Shown: piece after piece, positions 1 to 64,000 of the stretch
Numbering within the stretch: the first letter of the stretch is position 1
Layout of the letters: each line of letters opens with the position of its first letter
Assembly (NCBI GenBank): GCA_018389105.1
Contig: JACATO010001575.1
Location: 1 to 64,000 of the forward strand
Reading direction: 5' to 3'
Origin: Nautilus pompilius
Lineage: Eukaryota > Mollusca > Cephalopoda > Nautilida > Nautilidae
Length of the DNA: 64,000 nt
Program-made: the position numbers and the translations under genes
Notes under the pieces: model-generated
What the model saw: the letters and a program-made list of their open reading frames with translations, nothing else
What the model was told of the DNA's origin: nothing
The model's database searches: none

Positions 1-234
1 GGGAGAAAATCCCAAGGATCTCTGGCGGTCTGGTTTTAGAGTAACTAGAAGCGTCGGATGGAGTTTTTACTCGGGGTATTATGGAGTAGTGAAACGACCA
101 CTTTTGGAATGGATGCGAAAGAAACAACAACAACAACAACATACAAATGGTTAGAGACGAGATTTTTGCAGTGGTGATGGATCAAGAACACATTATGTTA
201 CCGGTCAGAGAGACTTGACAGTGTGCGATGCATC

Positions 235-450
235 AAAGGCGGATAGAGAAAACAGAGAAAGATGACGTCAGTACACAGAGAGTGAGAGATATGGCGTCAG
301 GAGAGGAGGATATGACGTCAGTATAGAGAGAGATGACGTCAGTACAGAAAGAGTGAGAGATATGACGTCAGTAGAGAGAGGATATGACGTCAGTACAGAG
401 AGAGTGAGAGATATGACGTCAGTAGAGAGAGATGACGTCAGTACAGAGAG
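235..450. repeat. GA-rich minisatellite studded with CRE octamers
   Basis: This is a degenerate tandem array of 20-30 bp units made of GA-rich spacer (CAGAGAGAGTGAGAGA-like) and the palindromic octamer TGACGTCA. Perfect octamers lie at 263, 313, 334, 363, 385, 414 and 433, and a one-base variant (TGGCGTCA) lies at 292. TGACGTCA is the full cAMP response element bound by CREB/ATF bZIP dimers. Whether the array is bound by anything is unknown. A related array occurs at 5,506-5,660. Confidence 0.85.
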
Positions 451-2157
451 AGTGAGAGAGAATTTTTATTGTGGCACAGTATCAAAACACTACTACTTTT
501 TTTAGATGTGGGCGACAAAAGAAACTCGAGATATTTTAAAAAGAGAGAGAAAATGAAACCCGATCTTTAGAGATTGGGGGGGGGGGACTGGGGTATAAAT
601 AATCTGGGGCACCTGCTACGAGTCGTAACCGGTTGGAGGAGCATTGAGAGAAACGCATGTCGACGATATCTGGTGGCTCTCTTAGCCAGCTAATGGTATC
701 AGCTTTATGGCCGTTTTGAACTTTTGGCTCAGGACAAATTGTCTGATTCTTGAAAGTTCCCTTTTTGTTATTTATCATTTTTCAACATAACTTTACCCGG
801 GAGGAGGTGGGGTTGTAACAGAACAGCTGCAAGTCTGTTTATGCGGACGGAGGAATGTAACAGAGAATCATAACTTGGTAATTTAGAGCCAGGCTCAGCT
901 GTGGGACACGGGCCCGCGCCCGGCCAGGTTTACGCTGGAAACGAAACCCAATGGCAAATGGGTCGAATTCATCCTGCTGGTCCAAACCCTGCTGGCAAGC
1001 TGGAGTGCCAATGCGACGGGTGCCATTAAAATTTTTAACGAGTGTTAATAAGCGGATTGATTAATCTGCGTTTTTATTTGAGCATCCACCCTGCAGCTGC
1101 AACTCGGTAGAATCTCTTGGACGCCGGCGGAATTTTGCTCAAGTATCAGAGCGCACCGATCGACAAGCGCCGAAGCGGCTCCGCTAGTCGGGCCCCTATC
1201 GAGAGAAGCCCCCTTTTTGCTCCTGTTAGTTTCTTTCCGAGGGTCTCCTTTCCCTTCTCGCCAAACCAATCTGGCGGTGGCATTGTCAAACGCCCCCCAC
1301 CCTCCTTAAAATTTCCACGAAGCCCCCCTTCTTCTGACCCGCCGAAACTATCACCGAGAACAATAGCGGCGGCGGCACCTCTGGCGACAATCGCTGGAGC
1401 GGCCGGTCGCCTTCTGCGCAGAGTTGGAGATGCGACAAAGATCGGCGGCGATGTAAAAAGAGAGAGAGAGACCATATGTTCTGAATATAAATAACTTCTG
1501 TCATTTAGATCTGACTTGCAGTTTTGATGTTAGATCCTTTGTATTTGGAGCAACGGACTGCAACAAATGTTTTTATCAGTTAATTAGAGAAAGATGCCTT
1601 TGTTTTGGCTTTTCGTGATCTTCATAACGCTGTGATGATGATGTCTGCATACCCTGACCGTTCTATGGACATGTGTGAGCCGTCCATTTTCTGTCCTGTC
1701 TCCAAACTCCGATGAATTTCCACGATGTCTATGCGCGCCTTCCAGTTTAAACATTTTCCTATACTTCATAGACTCTTCTATACGAGTCCATTCATGTCAC
1801 CCGTTTATTTGAACTTCGTGTAATTCTTGATTTACTAAGCGCACCGAATTTTGAAACGGAGAAGCAAAGCGAAGTGATTTCCTTTTTTAAAAAAAAAAGT
1901 ATTTATTTGTCCCCATAAATCCGACCAGCAAAAGAAAAATCACTGCCAAAACAGATTCAATACAAGCATGAGAACAGCTCAGGTAGAGAAACTGAAAATC
2001 ATTTAGTTTCCAAGAATTTTACTGTCACCTGGCGGACGAGACAGACAAAAATTCCGCATGACATCGTGGTTGCTTTTATTGCCTTTTAATTTAAACTTCT
2101 ATTCATCCGTCTTTCCACGGTTTTTGAAAAGTTTCCTTATGTGAGGAATGAATTAAT
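451..2157. other. Non-coding stretch with a CpG-rich patch
   Basis: No gene is recognised here. A run of ten or more G lies near 577. The part from about 880 to 1,480 is GC- and CpG-rich and is open in several frames on both strands, which is expected from base composition. No splice-bounded or family-like reading frame was seen. The patch could be a CpG-rich promoter or simply a GC-rich island. Confidence 0.5.
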
Positions 2158-2199
<42 letters not shown>

Positions 2200-2326
2200 C
2201 TCGCTCTCTCTCGCTCTCTCTCTCTCTCCTCTCTCTCTCTGTCTCTCTCTCGCTCCATCTCTTCAATCTCTCTCCATCTCTCTCTCTCTCGCTCTGTTCT
2301 CTCTCTCTCTCTCCATCTCTCAATCT

Positions 2327-2379
<53 letters not shown>

Positions 2380-2424
2380 TCTCTCTCTGTCTCTCTTCTC
2401 TCTCTCCATCTCTCAATCTCTCTC

Positions 2425-2480
<56 letters not shown>

Positions 2481-2497
2481 CTCTCCATCTATCTCCA

Positions 2498-2535
<38 letters not shown>
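2158..2535. repeat. Long (CT)n / (GA)n microsatellite
   Basis: This is about 380 bp of CT dinucleotide repeat, interrupted by short CCATCTCT, CGCTCT and TTCTCT variants. It is open in several frames on both strands, giving Ser/Leu or Arg/Glu proteins that are artefacts of the repeat. The long homopurine/homopyrimidine tract could form triplex DNA. Confidence 0.97.
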
Positions 2536-2538
<3 letters not shown>

Positions 2539-3590
2539 ACAGGAAAACTAACCGATAGTTACAAGGAATTTCTTCATTCTCTCTGTTCACAGTTTTTCCA
2601 AAATTTAAATTTTAAAAAGGAAATGGTTTGATTTCGTAAATATAGCGTTTTCTCTCCGCCCATGAAGTCAGACGGGGTAACTGTTACAATCTGACTCTAG
2701 TTAATGGCTTCCCTGTCTCCGTCCCCGGTTAACCAGCTCTGATCAATAACCAGTTTGCTGTAAGAAAAGACACAAAACAAAGAAAAACCTTAGTAGCGCC
2801 TTCGCTGTTTTGTTGGTTTCCTTAGAAAGGGGATTTTTTTTCTGATTTTCTCAGCTGAAAGAATACTGGCAAGATCACCACTGCTCTTATTTTAATTTTT
2901 TTATGCATAAAGTTTATTGAAACTCTGCCAGTTGCTACACTTTTACAAAAGTCACGATACCAAGTGACTCGGGTGGTCACGCAGAGTGCAGCTTCCGGTA
3001 GGTGGAACGGCGAGGCTGAGATTGTAAAGTATTTGACTCACTTTTCTTCCAGCGTGGACATGGAAGGAGAATAACAAAGGTTACGATTACTAACTTTTAA
3101 AAAAAAAAACAACACAAAAATGACGATTTTATTGTTTTATTTTGTTTGAGGTCGACGTGCGGCGACCGAGCCTCATCCCTAGTACCATTGCTGATACACG
3201 TCTTCAATGATATCCCTTTCAAATAGCATAATATCAATCACTTTATTTCTGTGTTGGCCATAATTTCTAATGGTTTCGGAATGTCGAGTTATAAAAGATC
3301 AAAACCGCCAGAAATGGCGTAATAAATGTCACCGCATATTCCTGGGCTATAATTCGGTAATGTCGGCAGATTATCGCCTTGTAACAGATCCGAAGTCGGG
3401 TATTGATAGTCGATGCATCTTTGTTGGCTATGACCTTGTGACGTGACGAACTACCACATCTTAGAGGTGTGGCGTCATAAATACCGCTTGCTAATAGGTA
3501 ACTTATGAGTTATGACTTTAAAATGAGGTCTAACCGTGTTCTAAAGGAAGACCAGAACCATTCTAATAAAATGTTTGTTTTCATTTTCAG
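2536..3590. other. Non-coding, nothing recognised
   Basis: AT-rich sequence with short homopolymer runs. No coding, RNA or transposon signature was seen. Confidence 0.4.
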
Positions 3591-3627
3591 TTTATTGAAA
3601 GGAGATATAGAGAAGAAATGGCCAAAG
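3591..3627 (+). other. Possible 37-nt micro-exon
   Basis: A good acceptor (pyrimidine-rich tract ending TTTTCATTTTCAG) is followed 37 nt later by a good donor (CCAAAG|GTAAGC). The enclosed segment is open in the frame that reads FIERRYREEMAK. No family is recognised and no neighbouring exon was found to join it, so this rests on splice consensus alone and may be chance. Confidence 0.15.
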
Positions 3628-4758
3628 GTAAGCACAAAGAATATTTCATTTAGTGTTTCTTCTGTTTGTCTTATTATTCGAATGTCGTACGGTACGAAAG
3701 CAGCCTTTTTGCTGACAATGCCATCTGTATCTTAAGTTTAAGAATTTTCCTCATCGTCTTTTAAAATAATATATTAATTTTTTTAAAAAAACTTCCCGAG
3801 TTTGTAGCCATGCCTCTCGCTCGGTGCGGAACCCTATTTTCATCTTGTGGAGCCAGTCGGCGCAGACATTGTCCCTCGCATTACTGAAGGTGCAGCAGCT
3901 CCTGTCTCGTGGTGACGATCTTCTAGAATCTAGACGTTCAGGCAGATGTCACTAAAACGTACAGAATTTTGACTGATGTGTAAACAAGACGCCTGCCATC
4001 GCCCGTGTCAGCTTATCGCGACGCCAATAGAGTCTACGCTCACGAAGAGCTCTCGCCATCACTGGTCCGGTGGCAGGTCGACGACACGCTCTCAGAGCCC
4101 TTCCGATCGTCATCTGTTAAGGACTAACCCTCTTGGTATTTGCTGTCGTAAATGGATGCGATGAGTAGGCGATCTAATGCTCACCTTGGTACAGTTAAAA
4201 CTAATTTAACTGTCGCGTGGACTTCTGAATTAAAACAATGGGAGTTTGCGTGCATACAGAAACTTAACTTATGGGAGAAGATTTATTCTCAGCAAGTATT
4301 TCTCTGTTGTCAGAGGCAGTGATGGCTGTACAGGATCATTATTTCACAGTGTAATTATTAACATTCGACTGATAGCAAACGCATTTTCCCCGTATTGCTG
4401 AACACGAAACCATTTAGGAGTAGGGCGACAGCTGGCGGCTATACAACCAAACCAAACTGAACATAAAAATAAATTAAAAGGATAATTATCTCGAGGTTTA
4501 TTAAAGCAAAAGCTGAAAGAAAAGGACTGGAGAACCCAGACAAAATTTTATGCATACACCTCGTTGATTTCATGTAAATTAATGCAAATTAAACTAATAA
4601 TATATAGTTAATATATGCGAATTTTATCTGATCAAATGGTCCGCTTTGTGCCCGTGTTTATATTTTTCTTACCCCCTAACGTTATTGATAGTTTTATATA
4701 CTGAATAAAATTTCATTTGAAATCCATTGTTAAACAATTTGGTTTGCCTTTTCGCCGT
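3628..4758. other. Non-coding, nothing recognised
   Basis: No coding or structured feature could be supported. About 3,990-4,170 is somewhat GC-rich, with no recognisable protein. Confidence 0.4.
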
Positions 4759-4769
4759 AAGATGGCGGC
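4759..4769 (+). promoter_or_regulatory. YY1-type motif overlapping an ATG
   Basis: AAGATGGCGGC is an exact match to the YY1 initiator-proximal consensus, which in animal promoters often sits just downstream of the transcription start and overlaps the start codon. The ATG inside it opens a 31-codon frame (MAAPTFNGLQSK...) ending at 4,857. This could be a small ORF or the 5' coding part of an unseen gene. There is no TATA box, and no downstream exon was identified. Confidence 0.25.
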
Positions 4770-4857
4770 TCCGACTTTTAATGGATTACAAAGCAAAATT
4801 TTCCCGATGACATCAACAACTCCGCTCAATCATAAAATAAAAGGTTTAACTTTGTAG

Positions 4858-5505
4858 TAAACACGAAAATCAGTTTTCCTTCACAATCGCGTAGCAACCT
4901 CAAAAGTTAGAAGCGCTCTAGAGTTAAGAAAGAAAACTGACACTCGAACCAACCCACTTTTCGTCTATTTTTGACATAGTTTATCGTCAAACATTCACAT
5001 GTGTACGGGTGCTTGTGTTTTAGGTTCCGGCTCTACGTCGGTTTGCACCGCACTAGATAAGAAAGAGTAAATACCGTGTAACAATGGTCTCTTGATTTCC
5101 TACAGGCACGATTTTAAAAAAAGGGGGGCTCCCGCAGACATCTGCTAAAGTTTTGAATGAAAAATAGATTTGAAAAAGGTCAAAAATTAGATTGGAAGTA
5201 GAGAAGAGCAATTGTTTGAGTTTTCAGCGAGACGTACCGCGTCGGAAGCTGACACTTGATACTTTCAGCCGTCTTGGCAGAATCGCGTACGAGCCTACAT
5301 CGTGTGAAATGAAGTGGAAGGAATTGTCGCTATCTGGTTCTCGTGGAATGACTGAGGACAAAATTCCTGGTACTGATCCCGGAAAACTTGTGTGTGTGGA
5401 CGGACGGTAATATGTACAAGACGAAGAGAAAGACAAAAATGGCGCGCGTCCTCATGACCCAGACGTCATCTTTGCCGGAAAGAAGAAAAAGAGAGAGAGA
5501 GAGAG
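4858..5505. other. Non-coding, nothing recognised
   Basis: No supported gene. It ends in a short GA tract that leads into the second CRE-containing array. Confidence 0.4.
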
Positions 5506-5675
5506 AACGTCAGTCAATAGACAGGGAGACGGATGACGTCAGTACAGAGAGAGATGACGTCATTACAGAGAGAGAGACATAAAACGTCAGTCAATAGACA
5601 GGGAGACGGATGACGTCAGTACAGAGAGAGAGATGACGTCATTACAGAGAGAGAGATAGAGAGAGAGAGAGATCG
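5506..5675. repeat. Second CRE-bearing GA minisatellite, 77-bp unit twice
   Basis: A unit of about 77 bp is present twice (5,506-5,582 and 5,583-5,659). Each copy starts AACGTCAGTCAATAGACAGG and holds two TGACGTCA octamers, at 5,534 and 5,555, then 5,611 and 5,634. The octamers are followed alternately by GTACAGAG and TTACAGAG. The tail is plain (GA)n. It shares its building blocks with the array at 235-450. Confidence 0.85.
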
Positions 5676-6166
5676 CACGGTTGCTTTCTTCGTAGTTTGA
5701 ACTTGTGGCTTCAGTTCCACCCATTAAAAGAGTAGAGAAAACAGCTCAACGCGACATCTTTTTCTTCTTCAGCAAACGTTACAAAATCCACCAGAACCAG
5801 AATTTTTGCAGGGGAAGGTATAGATAGTTTGTGTATCTTTTAATTCTTTTTAAAATTTAGTTGTCTTTGTGAACCGTGGATCTAAGCAACGACTAAGTTT
5901 TGGCCCTGATCGCACTCCATCTCGAACACGCTGGTTGGAGCTCGTGTTGAAGAGAGGACTTTATAATAGTACATTTGCGAGAACGAGGCGAATTATAGCG
6001 TTTTATCAATCAGTCAGAGATGCTTTAGTTTATCATAGGCCATTCATATATTATGTTCAAAGCTTTGCTATTTTAACGCACTAATTCTTTCAGTCTTGTA
6101 CTAAGATATACTGTTGATAAGGCGCCTTCAGCCGGAAAGTAAGTGTTACTGAATGCTGACCGAGGC
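5676..6166. other. Non-coding, nothing recognised
   Basis: A GAAAGTAAGT-like donor at about 6,137 has no convincing exon in front of it. Nothing else was seen. Confidence 0.35.
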
Positions 6167-6175
6167 TATAAAAGG
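6167..6175 (+). promoter_or_regulatory. TATA-box-like element
   Basis: TATAAAAGG in a GC-rich flank (GAGGC before, CGTCGG after) matches the animal TATA box well. Transcription would start about 30 nt downstream, near 6,200. The first long frame downstream starts at 6,367 (125 codons, hydrophobic near its start), but it matches no family I know and I do not call it a gene. Confidence 0.25.
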
Positions 6176-7419
6176 CGTCGGCTCTCTGAGGAGACAGAAA
6201 ACCCCAGGTTTCTTTTGTGTCCCCATTGCTGTCCACCGCGTAGTCGCAAACAGCTGCCGGGCACACATCTTATCCCTGATACAGCGTAAAGATCATCCGC
6301 TCTATCTGTGTTTTGCCCCCAAATGAGATGTGACGAGCAGAGAATCTCAAAGTACCTAAATTCCGAATGGCGCTGTGCTCACGTCCATCGCTCGCTGGTA
6401 TCTCTTGCTCTTTGCTAGGCAAGGGATACTGGTCGTTCGCGTGTGTCCTTCTCAAGCTTCTCTCTTTTTTCCGTTACCTACGTTCTCTTTCTCACTCTCC
6501 ATCTTCCAAAACCGACTCCTCTCACACACACACAACCACAGCGCGTTGCTCATCGATCACTCTCCACTCGCGGCACTACTGCTCGAGTTACCACTACGAC
6601 GCAATCGATGTCATGAATATTCACCTGGTTCACCATTACTTGACTGGCGGATTGTCTCAAGTCACAACTCGACTAAATAATGCTACAGCATCTCGGAAGT
6701 CAGTATTCACGGAAAATATCGCGTTCCAATTACTTTTCTTTTAGATCCGTAATTCTTTCCTCAGTCCGAAAAAAAAAAAAAGAAATCAGCAACAACAGAG
6801 AAATGTGTGGCCCATGCTTAATTATCAGCAACAGCTTCCAGCAGTTTGTGCCAGCTATTATTATACATAACTCTGCTATAAGTTAAAGATGATGAAATGG
6901 AGAAGCCAACTCATTTGTTTTCACCGTTGACGGGAGTCAGGGATAATATTCTCTATTCTTGTAATGCTGAATAATTTATTTCCAATAATGCCATGAAGAC
7001 CGACCGAAATTTTATAGCAGTTCCTTTCTTTCTTTTCGGGAGTCAGTTGTGTGCGGTATTAATATTCTACAATTTTATGAAATTTTGCATCACTTTTGAT
7101 TTTTCCAAATCTATTATTTTTTTTACAATTTTCCCTTAAACTTGGATCCCATATACCATCGCCTCGAAAGTCATATAATTAAAGATTATCTTTTTCAATT
7201 ATTTAATACATTTTTATGGTTTTAATATTATTTTGTGTTCTTGGTGAACACTGCCCTGACTTTCGAGGTCTAAAGACAGACATCTCACAGCAAGGGGCTA
7301 GAAGGGGAAGATGTGGGGGCACAAGCGTTGATGACCGACCAAGTTATCTGGGTGTGGTTGGGAGTTCTTGACCTGTGGTCATGACGCAAGCCACTCAAGA
7401 GTTACCCACAGAACCTTCA
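6176..7419. other. Non-coding, no recognised gene
   Basis: A 125-codon open frame (6,367-6,744) starts in a reasonable ATG context. It has no domain, no recognisable homology and a compositionally odd Ser/His-rich middle. The rest is AT-rich with poly-A and poly-T runs. Confidence 0.35.
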
Positions 7420-7615
7420 CTGTATGTGCCCGGGAAACCGGCATGTTCGGAGCAAACCCATACGGCCATCTGGTAAAGACCGGGAAGTCACAGAGCCATG
7501 GAGATATGCCAGACTGAGCCGACTGCGGCCGGGATTCGAACTCTGGCTTTCAATGATAGCAGTTCAGCAGCGATCTGCCATTAAACTCCTGACCGCCCAT
7601 TATTTGAGTTAAAAC
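7420..7615 (-). mobile_element. tRNA-derived SINE, minus strand
   Basis: On the minus strand, a pol III B box (AGTTCGAATCC, + strand 7,532-7,542) lies about 40 nt after an A-box-like segment near 7,570-7,600. This gives a tRNA-like head at the high-coordinate end. The body further along the minus strand reads GGGTTTGCTCC then CCGGTTTCCC, which resembles the conserved core shared by several metazoan SINE families. The ends are approximate and no clear target-site duplication was found. It is non-coding and would depend on a LINE for movement. Confidence 0.6.
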
Positions 7616-8031
7616 AATAGGACTGGTTCCGCCAATGAAGCAAAGTTGTTGAGTGCAGTTTCCTTAAATATACAGTTTACTTTAATTTCTTTAAGAAATA
7701 AATCTGTTAATAGTTTTTTTTTCTAAATGCAGAAGTTCTAAAGAATTCAGTTAGGTACAACCACTCGTTCTTTTACAGAATAAAATAAGGTGTAGTTATT
7801 GAAACAAATAAATTATAGGACTGATAGGTTTTCAAAAGGACAGATTATTAATAATTATCTTTTTGTTTGTAAATTATTTATCACGTCGGGACTGCCCGCA
7901 GCACTTTGTTTGCATATGCTTTAGATGAGACGTCTCATTACTTCATCTGGTAGTGAAGGGTGGAGCCTTGCACGGTCTACAACAAATGGGCCAGTCCGAT
8001 ATGGCGACTTCTCCGCTCTAAAGAAGGCACC
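7616..8031. other. Non-coding, nothing recognised
   Basis: AT-rich sequence leading into a GC-richer block at about 7,920 that carries the 150-bp tandem duplication. Confidence 0.35.
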
Positions 8032-8331
8032 CGAACCCCGTGTATCTCAGCACTGGCTGTGGATGAAGAGGCAGGGTTGTCGGTCTCACAATCTCATGCA
8101 GGTGCTTCGACGAACAACCAAGGCAGTCCCTGCCAGCCGTGATCTTACCCTGCATTTGTCTTTACATCGCCAATGCCATAGCGAACCCCGTGTATCTCAG
8201 CACTGGCTGTGGATGAAGAGGCAGGGTTGTCGGTCTCACAATCTCATGCAGGTGCTTCGACGAACAACCAAGGCAGTCCCTGCCAGCCGTGATCTTACCC
8301 TGCATTTGTCTTTACATCGCCAATGCCATAG
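8032..8331. repeat. Exact 150-bp tandem duplication
   Basis: Positions 8,032-8,181 are repeated without a visible mismatch at 8,182-8,331. The trinucleotide CGA stands at both ends of each copy (8,032, 8,182, 8,332), consistent with duplication at short microhomology. Because 150 is a multiple of three, an open frame through the region (7,925-8,428) carries a 50-residue peptide twice. I do not recognise that peptide, and the block is more likely part of an unidentified repeat than a gene. Confidence 0.9.
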
Positions 8332-8334
8332 CGA

Positions 8335-11300
8335 TCGTGCTGAACGACACGGACGTCAGTCAACAAACGCACCGCTCACTGTCCCCCCCGACACTGTCAC
8401 ATACCCCGTCTTCAGAAATACCAACTGAAAATGTCGCAAGTGGATTTCTGTCCAACGATGTGAACCTTGCCCAGGTTGATGAAGTAGGGTGATGACGAAT
8501 GCTCGACCTTCAAGGGAAAACCAACTGATGTTGTATTTTAAAATAATTTTGTTGGCTATAATTGTTAGGGACAATTTTTAACTACAACTGAGCATTGAAA
8601 ATTTGTATTCAGTATTTCAATTATAAAATTAAATGACAAAATTACATGTCTTACTTAAACGAGTATTTTTGTTTTACATATATGACAGATTTTGCATATA
8701 TAATTTCCTCTGTTGTAATTAGAATTGCAATTCAGTCACTTAAATTAATTCTCATGCACCTAGATCGCTTTCTCCCCCCTCCTCTCTCTCTCTCTCCCTC
8801 AACACACATGTGCGAATTGGTGTACTCAATAAACTTTCCCTTTGGAGCATTTATATGAATATACACCGTCTGGTACAGCAAAACGAAAGACTCACCACCG
8901 TTTCTAGGTCTAGAAACTCGGGGTCAGCACTCAGCCGCGTAACGCGATACATTCAACTGTTGAGCTAAAGGAAACAGTTTAGTCGATGAACTTTTAAAAC
9001 TGTAGCGAATTTTATTTTGTTTTGAATTGTTACTTATTGTATACTTTTATTTTGCCGCTTATAACGAGTTTGATTTTATTTGAAACCGCATTAGTTTTCA
9101 AAAGCTAAGGAACAAACAAAAGGATTATCCAAAATGATGAATTTTATTCACCAGATGATCAGCAGAAACTCCTTTTTGTGTAACAACCTTGAGCAAAGAA
9201 ATATAAATGACGACTATATATCTACAAACGAACATATGTATGGAAGTGTATGTTTTACACACCGTATGTATGCTGTTCTTTTGATCGGGAGGGTAATCGT
9301 GTAATGTCACGTGGGGGCGCCAGCTAGACTCACGAGCCGACCACACTTGATGGAAGTTTACGCTTTGGTCACACGCACTTAGCCCCATAAATTCCTAGAT
9401 TTTGGTGCTCGGTTATCTGTAGTAAAAGAAAGCGAAATCTTATAATTTCCGTGTTATCTGGCGAGACAGTGTCTACGTGTTTGTGTGTGGGCTTGACTTT
9501 TCAGAGCTCACTGGAGCCTTCTTTATCCGCCGGTAGAGGCAGTTCTCATTTTGCTTCAGTTTATGGGAGAATCGAGAAACGATGCCGAAGCAAACAAAGA
9601 TAAAAGTCAAGGTTTTGGTTGGGACTTCGACTGACACCAGGCACTATTCTGGGTCGGGAGACTCAGTCGTCGTCACCAGCCCGATCGTCGGCGGTCCGTA
9701 TCGGATTCTCGCTCCGCCCCCTGAGCCCGACCTCTCCCACGTGACAGCCGTGGCGCAAGGAACGGCCACCAACTCAGCCCCGTTACCGGGCCCGGCCCCT
9801 GCCCTTTAAATGGGTTTCAGTATTCAAAACCGGAGAAAAACTGCATCCGTCTGTCGCACTTCAGAAAATTCCTCAAATGAGTTTGAACGTAAATAATAAG
9901 ATTAAGGAATCTTCGGGATGGCGGACGAAATGACGAAAAACAATATAAGGCGCCGGATAAATTAGAAGGCATGGAAGCGGACTTCGATCGAGGCTCGCGA
10001 GCCACTGCGCCATTTTCTTCCGACGCCGCGCGTGACGTCAAAATTTCCGCCCCCCCGTTTTTAATTGTTTAGTATTTTGTCGTTGCCACGACGACGGCTG
10101 ATCAATTATCGCCGACTGTTAAGCAAAACATAATTTTTTTTTTTTTTTTTTCCGTTTCGCATAAAAAGAGAGCAAAAGGCAATGGCAGCCGGATGAAGAA
10201 ACGATTTTGCCGAATGTGTGCAGAGGCAGGTTTTGTTTGCCAGCGAGCTTCTGACTGTAGGCGCGAGGGAAGCGGATCGATCAGCGAGCTTCTCGTGGGC
10301 TCGTTAACGATTTGCTGGAGAACAGCGAGAAATGAGCGATGTGGAAGTTTCGCGGTCGACTTCGTTCTCAGCTGTTCTGCGATCGCCCACGTGGTCCCGT
10401 GACGTAATGACAGTGCGCTACTTTAGAGTAGGTGTACGCTGCAATCCTCTTCTTGTCAACTAACTACTAACGGTACACACAAACATATGCAGTCTTTACT
10501 AGCATTAAACAAAACGTTACATAACGCAAAAAATTCCAAAATCTACCCGCTTATTAAATCGCATTAGTGCTTATTTATCGCGCTGACATTGGCGGGCAGC
10601 GGCCAGTTAAAGCCACGACTTTACGAATTTAAAGTTTGCTATCATCAGTAATTCTATTGCGCTGAATTTTATTCACTAACCAGTCTAAAATCGGTGTTTC
10701 GGAACAGAATAAACGAATTCTTTATGCTTGCTCTGTATTCAAATGTACGTAGTTACGTGTAGCATCCTATGATCCGTTTGCCAGTCTAGGTTTTTTGAGT
10801 GAGTCTGGTGTGCAGCTATTGTAGATATCTTACAAAACACATGTCCAGAAGATCTACCGGCTGATTAGTGTAGCTCGATCGCTTGCCGCGGCGGCGGTTG
10901 AAATCCGTGCCGAGTTTGGCGCCGAGCCATTCTTCCCCTCTTGTTTCAACCTTTCCACGCTTGTGTCTTTTGTTTTTGCATCGCTAATCGGAAGAGTTTC
11001 AGTAGGTTTATACTCCACTGAATCTCCCAGTGTTTGTGCGCGGACGCGTGGACATCTCAATCGGTATTCCATGTGTTTTTCCGCACATTTAAAGAGATAT
11101 CACGACCTTCGATCGGATCTGTGCATACGAAAGGAACTGGTGGAATTATCAAAGAGGCACTGTATGCTTAGTTCTGTCTACAAGAGTTTGCTGAAATATT
11201 TAAAATTGTTTTTGCGAAGAAACGCGGAAAGGTATGTTTATCACTTGGTGTCATGTCCTTAATTAGACAACTCGCGTTATTTTTCTTAGTAATCATGTAG

Positions 11301-12842
11301 TATCTACTTAACTGAACTATTTACATAACATTTACGTTGGAACTTTCTTCAAACAAGTCTCATTGGATATTTCATCTGTGAACCCAAAATTATGGCCACA
11401 ACTGTACATATCTCTGTATTTTCTTGGTGCATGTCACCATCTGAAACTGATAGCCCCGACAGAAAACCATTCGTGCTATTTCCTGTTAACTCTTCACGTT
11501 CCAGCGCCAGGTCGTCCAGTCGGCGCGATTTGATCGTTGACCCCCCTTCCCCTATTCTTAGACAGGCTGTCATCTCGCTCCGAATCAGAGTTGACGCCTT
11601 ATCATCGCGAACCACGAACATTCCTCGCTGTTATTTTTGGATTCGTCACAGAATTCAAACGATCCCTGTTTTTTCGGTATTCCACTTTAGGAATGTCATT
11701 GTGTAAAGCCAAAACATTTCTCTAAAAAACACAAACGCATTTGTTTCCGCCAAGCACTTCTGACTGTCACTGTTTTGTTGTTTCTTTCTTATTCCGAATA
11801 TACGATTTTATTATTTACTTACAAAAATCCAACCTCTCTCTGTTACGTTGTGTTAACGTTGACTGTAAAACGACAGAAAGATTGTAATTTTACGGTTAAT
11901 ATTACAGTAATGAACCGCATCTGGGACATAACTAGGACTTACAAACTGCTGAAATAATAATGGACCTTCTATAAATTCTATTAAATTATTCATAATAATT
12001 GTTGTAAATATATCAACAACAGCAATAATGATATGCATTGTTATATGAATTCCATTAAGCGTCTGCTAACGGACTTAATGTGTGTATTACCGATTGTACG
12101 TGGAAGGACGCTGTGAGAATATGCCGTGTTTTACAGTGGCGCTCTGTTGTTATCTCGTTTATAATTCCAACTTTGGGATGGGGATGTTAAATGGGCACGA
12201 GAGCGTGCGCCAACGAATACTTTCATAAAACTTATTATTAAGATGTCTTTGTTGTGGAGTGTTTTCATCTATAATTTTGTACTGGTCAGCAAATTTTAGG
12301 CATATGAAAAATGGGATGGATCTCCGTGAGTCCACTAATCGGGCGGCGACAGTTTGTAGCGCGCCTGCTCGTCATGGTTGCGGCCATAGTTCAGTTTCGA
12401 CTCTGCGTCTGCGCGCGCACGTGCGAAGATCTTTCTTCGTAGAGGTTTTTACCGAGTAGTCCGCTTTCCTGCCATTGCGAATAGGCGGAGCTCGTTCCCT
12501 GCTGAAATTTATTCCACTGGGCCTGCTCGTCCGCAATCCATGGACGCCATACAACAAACTGCCCCCGGACTTCGGTAGCGGTTCTGCGCGACGACGAGTC
12601 TGTCCGGGTAACCATCTCTGCGAATAGGATCATCGAAGTCAGCATCAGTTAAACCATTCCCAGTTAACTTCTTTCTTTTTCGTTTTTTTTTTTTTTTTAA
12701 TATTTTTGAAAAAGAGTGAAACCATCCGGTATTCTTCTAAAACTGAACGAAAAGCTTTGAGCCATTCTGATTATTTTCCCAAACCATTCTCCTTCTTTAC
12801 TGAAGAGAATTCAGCTTTATTCGCAAACCCCCAGGCAGACCT
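8335..12842. other. 4.5 kb without a recognised gene; several CpG-rich patches
   Basis: CpG-rich patches lie at about 9,650-9,810, 9,930-10,050, 10,193-10,420 and 12,330-12,640. The second ends in GCGTGACGTCA, close to a CRE. A 90-codon stretch ending at 11,231 in a good donor consensus (GGAAAG|GTATGT) could be part of a first exon, but it resembles no family. A T run lies at 10,133-10,151. No RNA gene or transposon was seen. Confidence 0.4.
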
Positions 12843-12844
12843 CG

Positions 12845-12877
<33 letters not shown>

Positions 12878-13480
12878 ACACACACACAGAGCTGACCTCG
12901 CCACACACATACACACACAGCTGACCTCGCCCCCACACACACAGCTGACCTCGCCACACACACACACAGCAGACCTCGCCCCCCCACACACACAGCTGAC
13001 CTCGCCCCTCACACACACAGCAGACCTCGCCCCCCCACACACAGAGTTGACCTCGCCCCCACACACACACACAGCTGACTCGCCCCCCACACACACAGCT
13101 GACCTCGCCCCCCCCACACACAGCAGACCTCGCCCCCCCACACACAGAGCTGACCTCGCCCCCCCACACACAGCAGACCTCGCCACACACCACACACAGC
13201 TGACCTCGCCCCCCCACACACACAGCAGACCTCGCCACACACACACACACAGCTGACCTCGCCCCCACACACACAGCAGACCTCGCCCCCCCCCACACAC
13301 AGAGCTGACCTCGCCCCCACACACAGAGCTGACCTCGTCCCCCCCCCACACAGCAGACCTCGCCACACACACACACAGCTGACTCGCCCCCCACACACAG
13401 AGCTGACCTCGCCCCCCCACACACACAGCAGACCTCGCCACACACACAGCTGACCTCGCCCCCCACACACAGCTGACCGG
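12843..13480. repeat. Minisatellite of about 24 units of roughly 25 bp
   Basis: The array alternates (AC)n, CAGCTGACCTCGCC or CAGCAGACCTCGCC, and runs of C. About 24 copies of the GACCTCGCC core can be counted, with unit length varying through the AC and C runs. All three minus-strand frames stay open for 160-250 codons of Cys/Gly/Val-rich sequence, so these frames are repeat artefacts and not proteins. Confidence 0.95.
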
Positions 13481-13715
13481 CCCAGTGACAATAGAACTAA
13501 CGATGCCGCAATTACAGATGTTTTTTTTCCCCCTGCTGTCTGACAAATTAGGGACTGTCTGCTACATCCTAGCCAGCCTCCCCAACACCCGCTGGATTAA
13601 TGCTCCAAGGCTTTTTGCAAAGTAGTCGAAACCGTTTACCACTATTGATTATTGTTATCATTACCGCACCCCGCCCTCGTCTTTATTTCAAATTTCTCCC
13701 CCTCCCCTCTCTAAA

Positions 13716-13847
13716 ATGGCGGAAGAAAGCCCTTCGATAGATTCCATTTGGGGCGCTTTGAAAATTCAGGTTGCACGCGCTCTATACGCTGTTCACTCCC
13801 CGCCACCGGGGCCCGTATTGATTGTTTCTAATTTCCACGAGCTGGAA
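13716..13847 (+). CDS. Candidate first coding exon, gene unknown
   Basis: An ATG in a strong context (AAAATGGCGG) follows a pyrimidine-rich run and opens 44 codons (starts MAEESPSIDSIWGALK, continues through YAVHSPPPGP, ends NFHELE). The frame ends exactly at a donor-like site, GAA|GTGAGC at 13,848, in phase 0. Without splicing the frame stops at 13,860-13,862 (48 residues). The composition is mixed and protein-like, unlike the simple-sequence frames nearby, and the ATG overlaps a YY1-like AAATGGCGG. I do not recognise the family and found no following exon. It could equally be a short stand-alone ORF or a chance frame in a GC-rich patch. Confidence 0.3.
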
Positions 13848-13862
13848 GTGAGCCAGCGGTAG

Positions 13863-16800
13863 AAAAACGTCTCCGCTTAATCGTTTTTGTTGTTGTTTCT
13901 ATCCTTTTATTATGGATACAACCAGTCCAAGGTCGCGTGGGTGCTCGGCTAACACCTGTACGCTCGTTCGCGTTCGTACCTGCAAGTTTCGCGACCTCTA
14001 CTACTCCCGATGGGTCCGACGCTCTTACCGCCCCTTCCCCGCGCGCGCTGCCGTGAGGCGGAATAAAGAAAAGATGCTTGAGATGCAACTGTCCCCTCCA
14101 ACGCAAAGCCTGGAAAACCAGCGAGGTCCATTTACGGCCGGAATAAATATATAAATCCCATCTGTGATTTCGGCAGGCATAATGCGAATTATAAGCACGG
14201 TTTTATTCACTTTTCATCACGAGATAAAACACTACTAATCCGATTATCCCAGTTTACAGCTACTTCTAGAACGTTGCATAATTATTCTTAGATTTCTGAC
14301 AGATATGAAGGCTGATAGTTCGAGGAAGAAACCATTAGACGGCTTATATATGTGTGGAATAAGTCGGAGATGTGTGCAAGATAACTGCGATGATGGGTTT
14401 TGGAAAAGCCGAGATAGCATTCCCTTTCATTATATTCGTAAATAAGCTGTTAGGTTCTTAGTTGGTTGGTTTTTATACTTCCAACCGTTGCGCCCTATTG
14501 TGTTACCTTATTTCGAGACGAGGATCACGAGCCGAAACTGAGAAGGGAAAGCACCGGACGAAAATTAATCCAAGGCAATAATTTACTTGGTATTGACACG
14601 ATATTTAATAGATCTAACATTTAATGTCGTGTCAGTACAGCTGTACGATGCAAGTCTTGTCTTCAGCTTTGTCAGCCGTCGAAGATGAAGCAAACACGTT
14701 TTTTGTCGAGTGAAGGAGGTTTGAAATGTACTTCACTTTATGAATTGCGTTATCTAAATTTCTCATGTTTATTAAATTGCAGATCGCGCGACATTTGCAA
14801 GTAGGAATACGCTTCTCATCTGACCTTGAAACTAAAACAGAAATGAAGGTTGGATACTGTTGCGTTTCCTGGGCGGCACCTTACCGCTGGTGTAAGATGG
14901 AGCCCCCTCTACATGACGTTATTGATGTCCATAACTAACTCTCTTTATGATCATCTTCCTTCTCGCTAGATCGACAGGTGAGGCCGGGCAGAAGTCCCCG
15001 ATCTCACCCTGTGGGATTATTTCTCATGAAGATAGGCCAAACAAATAGCACATGCTGCAAAATTCCGTGACATGGAAGACTTAGGGGCCCAGCAAAATAC
15101 ATCAGGTGTTGAGTAATGTCCCACACAGGTTTCTTGCTCGCTCTTTGAAAATGTGGCTTTGCATTTGAGAAACTGTTTCTATATTGCAGGAGCCCGTTTT
15201 TAAATTAAATGGTAATCAGAATAAATTGCATAAAATTATCTTTCAAATGACGCTAAAATGACGTTTCCTCTCCTTTAAAACAAAAGTTATAATAATTAAA
15301 TTATCTTTTACAGACTCCGTAAATATACTATTAAGTTTGTGTTTTGAAAATACGCCCAGAATGATGTTTATTTCAGATAAGCTTCCTCTTACTCAAGTTC
15401 ACAGTTTGATTTTGCTGAAGATATGACGAAGCAATATTATTGTGAACCGATTGCTCTTCTGACAATTTAATTACTAGATTTTTCCTTGTAGGTTTAATAA
15501 AGATGAAGGAGATATGCTCTGCTGTCTAAGAAAATTGTTTGAAGGCGACATCTTCATACGATATGTAAAGATGGTTTTCATATTCAGAATGAAGAATACT
15601 GTGTATTAGCTGTTTATCTCACCATAGCAGACTAAAACGGAGTAAAGAAATTCTTTTTCCTGATATTTAAAAGGGAATGCATTCATGCAGCTACAGTTAG
15701 ATATAATTGTGACCGAAACTATACAGTACAAAAATGTACTTTATTCCAGTTTAAATTTGTCCTGTTTGTCTGTCTTTCCTTTTTCTGGGTCTTGAAATCA
15801 GCTGACCACGCAGTTCTGACTCTCTTTTTTTCCTAATATCCTAAGTGGCCATTAGTCTATGAAAGGAACCGGGAATCCTGCACATAGCAGGGAATGGCGC
15901 GTGGGTGGCACTGAGAGCAATGGCTGACAAAATTCCCCGTTAAACGTCAAAGATCGCCCTGAAATAATTAAACGACACCAAAAATTCTTGATTAGAAGTG
16001 AGGGGAAATTGGAGTACGTGAGATAAACCCACGCTGGCGAACCGGTACAGAACGATAAACAAACACGCCTCTGCGAACCCAACTGGTTAGCAATGGCGCC
16101 ACTAGTAAAAGAGATTTTCGCGTTGGTATATCTGCATTTTAAACTTGTAAGAGAGTTGTGTAGTCGTTGTTTTACGTGCCAGTCTTTCCCGATAAACCAT
16201 GGCGCATTCGTTCTCCATACAATCAAGCCTCCCCTCTTTTTTGTAAACGCGCTAGACCAGAAAACCGAAGCCACCACGTGCGCGAAATAACAAGCCGGGA
16301 CAGCAGCACTGTTTCGAACTGTGGCCAGTGATAATTAGGCTTAATTGCCAGCGCCAGATTTATGATGCCCCTCGCAGAATCGCTACAGCTAAGCTAATTC
16401 GGTTTTCTGCTCTCGCGTTCCAACAACGAGCAGTCAGTTAGCAACAGCGTGACAACCAGCGAAACTGGGCTGTCATAAAATAAAACAGACAGGCGCACCT
16501 GGTTTACCTTCCCTGTATAATAACTTTCCCGTGTGGGATATTAAAAATGTTAATATCGTGGTCGCGATATCAAGATAAAAATACGCAGGCTACGTTTTTA
16601 CGTATTGTATTCGTGAAAGTGCTCATAACCTTATCATATACGAAATAATTTCAGTTTTAAGTTTCCTTGATTGTCAGGTTTCCTGAAAAAAAAAATGTAA
16701 TGTATTATAAATATATATTTTTGTACACTAATTTTCAGCGCAACTTTCCCACACTCTTTCCCTCCTGTAGTACTTTCATATATTTTTTTTATATATAACG

Positions 16801-18017
16801 AAAACTCATCACGGAAAGTGGAAGTATCAGGTGATGATGGCTAGACTAATAGTTTCAGAGTCACCGCCAGTCCGTGAGTACAACTCTGCTGACTGGTTGA
16901 CTCGTTAAGGTGTCTTTTTGAGTAGAGCCTTTGCTAACTGGTTTATCAGCCACAGGTTCCCCGTTTGGTAGAGGTTTGTTCAAAGGTGTTGGTCTGAGTA
17001 GATTTTTATTAAGCATGTTTCGAGGGGCCGTTATGAGCACGGTTACAAGACTGTTTCATATTCCAAATTTTACTAAAAAGAAAAACAACTTATGTTTTTG
17101 TACTCAGAAGATTTGGCGAGTTGAAGATACCAGATATTTCGGTTGGTAGTTTGACAAAAGTATAAGTTATGAATCAGATGACTTTGGGCGATAGAGTGTA
17201 GAGAGAAGCCGTCTCGTTATTTTCAGTTTCAAGCGGGATTGATTTCCCTTATCAAACATCTACGCGAACACATCCGGGTCTCGACTGATCACGTGCAAAA
17301 AAAAAACAAACAAAAAAAAAAAGGATCCTATTCCGTTCGCACCTGTTTTTTTTCTTTACCTCTTCAGGCCTTAGCTTATTAAACCCTGAAGGCTTCAATG
17401 AGCATCCCAAGAATTCTTTTAATGGCAGTGATGACTTTGACGTTGGAGAAACAAAAAAACAGTCGCACGTTCTGCTTTAAAAAAAGATGGGGTAACGATT
17501 ATCTCAAGAAGGGAGAAGAAAGTTTACAGTAGAGTTTAGCATTCTGTTTGTATTTTCTAAATATTCCGAACTAATTTCGGATCGTTACTTTAAATCGACA
17601 TATGAGAACGAACTTCTGATAAAGTCGTTAATTTTTAGCACAAAGATAGTATGATGACATCACTTTCAATATCGGAATTAACTTATGACAAGTTGGACAT
17701 TTCCAGCCATTTTGTTTTTTTTTTAAAAAACAAAAAAAACAACAGCTTTCCTCGTGTGGATGACAGAGATGAAATGTGACACCCTCTTTACTCTCCCTTT
17801 GTTGAGAGCTGTCAAGAACCGGAAGCTCGCTTCCGCTGTCACTCGACCTCAAACCTTGCGGATAAATTCTCCAAACCTTTTCGGTGCTGTAAACAAGAGT
17901 TAAAATTTTTAGCGCAAACAAATCGCCGTAATTCTATTTCTTTTTTGTAATTCTCTCGTTGTGTTTGTTGGGCTGAGTTCTCGCTGAAGTCGGAATAATG
18001 TTAAAGTAAAAACGTGA
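13863..18017. other. 4.1 kb without a recognised gene
   Basis: The first 250 bp are GC-rich; if the exon at 13,716 is real, this would be its first intron. The remainder is AT-rich with poly-A runs (for example 17,298-17,321). The 141-codon minus-strand frame at 15,852-16,277 overlaps a 65-codon plus-strand frame and neither shows a domain. Confidence 0.4.
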
Positions 18018-18053
18018 TGACGTCATTGCGTGAGATGAAATCCGGAAGTGGCG
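18018..18053 (+). promoter_or_regulatory. CRE plus ETS promoter-like cluster
   Basis: A perfect CRE (TGACGTCA, 18,018-18,025) lies 16 nt from an ETS/GABP-type site with trailing GC box (CCGGAAGTGGCGG, from 18,042), followed by GGCGGCGCCGGGG. This pairing is typical of TATA-less housekeeping promoters in animals. An ATG at 18,079 opens only 16 codons, so no gene could be attached. The function is inferred from motifs. Confidence 0.35.
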
Positions 18054-18059
18054 GCGGCG

Positions 18060-20655
18060 CCGGGGAAACAGCAGCAACAATGAGCGACTTTGTGCTATTT
18101 CAAAGAAACGGTGCCAGTCGCTATCTCTAAATGTTCTTCTCTGTTTGTTACGTTAGCCGGGAGAGAAGCAAAGAAAGATAATTATTTCCAGTTTTCCTGA
18201 GATTTTGTTTGAATCAAGTTCCGAATTTTTAAACCAAGAGCGCCGGGAGGTATAATTAGCGGGTCACGCACGACTGACGTTCGGCCTTTGAAGTGTCTGT
18301 AGAGGTGGCGAAGCACGCACGGTGACTGGACAGAGAGCAGTTTGTTTTTAAATTGTCGGTAAATCATATGCAATGCCCATCGTTATCAGTATACATCGTG
18401 CAGAGATGGACTTTAATTATCCTTACAATACAATATGAGATTCTTTCCACGACGATCCGCGAAACACGATTTTTCAAAGCTGGAAAGTAAACTTTTGTTA
18501 GTTTACATCTTTTATTTAGTTCTGCGCTTCACTTTTTACTTTGTCATATACGTGTTTTTTGTTCTGACCCCCCACCCTTTATATGGCCGAATCTCTCTCA
18601 TACATGTATATTTATATATGAGAACAATGGACCTTTCAACATGAAGCTAACAAATATTTAACGGTTTGCCGTTGTACAATGATCACGATCCAGGTGTGAT
18701 GGCAACGTCGGTGGCTTGGCGAGTTGCGTACGCATGAATGAACACTATACATTCTCTCACCTGGATAACCAAGAAATCAGTAGGTGTTTTGCCTTTCTTT
18801 CTTAATTGGTTCCCAAATGGTGCATCTCCCTCCTCCTTGTTTTATATAGGTTTATTATTATTTCTTCAGTAAGCTTGTTTATTGGAGGAGGATGGTAAAA
18901 CTTAGCAACAGGAAACGATTTAAGGAACGGGGGAACATTAATTATGATTATGCCGTTGAACAGATTTTACCTTAGTTTACTGCTGCACGTATTCGACACC
19001 TATTTCCGGAAAGGTAACAATAAGCCCCACTTATCGTACCGTGTGTCAACAAACACCTTTCTTCGATTAGGCTTATATTCAGTCTTTTTTCTTATTTTTT
19101 TTTAAAAGCTCCATTTTGTTTTAAAGTTGACCGATACCTTGGGCGATGAGAACTGCCCGACCGGTCGGTTAGTCGGGACGAGTCCCCGAGGACCAGGCCG
19201 GACGAAAGGGGTTTGGCCGGAGAAGGCCGATTGAGAAGATGGGAATCAAGCAGACCACTGGCTAGATACCGAGCAGAGCCCGTTCGCATCGGAGGCCGAA
19301 CGGTGGCCGACGTCTTGACTAGCTGGCACGCTAAGCGCCGCACTACTACTCACCCGCCAACGGAAGCATTTTCTTATAGTAAAAAAGAGAGAGAGAGAGA
19401 GAAAACATACGTAGGCGGAATTGAGGAGGAAAACAGATGAGAAATGCACTTCTCAACGCCTGACTGTGTCCGTCGACAGAGCACGAGGCCTGCTGAATGT
19501 AAATTGGACTGGGTGTTAGTAAATGTGGCGGGTTTTCGAAAGTTCTCCGTAAGTACTGTACTGAAGGCAGCGGCGGGGCCACGCGCTCAGGTTTCCGGCT
19601 GATAATAGCAGTTTTCTTTTCTCCTCTTTCTGGAACCTCGATAAACGGTCGCTTCTGGGCCGCATCGGTTCGTCGAATAAGATCCGACAAAGGACAACGA
19701 CGGCCCTGCCGCGTCTTGGCGGAGCGGGTGCGAGTCCGGAATTTCTAATTAAACGGGGATATCAGAAAAGAAGCCGACCCCTTAAATATCCCAGCATCAC
19801 GCAGTAAACAACATTCCCCCCCCCTAAACATAGTAACCCGCCGTGTGGTTATTTGAGTAAACAAGCCGGATTTTATATCTTTGTCGCCGCATCGGTATTT
19901 TCGTTTGTATCAGTTTTGGCTCAGGAACGCAATACAAATTATCACGGATTAACACAGCCGACATTGTTACCTTCGTCTCCTCCCCTCCCACCTGTTTACT
20001 TATTGCCAGCTACGGCAGAAAGTCACGTGTGCGCAGAGTGTACACGATACAAACCGTCTGTCTGCGCTTCACAAAGCAACAAATCCGCGCGTTGCTGATT
20101 AATAATAGATACAGATTGAAATACTCCAGAATATCGATTGAAGCAGTCAATGCTAACGGAAAAGATACAGAACGGTCCCTGATAAAGCTATTGATCTCGG
20201 TATGACAATACGCATAAATAAATGGTAATCTCTGTTCGGGTTTTGTTTTTGTTTTCTCGTGAATGCAGTGATTTTCGATGATAGAGATCCCGACCAAATA
20301 ACGGTGATTGGAGGTGAAACATCCCTGTGAGCCGGCCAGGCGTTAGAATACCGACTTAAATCCGTCTGATACGTTTTTCCCATACCACCGTAGTCTCGCA
20401 GTTACACCCGGTTCCACGTGCAGATACGGTGCTTGCAGTTCTATCTGAGAAGACTTGATATTTATCCGCTAACTGGGGCTAAGGGATTTTTTTTTAAAGA
20501 ATCAATAGAACCCGATAGAGTGCAAATCTTTATTCACCGACGCAATTAAAGCTGTTTGTAATAATTCAGCATTAATAATTCACACATTTATGCAGATGTG
20601 TGAAATTAGAAATATAAAAGCTAAAAATACTTTCCCTTTAAATTTCCCGATCGGA
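18060..20655. other. No recognised gene; GC-rich block at 19.13-19.75 kb
   Basis: About 19,130-19,750 is CpG-rich, with a 12-bp perfect palindrome (CCGACCGGTCGG, 19,157-19,168). Several overlapping frames on both strands are open by composition. No splice-supported frame or family signature was found. Confidence 0.4.
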
Positions 20656-20776
20656 TGACGTCAGCGGTGACTATTTGTTTTCTTTAACTCCATCCCGACT
20701 TAAATTTGAGGCGAATTTCCTGGGACGTTCAAATCAAAGCATCACCGCAATGGCGCCCGGCCCCCTCGGCTTTCAG
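20656..20776 (+). promoter_or_regulatory. CRE followed by a short ATG frame with donor-like end
   Basis: A perfect TGACGTCA (20,656-20,663) lies 86 nt upstream of an ATG at 20,750. That ATG opens nine codons (MAPGPLGFQ) ending at CAG|GTGAAC, a plausible donor in phase 0 (20,777). This could be a promoter with a very short first coding exon. No further exon was found. Evidence is limited to these motifs. Confidence 0.15.
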
Positions 20777-21043
20777 GTGAACGTACCAACTGTAGCAATT
20801 TGTTACGAAGTAGTTTGCAAATAAAGAAAAAATTATGTTAATTATATTTCTTTTTAGTATGTTTATTTTCTTCACCGTATGCGGAAAAACTCGCAGGAGG
20901 TATCCTGACAACAACAACAAAAGAGTTAAAGTTTATTACTTAGCTTGTTTCAAGAGGACACAACTTGAACATTAACATCTTGCGATGTCTTCGACTGAAT
21001 ATCAGCTTGTAGCAATAGAGGATAAATATTCTATAACAAAAAC
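20777..21043. other. Non-coding, nothing recognised
   Basis: AT-rich sequence leading into an (AAT)n tract. Confidence 0.35.

Positions 21044-21099
<56 letters not shown>
21044..21099. repeat. (AAT)n microsatellite
   Basis: Uninterrupted AAT trinucleotide repeat of about 18 units. Confidence 0.97.
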
Positions 21100-21100
<1 letters not shown>

Positions 21101-21413
21101 TGTTACAAGGGTGACGTTTGGTTTTGGGAAACTCAACAGAAAGCGAGTTTAGGGAACATTAAAATAAATATGATGTGACAACTATAGTGTAATTTAAAAT
21201 TAGCATGAGTGTATAAGCGATCTCTTGGAACTACTCCAAAACTGAGTACATGAATCCTAATAAGTATATTAGAGGACGATCATCGAAAAGTTAACTATGG
21301 GAATTGTGGCTCGACCCCATTGGAAAAAAAATATCCATTTATATTTTTTTACTTTTTTTCTCCATCTGTGCATCTTGTATTATCCTCCTCTCCCTCTCTC
21401 GTTTTATTCATAG

Positions 21414-21603
21414 TGATATAGATAAAGCAGCAAGCGATCTTTTTATAGAATCTCCTCAAAGAATGGACGCACACTGCAGGCTGGGAAGTTGTCCAAGTTC
21501 CATTAAAAGCGTAGATAGCCGCGTTGTAAAGAAAACTGCCAAGTATAAAATTAAAAGGATTCTTCAGATTTTAATTGATAAGATTACTGAGGAAAACAAA
21601 TGA
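21414..21603 (+). CDS. Candidate terminal coding exon, gene unknown
   Basis: A long pyrimidine-rich tract (21,340-21,407, including CTCCTCTCCCTCTCTC) ends in TTTATTCATAG, a strong acceptor. The segment after it is open for 62 codons to TGA at 21,601, reading DIDKAASDLF, then MDAHCRLGSCPSS, and ending with a basic, amphipathic KIKRILQILIDKITEENK. AATAAA follows at 21,748-21,753, 145 nt after the stop, as in a normal last exon. The upstream intron would be phase 2. The two cysteines form a C-x4-C motif (CRLGSC), similar in spacing to the ring of calcitonin/adrenomedullin-type peptides, but there is no amidation glycine at the end and no other family support, so I name no family. The chance of a random open frame of this length is not negligible. 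Confidence 0.3.
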
Positions 21604-21753
21604 ACTACACAGTACCGTAAAACCTGTTCCGCTTGACTTTTCTAGCAGTTTTTATGTGCTAATTCTCCTTGTTATTGAATTATATCTTGGTATACGAGTT
21701 TTGCATAATGACAGTCAAAAACAATACATTTAACTAATATTGGGCATAATAAA

Positions 21754-24700
21754 AGGTCTAATATACACTGGAACGAGTTTCGCGGCTCCAGTATGGCTAT
21801 TTTAATTTATTAAATGTATTTACATTTTTAAAGGGATTATATACTCTAAATCAATATTCATTATTTTTATATTCAGAAGCAGTATAAATTAATAACTCAA
21901 CTTATGATCTTCAGAGAACAGTGGCCAGTATTAATTAAACGCTTCCAGACGTTTCTGAAGATCTTCCTTAATTATTCTTACCATTCTTTTACATTATCAA
22001 CTTTCGTTAAGGGACAATCTGCTTATTTACTTTGATATTCCTTCGAATGGTAATACACTAAACCGAAAACTAACGCTGGGTAAATCCTAGCTAATCCAGA
22101 GAAGAAGGTCCATAACATTTGCTTATTCACCATCAACGGAATCCAATCTGATTTGACCTACATTATTTCTAACCTCTCAGAACCGCTCATTTATTCATAT
22201 CACACGATCGTCCCCCCCCTCCCATTATTCAGCCGCCCTCAGTCGATATTCGTCGCGATGGCCTCGTCCCTCCACGCTCTGGGAAACCGGAGAAAATATT
22301 AAACGACTTGGCATTCACTAACGTTTGGCGTAATCGCTCCCACCAGGGGTACTGTTTGTTATCGTTGATTAACAAAAACTCAAACGAAAAACAGCCTCAG
22401 TGTTTGACGTTAGCAGAAAATGCCTAGGAATTTCGCCAGGTTTCCACGGTAAACACTAAGCGTTTGTGTACCGAAAGCAGTGAGCCCCAATTAATTAGAA
22501 GAAAGTCACTCACTGTGGCAGCATAGTAGCTATTACACATGATGTCAGCCATTAAAAGCGAAGCGAAGAGCCGAGACAGGCTTTTCCCAAAAGAGGGTGT
22601 CAGCCTTAAAAATGGTCGTCGTGCCTACTGGACGAATGAATATGTTGCCAGGTATACAAATGTAAAATCTTTCGAATTTCATCAGTCAAGCCACGTACAG
22701 GCGGGACGGCAACAAAACACGTGGATGGACTAAATCGAACACGTTATATTCATTTTGGATCATCACATTTTTGGGTGTAGTTGTCCGAATAATGGTTGGC
22801 CTGGAATTAATTAGGGATCACTACTTTCAGTACGAACCTCTTACATTTGATGTAAACACCAGAATTCTTGTTTACACGACATCCGTCTAGTTCTGTAATA
22901 AACAAGGTTTTCTACATTCTGTTTGCCTCCTCCTTAATTCATAACCAGACTATTAATAGTGTTTAGAAATAAGATCACACACACACACACACACACAGAG
23001 TTTTTTTCCTCGAAAATTAAAAAATATATATATATTTTTAAATGTTCATGGTCGATTCGTTTCTTTTAAATTTATGCCAAAGTTTTGCTATTTCTACATT
23101 TTCTGACTTGTTCCAGCTTGTTTGAGTGTATTGTTTCTGGCTCGTTCCCAGAATCCTGTAGCTTAGCAGCTTATTCGATGCCTAGGGACAATATTCTCGA
23201 ACGCCAGCATCTTTTTCTGGCTGACAACATCTTTTCTCTCTATTATCCGTTTTGCTCCGCGAACGAAAAGAGATTCCTGAATTTTTCTGCTATTGTAGTA
23301 CACAATGGATGGGAGAGATGTTCTTTTTTTTTTTTTCCATTGTGTATCCTGGGCAGATTGGTAAACGATAGTACTCTGGATGCCTGTTTACTAGTCAGCA
23401 GTAAAAAAAAGGCAGCGCTGATAGGTCAATTACGGATGGTAGAAATCCAGGAGACTTAAAGAATGTACACCATATTTGATTATCAATTCAAAGATTCCTA
23501 CCATCTACATACAGTGTAGTGTATGAACAAAAATGCAGGTAGAGAGTTTAAACCTCCCGATCAATGTAAATAATTTTCTCTGGATTTATCTGTTGAGCTA
23601 TGACGGTTCACAGTACGGATAGAATACATATCCTTTTGTAATGTTTCGAAATGGTGCCTTATTACAACGGTTGCTCAAGGCTGAATATTGTTATTAAAAT
23701 GTTCCTTGGTGGATGATGACAGAAAGATAGCGGTTATTTGGGATTTTTAACAGATGTTTAAAGTCTAACCCCAGTGAAGACGACAGAAAGATTTCCGGAA
23801 ACTGTGATTTATTAGTTAATTGTACTACCACTAATAAGTATATGGGAAAGGAAAACTGTAATAAGCCTACGAACTTCTTAATGGTTGATTCTGTTTATAA
23901 ACTTTTGCTCGCCTCTTTAAGAATTTTTTCGCGTTTTTTTTTTACAGTTTAACCAGACCAGTATATTTAATTTAATTTAAAAAAATATGGAACACCTTTC
24001 ATTAAATAATTTCAATTAGAAATTATGAAAGACGAACAAAGGTAAGAGCCACGGCTAAAAATAAATTGCAAGGCTACCGATGAACAGCGAGCAAAAACTA
24101 AATTAAGATACATTAATATAGTCAGATGAATCCTATTGATTAAACATTTTTTCCTAACTATTTTGTTTAAAACATACCACTCGATATTAAATAAATACGC
24201 AAATCTAGTCGTCGGAAACAGATCGTTGTGTGTGACGTTAAAAAGAAATCCCACACGATACTAGAACCGGATGTTGTGTTATGTTACATCGCGTTCTCCT
24301 TTTCAGTTAAATAAAACATTCTTCTGTTCTTGTTTGCAATATTTATGCCTCCAAACTCGTTAATTTATCCTACATTGTATATTATATTATACCGATGTAG
24401 GCGTCGGAGTAAGTTAACTACTTTCAGTTTTCATTCACATTAGCCGGAAGTAAAATTGCACCAATGAAAACCCCCCTTTTTACGGTAGAGTGAAGATGTC
24501 GTCTAATCTTTGGCTGCGCCGTCTTCATTTCGCGCGGACCTTGTGCGTTTGGGTTTCTTGCTGAGACACAGGAAGCCGACTTGGCACGTGCTACTCCGTC
24601 GTCGATTATCTTGTTCGCATGACAGACCTCGTCGTGAACGTGCCCGTAAAACGACTCCGCGCCACAAACCCTTCGCCAATGTCATCGGTCTGTGGCTCCT

Positions 24701-26886
24701 CCAGGGAACCAACGACAGCGGCTGAGTAACCCTGGCTAGCGCGTGAACGCCCACGGTTTCATATCTAGGCGAGCAAGCTCTGTTTAATTGGGCCAGTAAT
24801 GTTTCCGGTGGGATTTGAGGATGTGCACGTACACCGGTTCGACAACGGTCGGCTTCTGTTGCGGTAGACGTCAAGTGAGAATTTCATTGCAAAGATCGGG
24901 TGAAGCATCTAACATCGTGCACTCTACAAAGACACTTTTTCAACAACCAGTATTTTCTTGTTCTGTGCCATTTTTCAAAGTATTGCATGATACCGGAAAA
25001 TAACAAACATCACTATTCAGTTTTCTGTTCTTTTTTCCAAAATATCGGGTACTCTGTCGTATTAGTCAATTTCTTCTTAGAAATGCGTTCTAGATGTTGT
25101 AGTGGTTCTGCAGGACGTTCGTGTCTGGGTAATCCGATAGTGCCTAACCTCCTGGCGTCCTGACGTTTAGTCTGTTGCGGTGTCAACGAGGCTACAAAAA
25201 TAATTATTAAATAATTAACGATGACAAATATCTAAACAATTAAGGAAGACGGCCGTTAATGTTAAAATGTTTATCATTATTTAGAAAATGTTTCCAATCA
25301 CCCTGCTATTATACAGACTTCTCTGCCGTTTTTGTTTTTTGGTCCGAAGGGTAGTCAGTCTGGCCTGACTCTTTACATCGCCTGTCCGAGAGACTTACAC
25401 CGATCATTTGTCGGAGATATATTTCTTGGCTGGTGAAGGAAAAAAAACAAACAGAGAATGAAAAAGGCCTTATGGCACGAGGTTATGGCCTCTAAGGAGT
25501 ATTATATGTTTTGATAAACCTCAAGTAAGCTAATCTCTTTATCTTCTCTGTCCGTCTTATAATCAATAAAAATATGAAATTCTATAAGAGCAAAAGGTCA
25601 CCGCGAGTTGATTGCTAAGCGCATGTCAACACGTTTGAACGTGACAGGAACCGTAACATGCTGGTCCACATAGAAATGATACTCTGTAGCCAAACGTGAT
25701 TACGTCCATTAACGTTTGCGCTGTAGCCTTTTGTTATGAACTCCAATAGGTATTTTAGAAAGATTAAATGAAGCCTGCAGTGTGTTTATCGATCGTAAAA
25801 ATTGTTAGCAATACAAGTATTTGGCAGACAAGCGAGAGAAAGAAACGAGATGCTGGCAACAAACGAGGCGAGCTGGAAGGAAATGGCGTAAAAATTAATT
25901 TTTGAAAGTGGCTGCTCGCATGTATTTTAGACGGAAAAGTTAACACTGGGAAAGAGGCTCGCACTCAGCGCAGTTTTCGGAAAGCTCTCGCGCGTACAAA
26001 GGCGATGTCGGCTAGAAGTACATCAAGCCAGTTTTTCTTTTAAAATGCGTGGCTCGCTTGGTAGCGCATCTGTCATCAGAAGATGCGGAGTTTCCAATTA
26101 TCTTCGATTTTAGTAAATACACTGAAAAGAACAGAGCCAACAGCAAAAATACCGCTCAATTGGAGAATGGAAATTTGTTATAGAAATAAGCAAAAGATAC
26201 TTGCAATAATCATATATTCAGATGTTTCCATGAAAGCAAATAATTGTTGATCGTATTGAGTTATACAGATTTGCATATTCAGGTTTCAAACTGAATGTTA
26301 ACGATATAGATTTGAAACCCTAACCTCATCCACCCCTAAGTCTATTGCAGTAGCGCGATCGATTTGCTGCGGACCTATTACTATTCATTGAATTTTGATA
26401 TTCAGATTAGCACAATATTGTGTTAATAATAATAATAATAATAATAAAACCCTAAGCCTATGTAAAACATCGTGGCTAATATTAAACAACTTTTTCGTTT
26501 TTGGAAAAGATTAAACGCCATTTTCCATGAACACCAAAAGCATTAAAACATGGGATTTTTTGTTATTTTACGTGCAATTTGTCCGTACATTAAACAAGTC
26601 TCCCGCTGTTCACCATTATATATTTTAATCTAGTATCCTTCAATCGATTTCGCTTCATCCCATTCTCCCCGACTACTGTCTGAATTGACGCAAAGATATG
26701 GTTCCCTCTCTGATTCCCTATTTAATACTTCTCGTCGTTCTCATGCTCCCTTTCTTTAATATCGAACCGAGTCACGCCCGTCTTCCCTGCCCTCAAACCC
26801 ACCACGGTTCGCTGAACTGACTAATTCCAGATTTCCTGCCGACTGACGTAATTAAAAACCGAAATAACTCTACTCCGCTGCTAACA
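21754..26886. other. 5.1 kb without a recognised gene
   Basis: Contains (CA)n at 22,977-22,996, an (AT)n patch near 23,025 and (AAT)n near 26,424-26,447. A CpG-rich patch at 24,500-24,880 is open on both strands. The 124-codon frame at 23,085-23,459 and the 123-codon minus-strand frame at 24,503-24,874 show no domain and no splice support. Confidence 0.4.
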
Positions 26887-26894
26887 TATAAAGG
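26887..26894 (+). promoter_or_regulatory. TATA box upstream of a candidate first exon
   Basis: TATAAAGG lies 51 nt before the ATG at 26,938. Transcription would start near 26,915-26,920, leaving a 5' leader of about 20 nt. The match and the spacing to the candidate exon are the only evidence. Confidence 0.3.
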
Positions 26895-26937
26895 AAGTTT
26901 TCGGTTTGTTTGTTTTTAATTTCAACAGTTTCAAAGG

Positions 26938-27010
26938 ATGTTCATTTCTAGTCCGGCGGCCGTCCTTTATATGGCCACCCTGACAGACACCGGGCGGCTC
27001 GCGTCGATCG
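26938..27010 (+). CDS. Candidate first coding exon, gene unknown
   Basis: An ATG 51 nt after a TATA box opens 24 codons (MFISSPAAVLYMATL then TDTGRLASI), ending in one extra base at the donor ATCG|GTAAGC (27,011), phase 1. The exon is GC-rich in an AT-rich neighbourhood, as expected of coding sequence. The phase would allow splicing to the TNF exon at 49,886, which also needs a phase 1 donor. That match has a one-in-three chance of arising randomly, the distance is 23 kb and the peptide is not a convincing membrane anchor, so linkage to the TNF gene is speculative. Confidence 0.25.
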
Positions 27011-28804
27011 GTAAGCACTGTAATAAGTATATAATTGGGAAATTAGGGGAAAAAAGCCCTTTTATGCAAGTCCTCGTAAAATTGTCGTTATGTTAATTTT
27101 GACCACGCAAGACGTTCTGATCGGGTCACTTCATTGTTGGGTCTCACGTTCACTGTGGTCGACGACTGGTCCGAGAAGAACCGCTGGTCAGGTAGGTCTC
27201 CCTCCCACGACTTACTTTCCAGTCCAATTCTGGAGCTCCAGTGGCGACCGAGCGCAGGTATCACACCTGAAATCCGTTTGATTTTGATGCTGTCGAATGT
27301 TTCTTGAAGTCCAGTGGTATATGCTGTGATGATTGTATAAGCACAGAAGTTGATGTGAATACTCTCGTATAAGATGTTCTGATTAGGCGTTGTCTAGAGT
27401 AAACAGCGTGTACAGGTCTTGGTCCTTACAGTAAACAAACATCTTACCTGTAAAGTAACCGCCTCAATACCGTGGAAACAGGCTACAATCTATACCTCAG
27501 GGGATAAGCTCCTTGCAGAGAATGAATTCACCTGTATTACGGATGAATTAGGCAAGTGCATTTGTGTTGCCGTGTCTATTTGGTTTTGAGAAGAATTTAT
27601 ATTAGGGTCATTGTCGTTTTCATTTTGCTCCACTATTCGTCGTTCTGAGACCACGCATTCAAGCTTTTCTTATACCCGAATACGCCATCAGCGCATCCGC
27701 TCAAGGGTCAGCTACACGCACTGCGTCGAATTTCGCCTGTTGTCGCTGGACAGGCTAAAAGGGTTCTCGGTAATTTGTGACACGGGGGAGGCCTTCGAGA
27801 AGTTGGGAATCTTTGGAACAATAAAACGCGGGTATTGTACGAACTTTAGAGACTGCAAAACCATAAAAACACGCAGGCTTCTCGGCTGCCAACATAAATG
27901 TACGTACTTTGTGAGGATAAGATCGACGATAAACTTCTCGTTTTTCACTGCATAAAAAAAAATACCACCGCTTGTTCGTGTTCAGTGAAAGAGTTTTACT
28001 TCTGAGGCAAGCGTAGGTCTCAGTCAGTGACGGTCCGACTCTCACAATCAGACAGATAAACAGGTCGTATATGATGTATGTATAGAAGTGTAACGATAAA
28101 TTAAAATGAATTTCTGTAAGTACATAGGACCTTTATAGAAGTAAACATTATTTATCTCTTACAAACAACAGCAGCAAGCAAACGCCAGCTTATCAACGTT
28201 ACCCATTCGTTCTTTTATCGCATCCGTGTTTGTATAATTCTCATTGGCAGCTCATTTGAAAGCTAATGGCAAAATCACACCTAGTCCAGTTTCCAGAGAC
28301 CTTTTTTTCCTTGCTTCAAGTCATTCCAAAATCTAAGTTGTTTCTTTTCTACTTCTCAATAACAAAAGCTGTTAACTAGATTTCTTTCAGCCATCTTTCA
28401 TCGAACACGTGACTCTGCTTCCATTAAAGTTTTCATTTCTTAGAAATCTGACTCTTCTCGCAATAAAGGGATCAGAAAACGTAGAATGCGTGACACTGGA
28501 CGGTGCTGCCTGTTGAGCGTTAGCAGTGAGTAGACATTTACAAAAAACAACAACTAAGATCCCGATAGTTGTAACCTCACAAAGGATGCAGAATGTACAT
28601 GTAACTCTAGCGAAGAAATCAGATCACGCGAGATAAATAAAAATAAATTGGAAATAAGATTGCCACATCAGTAAAGTCCTTGACCGCGCCATCATTCTCA
28701 GGTATAACCCATTGGTTTTTATCCTTGATATTACAAATAAAAGAAAGAAAATCAAGATTTTTGTCCTTTTTGAACATTGGAATTAAAGCACTTTATACAT
28801 AAAG
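27011..28804. other. Non-coding, no recognised gene
   Basis: An open frame of 114 codons at 27,611-27,955 is matched by open frames on the opposite strand and shows no family features. Otherwise AT-rich sequence. Confidence 0.4.
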
Positions 28805-28806
28805 AA

Positions 28807-28850
<44 letters not shown>
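28805..28850. repeat. (TA)n microsatellite
   Basis: About 46 bp of nearly pure TA repeat, immediately upstream of a decayed transposase. Confidence 0.95.
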
Positions 28851-28854
<4 letters not shown>

Positions 28855-28859
28855 CTAAG

Positions 28860-29366
28860 ATATGTATACAGATCGTATGCTACCATGCAAAAGCAGTTTG
28901 TTTTTCAACGTGAAGACGTTCCATTCAGAAGCTCACAGAGGGCAGCACATTCCTGCCATCAGGTGTTTTCAGAGTGTGACAAAAATGTATGGGTATTTTT
29001 GGACTGAGAGTCGGATGGGTCGACAATGACGAGCTGAATACCCACCATATTTTCCAGATCTCATACCACCAAACTTCTTCCTGTGGGACTTTTAAGGACA
29101 AGATGCAAACCACAAAACCAGCAGCTACCATCTACGAACTGAGAATTGTTGATACTTCAACAGCTATTTCTGTGAAAAGATGTGTTGTTCTGTTGTCCCA
29201 TGATGCAGTGCTTGCATGGATGGCGATGGTGGGCATTTTGAACTCTTAGTGTAATATATCATGTTCGAGAGGTCTGATGTATATTGTAAAACTCCTATCT
29301 GCCAATATGTCTTTGTTGACTAGGCTATAGAAAAAAGCGTATACATAATTTTGGGACACCCTATAA
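28860..29366 (+). pseudogene. Decayed mariner-like (Tc1/mariner superfamily) transposase, C-terminal part
   Basis: Reading across frameshifts and a stop gives FQREDVPFRSSQRA, the decayed FQQDGAP-type segment that carries the second catalytic Asp of DDE transposases. It is followed by RVGWVD and then PPYFPDLIPPNFFLW, the relic of the PPRSPDLTP-DFFLWG signature. Next comes FKDKMQTTKPA, the relic of the LKDKVY-TKP segment, and then an ELR helix. The sequence ends with GGGACACCCTATA (29,353-29,365), the type of terminus seen on such elements. I found no matching inverted end upstream, so the 5' half, including the DNA-binding region, appears lost or unrecognisable. It cannot encode a working transposase. 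Confidence 0.75.
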
Positions 29367-32300
29367 AGTTATCTTGATGGAGAAAAGCAACTGCCGTTAC
29401 AAATCACCACTGATGACTTAGCATTCTGCCCGTTCTCCGTTTGCGGCAATTATCCCCAAGCTTGGTAACGTTCTGGCGCTGTGTCCATGTACTTTGCATT
29501 GTCCAATGTTGTTTCACACTGCCTGCAGTTTCTCTTAGAATTTTCCCACCCTTTCATTTAATCATAGGCCTATCCAATTCTGTGACCTTTAAATTTCACA
29601 TTTGCTTCCCTGGGTTAAGACCAGAGCTTTACGCTGGCCATTCCAAAGTCTTAATGTCTACGGCAGATATGTTTTCGCTCAGTATCCCTAAATAGCTTTG
29701 AAGAGTGCTTAGAATCATCCTACTCATATATGAACCTGTGACCAATAAACTGCTGACCAAATAGAATTCCATGGCGTGTGAGGATATTGTGACGGACATT
29801 AAAGAAGTTCTTGACTCCACTGGTAGTTATGCAGCCCCAATACCGTCTGTGTTCCGTCGCTAAGCACCGTCAGTAAGAGAGATGCTTCTAACCTACTTCG
29901 CGACGTATATACAACTCCCTTCTTCATCTCAAACAACTCAAGCTTTCACTGTTTCTCTATAGCACTGTATGCAAACCCTCTAACAGACACCGCGTATTTA
30001 TTATTTTTTTTGTAAACTGGACTCGTTTCGCACGATTCTCATGTCTTATAAAACGTCTTTTCACCTCAAATCTGTCCATTGAATGCTATTGCTACAGTTT
30101 TCGCTTAATACAAAATTTTAAAGAAGTGGCCCCCGTGACCTTGCATTGTCAAAATTCAGAATAAATACCCACTGACGTTTTTATGTTTAAGATATTTCTT
30201 GTCCTTTCTACTTGCTTGTTCTCCTGCCTTTTCCAATGTAAAATCTCATGAAAATTATCCTCTTTAAACCGACCTATAAGGTAAATGACTGTGTTGCGGG
30301 CACACGTGACGTCATTAATAGTTTTCTTTAAGTTATATCAGTATAACGAAGAGCTATATTCTCACGTATTTATCACGTGAGAGTTATCTAAACCATTTCA
30401 TATTAAGCAGATGGTGCATATGTAAATCTTTCATGAGATTCGTCCCTTTTATACTCTTCTTTTTTGTTGCAATAATTTGCATATATTTTGTTCCATTTTC
30501 CTGACAGTGTCTATAATGATATTTTACCCACTTGTTTATTTTTTATGCTGCGATAATTACCTTGGCCGCGACACTGTTTTTCTTTGCATACAAAAAATGT
30601 ATATTACTGTATTATTTAACATCTAGCACATTGCAGTTGTTTACATTCAGTAAATAGTAGTGTCGCCTTTTAACCCATCATATTCACTTCATAACTAAAA
30701 ATATAACACATTTAATGGTTTCCTGTACTGTATATATAAATAATTGTATCAAAAGTGGCAAATATTCATTTTTGTTGTTGTTGCTAATAAAATGAGAAAA
30801 CAACAAACTTATATTTTGTTACCAGCAGTGGATAAAGGTCACTTGACAATCATGATGATGTACTCAAAGATCAAACAAATATTAAGTTCATTCATGCGTA
30901 ATATCTTAAACTCAGTCGATATGCATCTCTCTACTCTTTCTCTCTCTAAGCGGATTACTAGCGATGTACTTTGTACACGTTGATCACGTAGATTTATAAA
31001 GTCTTCCTGATCGGATTTTCATTTACGTGCCTACAGAGTGGCCAACTTTACTTATAGCATACAGCCGATGCTTTGAGACAAGGGACTATTATGTAGTGCA
31101 GTTATTGGACTGAAATATCTGGAATTAAAGCGCGTTCATACAATTTATTAGATGTTTTCTCTCATAAGACCGTTGCGATCACTTCGTCCCACTGATGTGA
31201 CGCCAAAGTTTGAGGCAATCAGCGATTTTACTTAAAATTTAATCTCTAAATGAAAGAGTCAATATACTGTATTTATATTTTATTTTATTCAAATATTGTC
31301 TAAGAATGTAATAAAAAGTGCTTTATGAAACACTAAATATGTAATATAAAAAGTCTTGACTGCTAAGTAATTTCTCGTTATACTTGGTCTGATTTATGGG
31401 CATGTGAAAATATATGACTAGCTATGAGGACAACTTTAGACTGACAGAAATGTTGAAATATTTTATCAGCTTGTTTAATAATGAAAGGGAAGTAACGCCG
31501 CGAAGAACTGTTAAGGATTCTACGTGCTAGTACCAGTTGATACCCAATTGCTAGAGAAGACTCAAAACCTCGAATAATTTTAGCAACAGTCAAACCTTTC
31601 ATACTCTATTAACTTTATAACTAAAGAAACCTGAATCTGAAGTTATCATCCCTGTTTTGTACAAACAAAGGCAGCAAAACTAGACCAATGGATTTGCTGT
31701 GACGACTACACTACGATTGTTTCTTATAATTAGATTTTCCACTTAAGCTTCTGCCATAAAACGGCACAGACAAATCCTTTCAGAGTTTCTTAAAGCCACG
31801 TATTTTAAATGTAGCTTAATATTTACCTGCACTTATTAAAAAGACAATGCTAACCAACTACTAAGAAGCAATTATTTGACTTACTTGAAAATTGTTTTTT
31901 TTTTAAAGTTTGAAATAGTTTAAGTAGTTTAATTATTCATTCTTTCAAACATTTATATTTTCATTTTAGAAATATTTTATTTCGAAATTGCCATTTTTCT
32001 ATGCTTTTTGTAATTTCTTCAAAATTCCTTTTCTTGAAACCACTATAATATATAACTTTAATGTTTTTCAAGCTGGGTAAATTCACACCATAGAACGTGA
32101 TTCTAAATGTACCCTAGGTATGGTAAAAAAAAATTTGAAATATACTATATTTTTGGTATTAATATTTGGAGATTTTCATCCACTGCCAGACTTTACGTCT
32201 AGTGTACAGTTGACTCCTAAGAAGTCTTTAAACATTACTTCGGCAAGTTTTTATCGAGTTGCGATTGCTAAGAGACTTCTGGAGTTACGGCCTAAAGCGA

Positions 32301-35300
32301 GAATCTGCGTCGTTCCTTTCATCTCTCTTAGTCGGTGTGCGAGTAATGAGAAAATGGTTTGTCGTTGTCAGACGAGCGATCGGCGGTCCAAGAGACTTTC
32401 TTCTCGAGTGCCGTTCTCTGCTCCTACACGCCGCGTTAATGGGACTGCTTTGGAACTCGTGACGTTTAGAAGACCGGTCTCAAGTCTTTAACGATGCGAG
32501 GGCGTGAGTGGTAACTTTTTTCACGGACGGATGATATGAGTGGATCTATTTTTCTTAACCAGTCGTCCGTTACAATTTCAAAAGGACTGAAAACTTGTAC
32601 GTGCAAAATACAGTTCACTAGCGTTACTTTTCAATAAAATATTCATGAAAAATGTTTTAAAATATAAGCAATTTATAAAGAGGTTTATGTGCAGTAAAGC
32701 GAATCGAATATTCTGGCTGTTATTACTGTTATTTTCTGAAGGCAAGAGCGCGTGGAGTGTGCAAGAAGTTTTCTCCATCGATAATCATGAAGTTGTTCCA
32801 AGAATGCCACGCAACAGAAGTCGGCATCCTGCTCCACGCGAGAAAAATCTGGCTTAAAGATGATCGAACCCCCCCGCTAAAGTTGATACAGAAAAGAAAA
32901 AGAGGATATTGCGCATACGTTTTCTTGAAGATCGTTGGCATCTGTTGCATCGCACTGAATTGTACGAACGTTTGCATAATTACCGCCGGAAGTTTGTTTC
33001 AGATGTCAGACACCCAACTTTAAATTTCCGGATTTCTAAATTGCTCATGATTTTATTCAGTTTTTCTAATTAGAACCAGAGCCAGTTAAACAATGGTTTG
33101 ACTTAAACTTGCCAGAGTCTTTTATATATAATATGCAGCATTAGTTAACTAATTAAAAGGGTTAAAATCAAAAGTGGACTTCCCAAGAATCATCTTTTTG
33201 TTCTCTGTAGGCTTGATTTTCTTCTAGATGTTTAGCGTATTTTAGGATAACACGTTCTTTTGTTGTCAGATTTATTTTCTACAACAAGCCGTTTTGTTCG
33301 GCTCTTGCGATATCTTCCTTTCCATTATTCCCCTAACTTACCATGGTTTTATCCATGCTTTCATTCTTTATTTGCCTGTATCTTGTTCTATTTGCTCGGG
33401 TGGATATACAAAGATGACGTATCACTTATAAAGATGAAGACTTACAATTAAAAGAGAAAAAAACAATAAAAGAACTACGTCACTGTTAAAGTTAGAATTT
33501 TATCTTCTGCTTCCATAAAATATTAAATACGTTCGAATATATTCACTAATCGAATGGACTAAACAGAATTGTCGCAAAGAGAGACGAGATTTAATGAACC
33601 GATAATGGCGTTAACTGGTGAAAGTAAGTCTCTCATCAGTCATTGACGTCATCAATTACGCTATATATATCGTCATTTGATTCATCATGACGTTCGGATG
33701 ATGTGAGATAGTAATTACAAGTACAAGAGGACACCCGTTAATTCAAAGGACAGCAGCTGATTAAGCGATCGCTCGTCGCCAGCTTATAACAGTGGGGGAG
33801 AAAAGATGGGGAGAAGATCGTTACCTCGAGCGCAGTAAGATTAATGTTGACATCAGATGAGGCAAAACGATTTATCCGGAAGCGAGGAAGACTGAAAATC
33901 TGATTAAAGATGCTTTTTTTTAAAAAAAAAATTTTTTTGTCCCCATTTTTTCTGTCTTCACTCTTCAGGTAGAAAATCGATCTTTAGGCATGAGTCCGCA
34001 AACAGGTCTAAACATGAGTTTAATTGATTTTCCCTGGATTAAAAGTAAATACATGTATTTAAGATAGTTTCTTTAATGTTTTCAATTTTGAAGAATCTTT
34101 ACACGTGATTAAATTTGAGCAAACAATTTATTAAATGTAAATAAAAAACACTAAAATCGTATATTATTAATTAATTTTGTAAAATTATTATGCACATATT
34201 GATTTAAACAATTAAAAGATATAATAAATTAGATATACTTGTAGCTGCAACTACAGTTGCTTTGTGAGGTATTTCGCCAAACTTAATTTTTTAAAAATAT
34301 TTCTCTGTTCACGTAGTGCATAATTGAATAATAACCAGATAATACTACTAATAATTTTAACAGAAAACAGTGAACGGTCAGGATTCCAATTTACTCCATT
34401 AAACTGTTCTTGTAAAAGCCATTAATTAGTTACACAACAATATGACATAAGGATTTTGGACAGAGCTTTTGTTTTTACTTTAGGTTAAGAATTATAGAAT
34501 CTTTATTTATTTAACACCAAAAGCCTAATTATATAGCAAAATGTTTTGTGCTTATATATTTTTAAAATACAATAACTTCTTGGCTAGTCCAATAAGATAC
34601 TCAATTAGGGCGTTATTCTCACCTATAAATAAGTCTTTTTTTTGTTGTTCCAAGCCAAAAAGAACACTATCTTTCAAATTATCTTGTATCTGTTTAGTTT
34701 GTTATTTATTGATATATTTAAGCAGGTGCGACTTCATAGCAACTCGGCAACTCGAACCTATAACATCTATATCAGCCACCTATTTATTATCTGCCTGGGA
34801 AAACAGAAACTAAAGTAACTCAGCTTCTCCATAATTGTTTATTCCTAAAAATCACATGAAAAAACTTGAAATCATTTCAACGCGCATGTGTTTTTATAAC
34901 GATAATAATCCAGGGGTTTCGGGCTCAGTTTTATTCATTGAAGGGAAAAGATTACTCATTTTTTTCTAGCTGAATTATTTCTAAGTTAATACACCAAAGG
35001 AGAAACCTAGGGTCGCTTACTAAAATACTGTCACCGTTAGATTATTCGTTCTAAAGGTCAATTCTGATACAGCGATCATGGTTGGGTGATGAAGATCTTA
35101 CATTCGCATCGCTTCAAGTGTTACCGGGTTGGGGGGGGATGTACCAAATAGCAATCTGCGGTCTTCTGAGCATTTACCGGTGTCGAGCAGTAGGCCATTG
35201 CCGAGAGTGACGCAGACAAAGGGTGGCCATGTTATTATTAGTCGCCAGCCAATGGCTGACGGCGCAAGGCTTTTCCTAACGATTGTATCGTGTTTCTGTT

Positions 35301-38300
35301 CTCGACGCTCCGTGTTGATGAGCTATAACTTTCTGCCAATTATTTACAGCTGCGTCAGTCGACAGAAATGTGAATTTTTATGTCGGAGGGGGGAAAAGAA
35401 AGAAACTGGGGAGGGCGCTCGAGTCTAGAGGTCATCCGTTGCCCCCTCTTCCATCAAACCGATCTGCGTCACGTTCCGCGTCTATTTTCTTGCACAAAAA
35501 AAAAAACCCTCCGCGTGTTCAGCCGAGGTAATGAGTGCGAGCTCAATTATCTCTCCGCGTCTACCTCCATTTGTCCCCATCAGTAAACTAACAGATGGAT
35601 ATCGTGTCCGGCTTGGAAAATTGGGTAAAGGCGGCTATCTTGATCGAAAACTTCTGGTCGGACGTGGAAAAAGAAAAAGAGTGTGGTAAAGACAACTTTG
35701 ATCTGATTGTCCACTTTGAGGCTTCACTCATAGAGCGAACAAATGACGTCACCGTCAGAATACATTTACAAAAGAAACCTGTTGAAAACTAACCCCTGCC
35801 CAGTATTTGGGGGATCGATACAAAAGAAAAGAGTTCACTTTCTAACTTTTGGCACGCGAGACTTTTAAAGATCGACATATTCTCTTTAAAGTTTAATAAA
35901 TGATTGTATTGCTGCTCCCCAATTATGGCCCGTACAGGTGAGCGGGTTAAACAGAAAGTGGCATTAGGGCCACATCAATATAGTATCGGAATGAAGACAA
36001 ACGGAACTTTTACCATTATTTTCTAACAAAGCCACAGAACGGGAATCAAATTCTGACTTGTATTTTCTTTTTGCTAAAATCTGATTCGTTGAAGTTACCT
36101 TCAATTTCCCTTGAAAAAATGAAAACAAAACCTTTTAATAAAAAACAATATACTGTATCGTTCATTTTAGTTATTTTCACAGCTTTAAAAGATAAATACA
36201 TATAATTATTTATCTGGTTAACTTTCGGAATTTTGAGTCTTTTCACGAGCATCATCTGCCCGCCGTTAATCTTAATGAGCATGATAGCATCGAGCGAACT
36301 CGCGAGTTCTGTTGGCTCGTCTCGTCTCCAATGAAATAACAGAATGAGCTGATGAGCTTCCCTCTTGTCTTTCTGAAAATTAATTCTTTTTTTCCTTCTT
36401 TCACAAAACGATTTAAAAATAAATATTTATTACGGCTTTAAGATGCCCATCTGCAAGTATTATTAAAGGTATTTGTATTTAACAAGCACATTTAATTTAT
36501 CCTTCCGTTTCTTGCTCACAAAGGCACACTAAATATTTAACGTATACCGCATAAAAGTGTCTCTCTCTTGACTCTTCGTAAATCATTCATGATAAAAATT
36601 GGAACGAGTTTGATAATCAAATAACTAATTACATCCAACCAACTATCACAGATTGTTAAATTGTTACAAATGTTATTCCAGTTTTTGCTGACAGAAAATG
36701 TTTCTACTGGTGACAAAGTAAAATTACCATTTCGCAATTAACTTAAATTAATTGTGAAATTATATGGTGCAGTTCTTTACAAAATCACCATTTACATCGG
36801 TTGAGACTCTCCACGGCGTCATTATGGCTACAGCTTCAATGACTATTTACTAGAAAACAATTTGGAGATATTTTTTTCTCCTTCAATTGTGGCAGCCCTA
36901 GCAAATCTGTCATCCGATAAAGTCGACATTTTTTTTTTATTCGTGTCAAAAAGAAAGCGATAACAGTATTTCGCTTTTGTTTAAGGTCCAGCCCCCCCCC
37001 TCTTTTTTTTTCGTTTTGTTTTTTATTATTTTGGACGAAACTTTTAATTTTAAGAACTGAATTTTCAAAAACTTAAAGCGCAATCATTAAATATGACGGG
37101 TAGAGGTTTAAAATAAATGCTGTGGCATTGCATCAGATAAAAATACAACTTATTATCCGAACGTTTTGAGTGATTAAGGAGAAATTATCATTAAACATCG
37201 TTGCTCCCATGGTGACCTGGTGAATGGAACTCGGGTGGCCTACACTGGATGACATGCGCATCCAACAAGTTATTTTCCTGAATCCAGATTAAATAAAAGC
37301 GATTTTCCTGTTGAACCCTGAAGTGCTCTTAAATTAACAAAGATGGCACAGTAATTGGGATGCCGTGGGAACAGGATCCCTGTCATCAAAATCGAATGTA
37401 GTGCTCGCACAATGGAGTCCTTTCCAGATATTTATTTAGCCTTTCCAGTAGCAGCGGAATCTGGTCTTGAAAAGTAATTCTCTTTCAAACAATAACTACT
37501 AAGTGTAAAAAAAGAAAACAAAATGAAAACTTTTTCGTTGTTTTAATGAAATTCTGGAAGGTAAGGAAACGCGACGATAAAATTGGTCCATGTGTCTCCA
37601 GAGCGATGGTGCCGGGTCACTCTTCTGGAAAACTCCTTTATCGACTGCATTCTTATACCTTATAGCAGAGTGAAAGTGTCACACATTTATATATACCTAC
37701 TGTTTGTTTGTTTAAATTTGTCAACTAAGAAATCTTTTCCAAAAGTCACCAGTCAAGACAGATCGAGCTAATGCTAGTGCGCCATAATTTAAGCACAGCA
37801 GGGGCTAATTGGCGCTGTGTGGAGATGCTAGAGTTGGGGAACGAGGGGTGCTAGGATTTAGGTAAGTGCTTGTCTATTTTAGATTGTTGCAGAAGTTTGC
37901 TACGTGTTCCAGATGATGTGGACAGACTGATTTGTTAACTCGGTCTCAGTCTCAGGTGTAATGTGGAGGACACCTTTGATTTTTTAAACGCATGAAAAAC
38001 TCTCCAAATTCCGAATCAACAGAGCGAGCGCTCAACCGGAGGCGAGGCGAGGAACAGATTTCTGTTTTCTTTTTAAAACCGGAACTCTGGTGGTATTCGT
38101 GGTAAGAGGGAGAAATTAGTTTCAGACCAGAAATGAAGAAAGTAAAAAAAAAAATAGTCACTATTGCATGCAGCCTCCTTTTCTTAGACGGCGATATGTA
38201 AATAACTGGTTTATGGTTTTTATCTCATAGATGTGCACAAAGACAAGCGAGCGAACTGTTGGCAGGGATTTACAAAACAAGGGTCGGAAGCCGAAACGCA

Positions 38301-38460
38301 ACAAAATCCGATTACTTATCCTTTTAGCTAACTAAGATTATTTGGCTAGAATTCTTTTTAGAGTTGGGTGTAAGTGAAATAATTATTTATATAGTACCTT
38401 ATTTGTAAAGAAGATATTAATACAAAAGGACCAATTGAGTATTTCAGTCAAAACTTACGA
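29367..38460. other. 9 kb with no recognised gene
   Basis: AT-rich sequence read on both strands. Scattered frames of 60-120 codons (for example 32,120-32,491 and 34,541-34,813, both with hydrophobic stretches) have no domain, no splice consensus at their borders and no recognised homology. CREs (TGACGTCA) occur singly near 30,307 and 33,645. A CpG-richer block lies at about 35,130-35,590. No RNA gene or transposon was seen. If the TNF gene has distal 5' exons, they could be here, but I could not find them. Confidence 0.4.
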
Positions 38461-38461
38461 A

Positions 38462-38497
<36 letters not shown>

Positions 38498-38569
38498 CTC
38501 TCTCTCTCTCCTCTCTCTCTCTCGCTCTCTCTCTCTCTATCTCTCTCTCGCTCCTCTCTCCCCATCTCT

Positions 38570-38607
<38 letters not shown>

Positions 38608-38622
38608 CCCATCTCTCTCTTC

Positions 38623-38678
<56 letters not shown>
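38461..38678. repeat. Second long (CT)n / (GA)n microsatellite
   Basis: About 218 bp of CT repeat with CCCCATCT, CGCTCT and CCTCTC interruptions, the same type as at 2,158-2,535. Open frames through it are artefacts. Confidence 0.97.
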
Positions 38679-38681
<3 letters not shown>

Positions 38682-40537
38682 TGTTTTGTTTCTTTGTTCC
38701 AGCAGCTAGCAAACAGAGTTATCTAATAATCTACCTGACGGGTCTTTCTCGTAGGACCCTTTTAATTCAAAACCAATAAACTCAAAATGTAAGGCAGCTT
38801 TATGCGTTATCACGAGTCTCTTACGTAACCTTATCGAATTGGCTCTGTAAATAATTTTGCCGCACAATTATCGCCATCTAGTCGGCGGTATTCGTATCAG
38901 ACATTAGGGCTGATCGAGTGATTAAAGCCATATTTCCGTTACAGAACTGACCTCAGTTCGACAACCGATTTTGTAGTATATGATAATTAGTTGTTTGTGT
39001 TTTTTTTACAAATGTGAAGTCCTGATGAGTAATGGCAGTGCTTTCCTGATTAGCGGCTTTGAACTCTGTGCCATTTGAAAGTCAAAGATCAATTCTCTCC
39101 TGACTTTACCATATGTATTAAATATCGCAATTTATTTTAGTCACGATTTTAACACCTGCCTAACTTAGGTAGTTTGTTTTTTTTGATTGTAAAACGTGAG
39201 CACAGCCAGGTGTACTGAGGTAGAATGCATTACACAGCCTTATAGTCTGGTCAGTCGCAGCATGCAAAGGGGAACCCAAGTTCCTTTGATGTTAGTCCTA
39301 CAGAAACCCCTAAGGGAGACCTTTGGACACGCAATGGAATAAAACTACAATTGCTACCGGAGGGAGGGTAGGTGGGGTCAAATACGCAATTAAAGGGACG
39401 GTTCGGAGTAGCGAAAGGTCGGGTGGCCAAACCTGGCCTGTTGAAGCCCGTGGGCGGTGGGGCCTGAACCGACCGCCATCCCTCTCTGCCTGTCTCAGCG
39501 ATATGAGGCGAATAACGTTTTAGTTTTATCTAACGTTTTTACTTGGGAGTGGGGGGGGTTGTATTATTTTGACATGAGAAAGCAGTGACCTTCAGCAGCC
39601 CTATTTTATGTCAGGCCGGGGCCTCCACTAACCCAGAAGAACTGTAGCATCTTGCGAACCGAACGGTAGCTGTCGTAACGAGCTTTTGATGATGATGTCT
39701 CCATAACATATGGCCCCCAGTTTTCCATTTCTGAGGCCGACCTGGCCATGAGATCTCGCGTAACGGAAAGACGGCGAGCAGCCCTGATTAAATAAATAGA
39801 CTTCAAAGGTGAATGGAATTAATACGATATCGGTTCGAATAAATGACTACAAATGAGCTTTCGTTGGAAGAAAAAGAAAAGAAAAAAAAGGGGGTCTTAT
39901 TTTTCAGCAATAATTTCCAAACACTGGCATATGGAGCCAGTGTGAGCTGCTCTCGGCCTTTCGTTATAGACATCTCTTCTCCGCGTAAGTGTATTATATT
40001 TCAACCCCTGTTGGTTAATTGTGGCTGAAATAAGTTACAACTATAAACTCAACGGAGCCTCGCCACGAAAATATCCTGGTGCGTGAAGATCGTGGAGCTA
40101 TTTTCTGCTTGGCTTGTGGTTAGAGAAATCTATGATATTGCAAGTTTGATATGGCGAACCCTGTTATAAGGGCAGCGAAGTATCCTTAGTGGTAAAGAGC
40201 ACTTATGTCACCTTGAAACCCCACCAAGTTTGAATATATTTTTGGAAACTTTACATTAACATTGATATATATTTTCTGAAGTTCTACGGCTGTTATACAT
40301 TAATTTGACTAGCAGCCTCGCTGATTGAAAAATACGGCTTTTTTCCGATTTAATTTTGTGAACTTTCCTGTACTCGCAAATGTCAACTGTTTAATTTATT
40401 CTCTTGAAAAAAAGCAACCTAGCATTTGAAAAAGTCAGTGCTATTTATTTTTTAATGACTGCCATAAAACATCGAAGTATTTACCTGGTAATGATACACG
40501 GGAAGAAGTGAATGCCACACACTAAGGAAAGCCGCTA
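38679..40537. other. Non-coding, no recognised gene
   Basis: About 39,300-39,500 is purine- and GC-rich, and a G run lies near 39,553. No supported coding or RNA feature. Confidence 0.4.
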
Positions 40538-40815
40538 TGGGCGGCCGGAGGTCCAGTAGTAGACCGTTGGACTGCCAAATTTGAGGGTCTAAATTCGAGT
40601 CGAGCTCGACTAGATCTCCGGCCATCTTCCTAGTATGGCTTCCGCTCGATCGCCTACGCCACCCGCCTGCGTGAGTTTTTCCCTGCCACTCCGATTTCCT
40701 CCTACATCTAAAAATGAAATCTTAGTAGGGTTTCACATACGTGGTGGAGGTTCGGGGAATAGCTATTGAATGGCTTGTACCCTGACTACCGTTCATGCGG
40801 TCCTAACCCTAACTT
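40538..40815 (+). mobile_element. tRNA-derived SINE, plus strand
   Basis: A tRNA-like head (A-box-like region near 40,550-40,570, B-box-like AAATTCGAGTC at 40,591-40,601) is followed by a SINE-type body. The body contains TTTCCTCCTACATCTAAA at 40,695, then GGTGGAGGTTCGGGGAATAG, and ends around CCTAACCCTAAC. The 23-nt body segment at 40,695-40,717 matches the SINE at 46,870-47,115 at 21 of 23 positions, which supports one family. The ends are approximate. Confidence 0.6.
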
Positions 40816-41818
40816 AATTGGTCACCGAGGCTGATATCGTACACATTCCTCTTCCAGCTCACCACTGCCAGGAGAGGGGTTCGAAAAGAAGAGGAAGGGC
40901 GGCTGTACGGTTAAGAGCGACTTTCGCCCACCAAAAAATAGTATAAAAGTTCAGCAAATTCTTAAAACATCTTGGTTGCACACCTATGAAGAGCTTTCAG
41001 AATTCTTTTGGCTATCACATAATGCATTGTGCTACCAAGCCGTTATGGCGCCAAAATAGATGAGTGATAATCCTGATTTTTAGCACGCAATGGCTTCTCG
41101 CCGTTGTTACCGTTGTTTACTAAAATGCCACAAAGTCGCTTTGGATATTTAAGTTCTTTCGATGTCTGAAGTAGCTCACAACAAAGGAACTTGGACAAAA
41201 AAGACAAACAAACTGACCATATTCGAATAGCCTACGGATGGAAACGTCCATTAGCCCTTGTCGATTTGTACGGGTTAGGTTTGGAGGTTGCAGCTCTCCC
41301 ATCTTGTTATCTGGTCTTTGAAACGGGCCCAGTCGCAAAATAATTCCCCACGATATCAGCCAAATGCCAATTGTCAAAAATCACTTCTGTTGACAGAAAT
41401 CACATACAGCGGTAACCTATCTACCAACCCTCTTTTCTGGATCCTTCAAAACATTGGCCAAGTGGTGTATTTAAATAAAAAAAAAAACACAGCAAGAACG
41501 TGTACGTTGGCTTTCTGGAAACCCTATAAGGGTGCTACCATTTTGTACTGAAATAATCGCAGAACAAAACTTGGAGCTTCAACCGTTGTTACTACCTGGA
41601 ATATAGCCAACACTACTGGACACCATTTATGCAAAGACAGCTTCACCTCGATAAAGAATTGCATTTATAAAGTTGCTATTGTTTATTGTCTGCAATTAAG
41701 CCAAAAAAATCAGTCTTAATAAACTCAAAATTGTCTTTTAAATACAAAGAGTTTATTAAATGGAAATAACTAAACATAGAATTAAGACCATTTTATTTGG
41801 GATTGTTCAACGAAGTAG

Positions 41819-41819
<1 letters not shown>
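40816..41819. other. Non-coding, nothing recognised
   Basis: No supported feature. A 12-A run lies near 41,478. Confidence 0.35.

Positions 41820-41882
<63 letters not shown>
41820..41882. repeat. (AAT)n microsatellite
   Basis: About 60 bp of AAT repeat with one single-base slip near 41,850. Confidence 0.95.
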
Positions 41883-42519
41883 TTTTAGGTCGGCTTGGTT
41901 AATGAAATTTCCGTAATCGTCGTAGAAGAATGGGTGAATCAGTCGCGACTTCATTCATGCTACTGACAATGATAATATTTGAAGTATAGGTTCAGTAAAC
42001 GACCTGTATATATATTGTCTTTGCGGTGGAAAAGGTAAAATTTATAGGCTGACGAAAACGTTTTAAAAAGTGCTTGCTGTCAGAAATACTGAAGAGGGTG
42101 GTGTCCTGGTGAATGGAGTATCAGGGTACCGCCAAATTTTAATTCAAACCATATTTCTGCGTTTCTTCAGCTAGCCAGCCAACCTGCTGGAAACGCAGGA
42201 CAGTAGAAGATAAGCATCATTCACTGTATCAGTAAATGCCGTATTTTCCAGCTTTATCATCGAAGAAGGCGACTATTTCCGTCAATGTGTCATTTCCTCC
42301 ACTCGGTATCTGTGCCGTCGTACTTTCTAGGTCCGAGTTCCGTCCGACGTTGAACTGAAATCGTCAGCTGTCAGAAATACCAATTTGTGAAACCGCAAAT
42401 ACATTTCTACTAACGGTATTCTCTCTACCAATTTGCTGATCACAGAGATACTGAAAACATGAATACGATAGTTTGACGGACCGAACCGTGCTTGGAAAAA
42501 ATTACATGAATATAAATCG
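41883..42519. other. Non-coding, nothing recognised
   Basis: No supported gene or element in this stretch. Confidence 0.35.
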
Positions 42520-42795
42520 GGTGAACCCCGGGACGGATGATCTGAGCCTCGTCCCTAATCTCACAGCTGGCTGGTATTTCGTTGTCCTTTGTCACCGAAG
42601 ATGACGATGTTCCTTCGAGTCGAGCACGAATCGCTTACAGTGGCGATGGCTTGCGTCACGCCATCTACACTGGCGAGTATGCGCCGGAAGGAACAGGTAC
42701 GTCAAACCAAGCTGGTCCTGCCTCACCGGGATTCGAACTCGGGCTCTTGCCCTAGCGGTCCACCACTTGACTACAGCGCCACCCTTGTCCTCGGA
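42520..42795 (-). mobile_element. tRNA-derived SINE, minus strand
   Basis: On the minus strand the head reads GGTGGCGCTGTAGTCAAGTG with an A box (TAGTCAAGTGG, + strand 42,763-42,773) and a near-perfect B box (AGTTCGAATCC, + strand 42,729-42,739). This is the best-preserved tRNA-like head in the window. The body runs towards lower coordinates and probably ends near 42,520-42,600; its end was not defined. It is more likely a SINE than a functional tRNA gene, because no complete acceptor pairing was seen. Confidence 0.65.
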
Positions 42796-42799
42796 CATT

Positions 42800-45700
42800 C
42801 TATTGAATCAGTTCCGCCTTTGTTATTTTTTTTTCTTTGCTTGTTTTCTTGTCATCTAATATACCTTGTTGACAATTAGAACGGGAAAGGGTCAAACGAG
42901 CAGAATGGCGGTTTTGCTTGGTTAAGATAACAAGGTGCGAAAATAATAGGCTCTCGACCCGCGGAGTCAGTCTTCAAATCGCATGCAGCTCCGCTATTAC
43001 CTTCTTCGATCGTTCGGGTGAACTCGCAAACAATTCCATCGATTTCTCATTACCTGCCGGCAATCTGATTACCACGAGACACGCTCTTATCATCTCGTCC
43101 AGCTCGCTACCTTCCACAGCTTCCCGCGCGGTCGCTGGAGTCGAACCCTCGCCGGAATGCAGGCGGGTGGCAGTTCCCACCGTTTACCTCTCTTCCCGAC
43201 GGCCGCCTTTCGAGAAACAGCCCTTTCCCAAATATCGAAGGAGGAGGGTTTGTGTAGCCATCGCGGATCATCACAATTCAGCATGCCGCCCGACTCGGGC
43301 AGCAGCGCCAGGGAGTTTTCTACTATCACCTGACTTGGCTGATTGCGCAAACTCGAACGACCTCGGAGGTCGCTGTGTGCGTGGTTAGCCTAGGTTCTTC
43401 TCGTGGCTTCTATTGTATCAGTCAGCTTATTAATTAGAGTAAAAGCTACCACCTTCACAAGCTAATTCAGGACGTCCTTAAAGAGACCATATAAACGTAA
43501 TTCGTGTGACTTAACTCGGAATTCCTGTTCAGCCCGTCTTCTTCAGACTTTCGCAATGATTCAAGCGGCCTAATATTTGATGTTCGAACGATAAGTAAGC
43601 AAAACTATTGTTTAGGAAAAGAAAATATCTTGCTAAAATGAACTGAAACGTCACTTGGACCAGTAATTTTAATGTTCAGTAAAATACAACCGAGTCTGCC
43701 AACACTGGCTAATATTTTAAAAATAATTTTCCTTTAAAGTCTGTGTTCGCGGGAGAAGCGATACTGTGGGATGGGACTGCAGTGAGTGAGCCATGTTTGG
43801 CTCTTATTACAAGTGAAATCTTCTGCTTCTCCTATTTATCTGAAATACAATGGAGGCCGAAATTATTGCGTCACTTTTCGCAAACAAACGATTGGGTGTT
43901 CATTATGTGTATTGCAACATGAAGCATTTCTGTTAACGTAATAACGCCATTTAAGCCGCGTTTTGATATTCTTAGCGATCTTTGTCCTAAACAACCCCCT
44001 TAACGTATTAATTTCTTGTGGGGACACAACTATAGAGTAGCTATAAATCGGTAAACGACAGGTAAATTCCCACTTTAACTAGACCACAGTACTATATAAA
44101 CGATAAACATCGCGCCATTCTAGTATAAGCCAAAGGATACAATAAGAATGATTTCCGATGATGCAACGATTTCGGCCAACCCTGTAAGCGGTCACCAGTC
44201 CACGGCTAAAGATCGGGAAGAGGAGGAGGAAGAAAAGCCGCTGCCTTGCCTTCGGGGTTCGCGTGAGAGCAGATATTTCTTTTGTATCACGTGTGACCTC
44301 GTGTCAGTGTAGGTAGGTGGCTCGCTTTCAGCAGGCAGTCATGATTATTTAGCAGGTGGTAAATAATAACACCGACGACGAGGATAGAAATAAAGATTCA
44401 TGCGATGATTGTAACAGCAAAACCTGTGTACGCTTCGGAATAACGCGGATCTGTTCCTCTGTACAATTAAATGAACCCCGGAGTCAACATCTCTTACGTT
44501 TATTACTATCAGCAGAATAGTTGAATGGAAATTATTGGTGCATGAAATAAATAATTGAATATTTTCATCTTGATATTTCAGGTCTAGTGCGTTGCTTTTT
44601 GAAGTGAGAGTGGTAGATATAGTGAGATGAGGACCTGCACAACACTGCACAACTATGACGTAAATCTGACCCGCGTGCATTTACTTTTAGTCTTCCTCAG
44701 AGAAGAGAGCGTGCATTGTTTTGGGTGCTGAAATGTTAAACTCATAGACGTTTCGTTAAAATTATATTGGTAAGTTAAGCGAAACAAGTAATTCAAATGT
44801 GCTTATAAACAGGCTACGTGGTTTCTTTAAGTGAGTTTGCTTTGTGGAGCTCAGGCGCCAGGTATTAACACAGAAAAATGGAGAGGACAAAAGAGGGGTT
44901 GGCCATTATCTCAGGTCGCCTCCTAGGGTCAACGTTCAGCACTACTGGGGAGCAAACTGACCCGTTGATTTGACTTTCTCGATCTTCTGGTTGTGTGTGT
45001 GTGTGCTCCATTATCCGCATCTGAACTGATTTCTTCTTAAATTTCCAAACTTTTCCTCTCTTGTCTTCTTGATCGTGGGCAACCGGGGATTGGCGGCAGT
45101 CTGGCGATATTAACTAGTTTAGTAGCCGCGGGCGACAACAACCTTCTGCTCGTCAATAGCGAAGGAGAGGGAAAAGAATGTCTTATTCCCAACAAAAGTG
45201 TTTATTCACGAATTCCTTTTCAGAATTGAAAAAGAAGAGAAAACTGTTGAAACCATCTTTCGGCTTTGAATCGGGTCTTTGTTCGGCCTGAAACGGTGGG
45301 CTGGAGGTTGTGCAAATGGTTAAATTGGGAAGCTAACCAAGACAAATTTGCTGGTTTATCAAGGAAAATGGTATCCAGGGGCGGTGTGGCGTCCCACGGA
45401 GCAGACTTCGCGCATGCCCGGCCCCGTTCTCTACCCTTTTCGCCGTCTGTCGGCATAAATTAAGCCGATTACATATGCTAGAATACTTGGTTGAAAACAA
45501 AGATTATGTATATCATTTGATAAAGTAATTTATAACATAGGATCAATAAAATAAACACATGAGAAGAAAAACAAGAAATTTGTCAGCCGGCCCTTTTTGC
45601 ACACACACACGCGCGCGCGCGCGCGCGCGGAAAGTAAGCCACGCCCCTTAAGAACTCAAAAGAAAATTCACCTGGAACATAAGTTAACAATCGACCAATG

Positions 45701-46869
45701 TAAGACACCGTTGTAAAATTTCCCAATATATTTTAATTTAAAATAAAATATATTTTTATTTTTCAATCATAAAGCAAAGAGGAAAAAATATTTAGTAGGG
45801 AAAAATTTTATTTAATATTTTGGTTGTGTTTTTCATAAGAAAAAAACTAATTGTATTCATTAATGCCATTATATTTCTCAAACAATATTTCCTCGCCAAA
45901 TTCATGAATGTTTTTGTTAATGTATTTTCAGGAAAGATTTTTCGGTTTATTACTTTGCGTTAATAATATTGACTAAACTTCTTCTCACCCCAGCCACCCT
46001 CTCTCTCTCTCTCTCTTTCCCCAACTCCCTCTCTGAAAATCCACTCTTAGAGACCTCACTACATTTTAAGGTCACCATGTGGTTTCCTACTAGCCCTTTT
46101 GTTTTGGGAACACTTCCTTTTTGCATTAGATAAATCTCAAGTTTTCGTTTAACGATAACTACCGGAAAACCAGGAATTATCTGCCTCTTTAACACCAGAC
46201 TTTTCCGCCTGTATTCTGTTAGGAGAAGCTCGCGCTTTCAGATACCGTTGGCAGTTGTTTTCTTCCCATTCTGTTTAATTTGCACGATGTCTTGCGTATC
46301 GGTTTCTCATTAGCAGTCGTCCCCCTTTAACAGTAGCAGCTTTTATATACATTTTGCTTTTGGTCCCTCGGTTTTGAAATATCGCCAACCTGTTTATCTT
46401 GACGTTTTTGCGTCAACGACCTCGCCAGAAGCGATACTTAGAGAATCCCCGAAATAAAGCAGCCATTCATTGGCGGTTCAGCTTATCTCTCTCCGCGATT
46501 GGGAAGCCGAACAAGAAAAAGACTTGTGGAAAAGTTTTTTAGGATCAAATTTAGGCTGCTTAGTTTTTGGGGAGGTTACGTGAATCTGGGGGAGTTCATG
46601 GATCTTCCGAATACTGTGGAGAGAGAGAGAGAGAGAGAGAGAGTCGTGTAGTTAGTAACTACATCTCACTGTGCTGACCTCTATATTTATCCTCAATAAA
46701 GAGCTGTATAAAACAATCGGAGAGTAACTTAATAAATCCAGGTATTAACTTGTTTCATGCAGACTTTAAAGACTGATTCATAACTGTTCGTTTTTTAAAA
46801 ATCCAAGCCTCGACAGTTTGCGATTTCACCGTAAACAGACGGTCTGTACCAATGTGACTTGAGAACAAG
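42800..46869. other. 4 kb with no recognised gene
   Basis: 42,900-43,390 is CpG-rich and open for 156 codons on the plus strand and also on the minus strand, with no domain. Single AT-rich stretches follow. A 78-codon minus-strand and a 65-codon plus-strand frame overlap at 45,220-45,463. (GA)n lies at 46,619-46,643. Confidence 0.4.
45600..45629. repeat. (CA)n(CG)n alternating purine-pyrimidine tract
   Basis: ACACACACACGCGCGCGCGC followed by a few more CG units. Alternating CG is the classic sequence able to adopt Z-DNA. Confidence 0.9.
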
Positions 46870-47115
46870 ACGTTTTGTGCATCCGGTCACCAAGAGGTTG
46901 GCTAGCTTATAGAACTGAGTGGCCAGGTTTCAATTTCCGGTCGTAGTCCACTTCGTTAAGCGTTGGTACCTTCCTGGCACGGATTTTTTTTGCTCTTCAC
47001 CAGGCGGTCGTGTGGGTTTCCTTCCACATCTAAAAATGATAATTACTAGTAGATAAGTACCGGACCTCTCGTGGCGCGAGATAGACAACGCTCTCTGGCG
47101 GATCACCGCGGCACT
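46870..47115 (+). mobile_element. Diverged tRNA-derived SINE, plus strand
   Basis: The head is degenerate (A-box-like near 46,890-46,910, B-box-like GGTTTCAATTTCC near 46,927). The body is recognisable: GTGTGGGTTTCC then CACATCTAAAAATGA at 47,025-47,039, shared with the SINE at 40,538-40,815, followed by a GTACCGGACCTC segment. The length and ends are approximate. Confidence 0.5.
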
Positions 47116-48930
47116 ACGTTCCCCGCCCGCCGAGGCTGTTTGCTCCAGTTTGGAGAGGTTAGCGCCGTTGTAGATACTGGCGTAAGTGTATTTACAGCCC
47201 AGGCAGAAATGCCAGAAGGTTAGACCGATACTAGGAAGTGTATTTTAAAAATTACTTCTGTTTCTGTTTTTGCGGCTAAATCTTAAATAGATCCTATTAT
47301 AAGTAGACTAATTTTGCTTTCTTTCCAAATCTTTGCTAAGACTTTTGTATTCGTTTCTTTGGTCGTCACCCAGTCGTCCATGAAGCATTTCTTTTAAAAA
47401 CTGAACTAAGATGCTATTGTTTTTATTTATTTGGTTGTAAGAAAGCACTTTGCAAAGTTAACATTGTTGTTTATATGTTTTCTAAATCGTAAAGATTAAT
47501 AATTATTACTGTTTTACATCTTTGTAAAACACGTATCCGTTGTCTTATCAAATCATTTTTTTTAAAAATTTAACAATTTAATTGCGTTTAGTTTATACAA
47601 GAAGACTGGAGCCATTATGGCTTCTATGTCCTCCCAGAGGAAAAAGAAACAGACGCTTAATGTTCAGCTTGTTTATCCTTCACTCATTATAGTATTTTGC
47701 AGCATTGGCTGGAAACTATCGTTTAATCACAGAACTCCAAAATTGCTGTGATTTAAAGACTTGTCATAGTTTGACGAATGTTCTGTTTTGTCGTCTTTGT
47801 TTAGCTGCTGCCAAGGTAGTGGCGAGTTTATTAAAGCGGACCGGTAACCAGACATGTAACGGGAAAGTCTACCAACAATTATGGGTTTAGTGGAAAAGAT
47901 GTGTTGAGTTCTTACGCAACTAATGAATTCCAGATCTAGTGTGGTTCATAAAACACGCCCAGTTTAAAAATAAGTAAATGGATGAATTACCGCATGTGGG
48001 AATTAATAACGTGGAGTACAATTTACTGGAATATTTCCAAGTTATACATTCTAGCAAGAAAGAACAGGTGTCAATCACAGATGTATAATTAGGGTTTCGT
48101 CGGTATAACATCCGAGCTCCTGAGCCAGTAACAAACAGCAGGATACGGATACGTCTACATGTGATTGAGTCTCTTTTTTATGACATGGAGCTATAACTAA
48201 AAGTATGGATCCGTCGGCCGCTGGATGTAAAGTAGAAAGTTGTTTTGTTTGTTTCTGAAGGGTAAGCCGCGATTTCCTGCTTAGGAACTTGCTTAGGGAT
48301 CCTTCTGAATATTTTGCAGATTTCAAGAGGAACTCTAGAAAGTAGATGCTTTGTCTATTAGTAATAACTGAATTGATTGATAAACCTACAATTTGCAGAT
48401 CTTCCTGTGTCGTCATCTTCAGGGTTCACTCGAAGAAAGGACCATGTTGGGCGATCGATTTTCTTTTCTGGACCGCACGGACGGCCTGAGCTGGTTTTGA
48501 GTTCGTTGGTTGCCAACTCTTTTGAAGTACTTAGTGGCTGACTCCAAGCGGTTGTAGTGTTAGTAATCCTAGAGATCAGAGCACCTGGTGATCCTTCAGC
48601 GAAGAAGGAAACCTTAGTACCCGGAAAAAAGCTAGGGGAAACCAAACACCTCGCAGTACAATCGGTATCCGACCTATGAAGAATTGATTTGCCAGGTTTA
48701 CTGTAAAATCTCGCCTTTTCTGTATTTCTAAAATCTTTACGTCGGGAAAAAGTCCGTGCTAGTATCGCTTTAAGACTAGTTTTAAAAAAGGCCTTCTTGT
48801 TAGTTTGTTACTGTTTTAGTCATTATTCTTGCCACCATTTGGAACGAGCTACTTATTTACAGGAGATTTCTCAAAACACTGAAGTCTTACCAACACGGTC
48901 GAGTTAAAAGCAACCACAACAAGCCGGCCC
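47116..48930. other. Non-coding, no recognised gene
   Basis: Two overlapping minus-strand frames (48,075-48,416 and 48,358-48,645) are moderately long but match no family I know. A frame at 47,705-47,890 begins after an acceptor-like TTTTGCAG at about 47,702 and shows no domain. Nothing here is called a gene. Confidence 0.35.
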
Positions 48931-49215
48931 CGGGAGGGGACAGGTGGTAGCGGGTTAGCTCCGTGAGGGGACCGTTGCTCCTGTACCGGGTTCGATCCCA
49001 GGTTGGGGTCGGAGGAGAGTTGTCGCTGATGATCGCCATAGCGTGAAACAGCTGTACGACATCTCCTTGGTGCCCGACTTGAGAGAGACCTCCCGGGTCC
49101 TTGGGGCCCCCGGTGTCGGGGGACCGAGCCGCTACATCCCTCAGTTACGAGGAGGACTCGGCATTTGGACGTCCAACTCGCTTAACAACAAGGACGAAAT
49201 ATACCTGGATAATCT
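48931..49215 (+). mobile_element. tRNA-derived SINE carrying a hammerhead ribozyme
   Basis: The tRNA-like head has an A box (TAGCGGGTTAGCTC, from 48,948) and a perfect pol III B box (GGGTTCGATCCC, 48,988-48,999). A hammerhead ribozyme fold begins 15 nt after the B box (49,014-49,066). The remainder is GC-rich, with a short hairpin-prone segment (GGGCCCCCGGTGTCGGGGGACC-like, about 49,099-49,122), and fades into AT-rich sequence near 49,215. No poly-A tail or clear target duplication was found. Its body differs from that of the other SINEs in the window, so it is a separate family. Confidence 0.65.
49014..49066 (+). ncRNA. Type I hammerhead ribozyme-like motif
   Basis: All three conserved core elements are present in order. 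The core is CTGATGA (49,026-49,032), a short stem II with CGC/GCG pairing and a CATA loop (49,034-49,043), and GAAA (49,045-49,048). Stem III is minimal: A-U and C-G pairs closed by an AGCT loop (49,048-49,055). The cleavage triplet is GTA, giving predicted self-cleavage between 49,056 and 49,057. Stem I pairs TGTCG (49,021-49,025) with CGACA (49,057-49,061) and, beyond a two-base bulge, GGAGA (49,014-49,018) with TCTCC (49,062-49,066). One flaw is visible: the first stem II pair (49,033 with 49,044) is T-T instead of a purine-pyrimidine pair, which may weaken cleavage. Minimal stem III type I hammerheads are known from animal retroelements. Confidence 0.75.
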
Positions 49216-49885
49216 GACGAATTAAGTCTACTGTATTCATCATCAGCACATCTGAAACCTCATGACAGACCACTACGAAACAAACGATTAGTTTGCAATC
49301 CTTTCTTACTCTTATTCAGAATAACACGTGGGATAACTGGTTCACGCGCTTCTATTAATTTCGATTATTTATCAAGTTGACGAATTTAGACCTTCATGAA
49401 GTCGGGCGTCCAAAGTTAAAGATGAAAAACCACGAGCTAACACGATCGTAATTCTTCACAGACTTCACTTTAAGCTAGCATACAAATATGTAACTGTTTT
49501 TGTGTTCTTTTTATACAATTAGATCTGTGTCCGCTTTCACGTTTCCGAGTACATGACGTAATGCAGGCCTCTTATCTAAAACCGCTACCTAATAACAGAC
49601 TCAGTGTGTTGCCGATTACCTTCCCCCACTCTCTTTCAATGTTAACAAAAACCATACACATCACCCACTCCACAGAATGAAAAACTTCAAATAGCACATA
49701 TTGTCTCCTAGTTTAAACTGCGACAGGTGCTCGGCTACAGATGGCGGTGAAGAGTACGTGGTATTATACTGGTTTTTGATGCATTTGGAACAAAGTAAAA
49801 AATAATGATATTAAAAGGAATAAACAAATTTTACAATGGATTCTTTCTGTTGCCAGGTTTTATCTCTTTTTTATTTTTATTTCAG
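49216..49885. other. Presumed TNF-gene intron upstream of the 33-codon exon
   Basis: AT-rich sequence with no supported coding segment. Its end (TTTTTTATTTTTATTTCAG) is the acceptor for the exon at 49,886. The matching donor was not found. Confidence 0.4.
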
Positions 49886-49984
49886 GAAATATTAAGTTTC
49901 AGACTAGCAGTGAGAGCAACGATGGTGAATCTAAACCGGCAGCTCACTTGATGGGGTCACGAGAACGAGAAAAGCAACAAAGAT
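49886..49984 (+). CDS. TNF ligand, internal exon (stalk and start of TNF homology domain)
   Basis: This exon of 99 nt lies between a strong acceptor (TTATTTTTATTTCAG) and a strong donor (AGAT|GTAAGT). It is phase 1 at both ends: the first two bases complete a codon, 32 full codons follow, and one base is carried over. It encodes a polar stalk segment (NIKFQTSSESNDGES), then KPAAHLMGS, the classic opening A strand of the TNF homology domain, and then a basic REREKQQR loop. The carried base joins the exon at 53,586 to give Ser, with the frame continuing exactly. The basic stretch at the A-A' loop is unusual and could be cleaved by furin-type proteases, but no RxKR-type site is complete. The cytoplasmic and signal-anchor exons must lie upstream. 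Confidence 0.85.
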
Positions 49985-52900
49985 GTAAGTTTTTGTTGCT
50001 TTTCTTACATAAAAAAGTTTTCTTGCAAATGTTAACTAGATCATCTATATAATAACAAAGAAAAGACTTAGCTAGCAAAGATTCATACCCGGTGAGGTTA
50101 ACTTTGATATTAATCTAGTTCAAGGTTAGACCAACGAACTGAAGAAGCCAATCAATGTCTCATTACAAAAAGAAAATGTTTATTAGATCAATTTTCAAAC
50201 CGGCTTAGCCAACAACCAGCTAAAGCTGTAGCTGTTGTTTTATTTATCAATGTTTATATGTAATATGTATATATATATATGTATATGTATATATATATAT
50301 AATGGCATAAAAGGAGAACCAGAAAAGAAGTAAAAAACAAACCGCACACAGAGAAAGGTGTTCAACTGAGGAAATTACGAGTGCTTATCTTTTATCTTTC
50401 TAGATATATGAGCATCGCAACACCGAATTTCTCGAACTCGGCGTAGAGTCTCCCCAGCACCTTAATGTTGCTACTTCTCGACATCCGATAACGGGGAATT
50501 TTTGTCTGCTACTGTACCTATTTCACATTATCCGACTAAATCCATTACACAGAACCAATCGGAAGTGTTTTTTAATAAATGATAGCACACCTAGATAACA
50601 TTTTTACTATCAATTAACACGCGGTTACATCACTTCCAGAAATCCCAATAATGCAGGATATTAAACATAATTAATTTCGTTTTCCATCCGGTCGAGTGCT
50701 TATACAGCTCAGAACTGATACGGTACATTTGGTTTAGAGTCACATGTCGACTTACGAAATTATTTTTCAATTAAGAGACCGTTTTTTTTAGAGGACACGC
50801 CTGTTTACATCTTTTAAGCAGCAAGCATACCAAGGCCATTCATTATCTTAAACCAAATAATCGAAGGTCAGGACATATAAAGTACAAGAAACTTAACTGC
50901 AATGCATATACATATCTCTCCTTTAAAGTCTTCTTCTATGCGGTAGTAGGGCTGTTACACAGCGCTAGTAATTAAGCGTACAACCGAAACCTTCGATCTA
51001 AAGTGAAAGTATATGAAGTTTATCATAGCCCCGCATACGATCAGTTATGGATGACTGATGCGGTAACGGCCAGCCCACTTCCCACTCCTCGTAAGTGTTG
51101 TTTTTTGTTTCAAATAAAGACGCAATGCTATCTATCGCTGCTTCTACAAAAAAATAAAAATAAAAGGACATTTTTAATAAATGCAAAATTATATTATAGA
51201 TGCTGGAGTAAATCGGAACCACTTTCATTTTATGAAGTTTATAAAATAGAATTACTTGAAAGACACGACGCTTTGTGTTTTAAATGGCGGATTTTTCTAG
51301 ACGAAAACCCGGCTTGGACTTCCGGTCTTTCTGCCTATTTCGGTTCAGTTTCTATTCAGTTAGAAGGCGCTCCCCTGTCTTCGTTTTTGCTTCTCCCCCC
51401 CCCCAGAACATAAAGAGGAAGAGAGAATTAAGATGTTAATGTGTTGCATACATGGGTTATTTTCGATTTTTTAAAAAAAATCTTGTAGCCGTTTTTTCGT
51501 GCATCCGATAGCGGTTAGCAAAGGAAAGGCCAGGGTCAGACGGTTTTAGTTCAGGATGCAAACGTTTTAGCGCAATTTTCTAAGTAAAAGATCTCCTTTC
51601 TTTATGTACATTGTTTACATATTGTTAATTAAAACCACAAATTAAACGTCAAAACCGGATATTGGAAAGAGCGATCGCGAAGTCAGTCGGGTCGTCATCT
51701 CAGCGCAGACCACAGATCTGTGTCAGCCGGGTCCGGTCCGTTGTCGGTGGTTGTGTTAGTTTCGTGTTGAGAAAATGGCTTCGCTCATTTGTGTTTGGTA
51801 CAGATTCCCTTTATATATCAAAAGGAAGCTTCAGTGGAATTGGTCGAAAATTCATTTTGACATCCTAATAATAAAGATTAAGTATTTTCTTTAAAGAAAG
51901 AAAGTGGTGCAATAATATTTGCCATTGTCTGTTTTCAAAACTGAAATAAGAGATGCACACATCAGAATTGTTTATAAAGGAAGTTAACAGGTACCCGATC
52001 GTCCGGAAACCAAATCCAAAGCTATAGCAACAAATGAAGAAAGAAACGAGCAGAAAATGCAATATTATCAAATATAAGGTTAAAGTTCAACCTAACTATT
52101 CGTCAAATGTAGTAATTTATGTAGAAATACAACTATAGAGTAATAAAGCTGTAAAATAATAAATGTACACCTCAATATTATTTTGACAAAAGAAATAGAT
52201 AGATGATAAATCAGACACAAAACGAATGCTTAAAGAAAAATCTGAATTATTTCGGTTGATGCAATGATTTTGGTCATCGAGCTGCTGTTATTTTTATTAG
52301 GTAAACCTTCAACGTTTAATAAACATCATAATTAAGATTAATTTATACCCATATCAAAAAATTTTTAAAAAATTTTAGTGAATTTTATTTCAAAATATTT
52401 CTAAAGCATGTGCAATACCAGCGACAAATAGCTGTTTTGAGAAGATCACAATCACCTATGTGTACGTCATAATTGTGCACAGTGCTGTATGTCGTTCCTT
52501 TAAGTTCTAGCGTTACTATCTTTTTATACTTTTGCTTCTAAAGAGGTTGAAAACATAATATGGCGCTTCCTGTAGTCTTGATGTGGAAACATTGAATTGG
52601 TTATTTCTCAAATGCATTTCTTAATTTAAGATTAGTACATTTAGTACTGAGACTGAATCATAAATAGTAGCTATATATGTGAAATTTGTGTTAACTTGTT
52701 CTAACTGTTGCATTTCATCTCGCATATTTATTTATTTCCTCAGCAATATGCGTGCTGAATAGCTTTTGTGATGATTCTACTTGTTAAAGTTAATGAAGCT
52801 TTAGATTCTATTCTTTGCTTTTCTTTTTCAGCCAATCTAGACTGATGCCACATAGCATAGTAGGCTAAAGTGTTCTTTTTTTTAAAACACACAACATCAA

Positions 52901-53585
52901 ACACTCAGCAATCAAAAGGCAGCGATTTCCAGACCAGCTGAGGCCAACTCTATAATCCAAACAACAGTAAAGTCCGCAAGTTAATGTGATCGAGCTTCAA
53001 GAGAGTTCTCTTCAGGATAGGGGGGGATCTCCGAAACCTAGGTTTATTGGTTAGTAAGTGCTAATACGTTAGTGGGGAATTCCCGAACTGATCCTTTACT
53101 TCTTATAGAATGGTTTAATGGATGACATTGAGAGGAGCAAAAAATATTTCTGTACGTAAATAAAGTCTGTATAGACAGCAGTGATTTCGTGCGTTCTAGC
53201 TCAGCCTGGATTCTTCTTCGAGATTTCTGTTCTCACACACACACTTGTCAAGGTCAGCGAGCAACCGGTACATATAAATAAGGCCCAGAGCTTCTTGTAC
53301 AAAACAGGAAGTCAGATTACAAAAGTGAACCACTTAGATCATTCCACTAAAGCCCTTTCAAACGGCGTTGATATAAAAACAAAAAAAGAAACCGCCTTGT
53401 AGCGCCGTATTTTCATGTAAATGTTTAACATATAAGAAATATCTAATACTTAGCTCGGGAGCTAACAACTCGGCACCTATTCATTACCGACAGGTGGCAC
53501 ATTCTATAAGAATTTTTTTTGTTGTTGCATTCTGTTGAGAGTCACTACGTATTCGATTTATTGCCGTATATATTTCTATTTTCAG
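49985..53585 (+). other. Phase 1 intron of the TNF ligand gene
   Basis: This GT-AG intron of 3,601 bp has a GTAAGT donor and a TTTCTATTTTCAG acceptor. It contains a (TA)n/GTATA tract near 50,268-50,302 and nothing else recognised. A 136-codon open frame at 51,003-51,413 inside it has no domain, and the flanking exons join in frame without it. Confidence 0.8.
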
Positions 53586-54022
53586 CGCCAGGTCGACAAT
53601 TTCCCATAAGTAACTGGATTTACAATAAAGATTTGGCGTTTACCAATCACGTTTCATATCGTCACGGGCGCATTGTGGTTCCTTCTACTGGACTTTACTA
53701 CGTGTACAGCCAGGTGTCGTTCCTAGAGGTGCTAGACTTCAACAACAAAGATGTGACTAAGCAGAGCACTACGGACTCGCCTAGCTTGTCCCACTATGTT
53801 TATAGATACAACATCATTTACCCGTACGGAGGGGAAGAAAATTTGGTGCAAAACTCAATTACGAAATGCTGGGGACAGTACAAATCGTTTGGGGAATACA
53901 CCAGTTATTTAGGGGCTGCCTTCCACCTTCGACAGGGAGACGAAATCTTCGTTAAAGTTTCGAATCTGACGCTCTTGGCTGTTAACCCTAAATCCAACTA
54001 CTTTGGTTTGTTTAAGCTGTAA
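53586..54022 (+). CDS. TNF superfamily ligand, terminal exon (TNF homology domain, TRAIL-like)
   Basis: The last coding exon gives 145 residues and TAA at 54,020. It encodes nearly the whole beta-sandwich domain of a trimeric TNF ligand, a type II membrane or shed cytokine that binds death or TNF receptors. In order: WIYNKDLAFTNHVSYRHG (A' to B strands), RIVVPSTGLYYVYSQVSF (B' and C strands, the family's best-conserved block), HYVYRYN (D/E region), ITKCWGQY, YTSYLGAAFHLRQGDEIFV (F and G strands) and YFGLFKL (terminal H strand). A sequon, NLT, follows the G strand. There is one cysteine, in KCW (codon 53,867-53,869), placed as in vertebrate TRAIL, where it binds zinc at the trimer axis; the Cys pair of TNF-alpha is absent. 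With the previous exon, the domain is about 162 residues, a usual length. The open frame extends upstream to 53,519 only through intron sequence; the acceptor and phase fix the start at 53,586. Confidence 0.95.
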
Positions 54023-54506
54023 GAGAAAGAAGAACGTGAACACGTGAAATGCATGTATGTTTCGCGTGTCTGTTGAAAACAACAAGCCCTCCATGGACAA
54101 ATTGGACAGATACACTTCTACACTCCCCTCGTCCTGAAGGAAAAGAAAAAACTGTCGAGCAAATTTGAAAAACTCTCAATGATCAATCAAGAATCACAAC
54201 CTTTATAATGTTAATTATTTTTTAAAGACTGTAATTCAAAGGTTTGTTCCGGCTTTTTACAAATCACACGTCACTGACGTCACTTGAAGAGTGATTCCCG
54301 TCACGTGATTTTTTTTCCGTTTTAAAAGTCTATCACGTGAGATATAAACGTTGGTCTGACCAGACGGGCTAATTCAGTTATTCTGGTCCGACCGATGAGG
54401 TTAATTCATTTCGACAATTATTTTATTATTTTTTTGTCTCTATTCTGACGAACCACACGATGATCTCGCTAACATCTCTAAAAATCACGCATTTCTACAG
54501 AGTTCG

Positions 54507-54512
54507 AATAAA
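54507..54512 (+). terminator. Polyadenylation signal of the TNF ligand gene
   Basis: AATAAA lies 485 nt after the stop codon and is the first canonical signal downstream. The transcript would end about 15-30 nt further on. The 3' UTR contains several CACGTG and CRE-like (CTGACGTCACT, about 54,283) sequences. A second AATAAA lies near 55,622. Confidence 0.5.
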
Positions 54513-55320
54513 ATTAGCGACTGAATTTCTCATTGCTTTTTCTAACAAATGAAATCTTTTCATTGGCCACTCCAGAGAGGAAAGTAACCTAAACGCTGCC
54601 ATTTCTCTTAACATTCCGTTTTTTCATCCGTTTCATTCTACTAAAACCTTTTTTCCCCCTTTTTTGCTTAATATCATATACTTCCAGTGTGCGCGCGTGT
54701 GTATTTTTTTAAAAATATATAACAAGTGATTTGTGTAAGTTTATGTAACACGTTATTACGGCAGTACGAATGATTTCAAAGAGTCCCCAAGTTTACACCA
54801 ATAGGAGAAGCAGCAACAGATCGTCAGCAAGACAACAATATTATCGAATGCATCTAGTGTCAGGTGTAAAAAATGTACATGGACAACTTGCGTGATATCG
54901 AAGGGTTCCTCTCGCGACGAAGACGGAAGTATGTCGATAATAGAAACAGCGACAACTTTTTTTTCTTTCATTAGCCGGGCTTCTCTGGATAAGACATAAG
55001 TAGGTTTTTGTTGTTGTTGTGGTTTTAAATTTAAAAGAGAAATATTAAAGATAATTTTAAAGAGCTATAAAACAGTTTTTTTCCCGCTGCACTGTTTTAT
55101 CATTATGAACGATCAGAGAATTATTAAATACAATTTTGATTATTTTACTACTTGTAGCCAAATATTTTCGATTGTATTTTTCTTGAAAAAATTATCAAAT
55201 ATTTTGTTATTTTTCTTTCTTTCTTCCGAACCTTTCGTATTCCAGGGTCGTGTGAATTGTTCTGTGGTGAAGACTTCGATAATAGCTGTATATGATGTTT
55301 ATTTCCAACCAAAACAATAC
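54513..55320. other. Non-coding downstream of the TNF gene
   Basis: AT-rich sequence with several poly-T runs. A 71-codon minus-strand frame (54,756-54,971) shows no family. No supported feature. Confidence 0.4.
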
Positions 55321-55502
55321 ATCATACATGGAAGATAACACACGACACATACACATGACGTACGCATGACGTACACATGATGTACACACGACACATACAC
55401 ATGACGTACACATGACGTACACATGATGTACACACGACACATACACATGACGTACACATGATGTACACACGACACGCACATCCATACATGGAATATAACA
55501 CA
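55321..55502. repeat. 46-bp period minisatellite with ACATGACGTAC subunits
   Basis: Units begin CACGACACATAC at 55,341, 55,387 and 55,433 (46-bp period), then at 55,468 after a shortened 35-bp unit. Each is built from smaller ACATGACGTAC and ACATGATGTAC pieces. The array is flanked on both sides by near-identical ATACATGGAA-ATAACACA segments. The open minus-strand frames through it (Cys/Val/His-rich) are repeat artefacts. Confidence 0.9.
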
Positions 55503-56627
55503 TGAAACACACACACACACACACATGACCGCTTTACTGTTGGAAGATTCCTTTGTCTGTGTTTTCATGATTTAGGAAAATGTATATATTTACCCACTTA
55601 TCTAACTGAATGCCACTCTAAAATAAAGATTAGCAGAAATCATAAAAATATTTCTTAAAAATTCAACAAATGAAATTAGTAATCGATAGATTTTAATCCA
55701 TTTCAAATTAATGTATTAACTGACAAAGTTATATAATAAGGATTTTATAGTTATTCAGAAACCAAAATAATAGAGTGAATTATGATTTAACAGTCCAAGT
55801 CAAGAATAACAATATTTGCTTCATTTAAAAAGTATCCAACCCACAATCAACTGTTTACCACAAATATTTGTTTGTAAAATTATCACAGTTATTAATCCTA
55901 AATAAGCTATTCACCTCTAAAACTATACTTGTGGTAGCTTTTGTAGAATATACATTTATTCATTTTGTTCTACCAAACGGCTGTTACTTTTAATTAGTTA
56001 AAAGTAAACATTACAAAAACAAATTAAATTCTATATTATTTTAATAAAGATTTATCGAACAAAATGATTATCCAAGTAATAATTTGATAAATTTCATCAG
56101 GTTCAGCCAGCTAGGATCAATTGTCTGTTTACGTTACCGAGAGTCCTCAGGGGTGTGTGACGTCAACAGTTCGGATTAACGTCGTGCGCACACCTGTTTA
56201 ACGGCGTCAGAAAACAAGAGTTTCTCTCTGCAGTATTTCAGGTTAATTATCTCCCTTTCTTATTAATTTTAAATAGGATGGATTGAGTATATATATCGGG
56301 CATAAGACACAATGTTGCATGACTTACTTTTACTGCATATTATATATACAGTATATATATATATATCAATCAAAAGGAAGCATAACTTTATTTTTTAATT
56401 TACGAAGTTTAGTGAAACTCAATTATTATTTTCCAAATCTATAGTACACAGTTTGGTTGGTGATAGTTACTGATAATTCATTTACTTTATATTCTTTGTT
56501 GTAAAGACAAGTTTGACTGCGAACAATTCAACCGATTACACGGCTGGAAGGAAGTTTTTTTACAGTGCTTTAACAACACCCCCGATACTACGTCTTGTAG
56601 TAAGAAAGACGGCGTTAGTTGTCAGAG
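55503..56627. other. Non-coding, nothing recognised
   Basis: (CA)n at about 55,508-55,524, then AT-rich sequence and short (AT)n patches near 56,340-56,365. No supported gene. Confidence 0.4.
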
Positions 56628-56750
56628 GGGTTAGTTGTCACAGCGCCAGCAATTCCCAATTAGACGTGTAGTTGAGGCTGTAATTGACGTCATATCGTAG
56701 CCTCGACTCCACGTCTAATTTGGAATTGCTGGCGCTGTGACAACTAACCC
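56628..56750. mobile_element. Foldback (hairpin) element, non-autonomous
   Basis: Two 52-nt arms (56,628-56,679 and 56,699-56,750) are inverted copies of each other with 49 of 52 positions paired, separated by a 19-nt loop. The arms start GGGTTAGTTGTCACAGCGCC. The loop centres on a perfect CRE octamer (TGACGTCA, 56,686-56,693). The segment GTTAGTTGTCA also occurs as an extra direct copy just outside the left arm (56,614-56,624). The structure is that of a MITE or foldback transposon, or a primary hairpin RNA. No transposase is nearby, and no target duplication was confirmed. Confidence 0.8.
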
Positions 56751-56846
56751 GGCGGTTTCCCCTAAAAAATTTTAATTGTGTAATGAATTATAATAAATTA
56801 CATTTAATGAATTATGTTGGTAATTTAATGTGTTTACTAAAACAGA

Positions 56847-56885
56847 TAATAATAATAATAATAATAATTTTTAAACAGTTATTGC

Positions 56886-56952
<67 letters not shown>
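56847..56952. repeat. (AAT)n followed by (ATT)n
   Basis: A 22-bp AAT tract (56,847-56,868) is followed after 17 bp by about 66 bp of ATT repeat. Because ATT is the complement of AAT, the pair can fold into a hairpin. Confidence 0.95.
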
Positions 56953-56953
<1 letters not shown>

Positions 56954-59022
56954 GATGTATAAAAATACATATATGCTATACAATGTCTTCGTAGTAAATT
57001 TAAACTGTCACAAAGGTATTATCGTCTCAGTTTTTAAAATCTATTTTCACAATTTCAATTCTCTAATAATGTCTATTATTATTATTTTTTTAAATACATC
57101 ACGTTTTTAATTGCCTTTCTCATTTATAATAAGTAAACGTGTCTTGCTACTTTAAAATGGCTGCCTCTTCGGTGACGCTGGTGAAAAAGGGTAGATAATT
57201 CTGTTACTAGAAGTAATGTTGTTGTTAAGTTTTATCCCCCGCACTATGTGAAAGCTTGCTTCTGTATTGCTGCTTTAAGACTGTAAGACAAATGAATTAA
57301 TAAAAAATATATACATATATAAATATATATGTGAATATGCTTAATATACATTTTGACAAAGCCATAAACAGACAACGCCATCGGCAGGATAGCACGCAAA
57401 AGTTTACTTACTACTAATATTATTATTTTTATTTGTATTTTTCAAAATTGCGATAAAAATGTCTATTGCAGTTGTATTACCAAACAACGCCATACTTAGA
57501 TGTAACAGCTTGCACGATTGGCTTACTTTTTCTTTTTATGTCTCTTACACTTAAAAAAAAAAAAACATGGCAATATTTTTGTATAAAGAAACACTTTGTG
57601 ATATCTTGACCCGAAGAAAAAAGAAAAATAAACAGAATTGCCTCAATCCTTTATATATATATACAAGAGTTGTGTTATTATTATTATTATTATTAACGTA
57701 ATACTGAAAATAAAGTTCAAAGGTTGTAACGAATGTTTAAGTAATTAAACTGAAAAAAAAATCGATCTTGTTTGTGCTACAGTATTGCGCATGCGCAACG
57801 ATTAATGTTTATAAAAATCGGCTTTACTTTTTTTGATGTTATTTCATTCGATTTTTGAGAGTATAAAAGTGCAATTGCCTCTTGTCATATAACTTAACAT
57901 CGGGTACAAAATATAGATAAAACGAATAAAAACTTCAATCAACCCCACAAGAGAACTGACCATGAAAAAGAAAGAAAAGTTGAAATAATTTCTTATTTCT
58001 CATTTGCATGGAAGTTTTGGTTATTGTTGGAATTTTCATTCATCCATTCTGATAAAAGAAACTCTTTTAGAGGTTTCATGAGATCGTGACTACTTTATGT
58101 AGAGCTAAGTAAACACCTGAATAGCCACTACCACTAAAGCAGGATAAATAAGTCGTTCGCCAGTTCTGCCGTCAGCGACGCCATTCGGTCACAAAGTACA
58201 AGAATATAACTGAAACATTACACACACGAACGGTGATACTTATCATGGGCTCCATCTTGTGGAAACAACACAAAGAGCAGAACACAATACATTTGTTTTA
58301 AGTTCATCTGAAATGTTTACAAGGGGGCATTGTTAACAAGGAAGTAAATTACCTTGCGCTATTATCCAGAGCAGCAAATTTTCAGGCGTGAATGATAACT
58401 ACACTGGAAAGTTGTGAAAATGATACAGACGACCGCAAGAACAGTGATATTTTAACAGATTAATGAATTAATAGAATAAATTCCAGCAGGCCGTAAATCA
58501 ATTTATAAGATAGCTGTCTTTCCTGGAGCCTTGTAAAATTCTTGCTGACATCTTGCCATCTTATACAAATTAAATTAAAACATTAATTTGTCTTATACCT
58601 GGGCGGAAGAATTCTCTCATTGTTTATTATAATCAATGACAGGGAATGATAGCACCAATAGACTAATTCTAATGAATATAAACATTTTATGTTGCCTATC
58701 TATAATTATTAATTGTTTGTTCAGTAAATTTCATGCTTTCTATACGGCTTATCTCTGCTGTCTTGTAAATACAACACCAGATATACAGTTATCTTCTCTT
58801 GCTTTTTACTAATAAAAGTCGACCCAACCAAAATAATAGCAATACGGTAATGTTTCTCCTCGCCGAACCTACGTGCCGTCCTCAGCACACAAGACATCCA
58901 CCAGAAAGAACCTCTGGTGCTTTTTTCCTGAACCAAGCGGAATATAGCAAGGTGCGGAGCTTACCCGCATACGCACTGCAGAAAATATCTACCAGAACTC
59001 TTCATGTTTTAGACGTGAGAAT
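56953..59022. other. Non-coding, no recognised gene
   Basis: AT-rich sequence with (TA)n and (ATT)n patches (57,310-57,330, 57,650-57,693). Frames at 58,721-58,936 (minus) and 58,799-59,143 (plus) overlap each other and carry no domain. Confidence 0.4.
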
Positions 59023-59212
59023 AAAAGATGCCAGCGTAACTGTTATGACTGCCAAGCCTTGGAAACGTATATTTACGGGATTAACTCTGTCAGGATCAAT
59101 ATCCATTCACCGTAAACTACTCATAGGGTCAAGGAAGTTTTAGAAAAAGTCAGACTCGCTCCGACAGAATGTCACGTGACACCAGCTTATAACAGTTACG
59201 CTGGCATCTTTT
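59023..59212. mobile_element. 190-bp element with perfect 24-bp terminal inverted repeats
   Basis: AAAAGATGCCAGCGTAACTG plus TTAT (59,023-59,046) is repeated exactly in inverted orientation at 59,189-59,212, with 142 bp between. The pairing stops at both borders. This is the architecture of a MITE, although the 5' A-rich end is atypical and no target-site duplication is evident. The interior is non-coding and holds a CACGTG-containing GTCACGTGAC palindrome. Confidence 0.65.
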
Positions 59213-60535
59213 CCTGAGGAAGAAAAAAATGGCGTACTAGCTATTATTACAGTCGTTAAATGTTCTGGTAACTGCGAGATCAATAGCTTCTGCCCTACTT
59301 ATCATTTCTACATTCCTGGTTATCTAATAGATTGATTTTATAGGGCTTCGACCTTTTCTATGTTTTATCGTGATACTCTATTCAGGCACTGCTACTTTTT
59401 GGTAGCTAATGAAATTTTATTTTAATTAGTTTGCAACGCAGATGGATCTAATTAAATCCACGCACCTGAACCAGGTCTGCACTTTAATTAAACGCGTGAA
59501 TTCCTGTTGTTATTTGATCTCTGGACGGGTCATTAGTTGGACATCCATACAACTGAGTTTTTTCATCTTTGTATTCTATGCATACAATTATTCATTAATA
59601 AAGAGCTGTTCTTTTATAAAATGTCATTTCCAATTAAAGCTGCCTTGCAGTCTGATTGTAGTTGGACGTAGATCAAACGTCAGTCTGTCAATAGAATCAG
59701 CAGCACAAATAACAAAGCGCAAAGAAGTGTGCCTGATGAGCAAAGTTTTAATAAATAGATAATAGCTGCCAATAAGGTTTATTTTATATTTATGACGAGT
59801 TTCCATATAGATAAATAGAATTTTTTTATTTATAAGTGATTTTTAGGCATAAATGAGAAAATTTCTTACCTTTTCATTATGCATAATTAGAAAGTAGCAG
59901 GTGTAACTTCGGTTATAGTAGCGTTTAATTAAATACTTTTCAATATTGAGAGTTAACTGTGGTAAAGACAAGAGTTTCAGAGCTCACGAGGCGCAGGAAT
60001 AGCGGCACCTGGTATTGGTAACCATGGCGCTACGAAACCTCAGCAATTTGTTGTATTGTTGCCTGTTACCATTGCGATTTGCTTGTGTAGACTGACTTTA
60101 TTACTTCCATTTGTTGTAATCAAATATTGATGATGAATTAAGAAACGTTTTTCGACTGTGAGGCGCTACGATTATCAAAAATATAGGTTATTTTCTTTTT
60201 CTGCTTTCTTTCCGTTCTCCACAAGAAATGGTGAAAAAACACAGTAATGTTATAAGAATTCGGACACGAGAAATAATATTTTGCTGTGCAATTCTTTTCC
60301 TGATCAAAGTTTCGCTTCTGGGCACACGACAAATGGCTTAGTCAACCCGAAACAATGGTTACAGCATATTGATGCGGACATCCACGGTCACTTTCCGAAT
60401 AGCATCATTCGAGGAAATGTCGCCATTCTGGGAGCAGCGCCGGCCAGTTCTCATACCTGACAAAATCATTAACCAAAGTGTTTGGGCTGGCATTTGTTAC
60501 AGGTGAGCCTTCGCACATACCTACTACTTTCCTTG

Positions 60536-60536
<1 letters not shown>
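59213..60536. other. Non-coding, nothing recognised
   Basis: A 106-codon plus-strand frame (59,442-59,762) has no domain or splice support. No other feature. Confidence 0.4.

Positions 60537-60588
<52 letters not shown>
60537..60588. repeat. (ATT)n microsatellite
   Basis: About 52 bp of uninterrupted ATT repeat; the translated poly-Tyr run is an artefact. Confidence 0.97.
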
Positions 60589-60639
60589 AAAATAACTAAA
60601 AATGACATGTCTGTCTCTCCACTTTATCTCCCCCAATCA

Positions 60640-61190
60640 GCCGGAAATCATATTAGAAGTTATAATAAACAAATAAATTGCACGAGAACAAGAGTAAAAA
60701 GTCCCTAAAAGAAAAACAGCAGTGATAAGAAAGCCGTTGTTAAGAGGAGAAAACAAGAAATGGGAATGGTAAGAAATCACAAGAATTAAACCATCGAAGA
60801 TTGGGAAAATATATTTATACAGGCAAGTTAAAATTGGAATTATGCAACTGCAAGACAAGAGATCTTCTTTGAAGAAAAGTATGTAGAATATTGTTTAACC
60901 AAGATAGGTGCAATACAAGCTTGGAAGTGTATGGCTGGATTTGGTGAATTTATTAACAACAGAATTTATGGGGGGATGGATGCTGTCATGTACTTGAAAA
61001 TTCTTTTTTTTAATGCTATAATGTAATCTAATTAGTGTAGATTTTTCGTTCAAGCAAGACGACAATCATGCTAAAAATACAAAAGAACTCGTTGCCGCTT
61101 GGCATCTATGGAAACCCTAATAAACCGTAAACAGTCAAATAGATTCTTTATATAAACATCATCGAACACGTGTGTGATTAAATAAATTCC
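60640..61190 (+). pseudogene. Decayed Tc1-like transposase
   Basis: Across several stops and frameshifts the order of Tc1 transposase motifs is preserved. KKPLLRGENK comes first, then RNHKN-stop-TIEDW, the relic of the HKNWT-EDW segment. Next is AWKCMAGFGEFINNRIYGG with MDAVMYLKIL, the relic of the VWGC-to-YRDIL block. Then comes FKQDDNHAKNT (first Asp codon 61,058-61,060), the relic of the FQQDNDPKHT block with the second catalytic Asp. Last is NIIEHVCD (Glu codon 61,164-61,166), the relic of LNPIEHVWD with the third catalytic Glu. The spacing between the last Asp and Glu fits a DD34E-type element. The N-terminal paired-like DNA-binding domain and the terminal inverted repeats were not recognised. 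It is inactive. Confidence 0.85.
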
Positions 61191-64000
61191 GTTAAAAATT
61201 AAGGGTCTAAAAATTTATTTGATACTTTTTGCAGAATTTTTTTGCATGCTATTTGCAATTTCATTAAAATTCTGTTGGCATCAAATAGAACAACTTTGGA
61301 AAGCTTAACGATCACATACCATTTTTTAAGTTTTGCCTTTATTTTTTGGCATTTAATGTATCAACATCATACGCACTTAGGCAATCCAGACCAAGGTAAG
61401 CAAGGGAATTGTGTCGTTAGTCGGCTCCATGAACATAATTATCACGCCAGGCGAACTATAAGACTTCCACAAAGAAGTGAGCACTTTAAACATCAGCGTC
61501 TTCAACAGAATGTTCCACAAGTCAGAGGAAAAGTGGTGTTTGTTAAATTGTATTGATTGCCGAATGAGGATTTGCCGCAGACAAGAGTAAATCTACAACA
61601 AGAACAACGTTTCCAATGCAGTTGCTTACGGTAGAGGGTCTGTATTTTCGATCACTGAAGATGGATCTGGTTGTGGTGCCCGTCACATTAAATTCAAAAT
61701 CTTAGCTATAAAACATACTACCAGCCTCAGTTTTCCTTTATTCTAAAGAACCCACCTTCGCTACGCAGCTAGATTAATACTAAATCTCACAGAGTAGAAA
61801 CAGTTCAGAAATGCATAAAACCATTTCCTTTAACATTTCGCCATTTCCTACAATATAGTCCGGATCTCAACCTGATGAGCATGTAAGATTATAGCAATAT
61901 TTAATATAATTCTCACGTGTATGTTTTAAAACTGATATTACTTCTTTTACCGCATTATTTAGATGGTATGTAAAAAAAAATCAAATAAAAGCAGTTATTT
62001 CCTCTTTAAAGAGGCCATGTTTGTTGTATCATCCGTACTGAAAGTAAATGAAGCAACGTGATCATTTTATCTTTGAAGCAACAAAGAGAGTTTTTGTCCG
62101 GGGTGTTTACAATGAGAGAGAGAGAGATACCTAAAACGTGCAGTGAGAATGTCCGAAAAATAAAATAAACTTTAATTCAATATTCGATCTATGTTTGAAC
62201 TAAGCCGCTTGTTTGTGGAAGATTAGAACGCCCGACAATGTACGGCCTCGCGTAATTCTAACGACTAATCCCATCACTCGAATTGACATCGCAGGTCGCT
62301 GCATTGTGGTGGAACTACTACGCATTGATTTTCTTTGAAAATTCAACGTGAATAAACTCTTCACAGCCTTGAGATAAAATAAGCCACGTTGGCAGGCATT
62401 ATCTGGTAAGCGGTTCAGAAAAACAATGCTAAAAAACACGCTGTTGGAGTTATAGAAAATATATGTATAAGTGAAATCAACATTCAGGATTTTGTTGGTA
62501 CATTTCAGCACTTTTGAAATTGATGTTTCGTTTTGAATATGCACTAGACCACTAGAACTTCATATTTAGATAAGACTTCCCACACAGCATTCTTGATATT
62601 AGATCTAAAATTATAAAGCAAAACCAACACCTGGTCTTGGGTGTGGTCAGCATTACAAACCGGGTAATACTGGATTTCAGACTTTGAAACTTAAAAATAA
62701 AAGAAAATATTTACAGAATGCATTAAGACGGCAGAAATGCTCGAGGGTAGCCGTAGCGAAGCTACGAGATTTTACATTTTAAACGAAGAGTCGATTGCGC
62801 TAAAAATATTACTAACCGAGTGAGTTATCCTTCCTTCTTGTGCTTCTTTTTCGGTCAACGACCGAAGCAGCGTAACCGAGATCAGTTTATTTACTGCGCA
62901 CTGCATGCCGGGTATTCACAGGTGATTTATGTCTTAATTGCACGTACGATATTACAAAAGCTTTCTTTCTTTTTAAAATATGGAAATCTGAACAAATAAA
63001 AACTGCATTGATTCCAAGAGTCACGCTTATAGTTCTACAGTGACGAATAAACGAAACGCTAGATGATAGCAACAAAAGAGTTGCTGCTAACAATTTTTAC
63101 GAACTGCTGGCCTTTAGCAGAGGAAATCCTCTTTGGTTTCAAATTCGTAAACCTTGCGTAGTGATACAGGTGCGTAGTGCGCCGTCAAGATCTGTACACG
63201 GCGAATGCATACGTTTAGTATCATTGACATTTTGTTAAACAAAATTAACTAAAGTATTTGCAACATTATCTCGGTTTTAGACTTAAAAACACCACTGTGC
63301 AAAAAATAAACTTTATTTAAAACAAATTATGACTTTCTTTTAACTATTCTTTTATGAAGTATCAACGGACGAGTGGAGTTCCGTTAATCCATGCGTGTGG
63401 ATATTTGCATATCCGCAGATTTGCTGGTGGTCACAGCTGTTGTAGACAAGGTACGGACTAGAATTCGTTCAACGTATCATTTCCTGCAATTTGGTTGAAG
63501 GAGGCATGATAATAAACAAAAATTAGATTTCCATAAAATAACCTTTACAACGATAATAGCAACAACAAAGGACGAAGAAAATATTTTCAGTTGAAAACAA
63601 AATTTGTCAACTTATTTTACCTAAGAATTCATTTAAATATAAAGTCACTCCTATTACATAAGTTTAAATGAAATAAGGTCTCATGTGAATTGCCGTGAAA
63701 ATAAACGATATTTGTTCTTATCAACCGAGCGCATTTACGTTTAATTTTCAAATATGATTATAGAATATTATAGAGGATACAATTAAAGTAAAATTTTTGT
63801 AATGCGTTTATACAAATATGACCATAAGTTTTAATTTTATTTTGAATTTTTCTAACATTTTGGCCTAAACAAATAAAAAAGCTTTTAAAATTAAATATGC
63901 ATAAAAATGTTATTTGTGCAAATATTTAAAAACAACATTTATCTTTTGCTATAATTAATAAATTAATAAAGAGACGACGCAACAATAAATACGTCTAACG
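61191..64000. other. Non-coding, no recognised gene
   Basis: An acceptor-like GCAG at about 61,234 and a donor-like CCAAG|GTAAGC at about 61,396 bracket an open frame in one phase, but the peptide is not recognisable. (GA)n near 62,112-62,127. The rest is AT-rich, and frames at 62,200-62,544 and 62,887-63,093 (minus) show no family. Confidence 0.4.

What the first reader, a model, noticed from the sequence alone, without database searches (positions are those of the whole stretch)
49014..49066. Hammerhead ribozyme fused directly behind a tRNA-like SINE head
All hammerhead core elements are present with a minimal stem III and a paired stem I, starting 15 nt after a perfect B box. A pol III transcript of this SINE would carry its own self-cleaving ribozyme, so the RNA could trim its 3' part or circularise, as described for retrozymes. 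Hammerheads are known in Penelope-like elements, retrozymes and the schistosome SINE-like repeat; placement immediately after a tRNA head here may mark an undescribed SINE family. One flaw is a T-T mismatch at the first stem II pair.
Basis: partly seen in the sequence, partly recalled or inferred. Interest (0 to 1): 0.78.

Follow-up and report, generated by a model that had tools for sequence, protein, structure and literature searches.

The report
SINE families carrying a hammerhead-like domain
A short jumping element in an animal genome carries, right behind its promoter-like head, a motif that looks like a self-cutting RNA and is shared with sister element families; it is probably inherited from a real ribozyme but is slightly damaged here, and nothing seen so far shows that it still cuts.

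Summary
At 49,014-49,066 the unpaired hammerhead (HHR) core letters are present with three helices, 15 nt behind a perfect B box; a descriptor written after seeing the site expects under 0.001 such sites per window. It lies in a dispersed SINE family (F1) of a 728-Mb genome: 608 places match its HHR 30-mer within one mismatch; 19 of 26 parsed copies have flanking duplications of 12 nt or more, against 7% in crossed controls. The T-T at the first stem II pair is the family state (59 and 60 of 60), not a flaw of this copy. Two sister SINE families carry the module in the same place: F3 with G10.1 facing C or U, F2 mostly with a broken core (CTGCTGA in 19 of 30 loci). Stems I and II change in step between families, but a plain hairpin shares those pairs and is the predicted fold. 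Rfam HH9 finds sister copies at best at E 8.7e-5, none over gathering. None of 100 copies read (60 F1, 40 F3) begins at the cleavage site. Best reading: an inherited hammerhead domain in ordinary retroposed SINEs, weak or dimer-dependent in F1. tRNA-bearing SINE-like elements with an HHR are already known in schistosomes.

The parts
48922..49184 (+). F1 SINE copy (starts AGCCGGCC, ends CGCTTA before a short (AAC)n); lacks 14 nt of the 40-row majority sequence at 49,133/49,134
48916..48923 (+). 5' copy of a putative target-site duplication ACAACAAG (8 nt, low complexity, overlaps the element start by 2 nt; weak on its own)
   Evidence: crossed controls
49185..49192 (+). 3' copy of the putative target-site duplication ACAACAAG
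48945..48954 (+). A-box-like TGGTAGCGGG (one deviation from the consensus, which is recalled); F2 has TGGCCTAACGGG and F3 TGGCGTAGTGGG
   Evidence: by eye
48989..48998 (+). B box GGTTCGATCC
49014..49066 (+). Hammerhead-like domain, type I topology
49021..49025 (+). Stem I inner 5' strand TGTCG (outer GGAGA at 49,014-49,018, bulge GT at 49,019-49,020)
49026..49032 (+). Core CTGATGA (positions 3-9)
49033..49044 (+). Stem II TCGC-CATA-GCGT; first pair T-T, next three paired
49045..49055 (+). GAAA core followed by CAGCTGT; ACAGCTGT is a palindrome (minimal stem III, or pairing between two RNAs)
49056..49057 (+). Predicted cleavage site A17 / C1.1
   Evidence: sequence; not a 5' end in any of 100 copies read
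49057..49066 (+). Stem I 3' strand CGACATCTCC

Best explanation
The site is one copy of a pol III-type SINE family (F1) whose central domain descends from a type I hammerhead ribozyme. The same module (promoter-like head, B box, GGGGTCGGAGG, hammerhead) sits in at least two further SINE families (F2, F3) that differ in stem sequences and, for F1, in the 3' body. The ancestor probably had a canonical hammerhead with a very short palindromic stem III (ACAGCUGU). Some F3 copies are canonical; F1 has fixed U-U in place of the 10.1-11.1 pair; most F2 copies read have lost core letter A6. The elements multiply as ordinary SINEs: full-length RNA is copied by a LINE-type machinery. In a lone RNA the core is predicted to be buried by GCUG/CAGC pairing, so cis-cleavage should be weak; two RNAs pairing through ACAGCUGU could form double hammerheads. 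Shown: the families, copy numbers, flanking duplications, shared module, in-step changes in stems I and II, absence of 5' ends at the site in the copies read. Inferred: hammerhead ancestry, pol III transcription, weak or dimer-dependent activity, the LINE helper.
For: Motif expected under 0.001 times per window (descriptor post hoc). 43 matches to the element, 40 of 1155 first-look candidates scored; HHR 30-mer at 608 places within 1 mismatch, reversed control 0. Flanking duplications: 25 of 26 parsed copies have 7 nt or more (crossed controls 40%), 19 of 26 have 12 or more (crossed 7%); 14 of 40 rows not parsed. Pattern CTGATGAN{8,16}GAAACAGCTGTACAGC: 65 exact matches, control 0; 31 of 65 have four standard stem II pairs, 14 of these with G10.1-C11.1 (near-duplicates included). 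Sister copies show a B box before the module. On 24 hand-picked rows the HHR pairs form in 89.8% of cells, 4 pairs change on both sides, stem II pair 2 is G-C, A-U or C-G by family, 0 of 500 shuffles reach the covariation score, slid controls pair 17-43%; 16 rows: 90.9%. On all extractable rows without picking: F1 86.1% (38 rows) and 87.3% (55), F2 86.6% (23), F3 89.5% (13, pattern-chosen) and 78.8% (12, chosen by 3' probe). Rfam HH9 hits 11 of 12 sister loci and 1 of 2 F1 loci given, E 8.7e-5 to 2.8 (14 of the 20 loci). The 19 core letters agree between typed family consensuses, stems and loops in 15-26 of 32.
Against: No hit reaches an Rfam gathering score; the RF00163 search also rang below cut-off in 11 of 14 control genomes, so that hit alone means nothing. 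T-T at 10.1/11.1 is fixed in F1. CTGATGA in only 4 of 30 F2 loci read. In F3 copies chosen by the 3' probe only 2 of 12 have G-C at 10.1/11.1, 7 have G-U. RNAalifold prefers a plain hairpin pairing core letters with the stem III loop; its 6 doubly changed pairs include every doubly changed HHR pair but 14-49, so covariation hardly separates the two models, and the four hairpin-only pairs form in 90-100% of cells. Folds with the core free are 4.7-8.3 kcal/mol worse, the HHR fold of the 53-mer 9.2 worse. The number of pairs changed on both sides is not exceptional (44 of 500 shuffles; 296 of 500). The region from B box to HHR is also conserved (29-33 of 36). 0 of 100 copies read begin at the cleavage site. 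Only three lineages; 15 of 24 rows of A2 come from a pattern that fixes core and stem III.
Confidence: 0.65

Rival explanations
1. The domain is a conserved SINE hairpin (perhaps for protein binding or RNA stability) in which GCUG pairs with CAGC and stem II caps the hairpin; resemblance to the hammerhead core is chance.
For: RNAalifold and single-strand folds prefer it; the 53-mer folds better than shuffles, z -3.2; the helices that change in step are shared by both models; its four own pairs form in 90-100% of cells; F1 and most F2 copies break a hammerhead rule but keep the hairpin.
Against: It does not obviously need the GAAA, G16.2, U16.1 and A17 letters, which agree between families; some F3 copies meet all hammerhead core rules including G10.1-C11.1; Rfam HH9 at E 8.7e-5. 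Energy models give no credit to hammerhead core contacts (general knowledge).
Confidence: 0.25
2. An active retrozyme-like element: the RNA cuts itself, is circularised, and spreads through circular or cleaved RNA.
For: Type I hammerhead in a short non-autonomous retroelement, as in animal retrozymes (PMC7229834 abstract and passages).
Against: Insertions bounded by head and tail with flanking duplications, not by the cleavage site; 0 of 100 starts at the site; one same-strand pair within 1 kb among the 100 listed of 608 places (C69, 347 nt apart).
Confidence: 0.05
3. Pure chance motif in an unrelated repeat, without a conserved structure.
For: Below gathering; T-T mismatch.
Against: Sister families with a changed stem II that still pairs.
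Confidence: 0.05

Closest known systems
Sm-alpha / Sj-alpha SINE-like elements of schistosomes
   Same: Short, highly repeated, SINE-like, with tRNA-related sequence and a type I hammerhead (passages of PMC2770079, PMC4918200, PMC8490949)
   Different: Not compared by sequence (no schistosome sequence fetched). Its hammerhead is active (passage of PMC6155905; title of Ferbeyre 1998 in a reference list); here there is no activity evidence. The position of the hammerhead relative to the tRNA in Sm-alpha was not checked.
Animal (non-LTR) retrozymes
   Same: Type I hammerhead in non-autonomous elements (PMC7229834 abstract and passages); a review says they could be regarded as a novel SINE family (PMC7761336 passages)
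   Different: Those give circular RNA (same passages); here insertions are mostly single as far as listed, with a pol III-type head and a microsatellite tail
Minimal hammerheads of Penelope-like elements and Terminons
   Same: Helix III minimal or missing, dimer action suggested (PMC7761336 passages; Lunse 2017 seen as a title in its reference list)
   Different: Reverse-transcriptase or pseudo-LTR context was not looked for around the SINE copies
Hammerhead_HH9 (Rfam RF02275)
   Same: Best-scoring Rfam family for the copies, with a similar CCAAA loop II in sister copies
   Different: All scores below gathering 52; that HH9 is an intronic vertebrate ribozyme is recalled
SINEs with shared central domains (CORE, V, Deu, Ceph)
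   Same: A domain shared between SINE families behind a pol III head (PMC3272025 passages)

Membership tests
SINE | Short, non-coding, dispersed, many copies | tested here: met
   274 nt without tail; 395 and 608 places by two 30-mer probes, controls 0
SINE | Target-site duplications and simple-repeat tail | tested here: met
   25 of 26 parsed F1 rows with 7-19 nt repeats near the 5' end (23 distinct 5' flanks), crossed controls 40% at 7 nt and 7% at 12 nt; 14 of 40 rows not parsed; (AAC)n tail
SINE | Internal pol III promoter | tested here: inconclusive
   Perfect B box; A box deviates by one in F1; transcription not testable
tRNA-derived SINE | Head recognisable as tRNA | tested here: not met
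   ARAGORN 0 in window and in 19 sister loci; no Rfam tRNA hit at E up to 10
Hammerhead ribozyme type I | Core CUGANGA...GAAA, U16.1, H17, three helices open at stem I | tested here: met
   Window copy; F1 copies:
Hammerhead ribozyme type I | Paired 10.1-11.1 | tested here: not met
   U-U in F1; G-C or G-U in most sister copies counted
Hammerhead ribozyme type I | Rfam covariance model over gathering | tested here: not met
Hammerhead ribozyme type I | Covariation in helices not shared with a rival fold | tested here: inconclusive
   Doubly changed pairs are nearly all shared with the hairpin
Hammerhead ribozyme type I | Self-cleavage | not testable with these tools
   Needs bench work
Retrozyme (animal) | Tandem units bounded by the hammerhead | tested here: not met
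   (100 of 608 places listed)
Retrozyme (animal) | Circular RNA | not testable with these tools
   No RNA data
Sm-alpha | Sequence homology | not tested
   No schistosome sequence on hand

The most novel reading that the evidence does not exclude
A superfamily of SINEs in which a hammerhead is the shared central domain and acts mainly between two RNAs: the palindromic stem III lets two SINE RNAs form a double hammerhead, so cutting rises with SINE RNA concentration and acts as a copy-number brake, while single RNAs stay whole and can be retroposed. The families read here in large numbers (F1, F2) each carry a lesion that would weaken the brake.
Probability: 0.15. Interest if true: 0.8.

Novelty: new variant of a known kind. 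Interest (0 to 1): 0.52.

Why it matters
If the ancestry holds, a hammerhead is a reusable SINE module outside schistosomes, shared by several families in one genome, and not tied to circular retrozymes. The families give natural variants (canonical F3 copies, U-U F1, A6-broken F2) that would test whether self-cleavage helps or hinders SINE spread.

Tried and rejected
Rejected: a defect of this copy only; retrozyme units; a motif without conserved structure. Rfam type I in the own genome gave one sub-threshold hit with 73 of 73,528 candidates scored, and rang below cut-off in 11 of 14 control genomes; it only served to open the sister families. The genome-wide fraction of F2 copies with CTGATGA could not be counted, so 4 of 30 loci read is given. 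No relatives in other animals could be searched: no animal collection is held. Host identity was left at animal: a TNF-family exon and COX1 pseudogenes reading TGA as sense. That the COX1 piece looks lophotrochozoan is recalled and untested.

Selection effects: loci are the best-scoring copies; the 60 F1 and 40 F3 copies tested for 5' ends were taken from the listed places (100 listed of 395; 100 of 100) and are near the probe sequence. F3 loci were chosen by a pattern that fixes core and stem III. A1 and A2 rows were hand-picked: A2 uses 15 of the 20 loci (L257, L269, L271, L272, L273 left out) and 1 of the 12 segments extracted from the 3'-probe loci; all extractable rows were therefore counted. 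In one search F2 was entered as CTGATGA although 19 of 30 loci read have CTGCTGA; with that letter the core would agree in 18 of 19. Some copies look duplicated with their flanks (L010/L013, L016/L018, L017/L047, L256/L257, L272/L273), so counts are not all independent.

Full report
What is there. The window lies in contig C1501 of a 727.6-Mb assembly. Sequence at 49,014-49,066 has the unpaired hammerhead core letters, a five-pair inner stem I with a five-pair outer extension across a GU bulge, a stem II of three pairs plus T-T at its first pair, and a two-pair stem III inside the palindrome ACAGCTGT. It starts 15 nt after a perfect B box. A relaxed descriptor, written after seeing the site, finds it once on the + strand and not on the - strand; 1.63 Gb of Markov sequence gives 0.0008 per window. 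Rfam gives nothing at gathering, no hammerhead at E up to 10 in a 1000-base search, and Hammerhead_HH9 at 14.9 bits, E 0.2, in a 101-base search.

The element. No second copy lies in the window, but the genome holds many: 43 matches, 40 of 1155 first-look candidates scored. Alignment of 40 rows shows an element sharply bounded from AGCCGGCCC to CGCTTA plus (AAC)n, 274 nt without tail. Of 40 rows 14 could not be parsed for both ends; of the 26 parsed, 25 have a repeat of 7-19 nt joining the flanks within 3 nt of the 5' end and 19 have 12 nt or more. Crossing the flanks of different copies gives 40% at 7 nt and 7% at 12 nt, so short CAG/AAC repeats are no proof but the long ones are good evidence. 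A 30-mer 3' of the hammerhead has 395 places and the hammerhead 30-mer 608 within one mismatch; reversed controls have none. This is retroposition of a whole SINE RNA, LINE-type by inference. The head has an A-box-like stretch and a B box, but no tRNA is called in it, nor in the sister loci tested, so 'tRNA-derived' is an inference.

The mismatch. In 60 copies chosen by the 3' probe, without regard to the hammerhead, each core letter is kept in 58-60 of 60, 10.1 is T in 59 and 11.1 is T in 60, one broken copy included. The family does not restore the pair.

Sister families. The one Rfam type I hit in the genome (27 bits, below gathering; 11 of 14 control genomes also ring below cut-off) lay in a different element, again behind a B box. 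Searching with it gave itself and 39 others at 78-89% identity, mostly over head plus hammerhead: family F2, stem II GAGC/GCTY, stem I GTGCTG/CAGCAC. Of 30 F2 loci read, 4 have CTGATGA (one is the query locus), 19 CTGCTGA, 7 other forms. A pattern that leaves stem II free gave 65 exact matches, reversed control 0. These revealed F3, with GGGC-CAAAA-GCCC or GTCC, in several loci behind a head with a good A box and B box. Of the 65, 13 are F1-like; 31 have four standard stem II pairs, 14 of these with G10.1-C11.1. Among 12 F3 segments found by a 3' probe instead, 10.1/11.1 is G-U in 7, G-C in 2.

Structure test. On 16 and 24 hand-picked rows the hammerhead pairs form in 90.9% and 89.8% of cells. 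In the larger set 4 pairs change on both sides; stem II pair 2 is G-C, A-U and C-G in different families; 0 of 500 shuffles reach the covariation score or the number of doubly changed cells; slid versions pair 17-43%. The number of doubly changed pairs alone is not exceptional (44 of 500; 296 of 500). All extractable rows give 79-90% by set. RNAalifold on the same 24 rows prefers a hairpin in which GCUG pairs with CAGC, using core letters C3-G5; it has 6 doubly changed pairs, and apart from pair 14-49 those of the hammerhead are among them. So covariation supports helices I and II, not the hammerhead over the hairpin. What favours the hammerhead is the complete set of core letters and the HH9 model: 11 of 12 sister loci and 1 of 2 F1 loci hit, best 30.1 bits, E 8.7e-5, five at E 0.034 or better (14 of the 20 loci were given); 4 of 14 further loci weakly; none reaches gathering. 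The 19 core letters agree in the typed family consensuses, while stems and loops agree in 15-26 of 32 and the stretch from the B box in 29-33 of 36.

Against activity. Folds with the core free are 4.7-8.3 kcal/mol worse than the free fold in five copies, the hammerhead fold of the 53-mer 9.2 worse. If cleaved RNA were retroposed, some copies should begin at C1.1. Of 60 F1 copies, by eye 59 run on through the site (54 by a strict pattern) and one breaks off in stem II. Of 40 F3 copies none begins at the site; the nearest starts are 4 nt either side, and seven begin within 4 nt of each other at the 3' strand of stem II, which I cannot explain. So no sign of retroposition of the cleaved RNA was seen.

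Interpretation. Three families with one module, the same core letters, helices changed in step, and a canonical form in some F3 copies favour descent from a real hammerhead. The fixed U-U in F1 and the lost A6 in most F2 copies read suggest that strong cis-cleavage is not needed for, or is selected against in, families that spread as whole RNAs. The palindrome would allow dimeric hammerheads; palindromic stem/loop III is described in a supplementary-figure legend of PMC3088659 and dimer action in PMC7761336. That this happens here is speculation.

Prior work. Searches of the held open-access library were seen as listings, several of them capped (20 of 40, 20 of 65, 10 of 738). In what I saw, hammerheads in SINE-like elements appear for schistosome Sm-alpha/Sj-alpha, and one review remarks that animal retrozymes could be regarded as a novel SINE family. 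Passages of PMC2770079 and PMC4918200 show that Sm-alpha combines tRNA-like sequence with a hammerhead. So the combination is known; apparently new are several sister families in one genome, insertions as ordinary SINEs, and family-wide lesions. Subscription papers and Repbase were not searchable, so these families may be listed elsewhere.

Noticed in passing
L337, L338, L341, L344, L346, L347, L368 (F3 copies): Seven of 40 F3 copies begin within 4 nt of each other at the 3' strand of stem II, 15-18 nt upstream of the predicted cut, with different flanks: a truncation hotspot inside the ribozyme-like domain.
   Followed up: partly
53510-54022: Open frame with a TNF-family domain (Pfam PF00229, E 1.1e-26).
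   Followed up: no
252-459 and 5490-5660: Tandem arrays whose units contain TGACGTCA.
   Followed up: no
8032-8334: Two identical 150-bp tandem copies, 100% matches.
   Followed up: no
G000, e.g. L374: 117 COX1 matches (96 of 180 candidates scored), most in pieces and reading TGA as sense: probably many nuclear copies of mitochondrial DNA.
   Followed up: no
G000:C2036 291 kb/323 kb and 1205 kb/1237 kb: F1 copies in two inverted pairs with nearly the same spacing (about 31.8 kb) and matching flanks: a large duplication or an assembly artefact.
   Followed up: no
F1 5' flanks: Many F1 insertions read lie beside CAG/AAC-type microsatellites: target preference or tail slippage.
   Followed up: no
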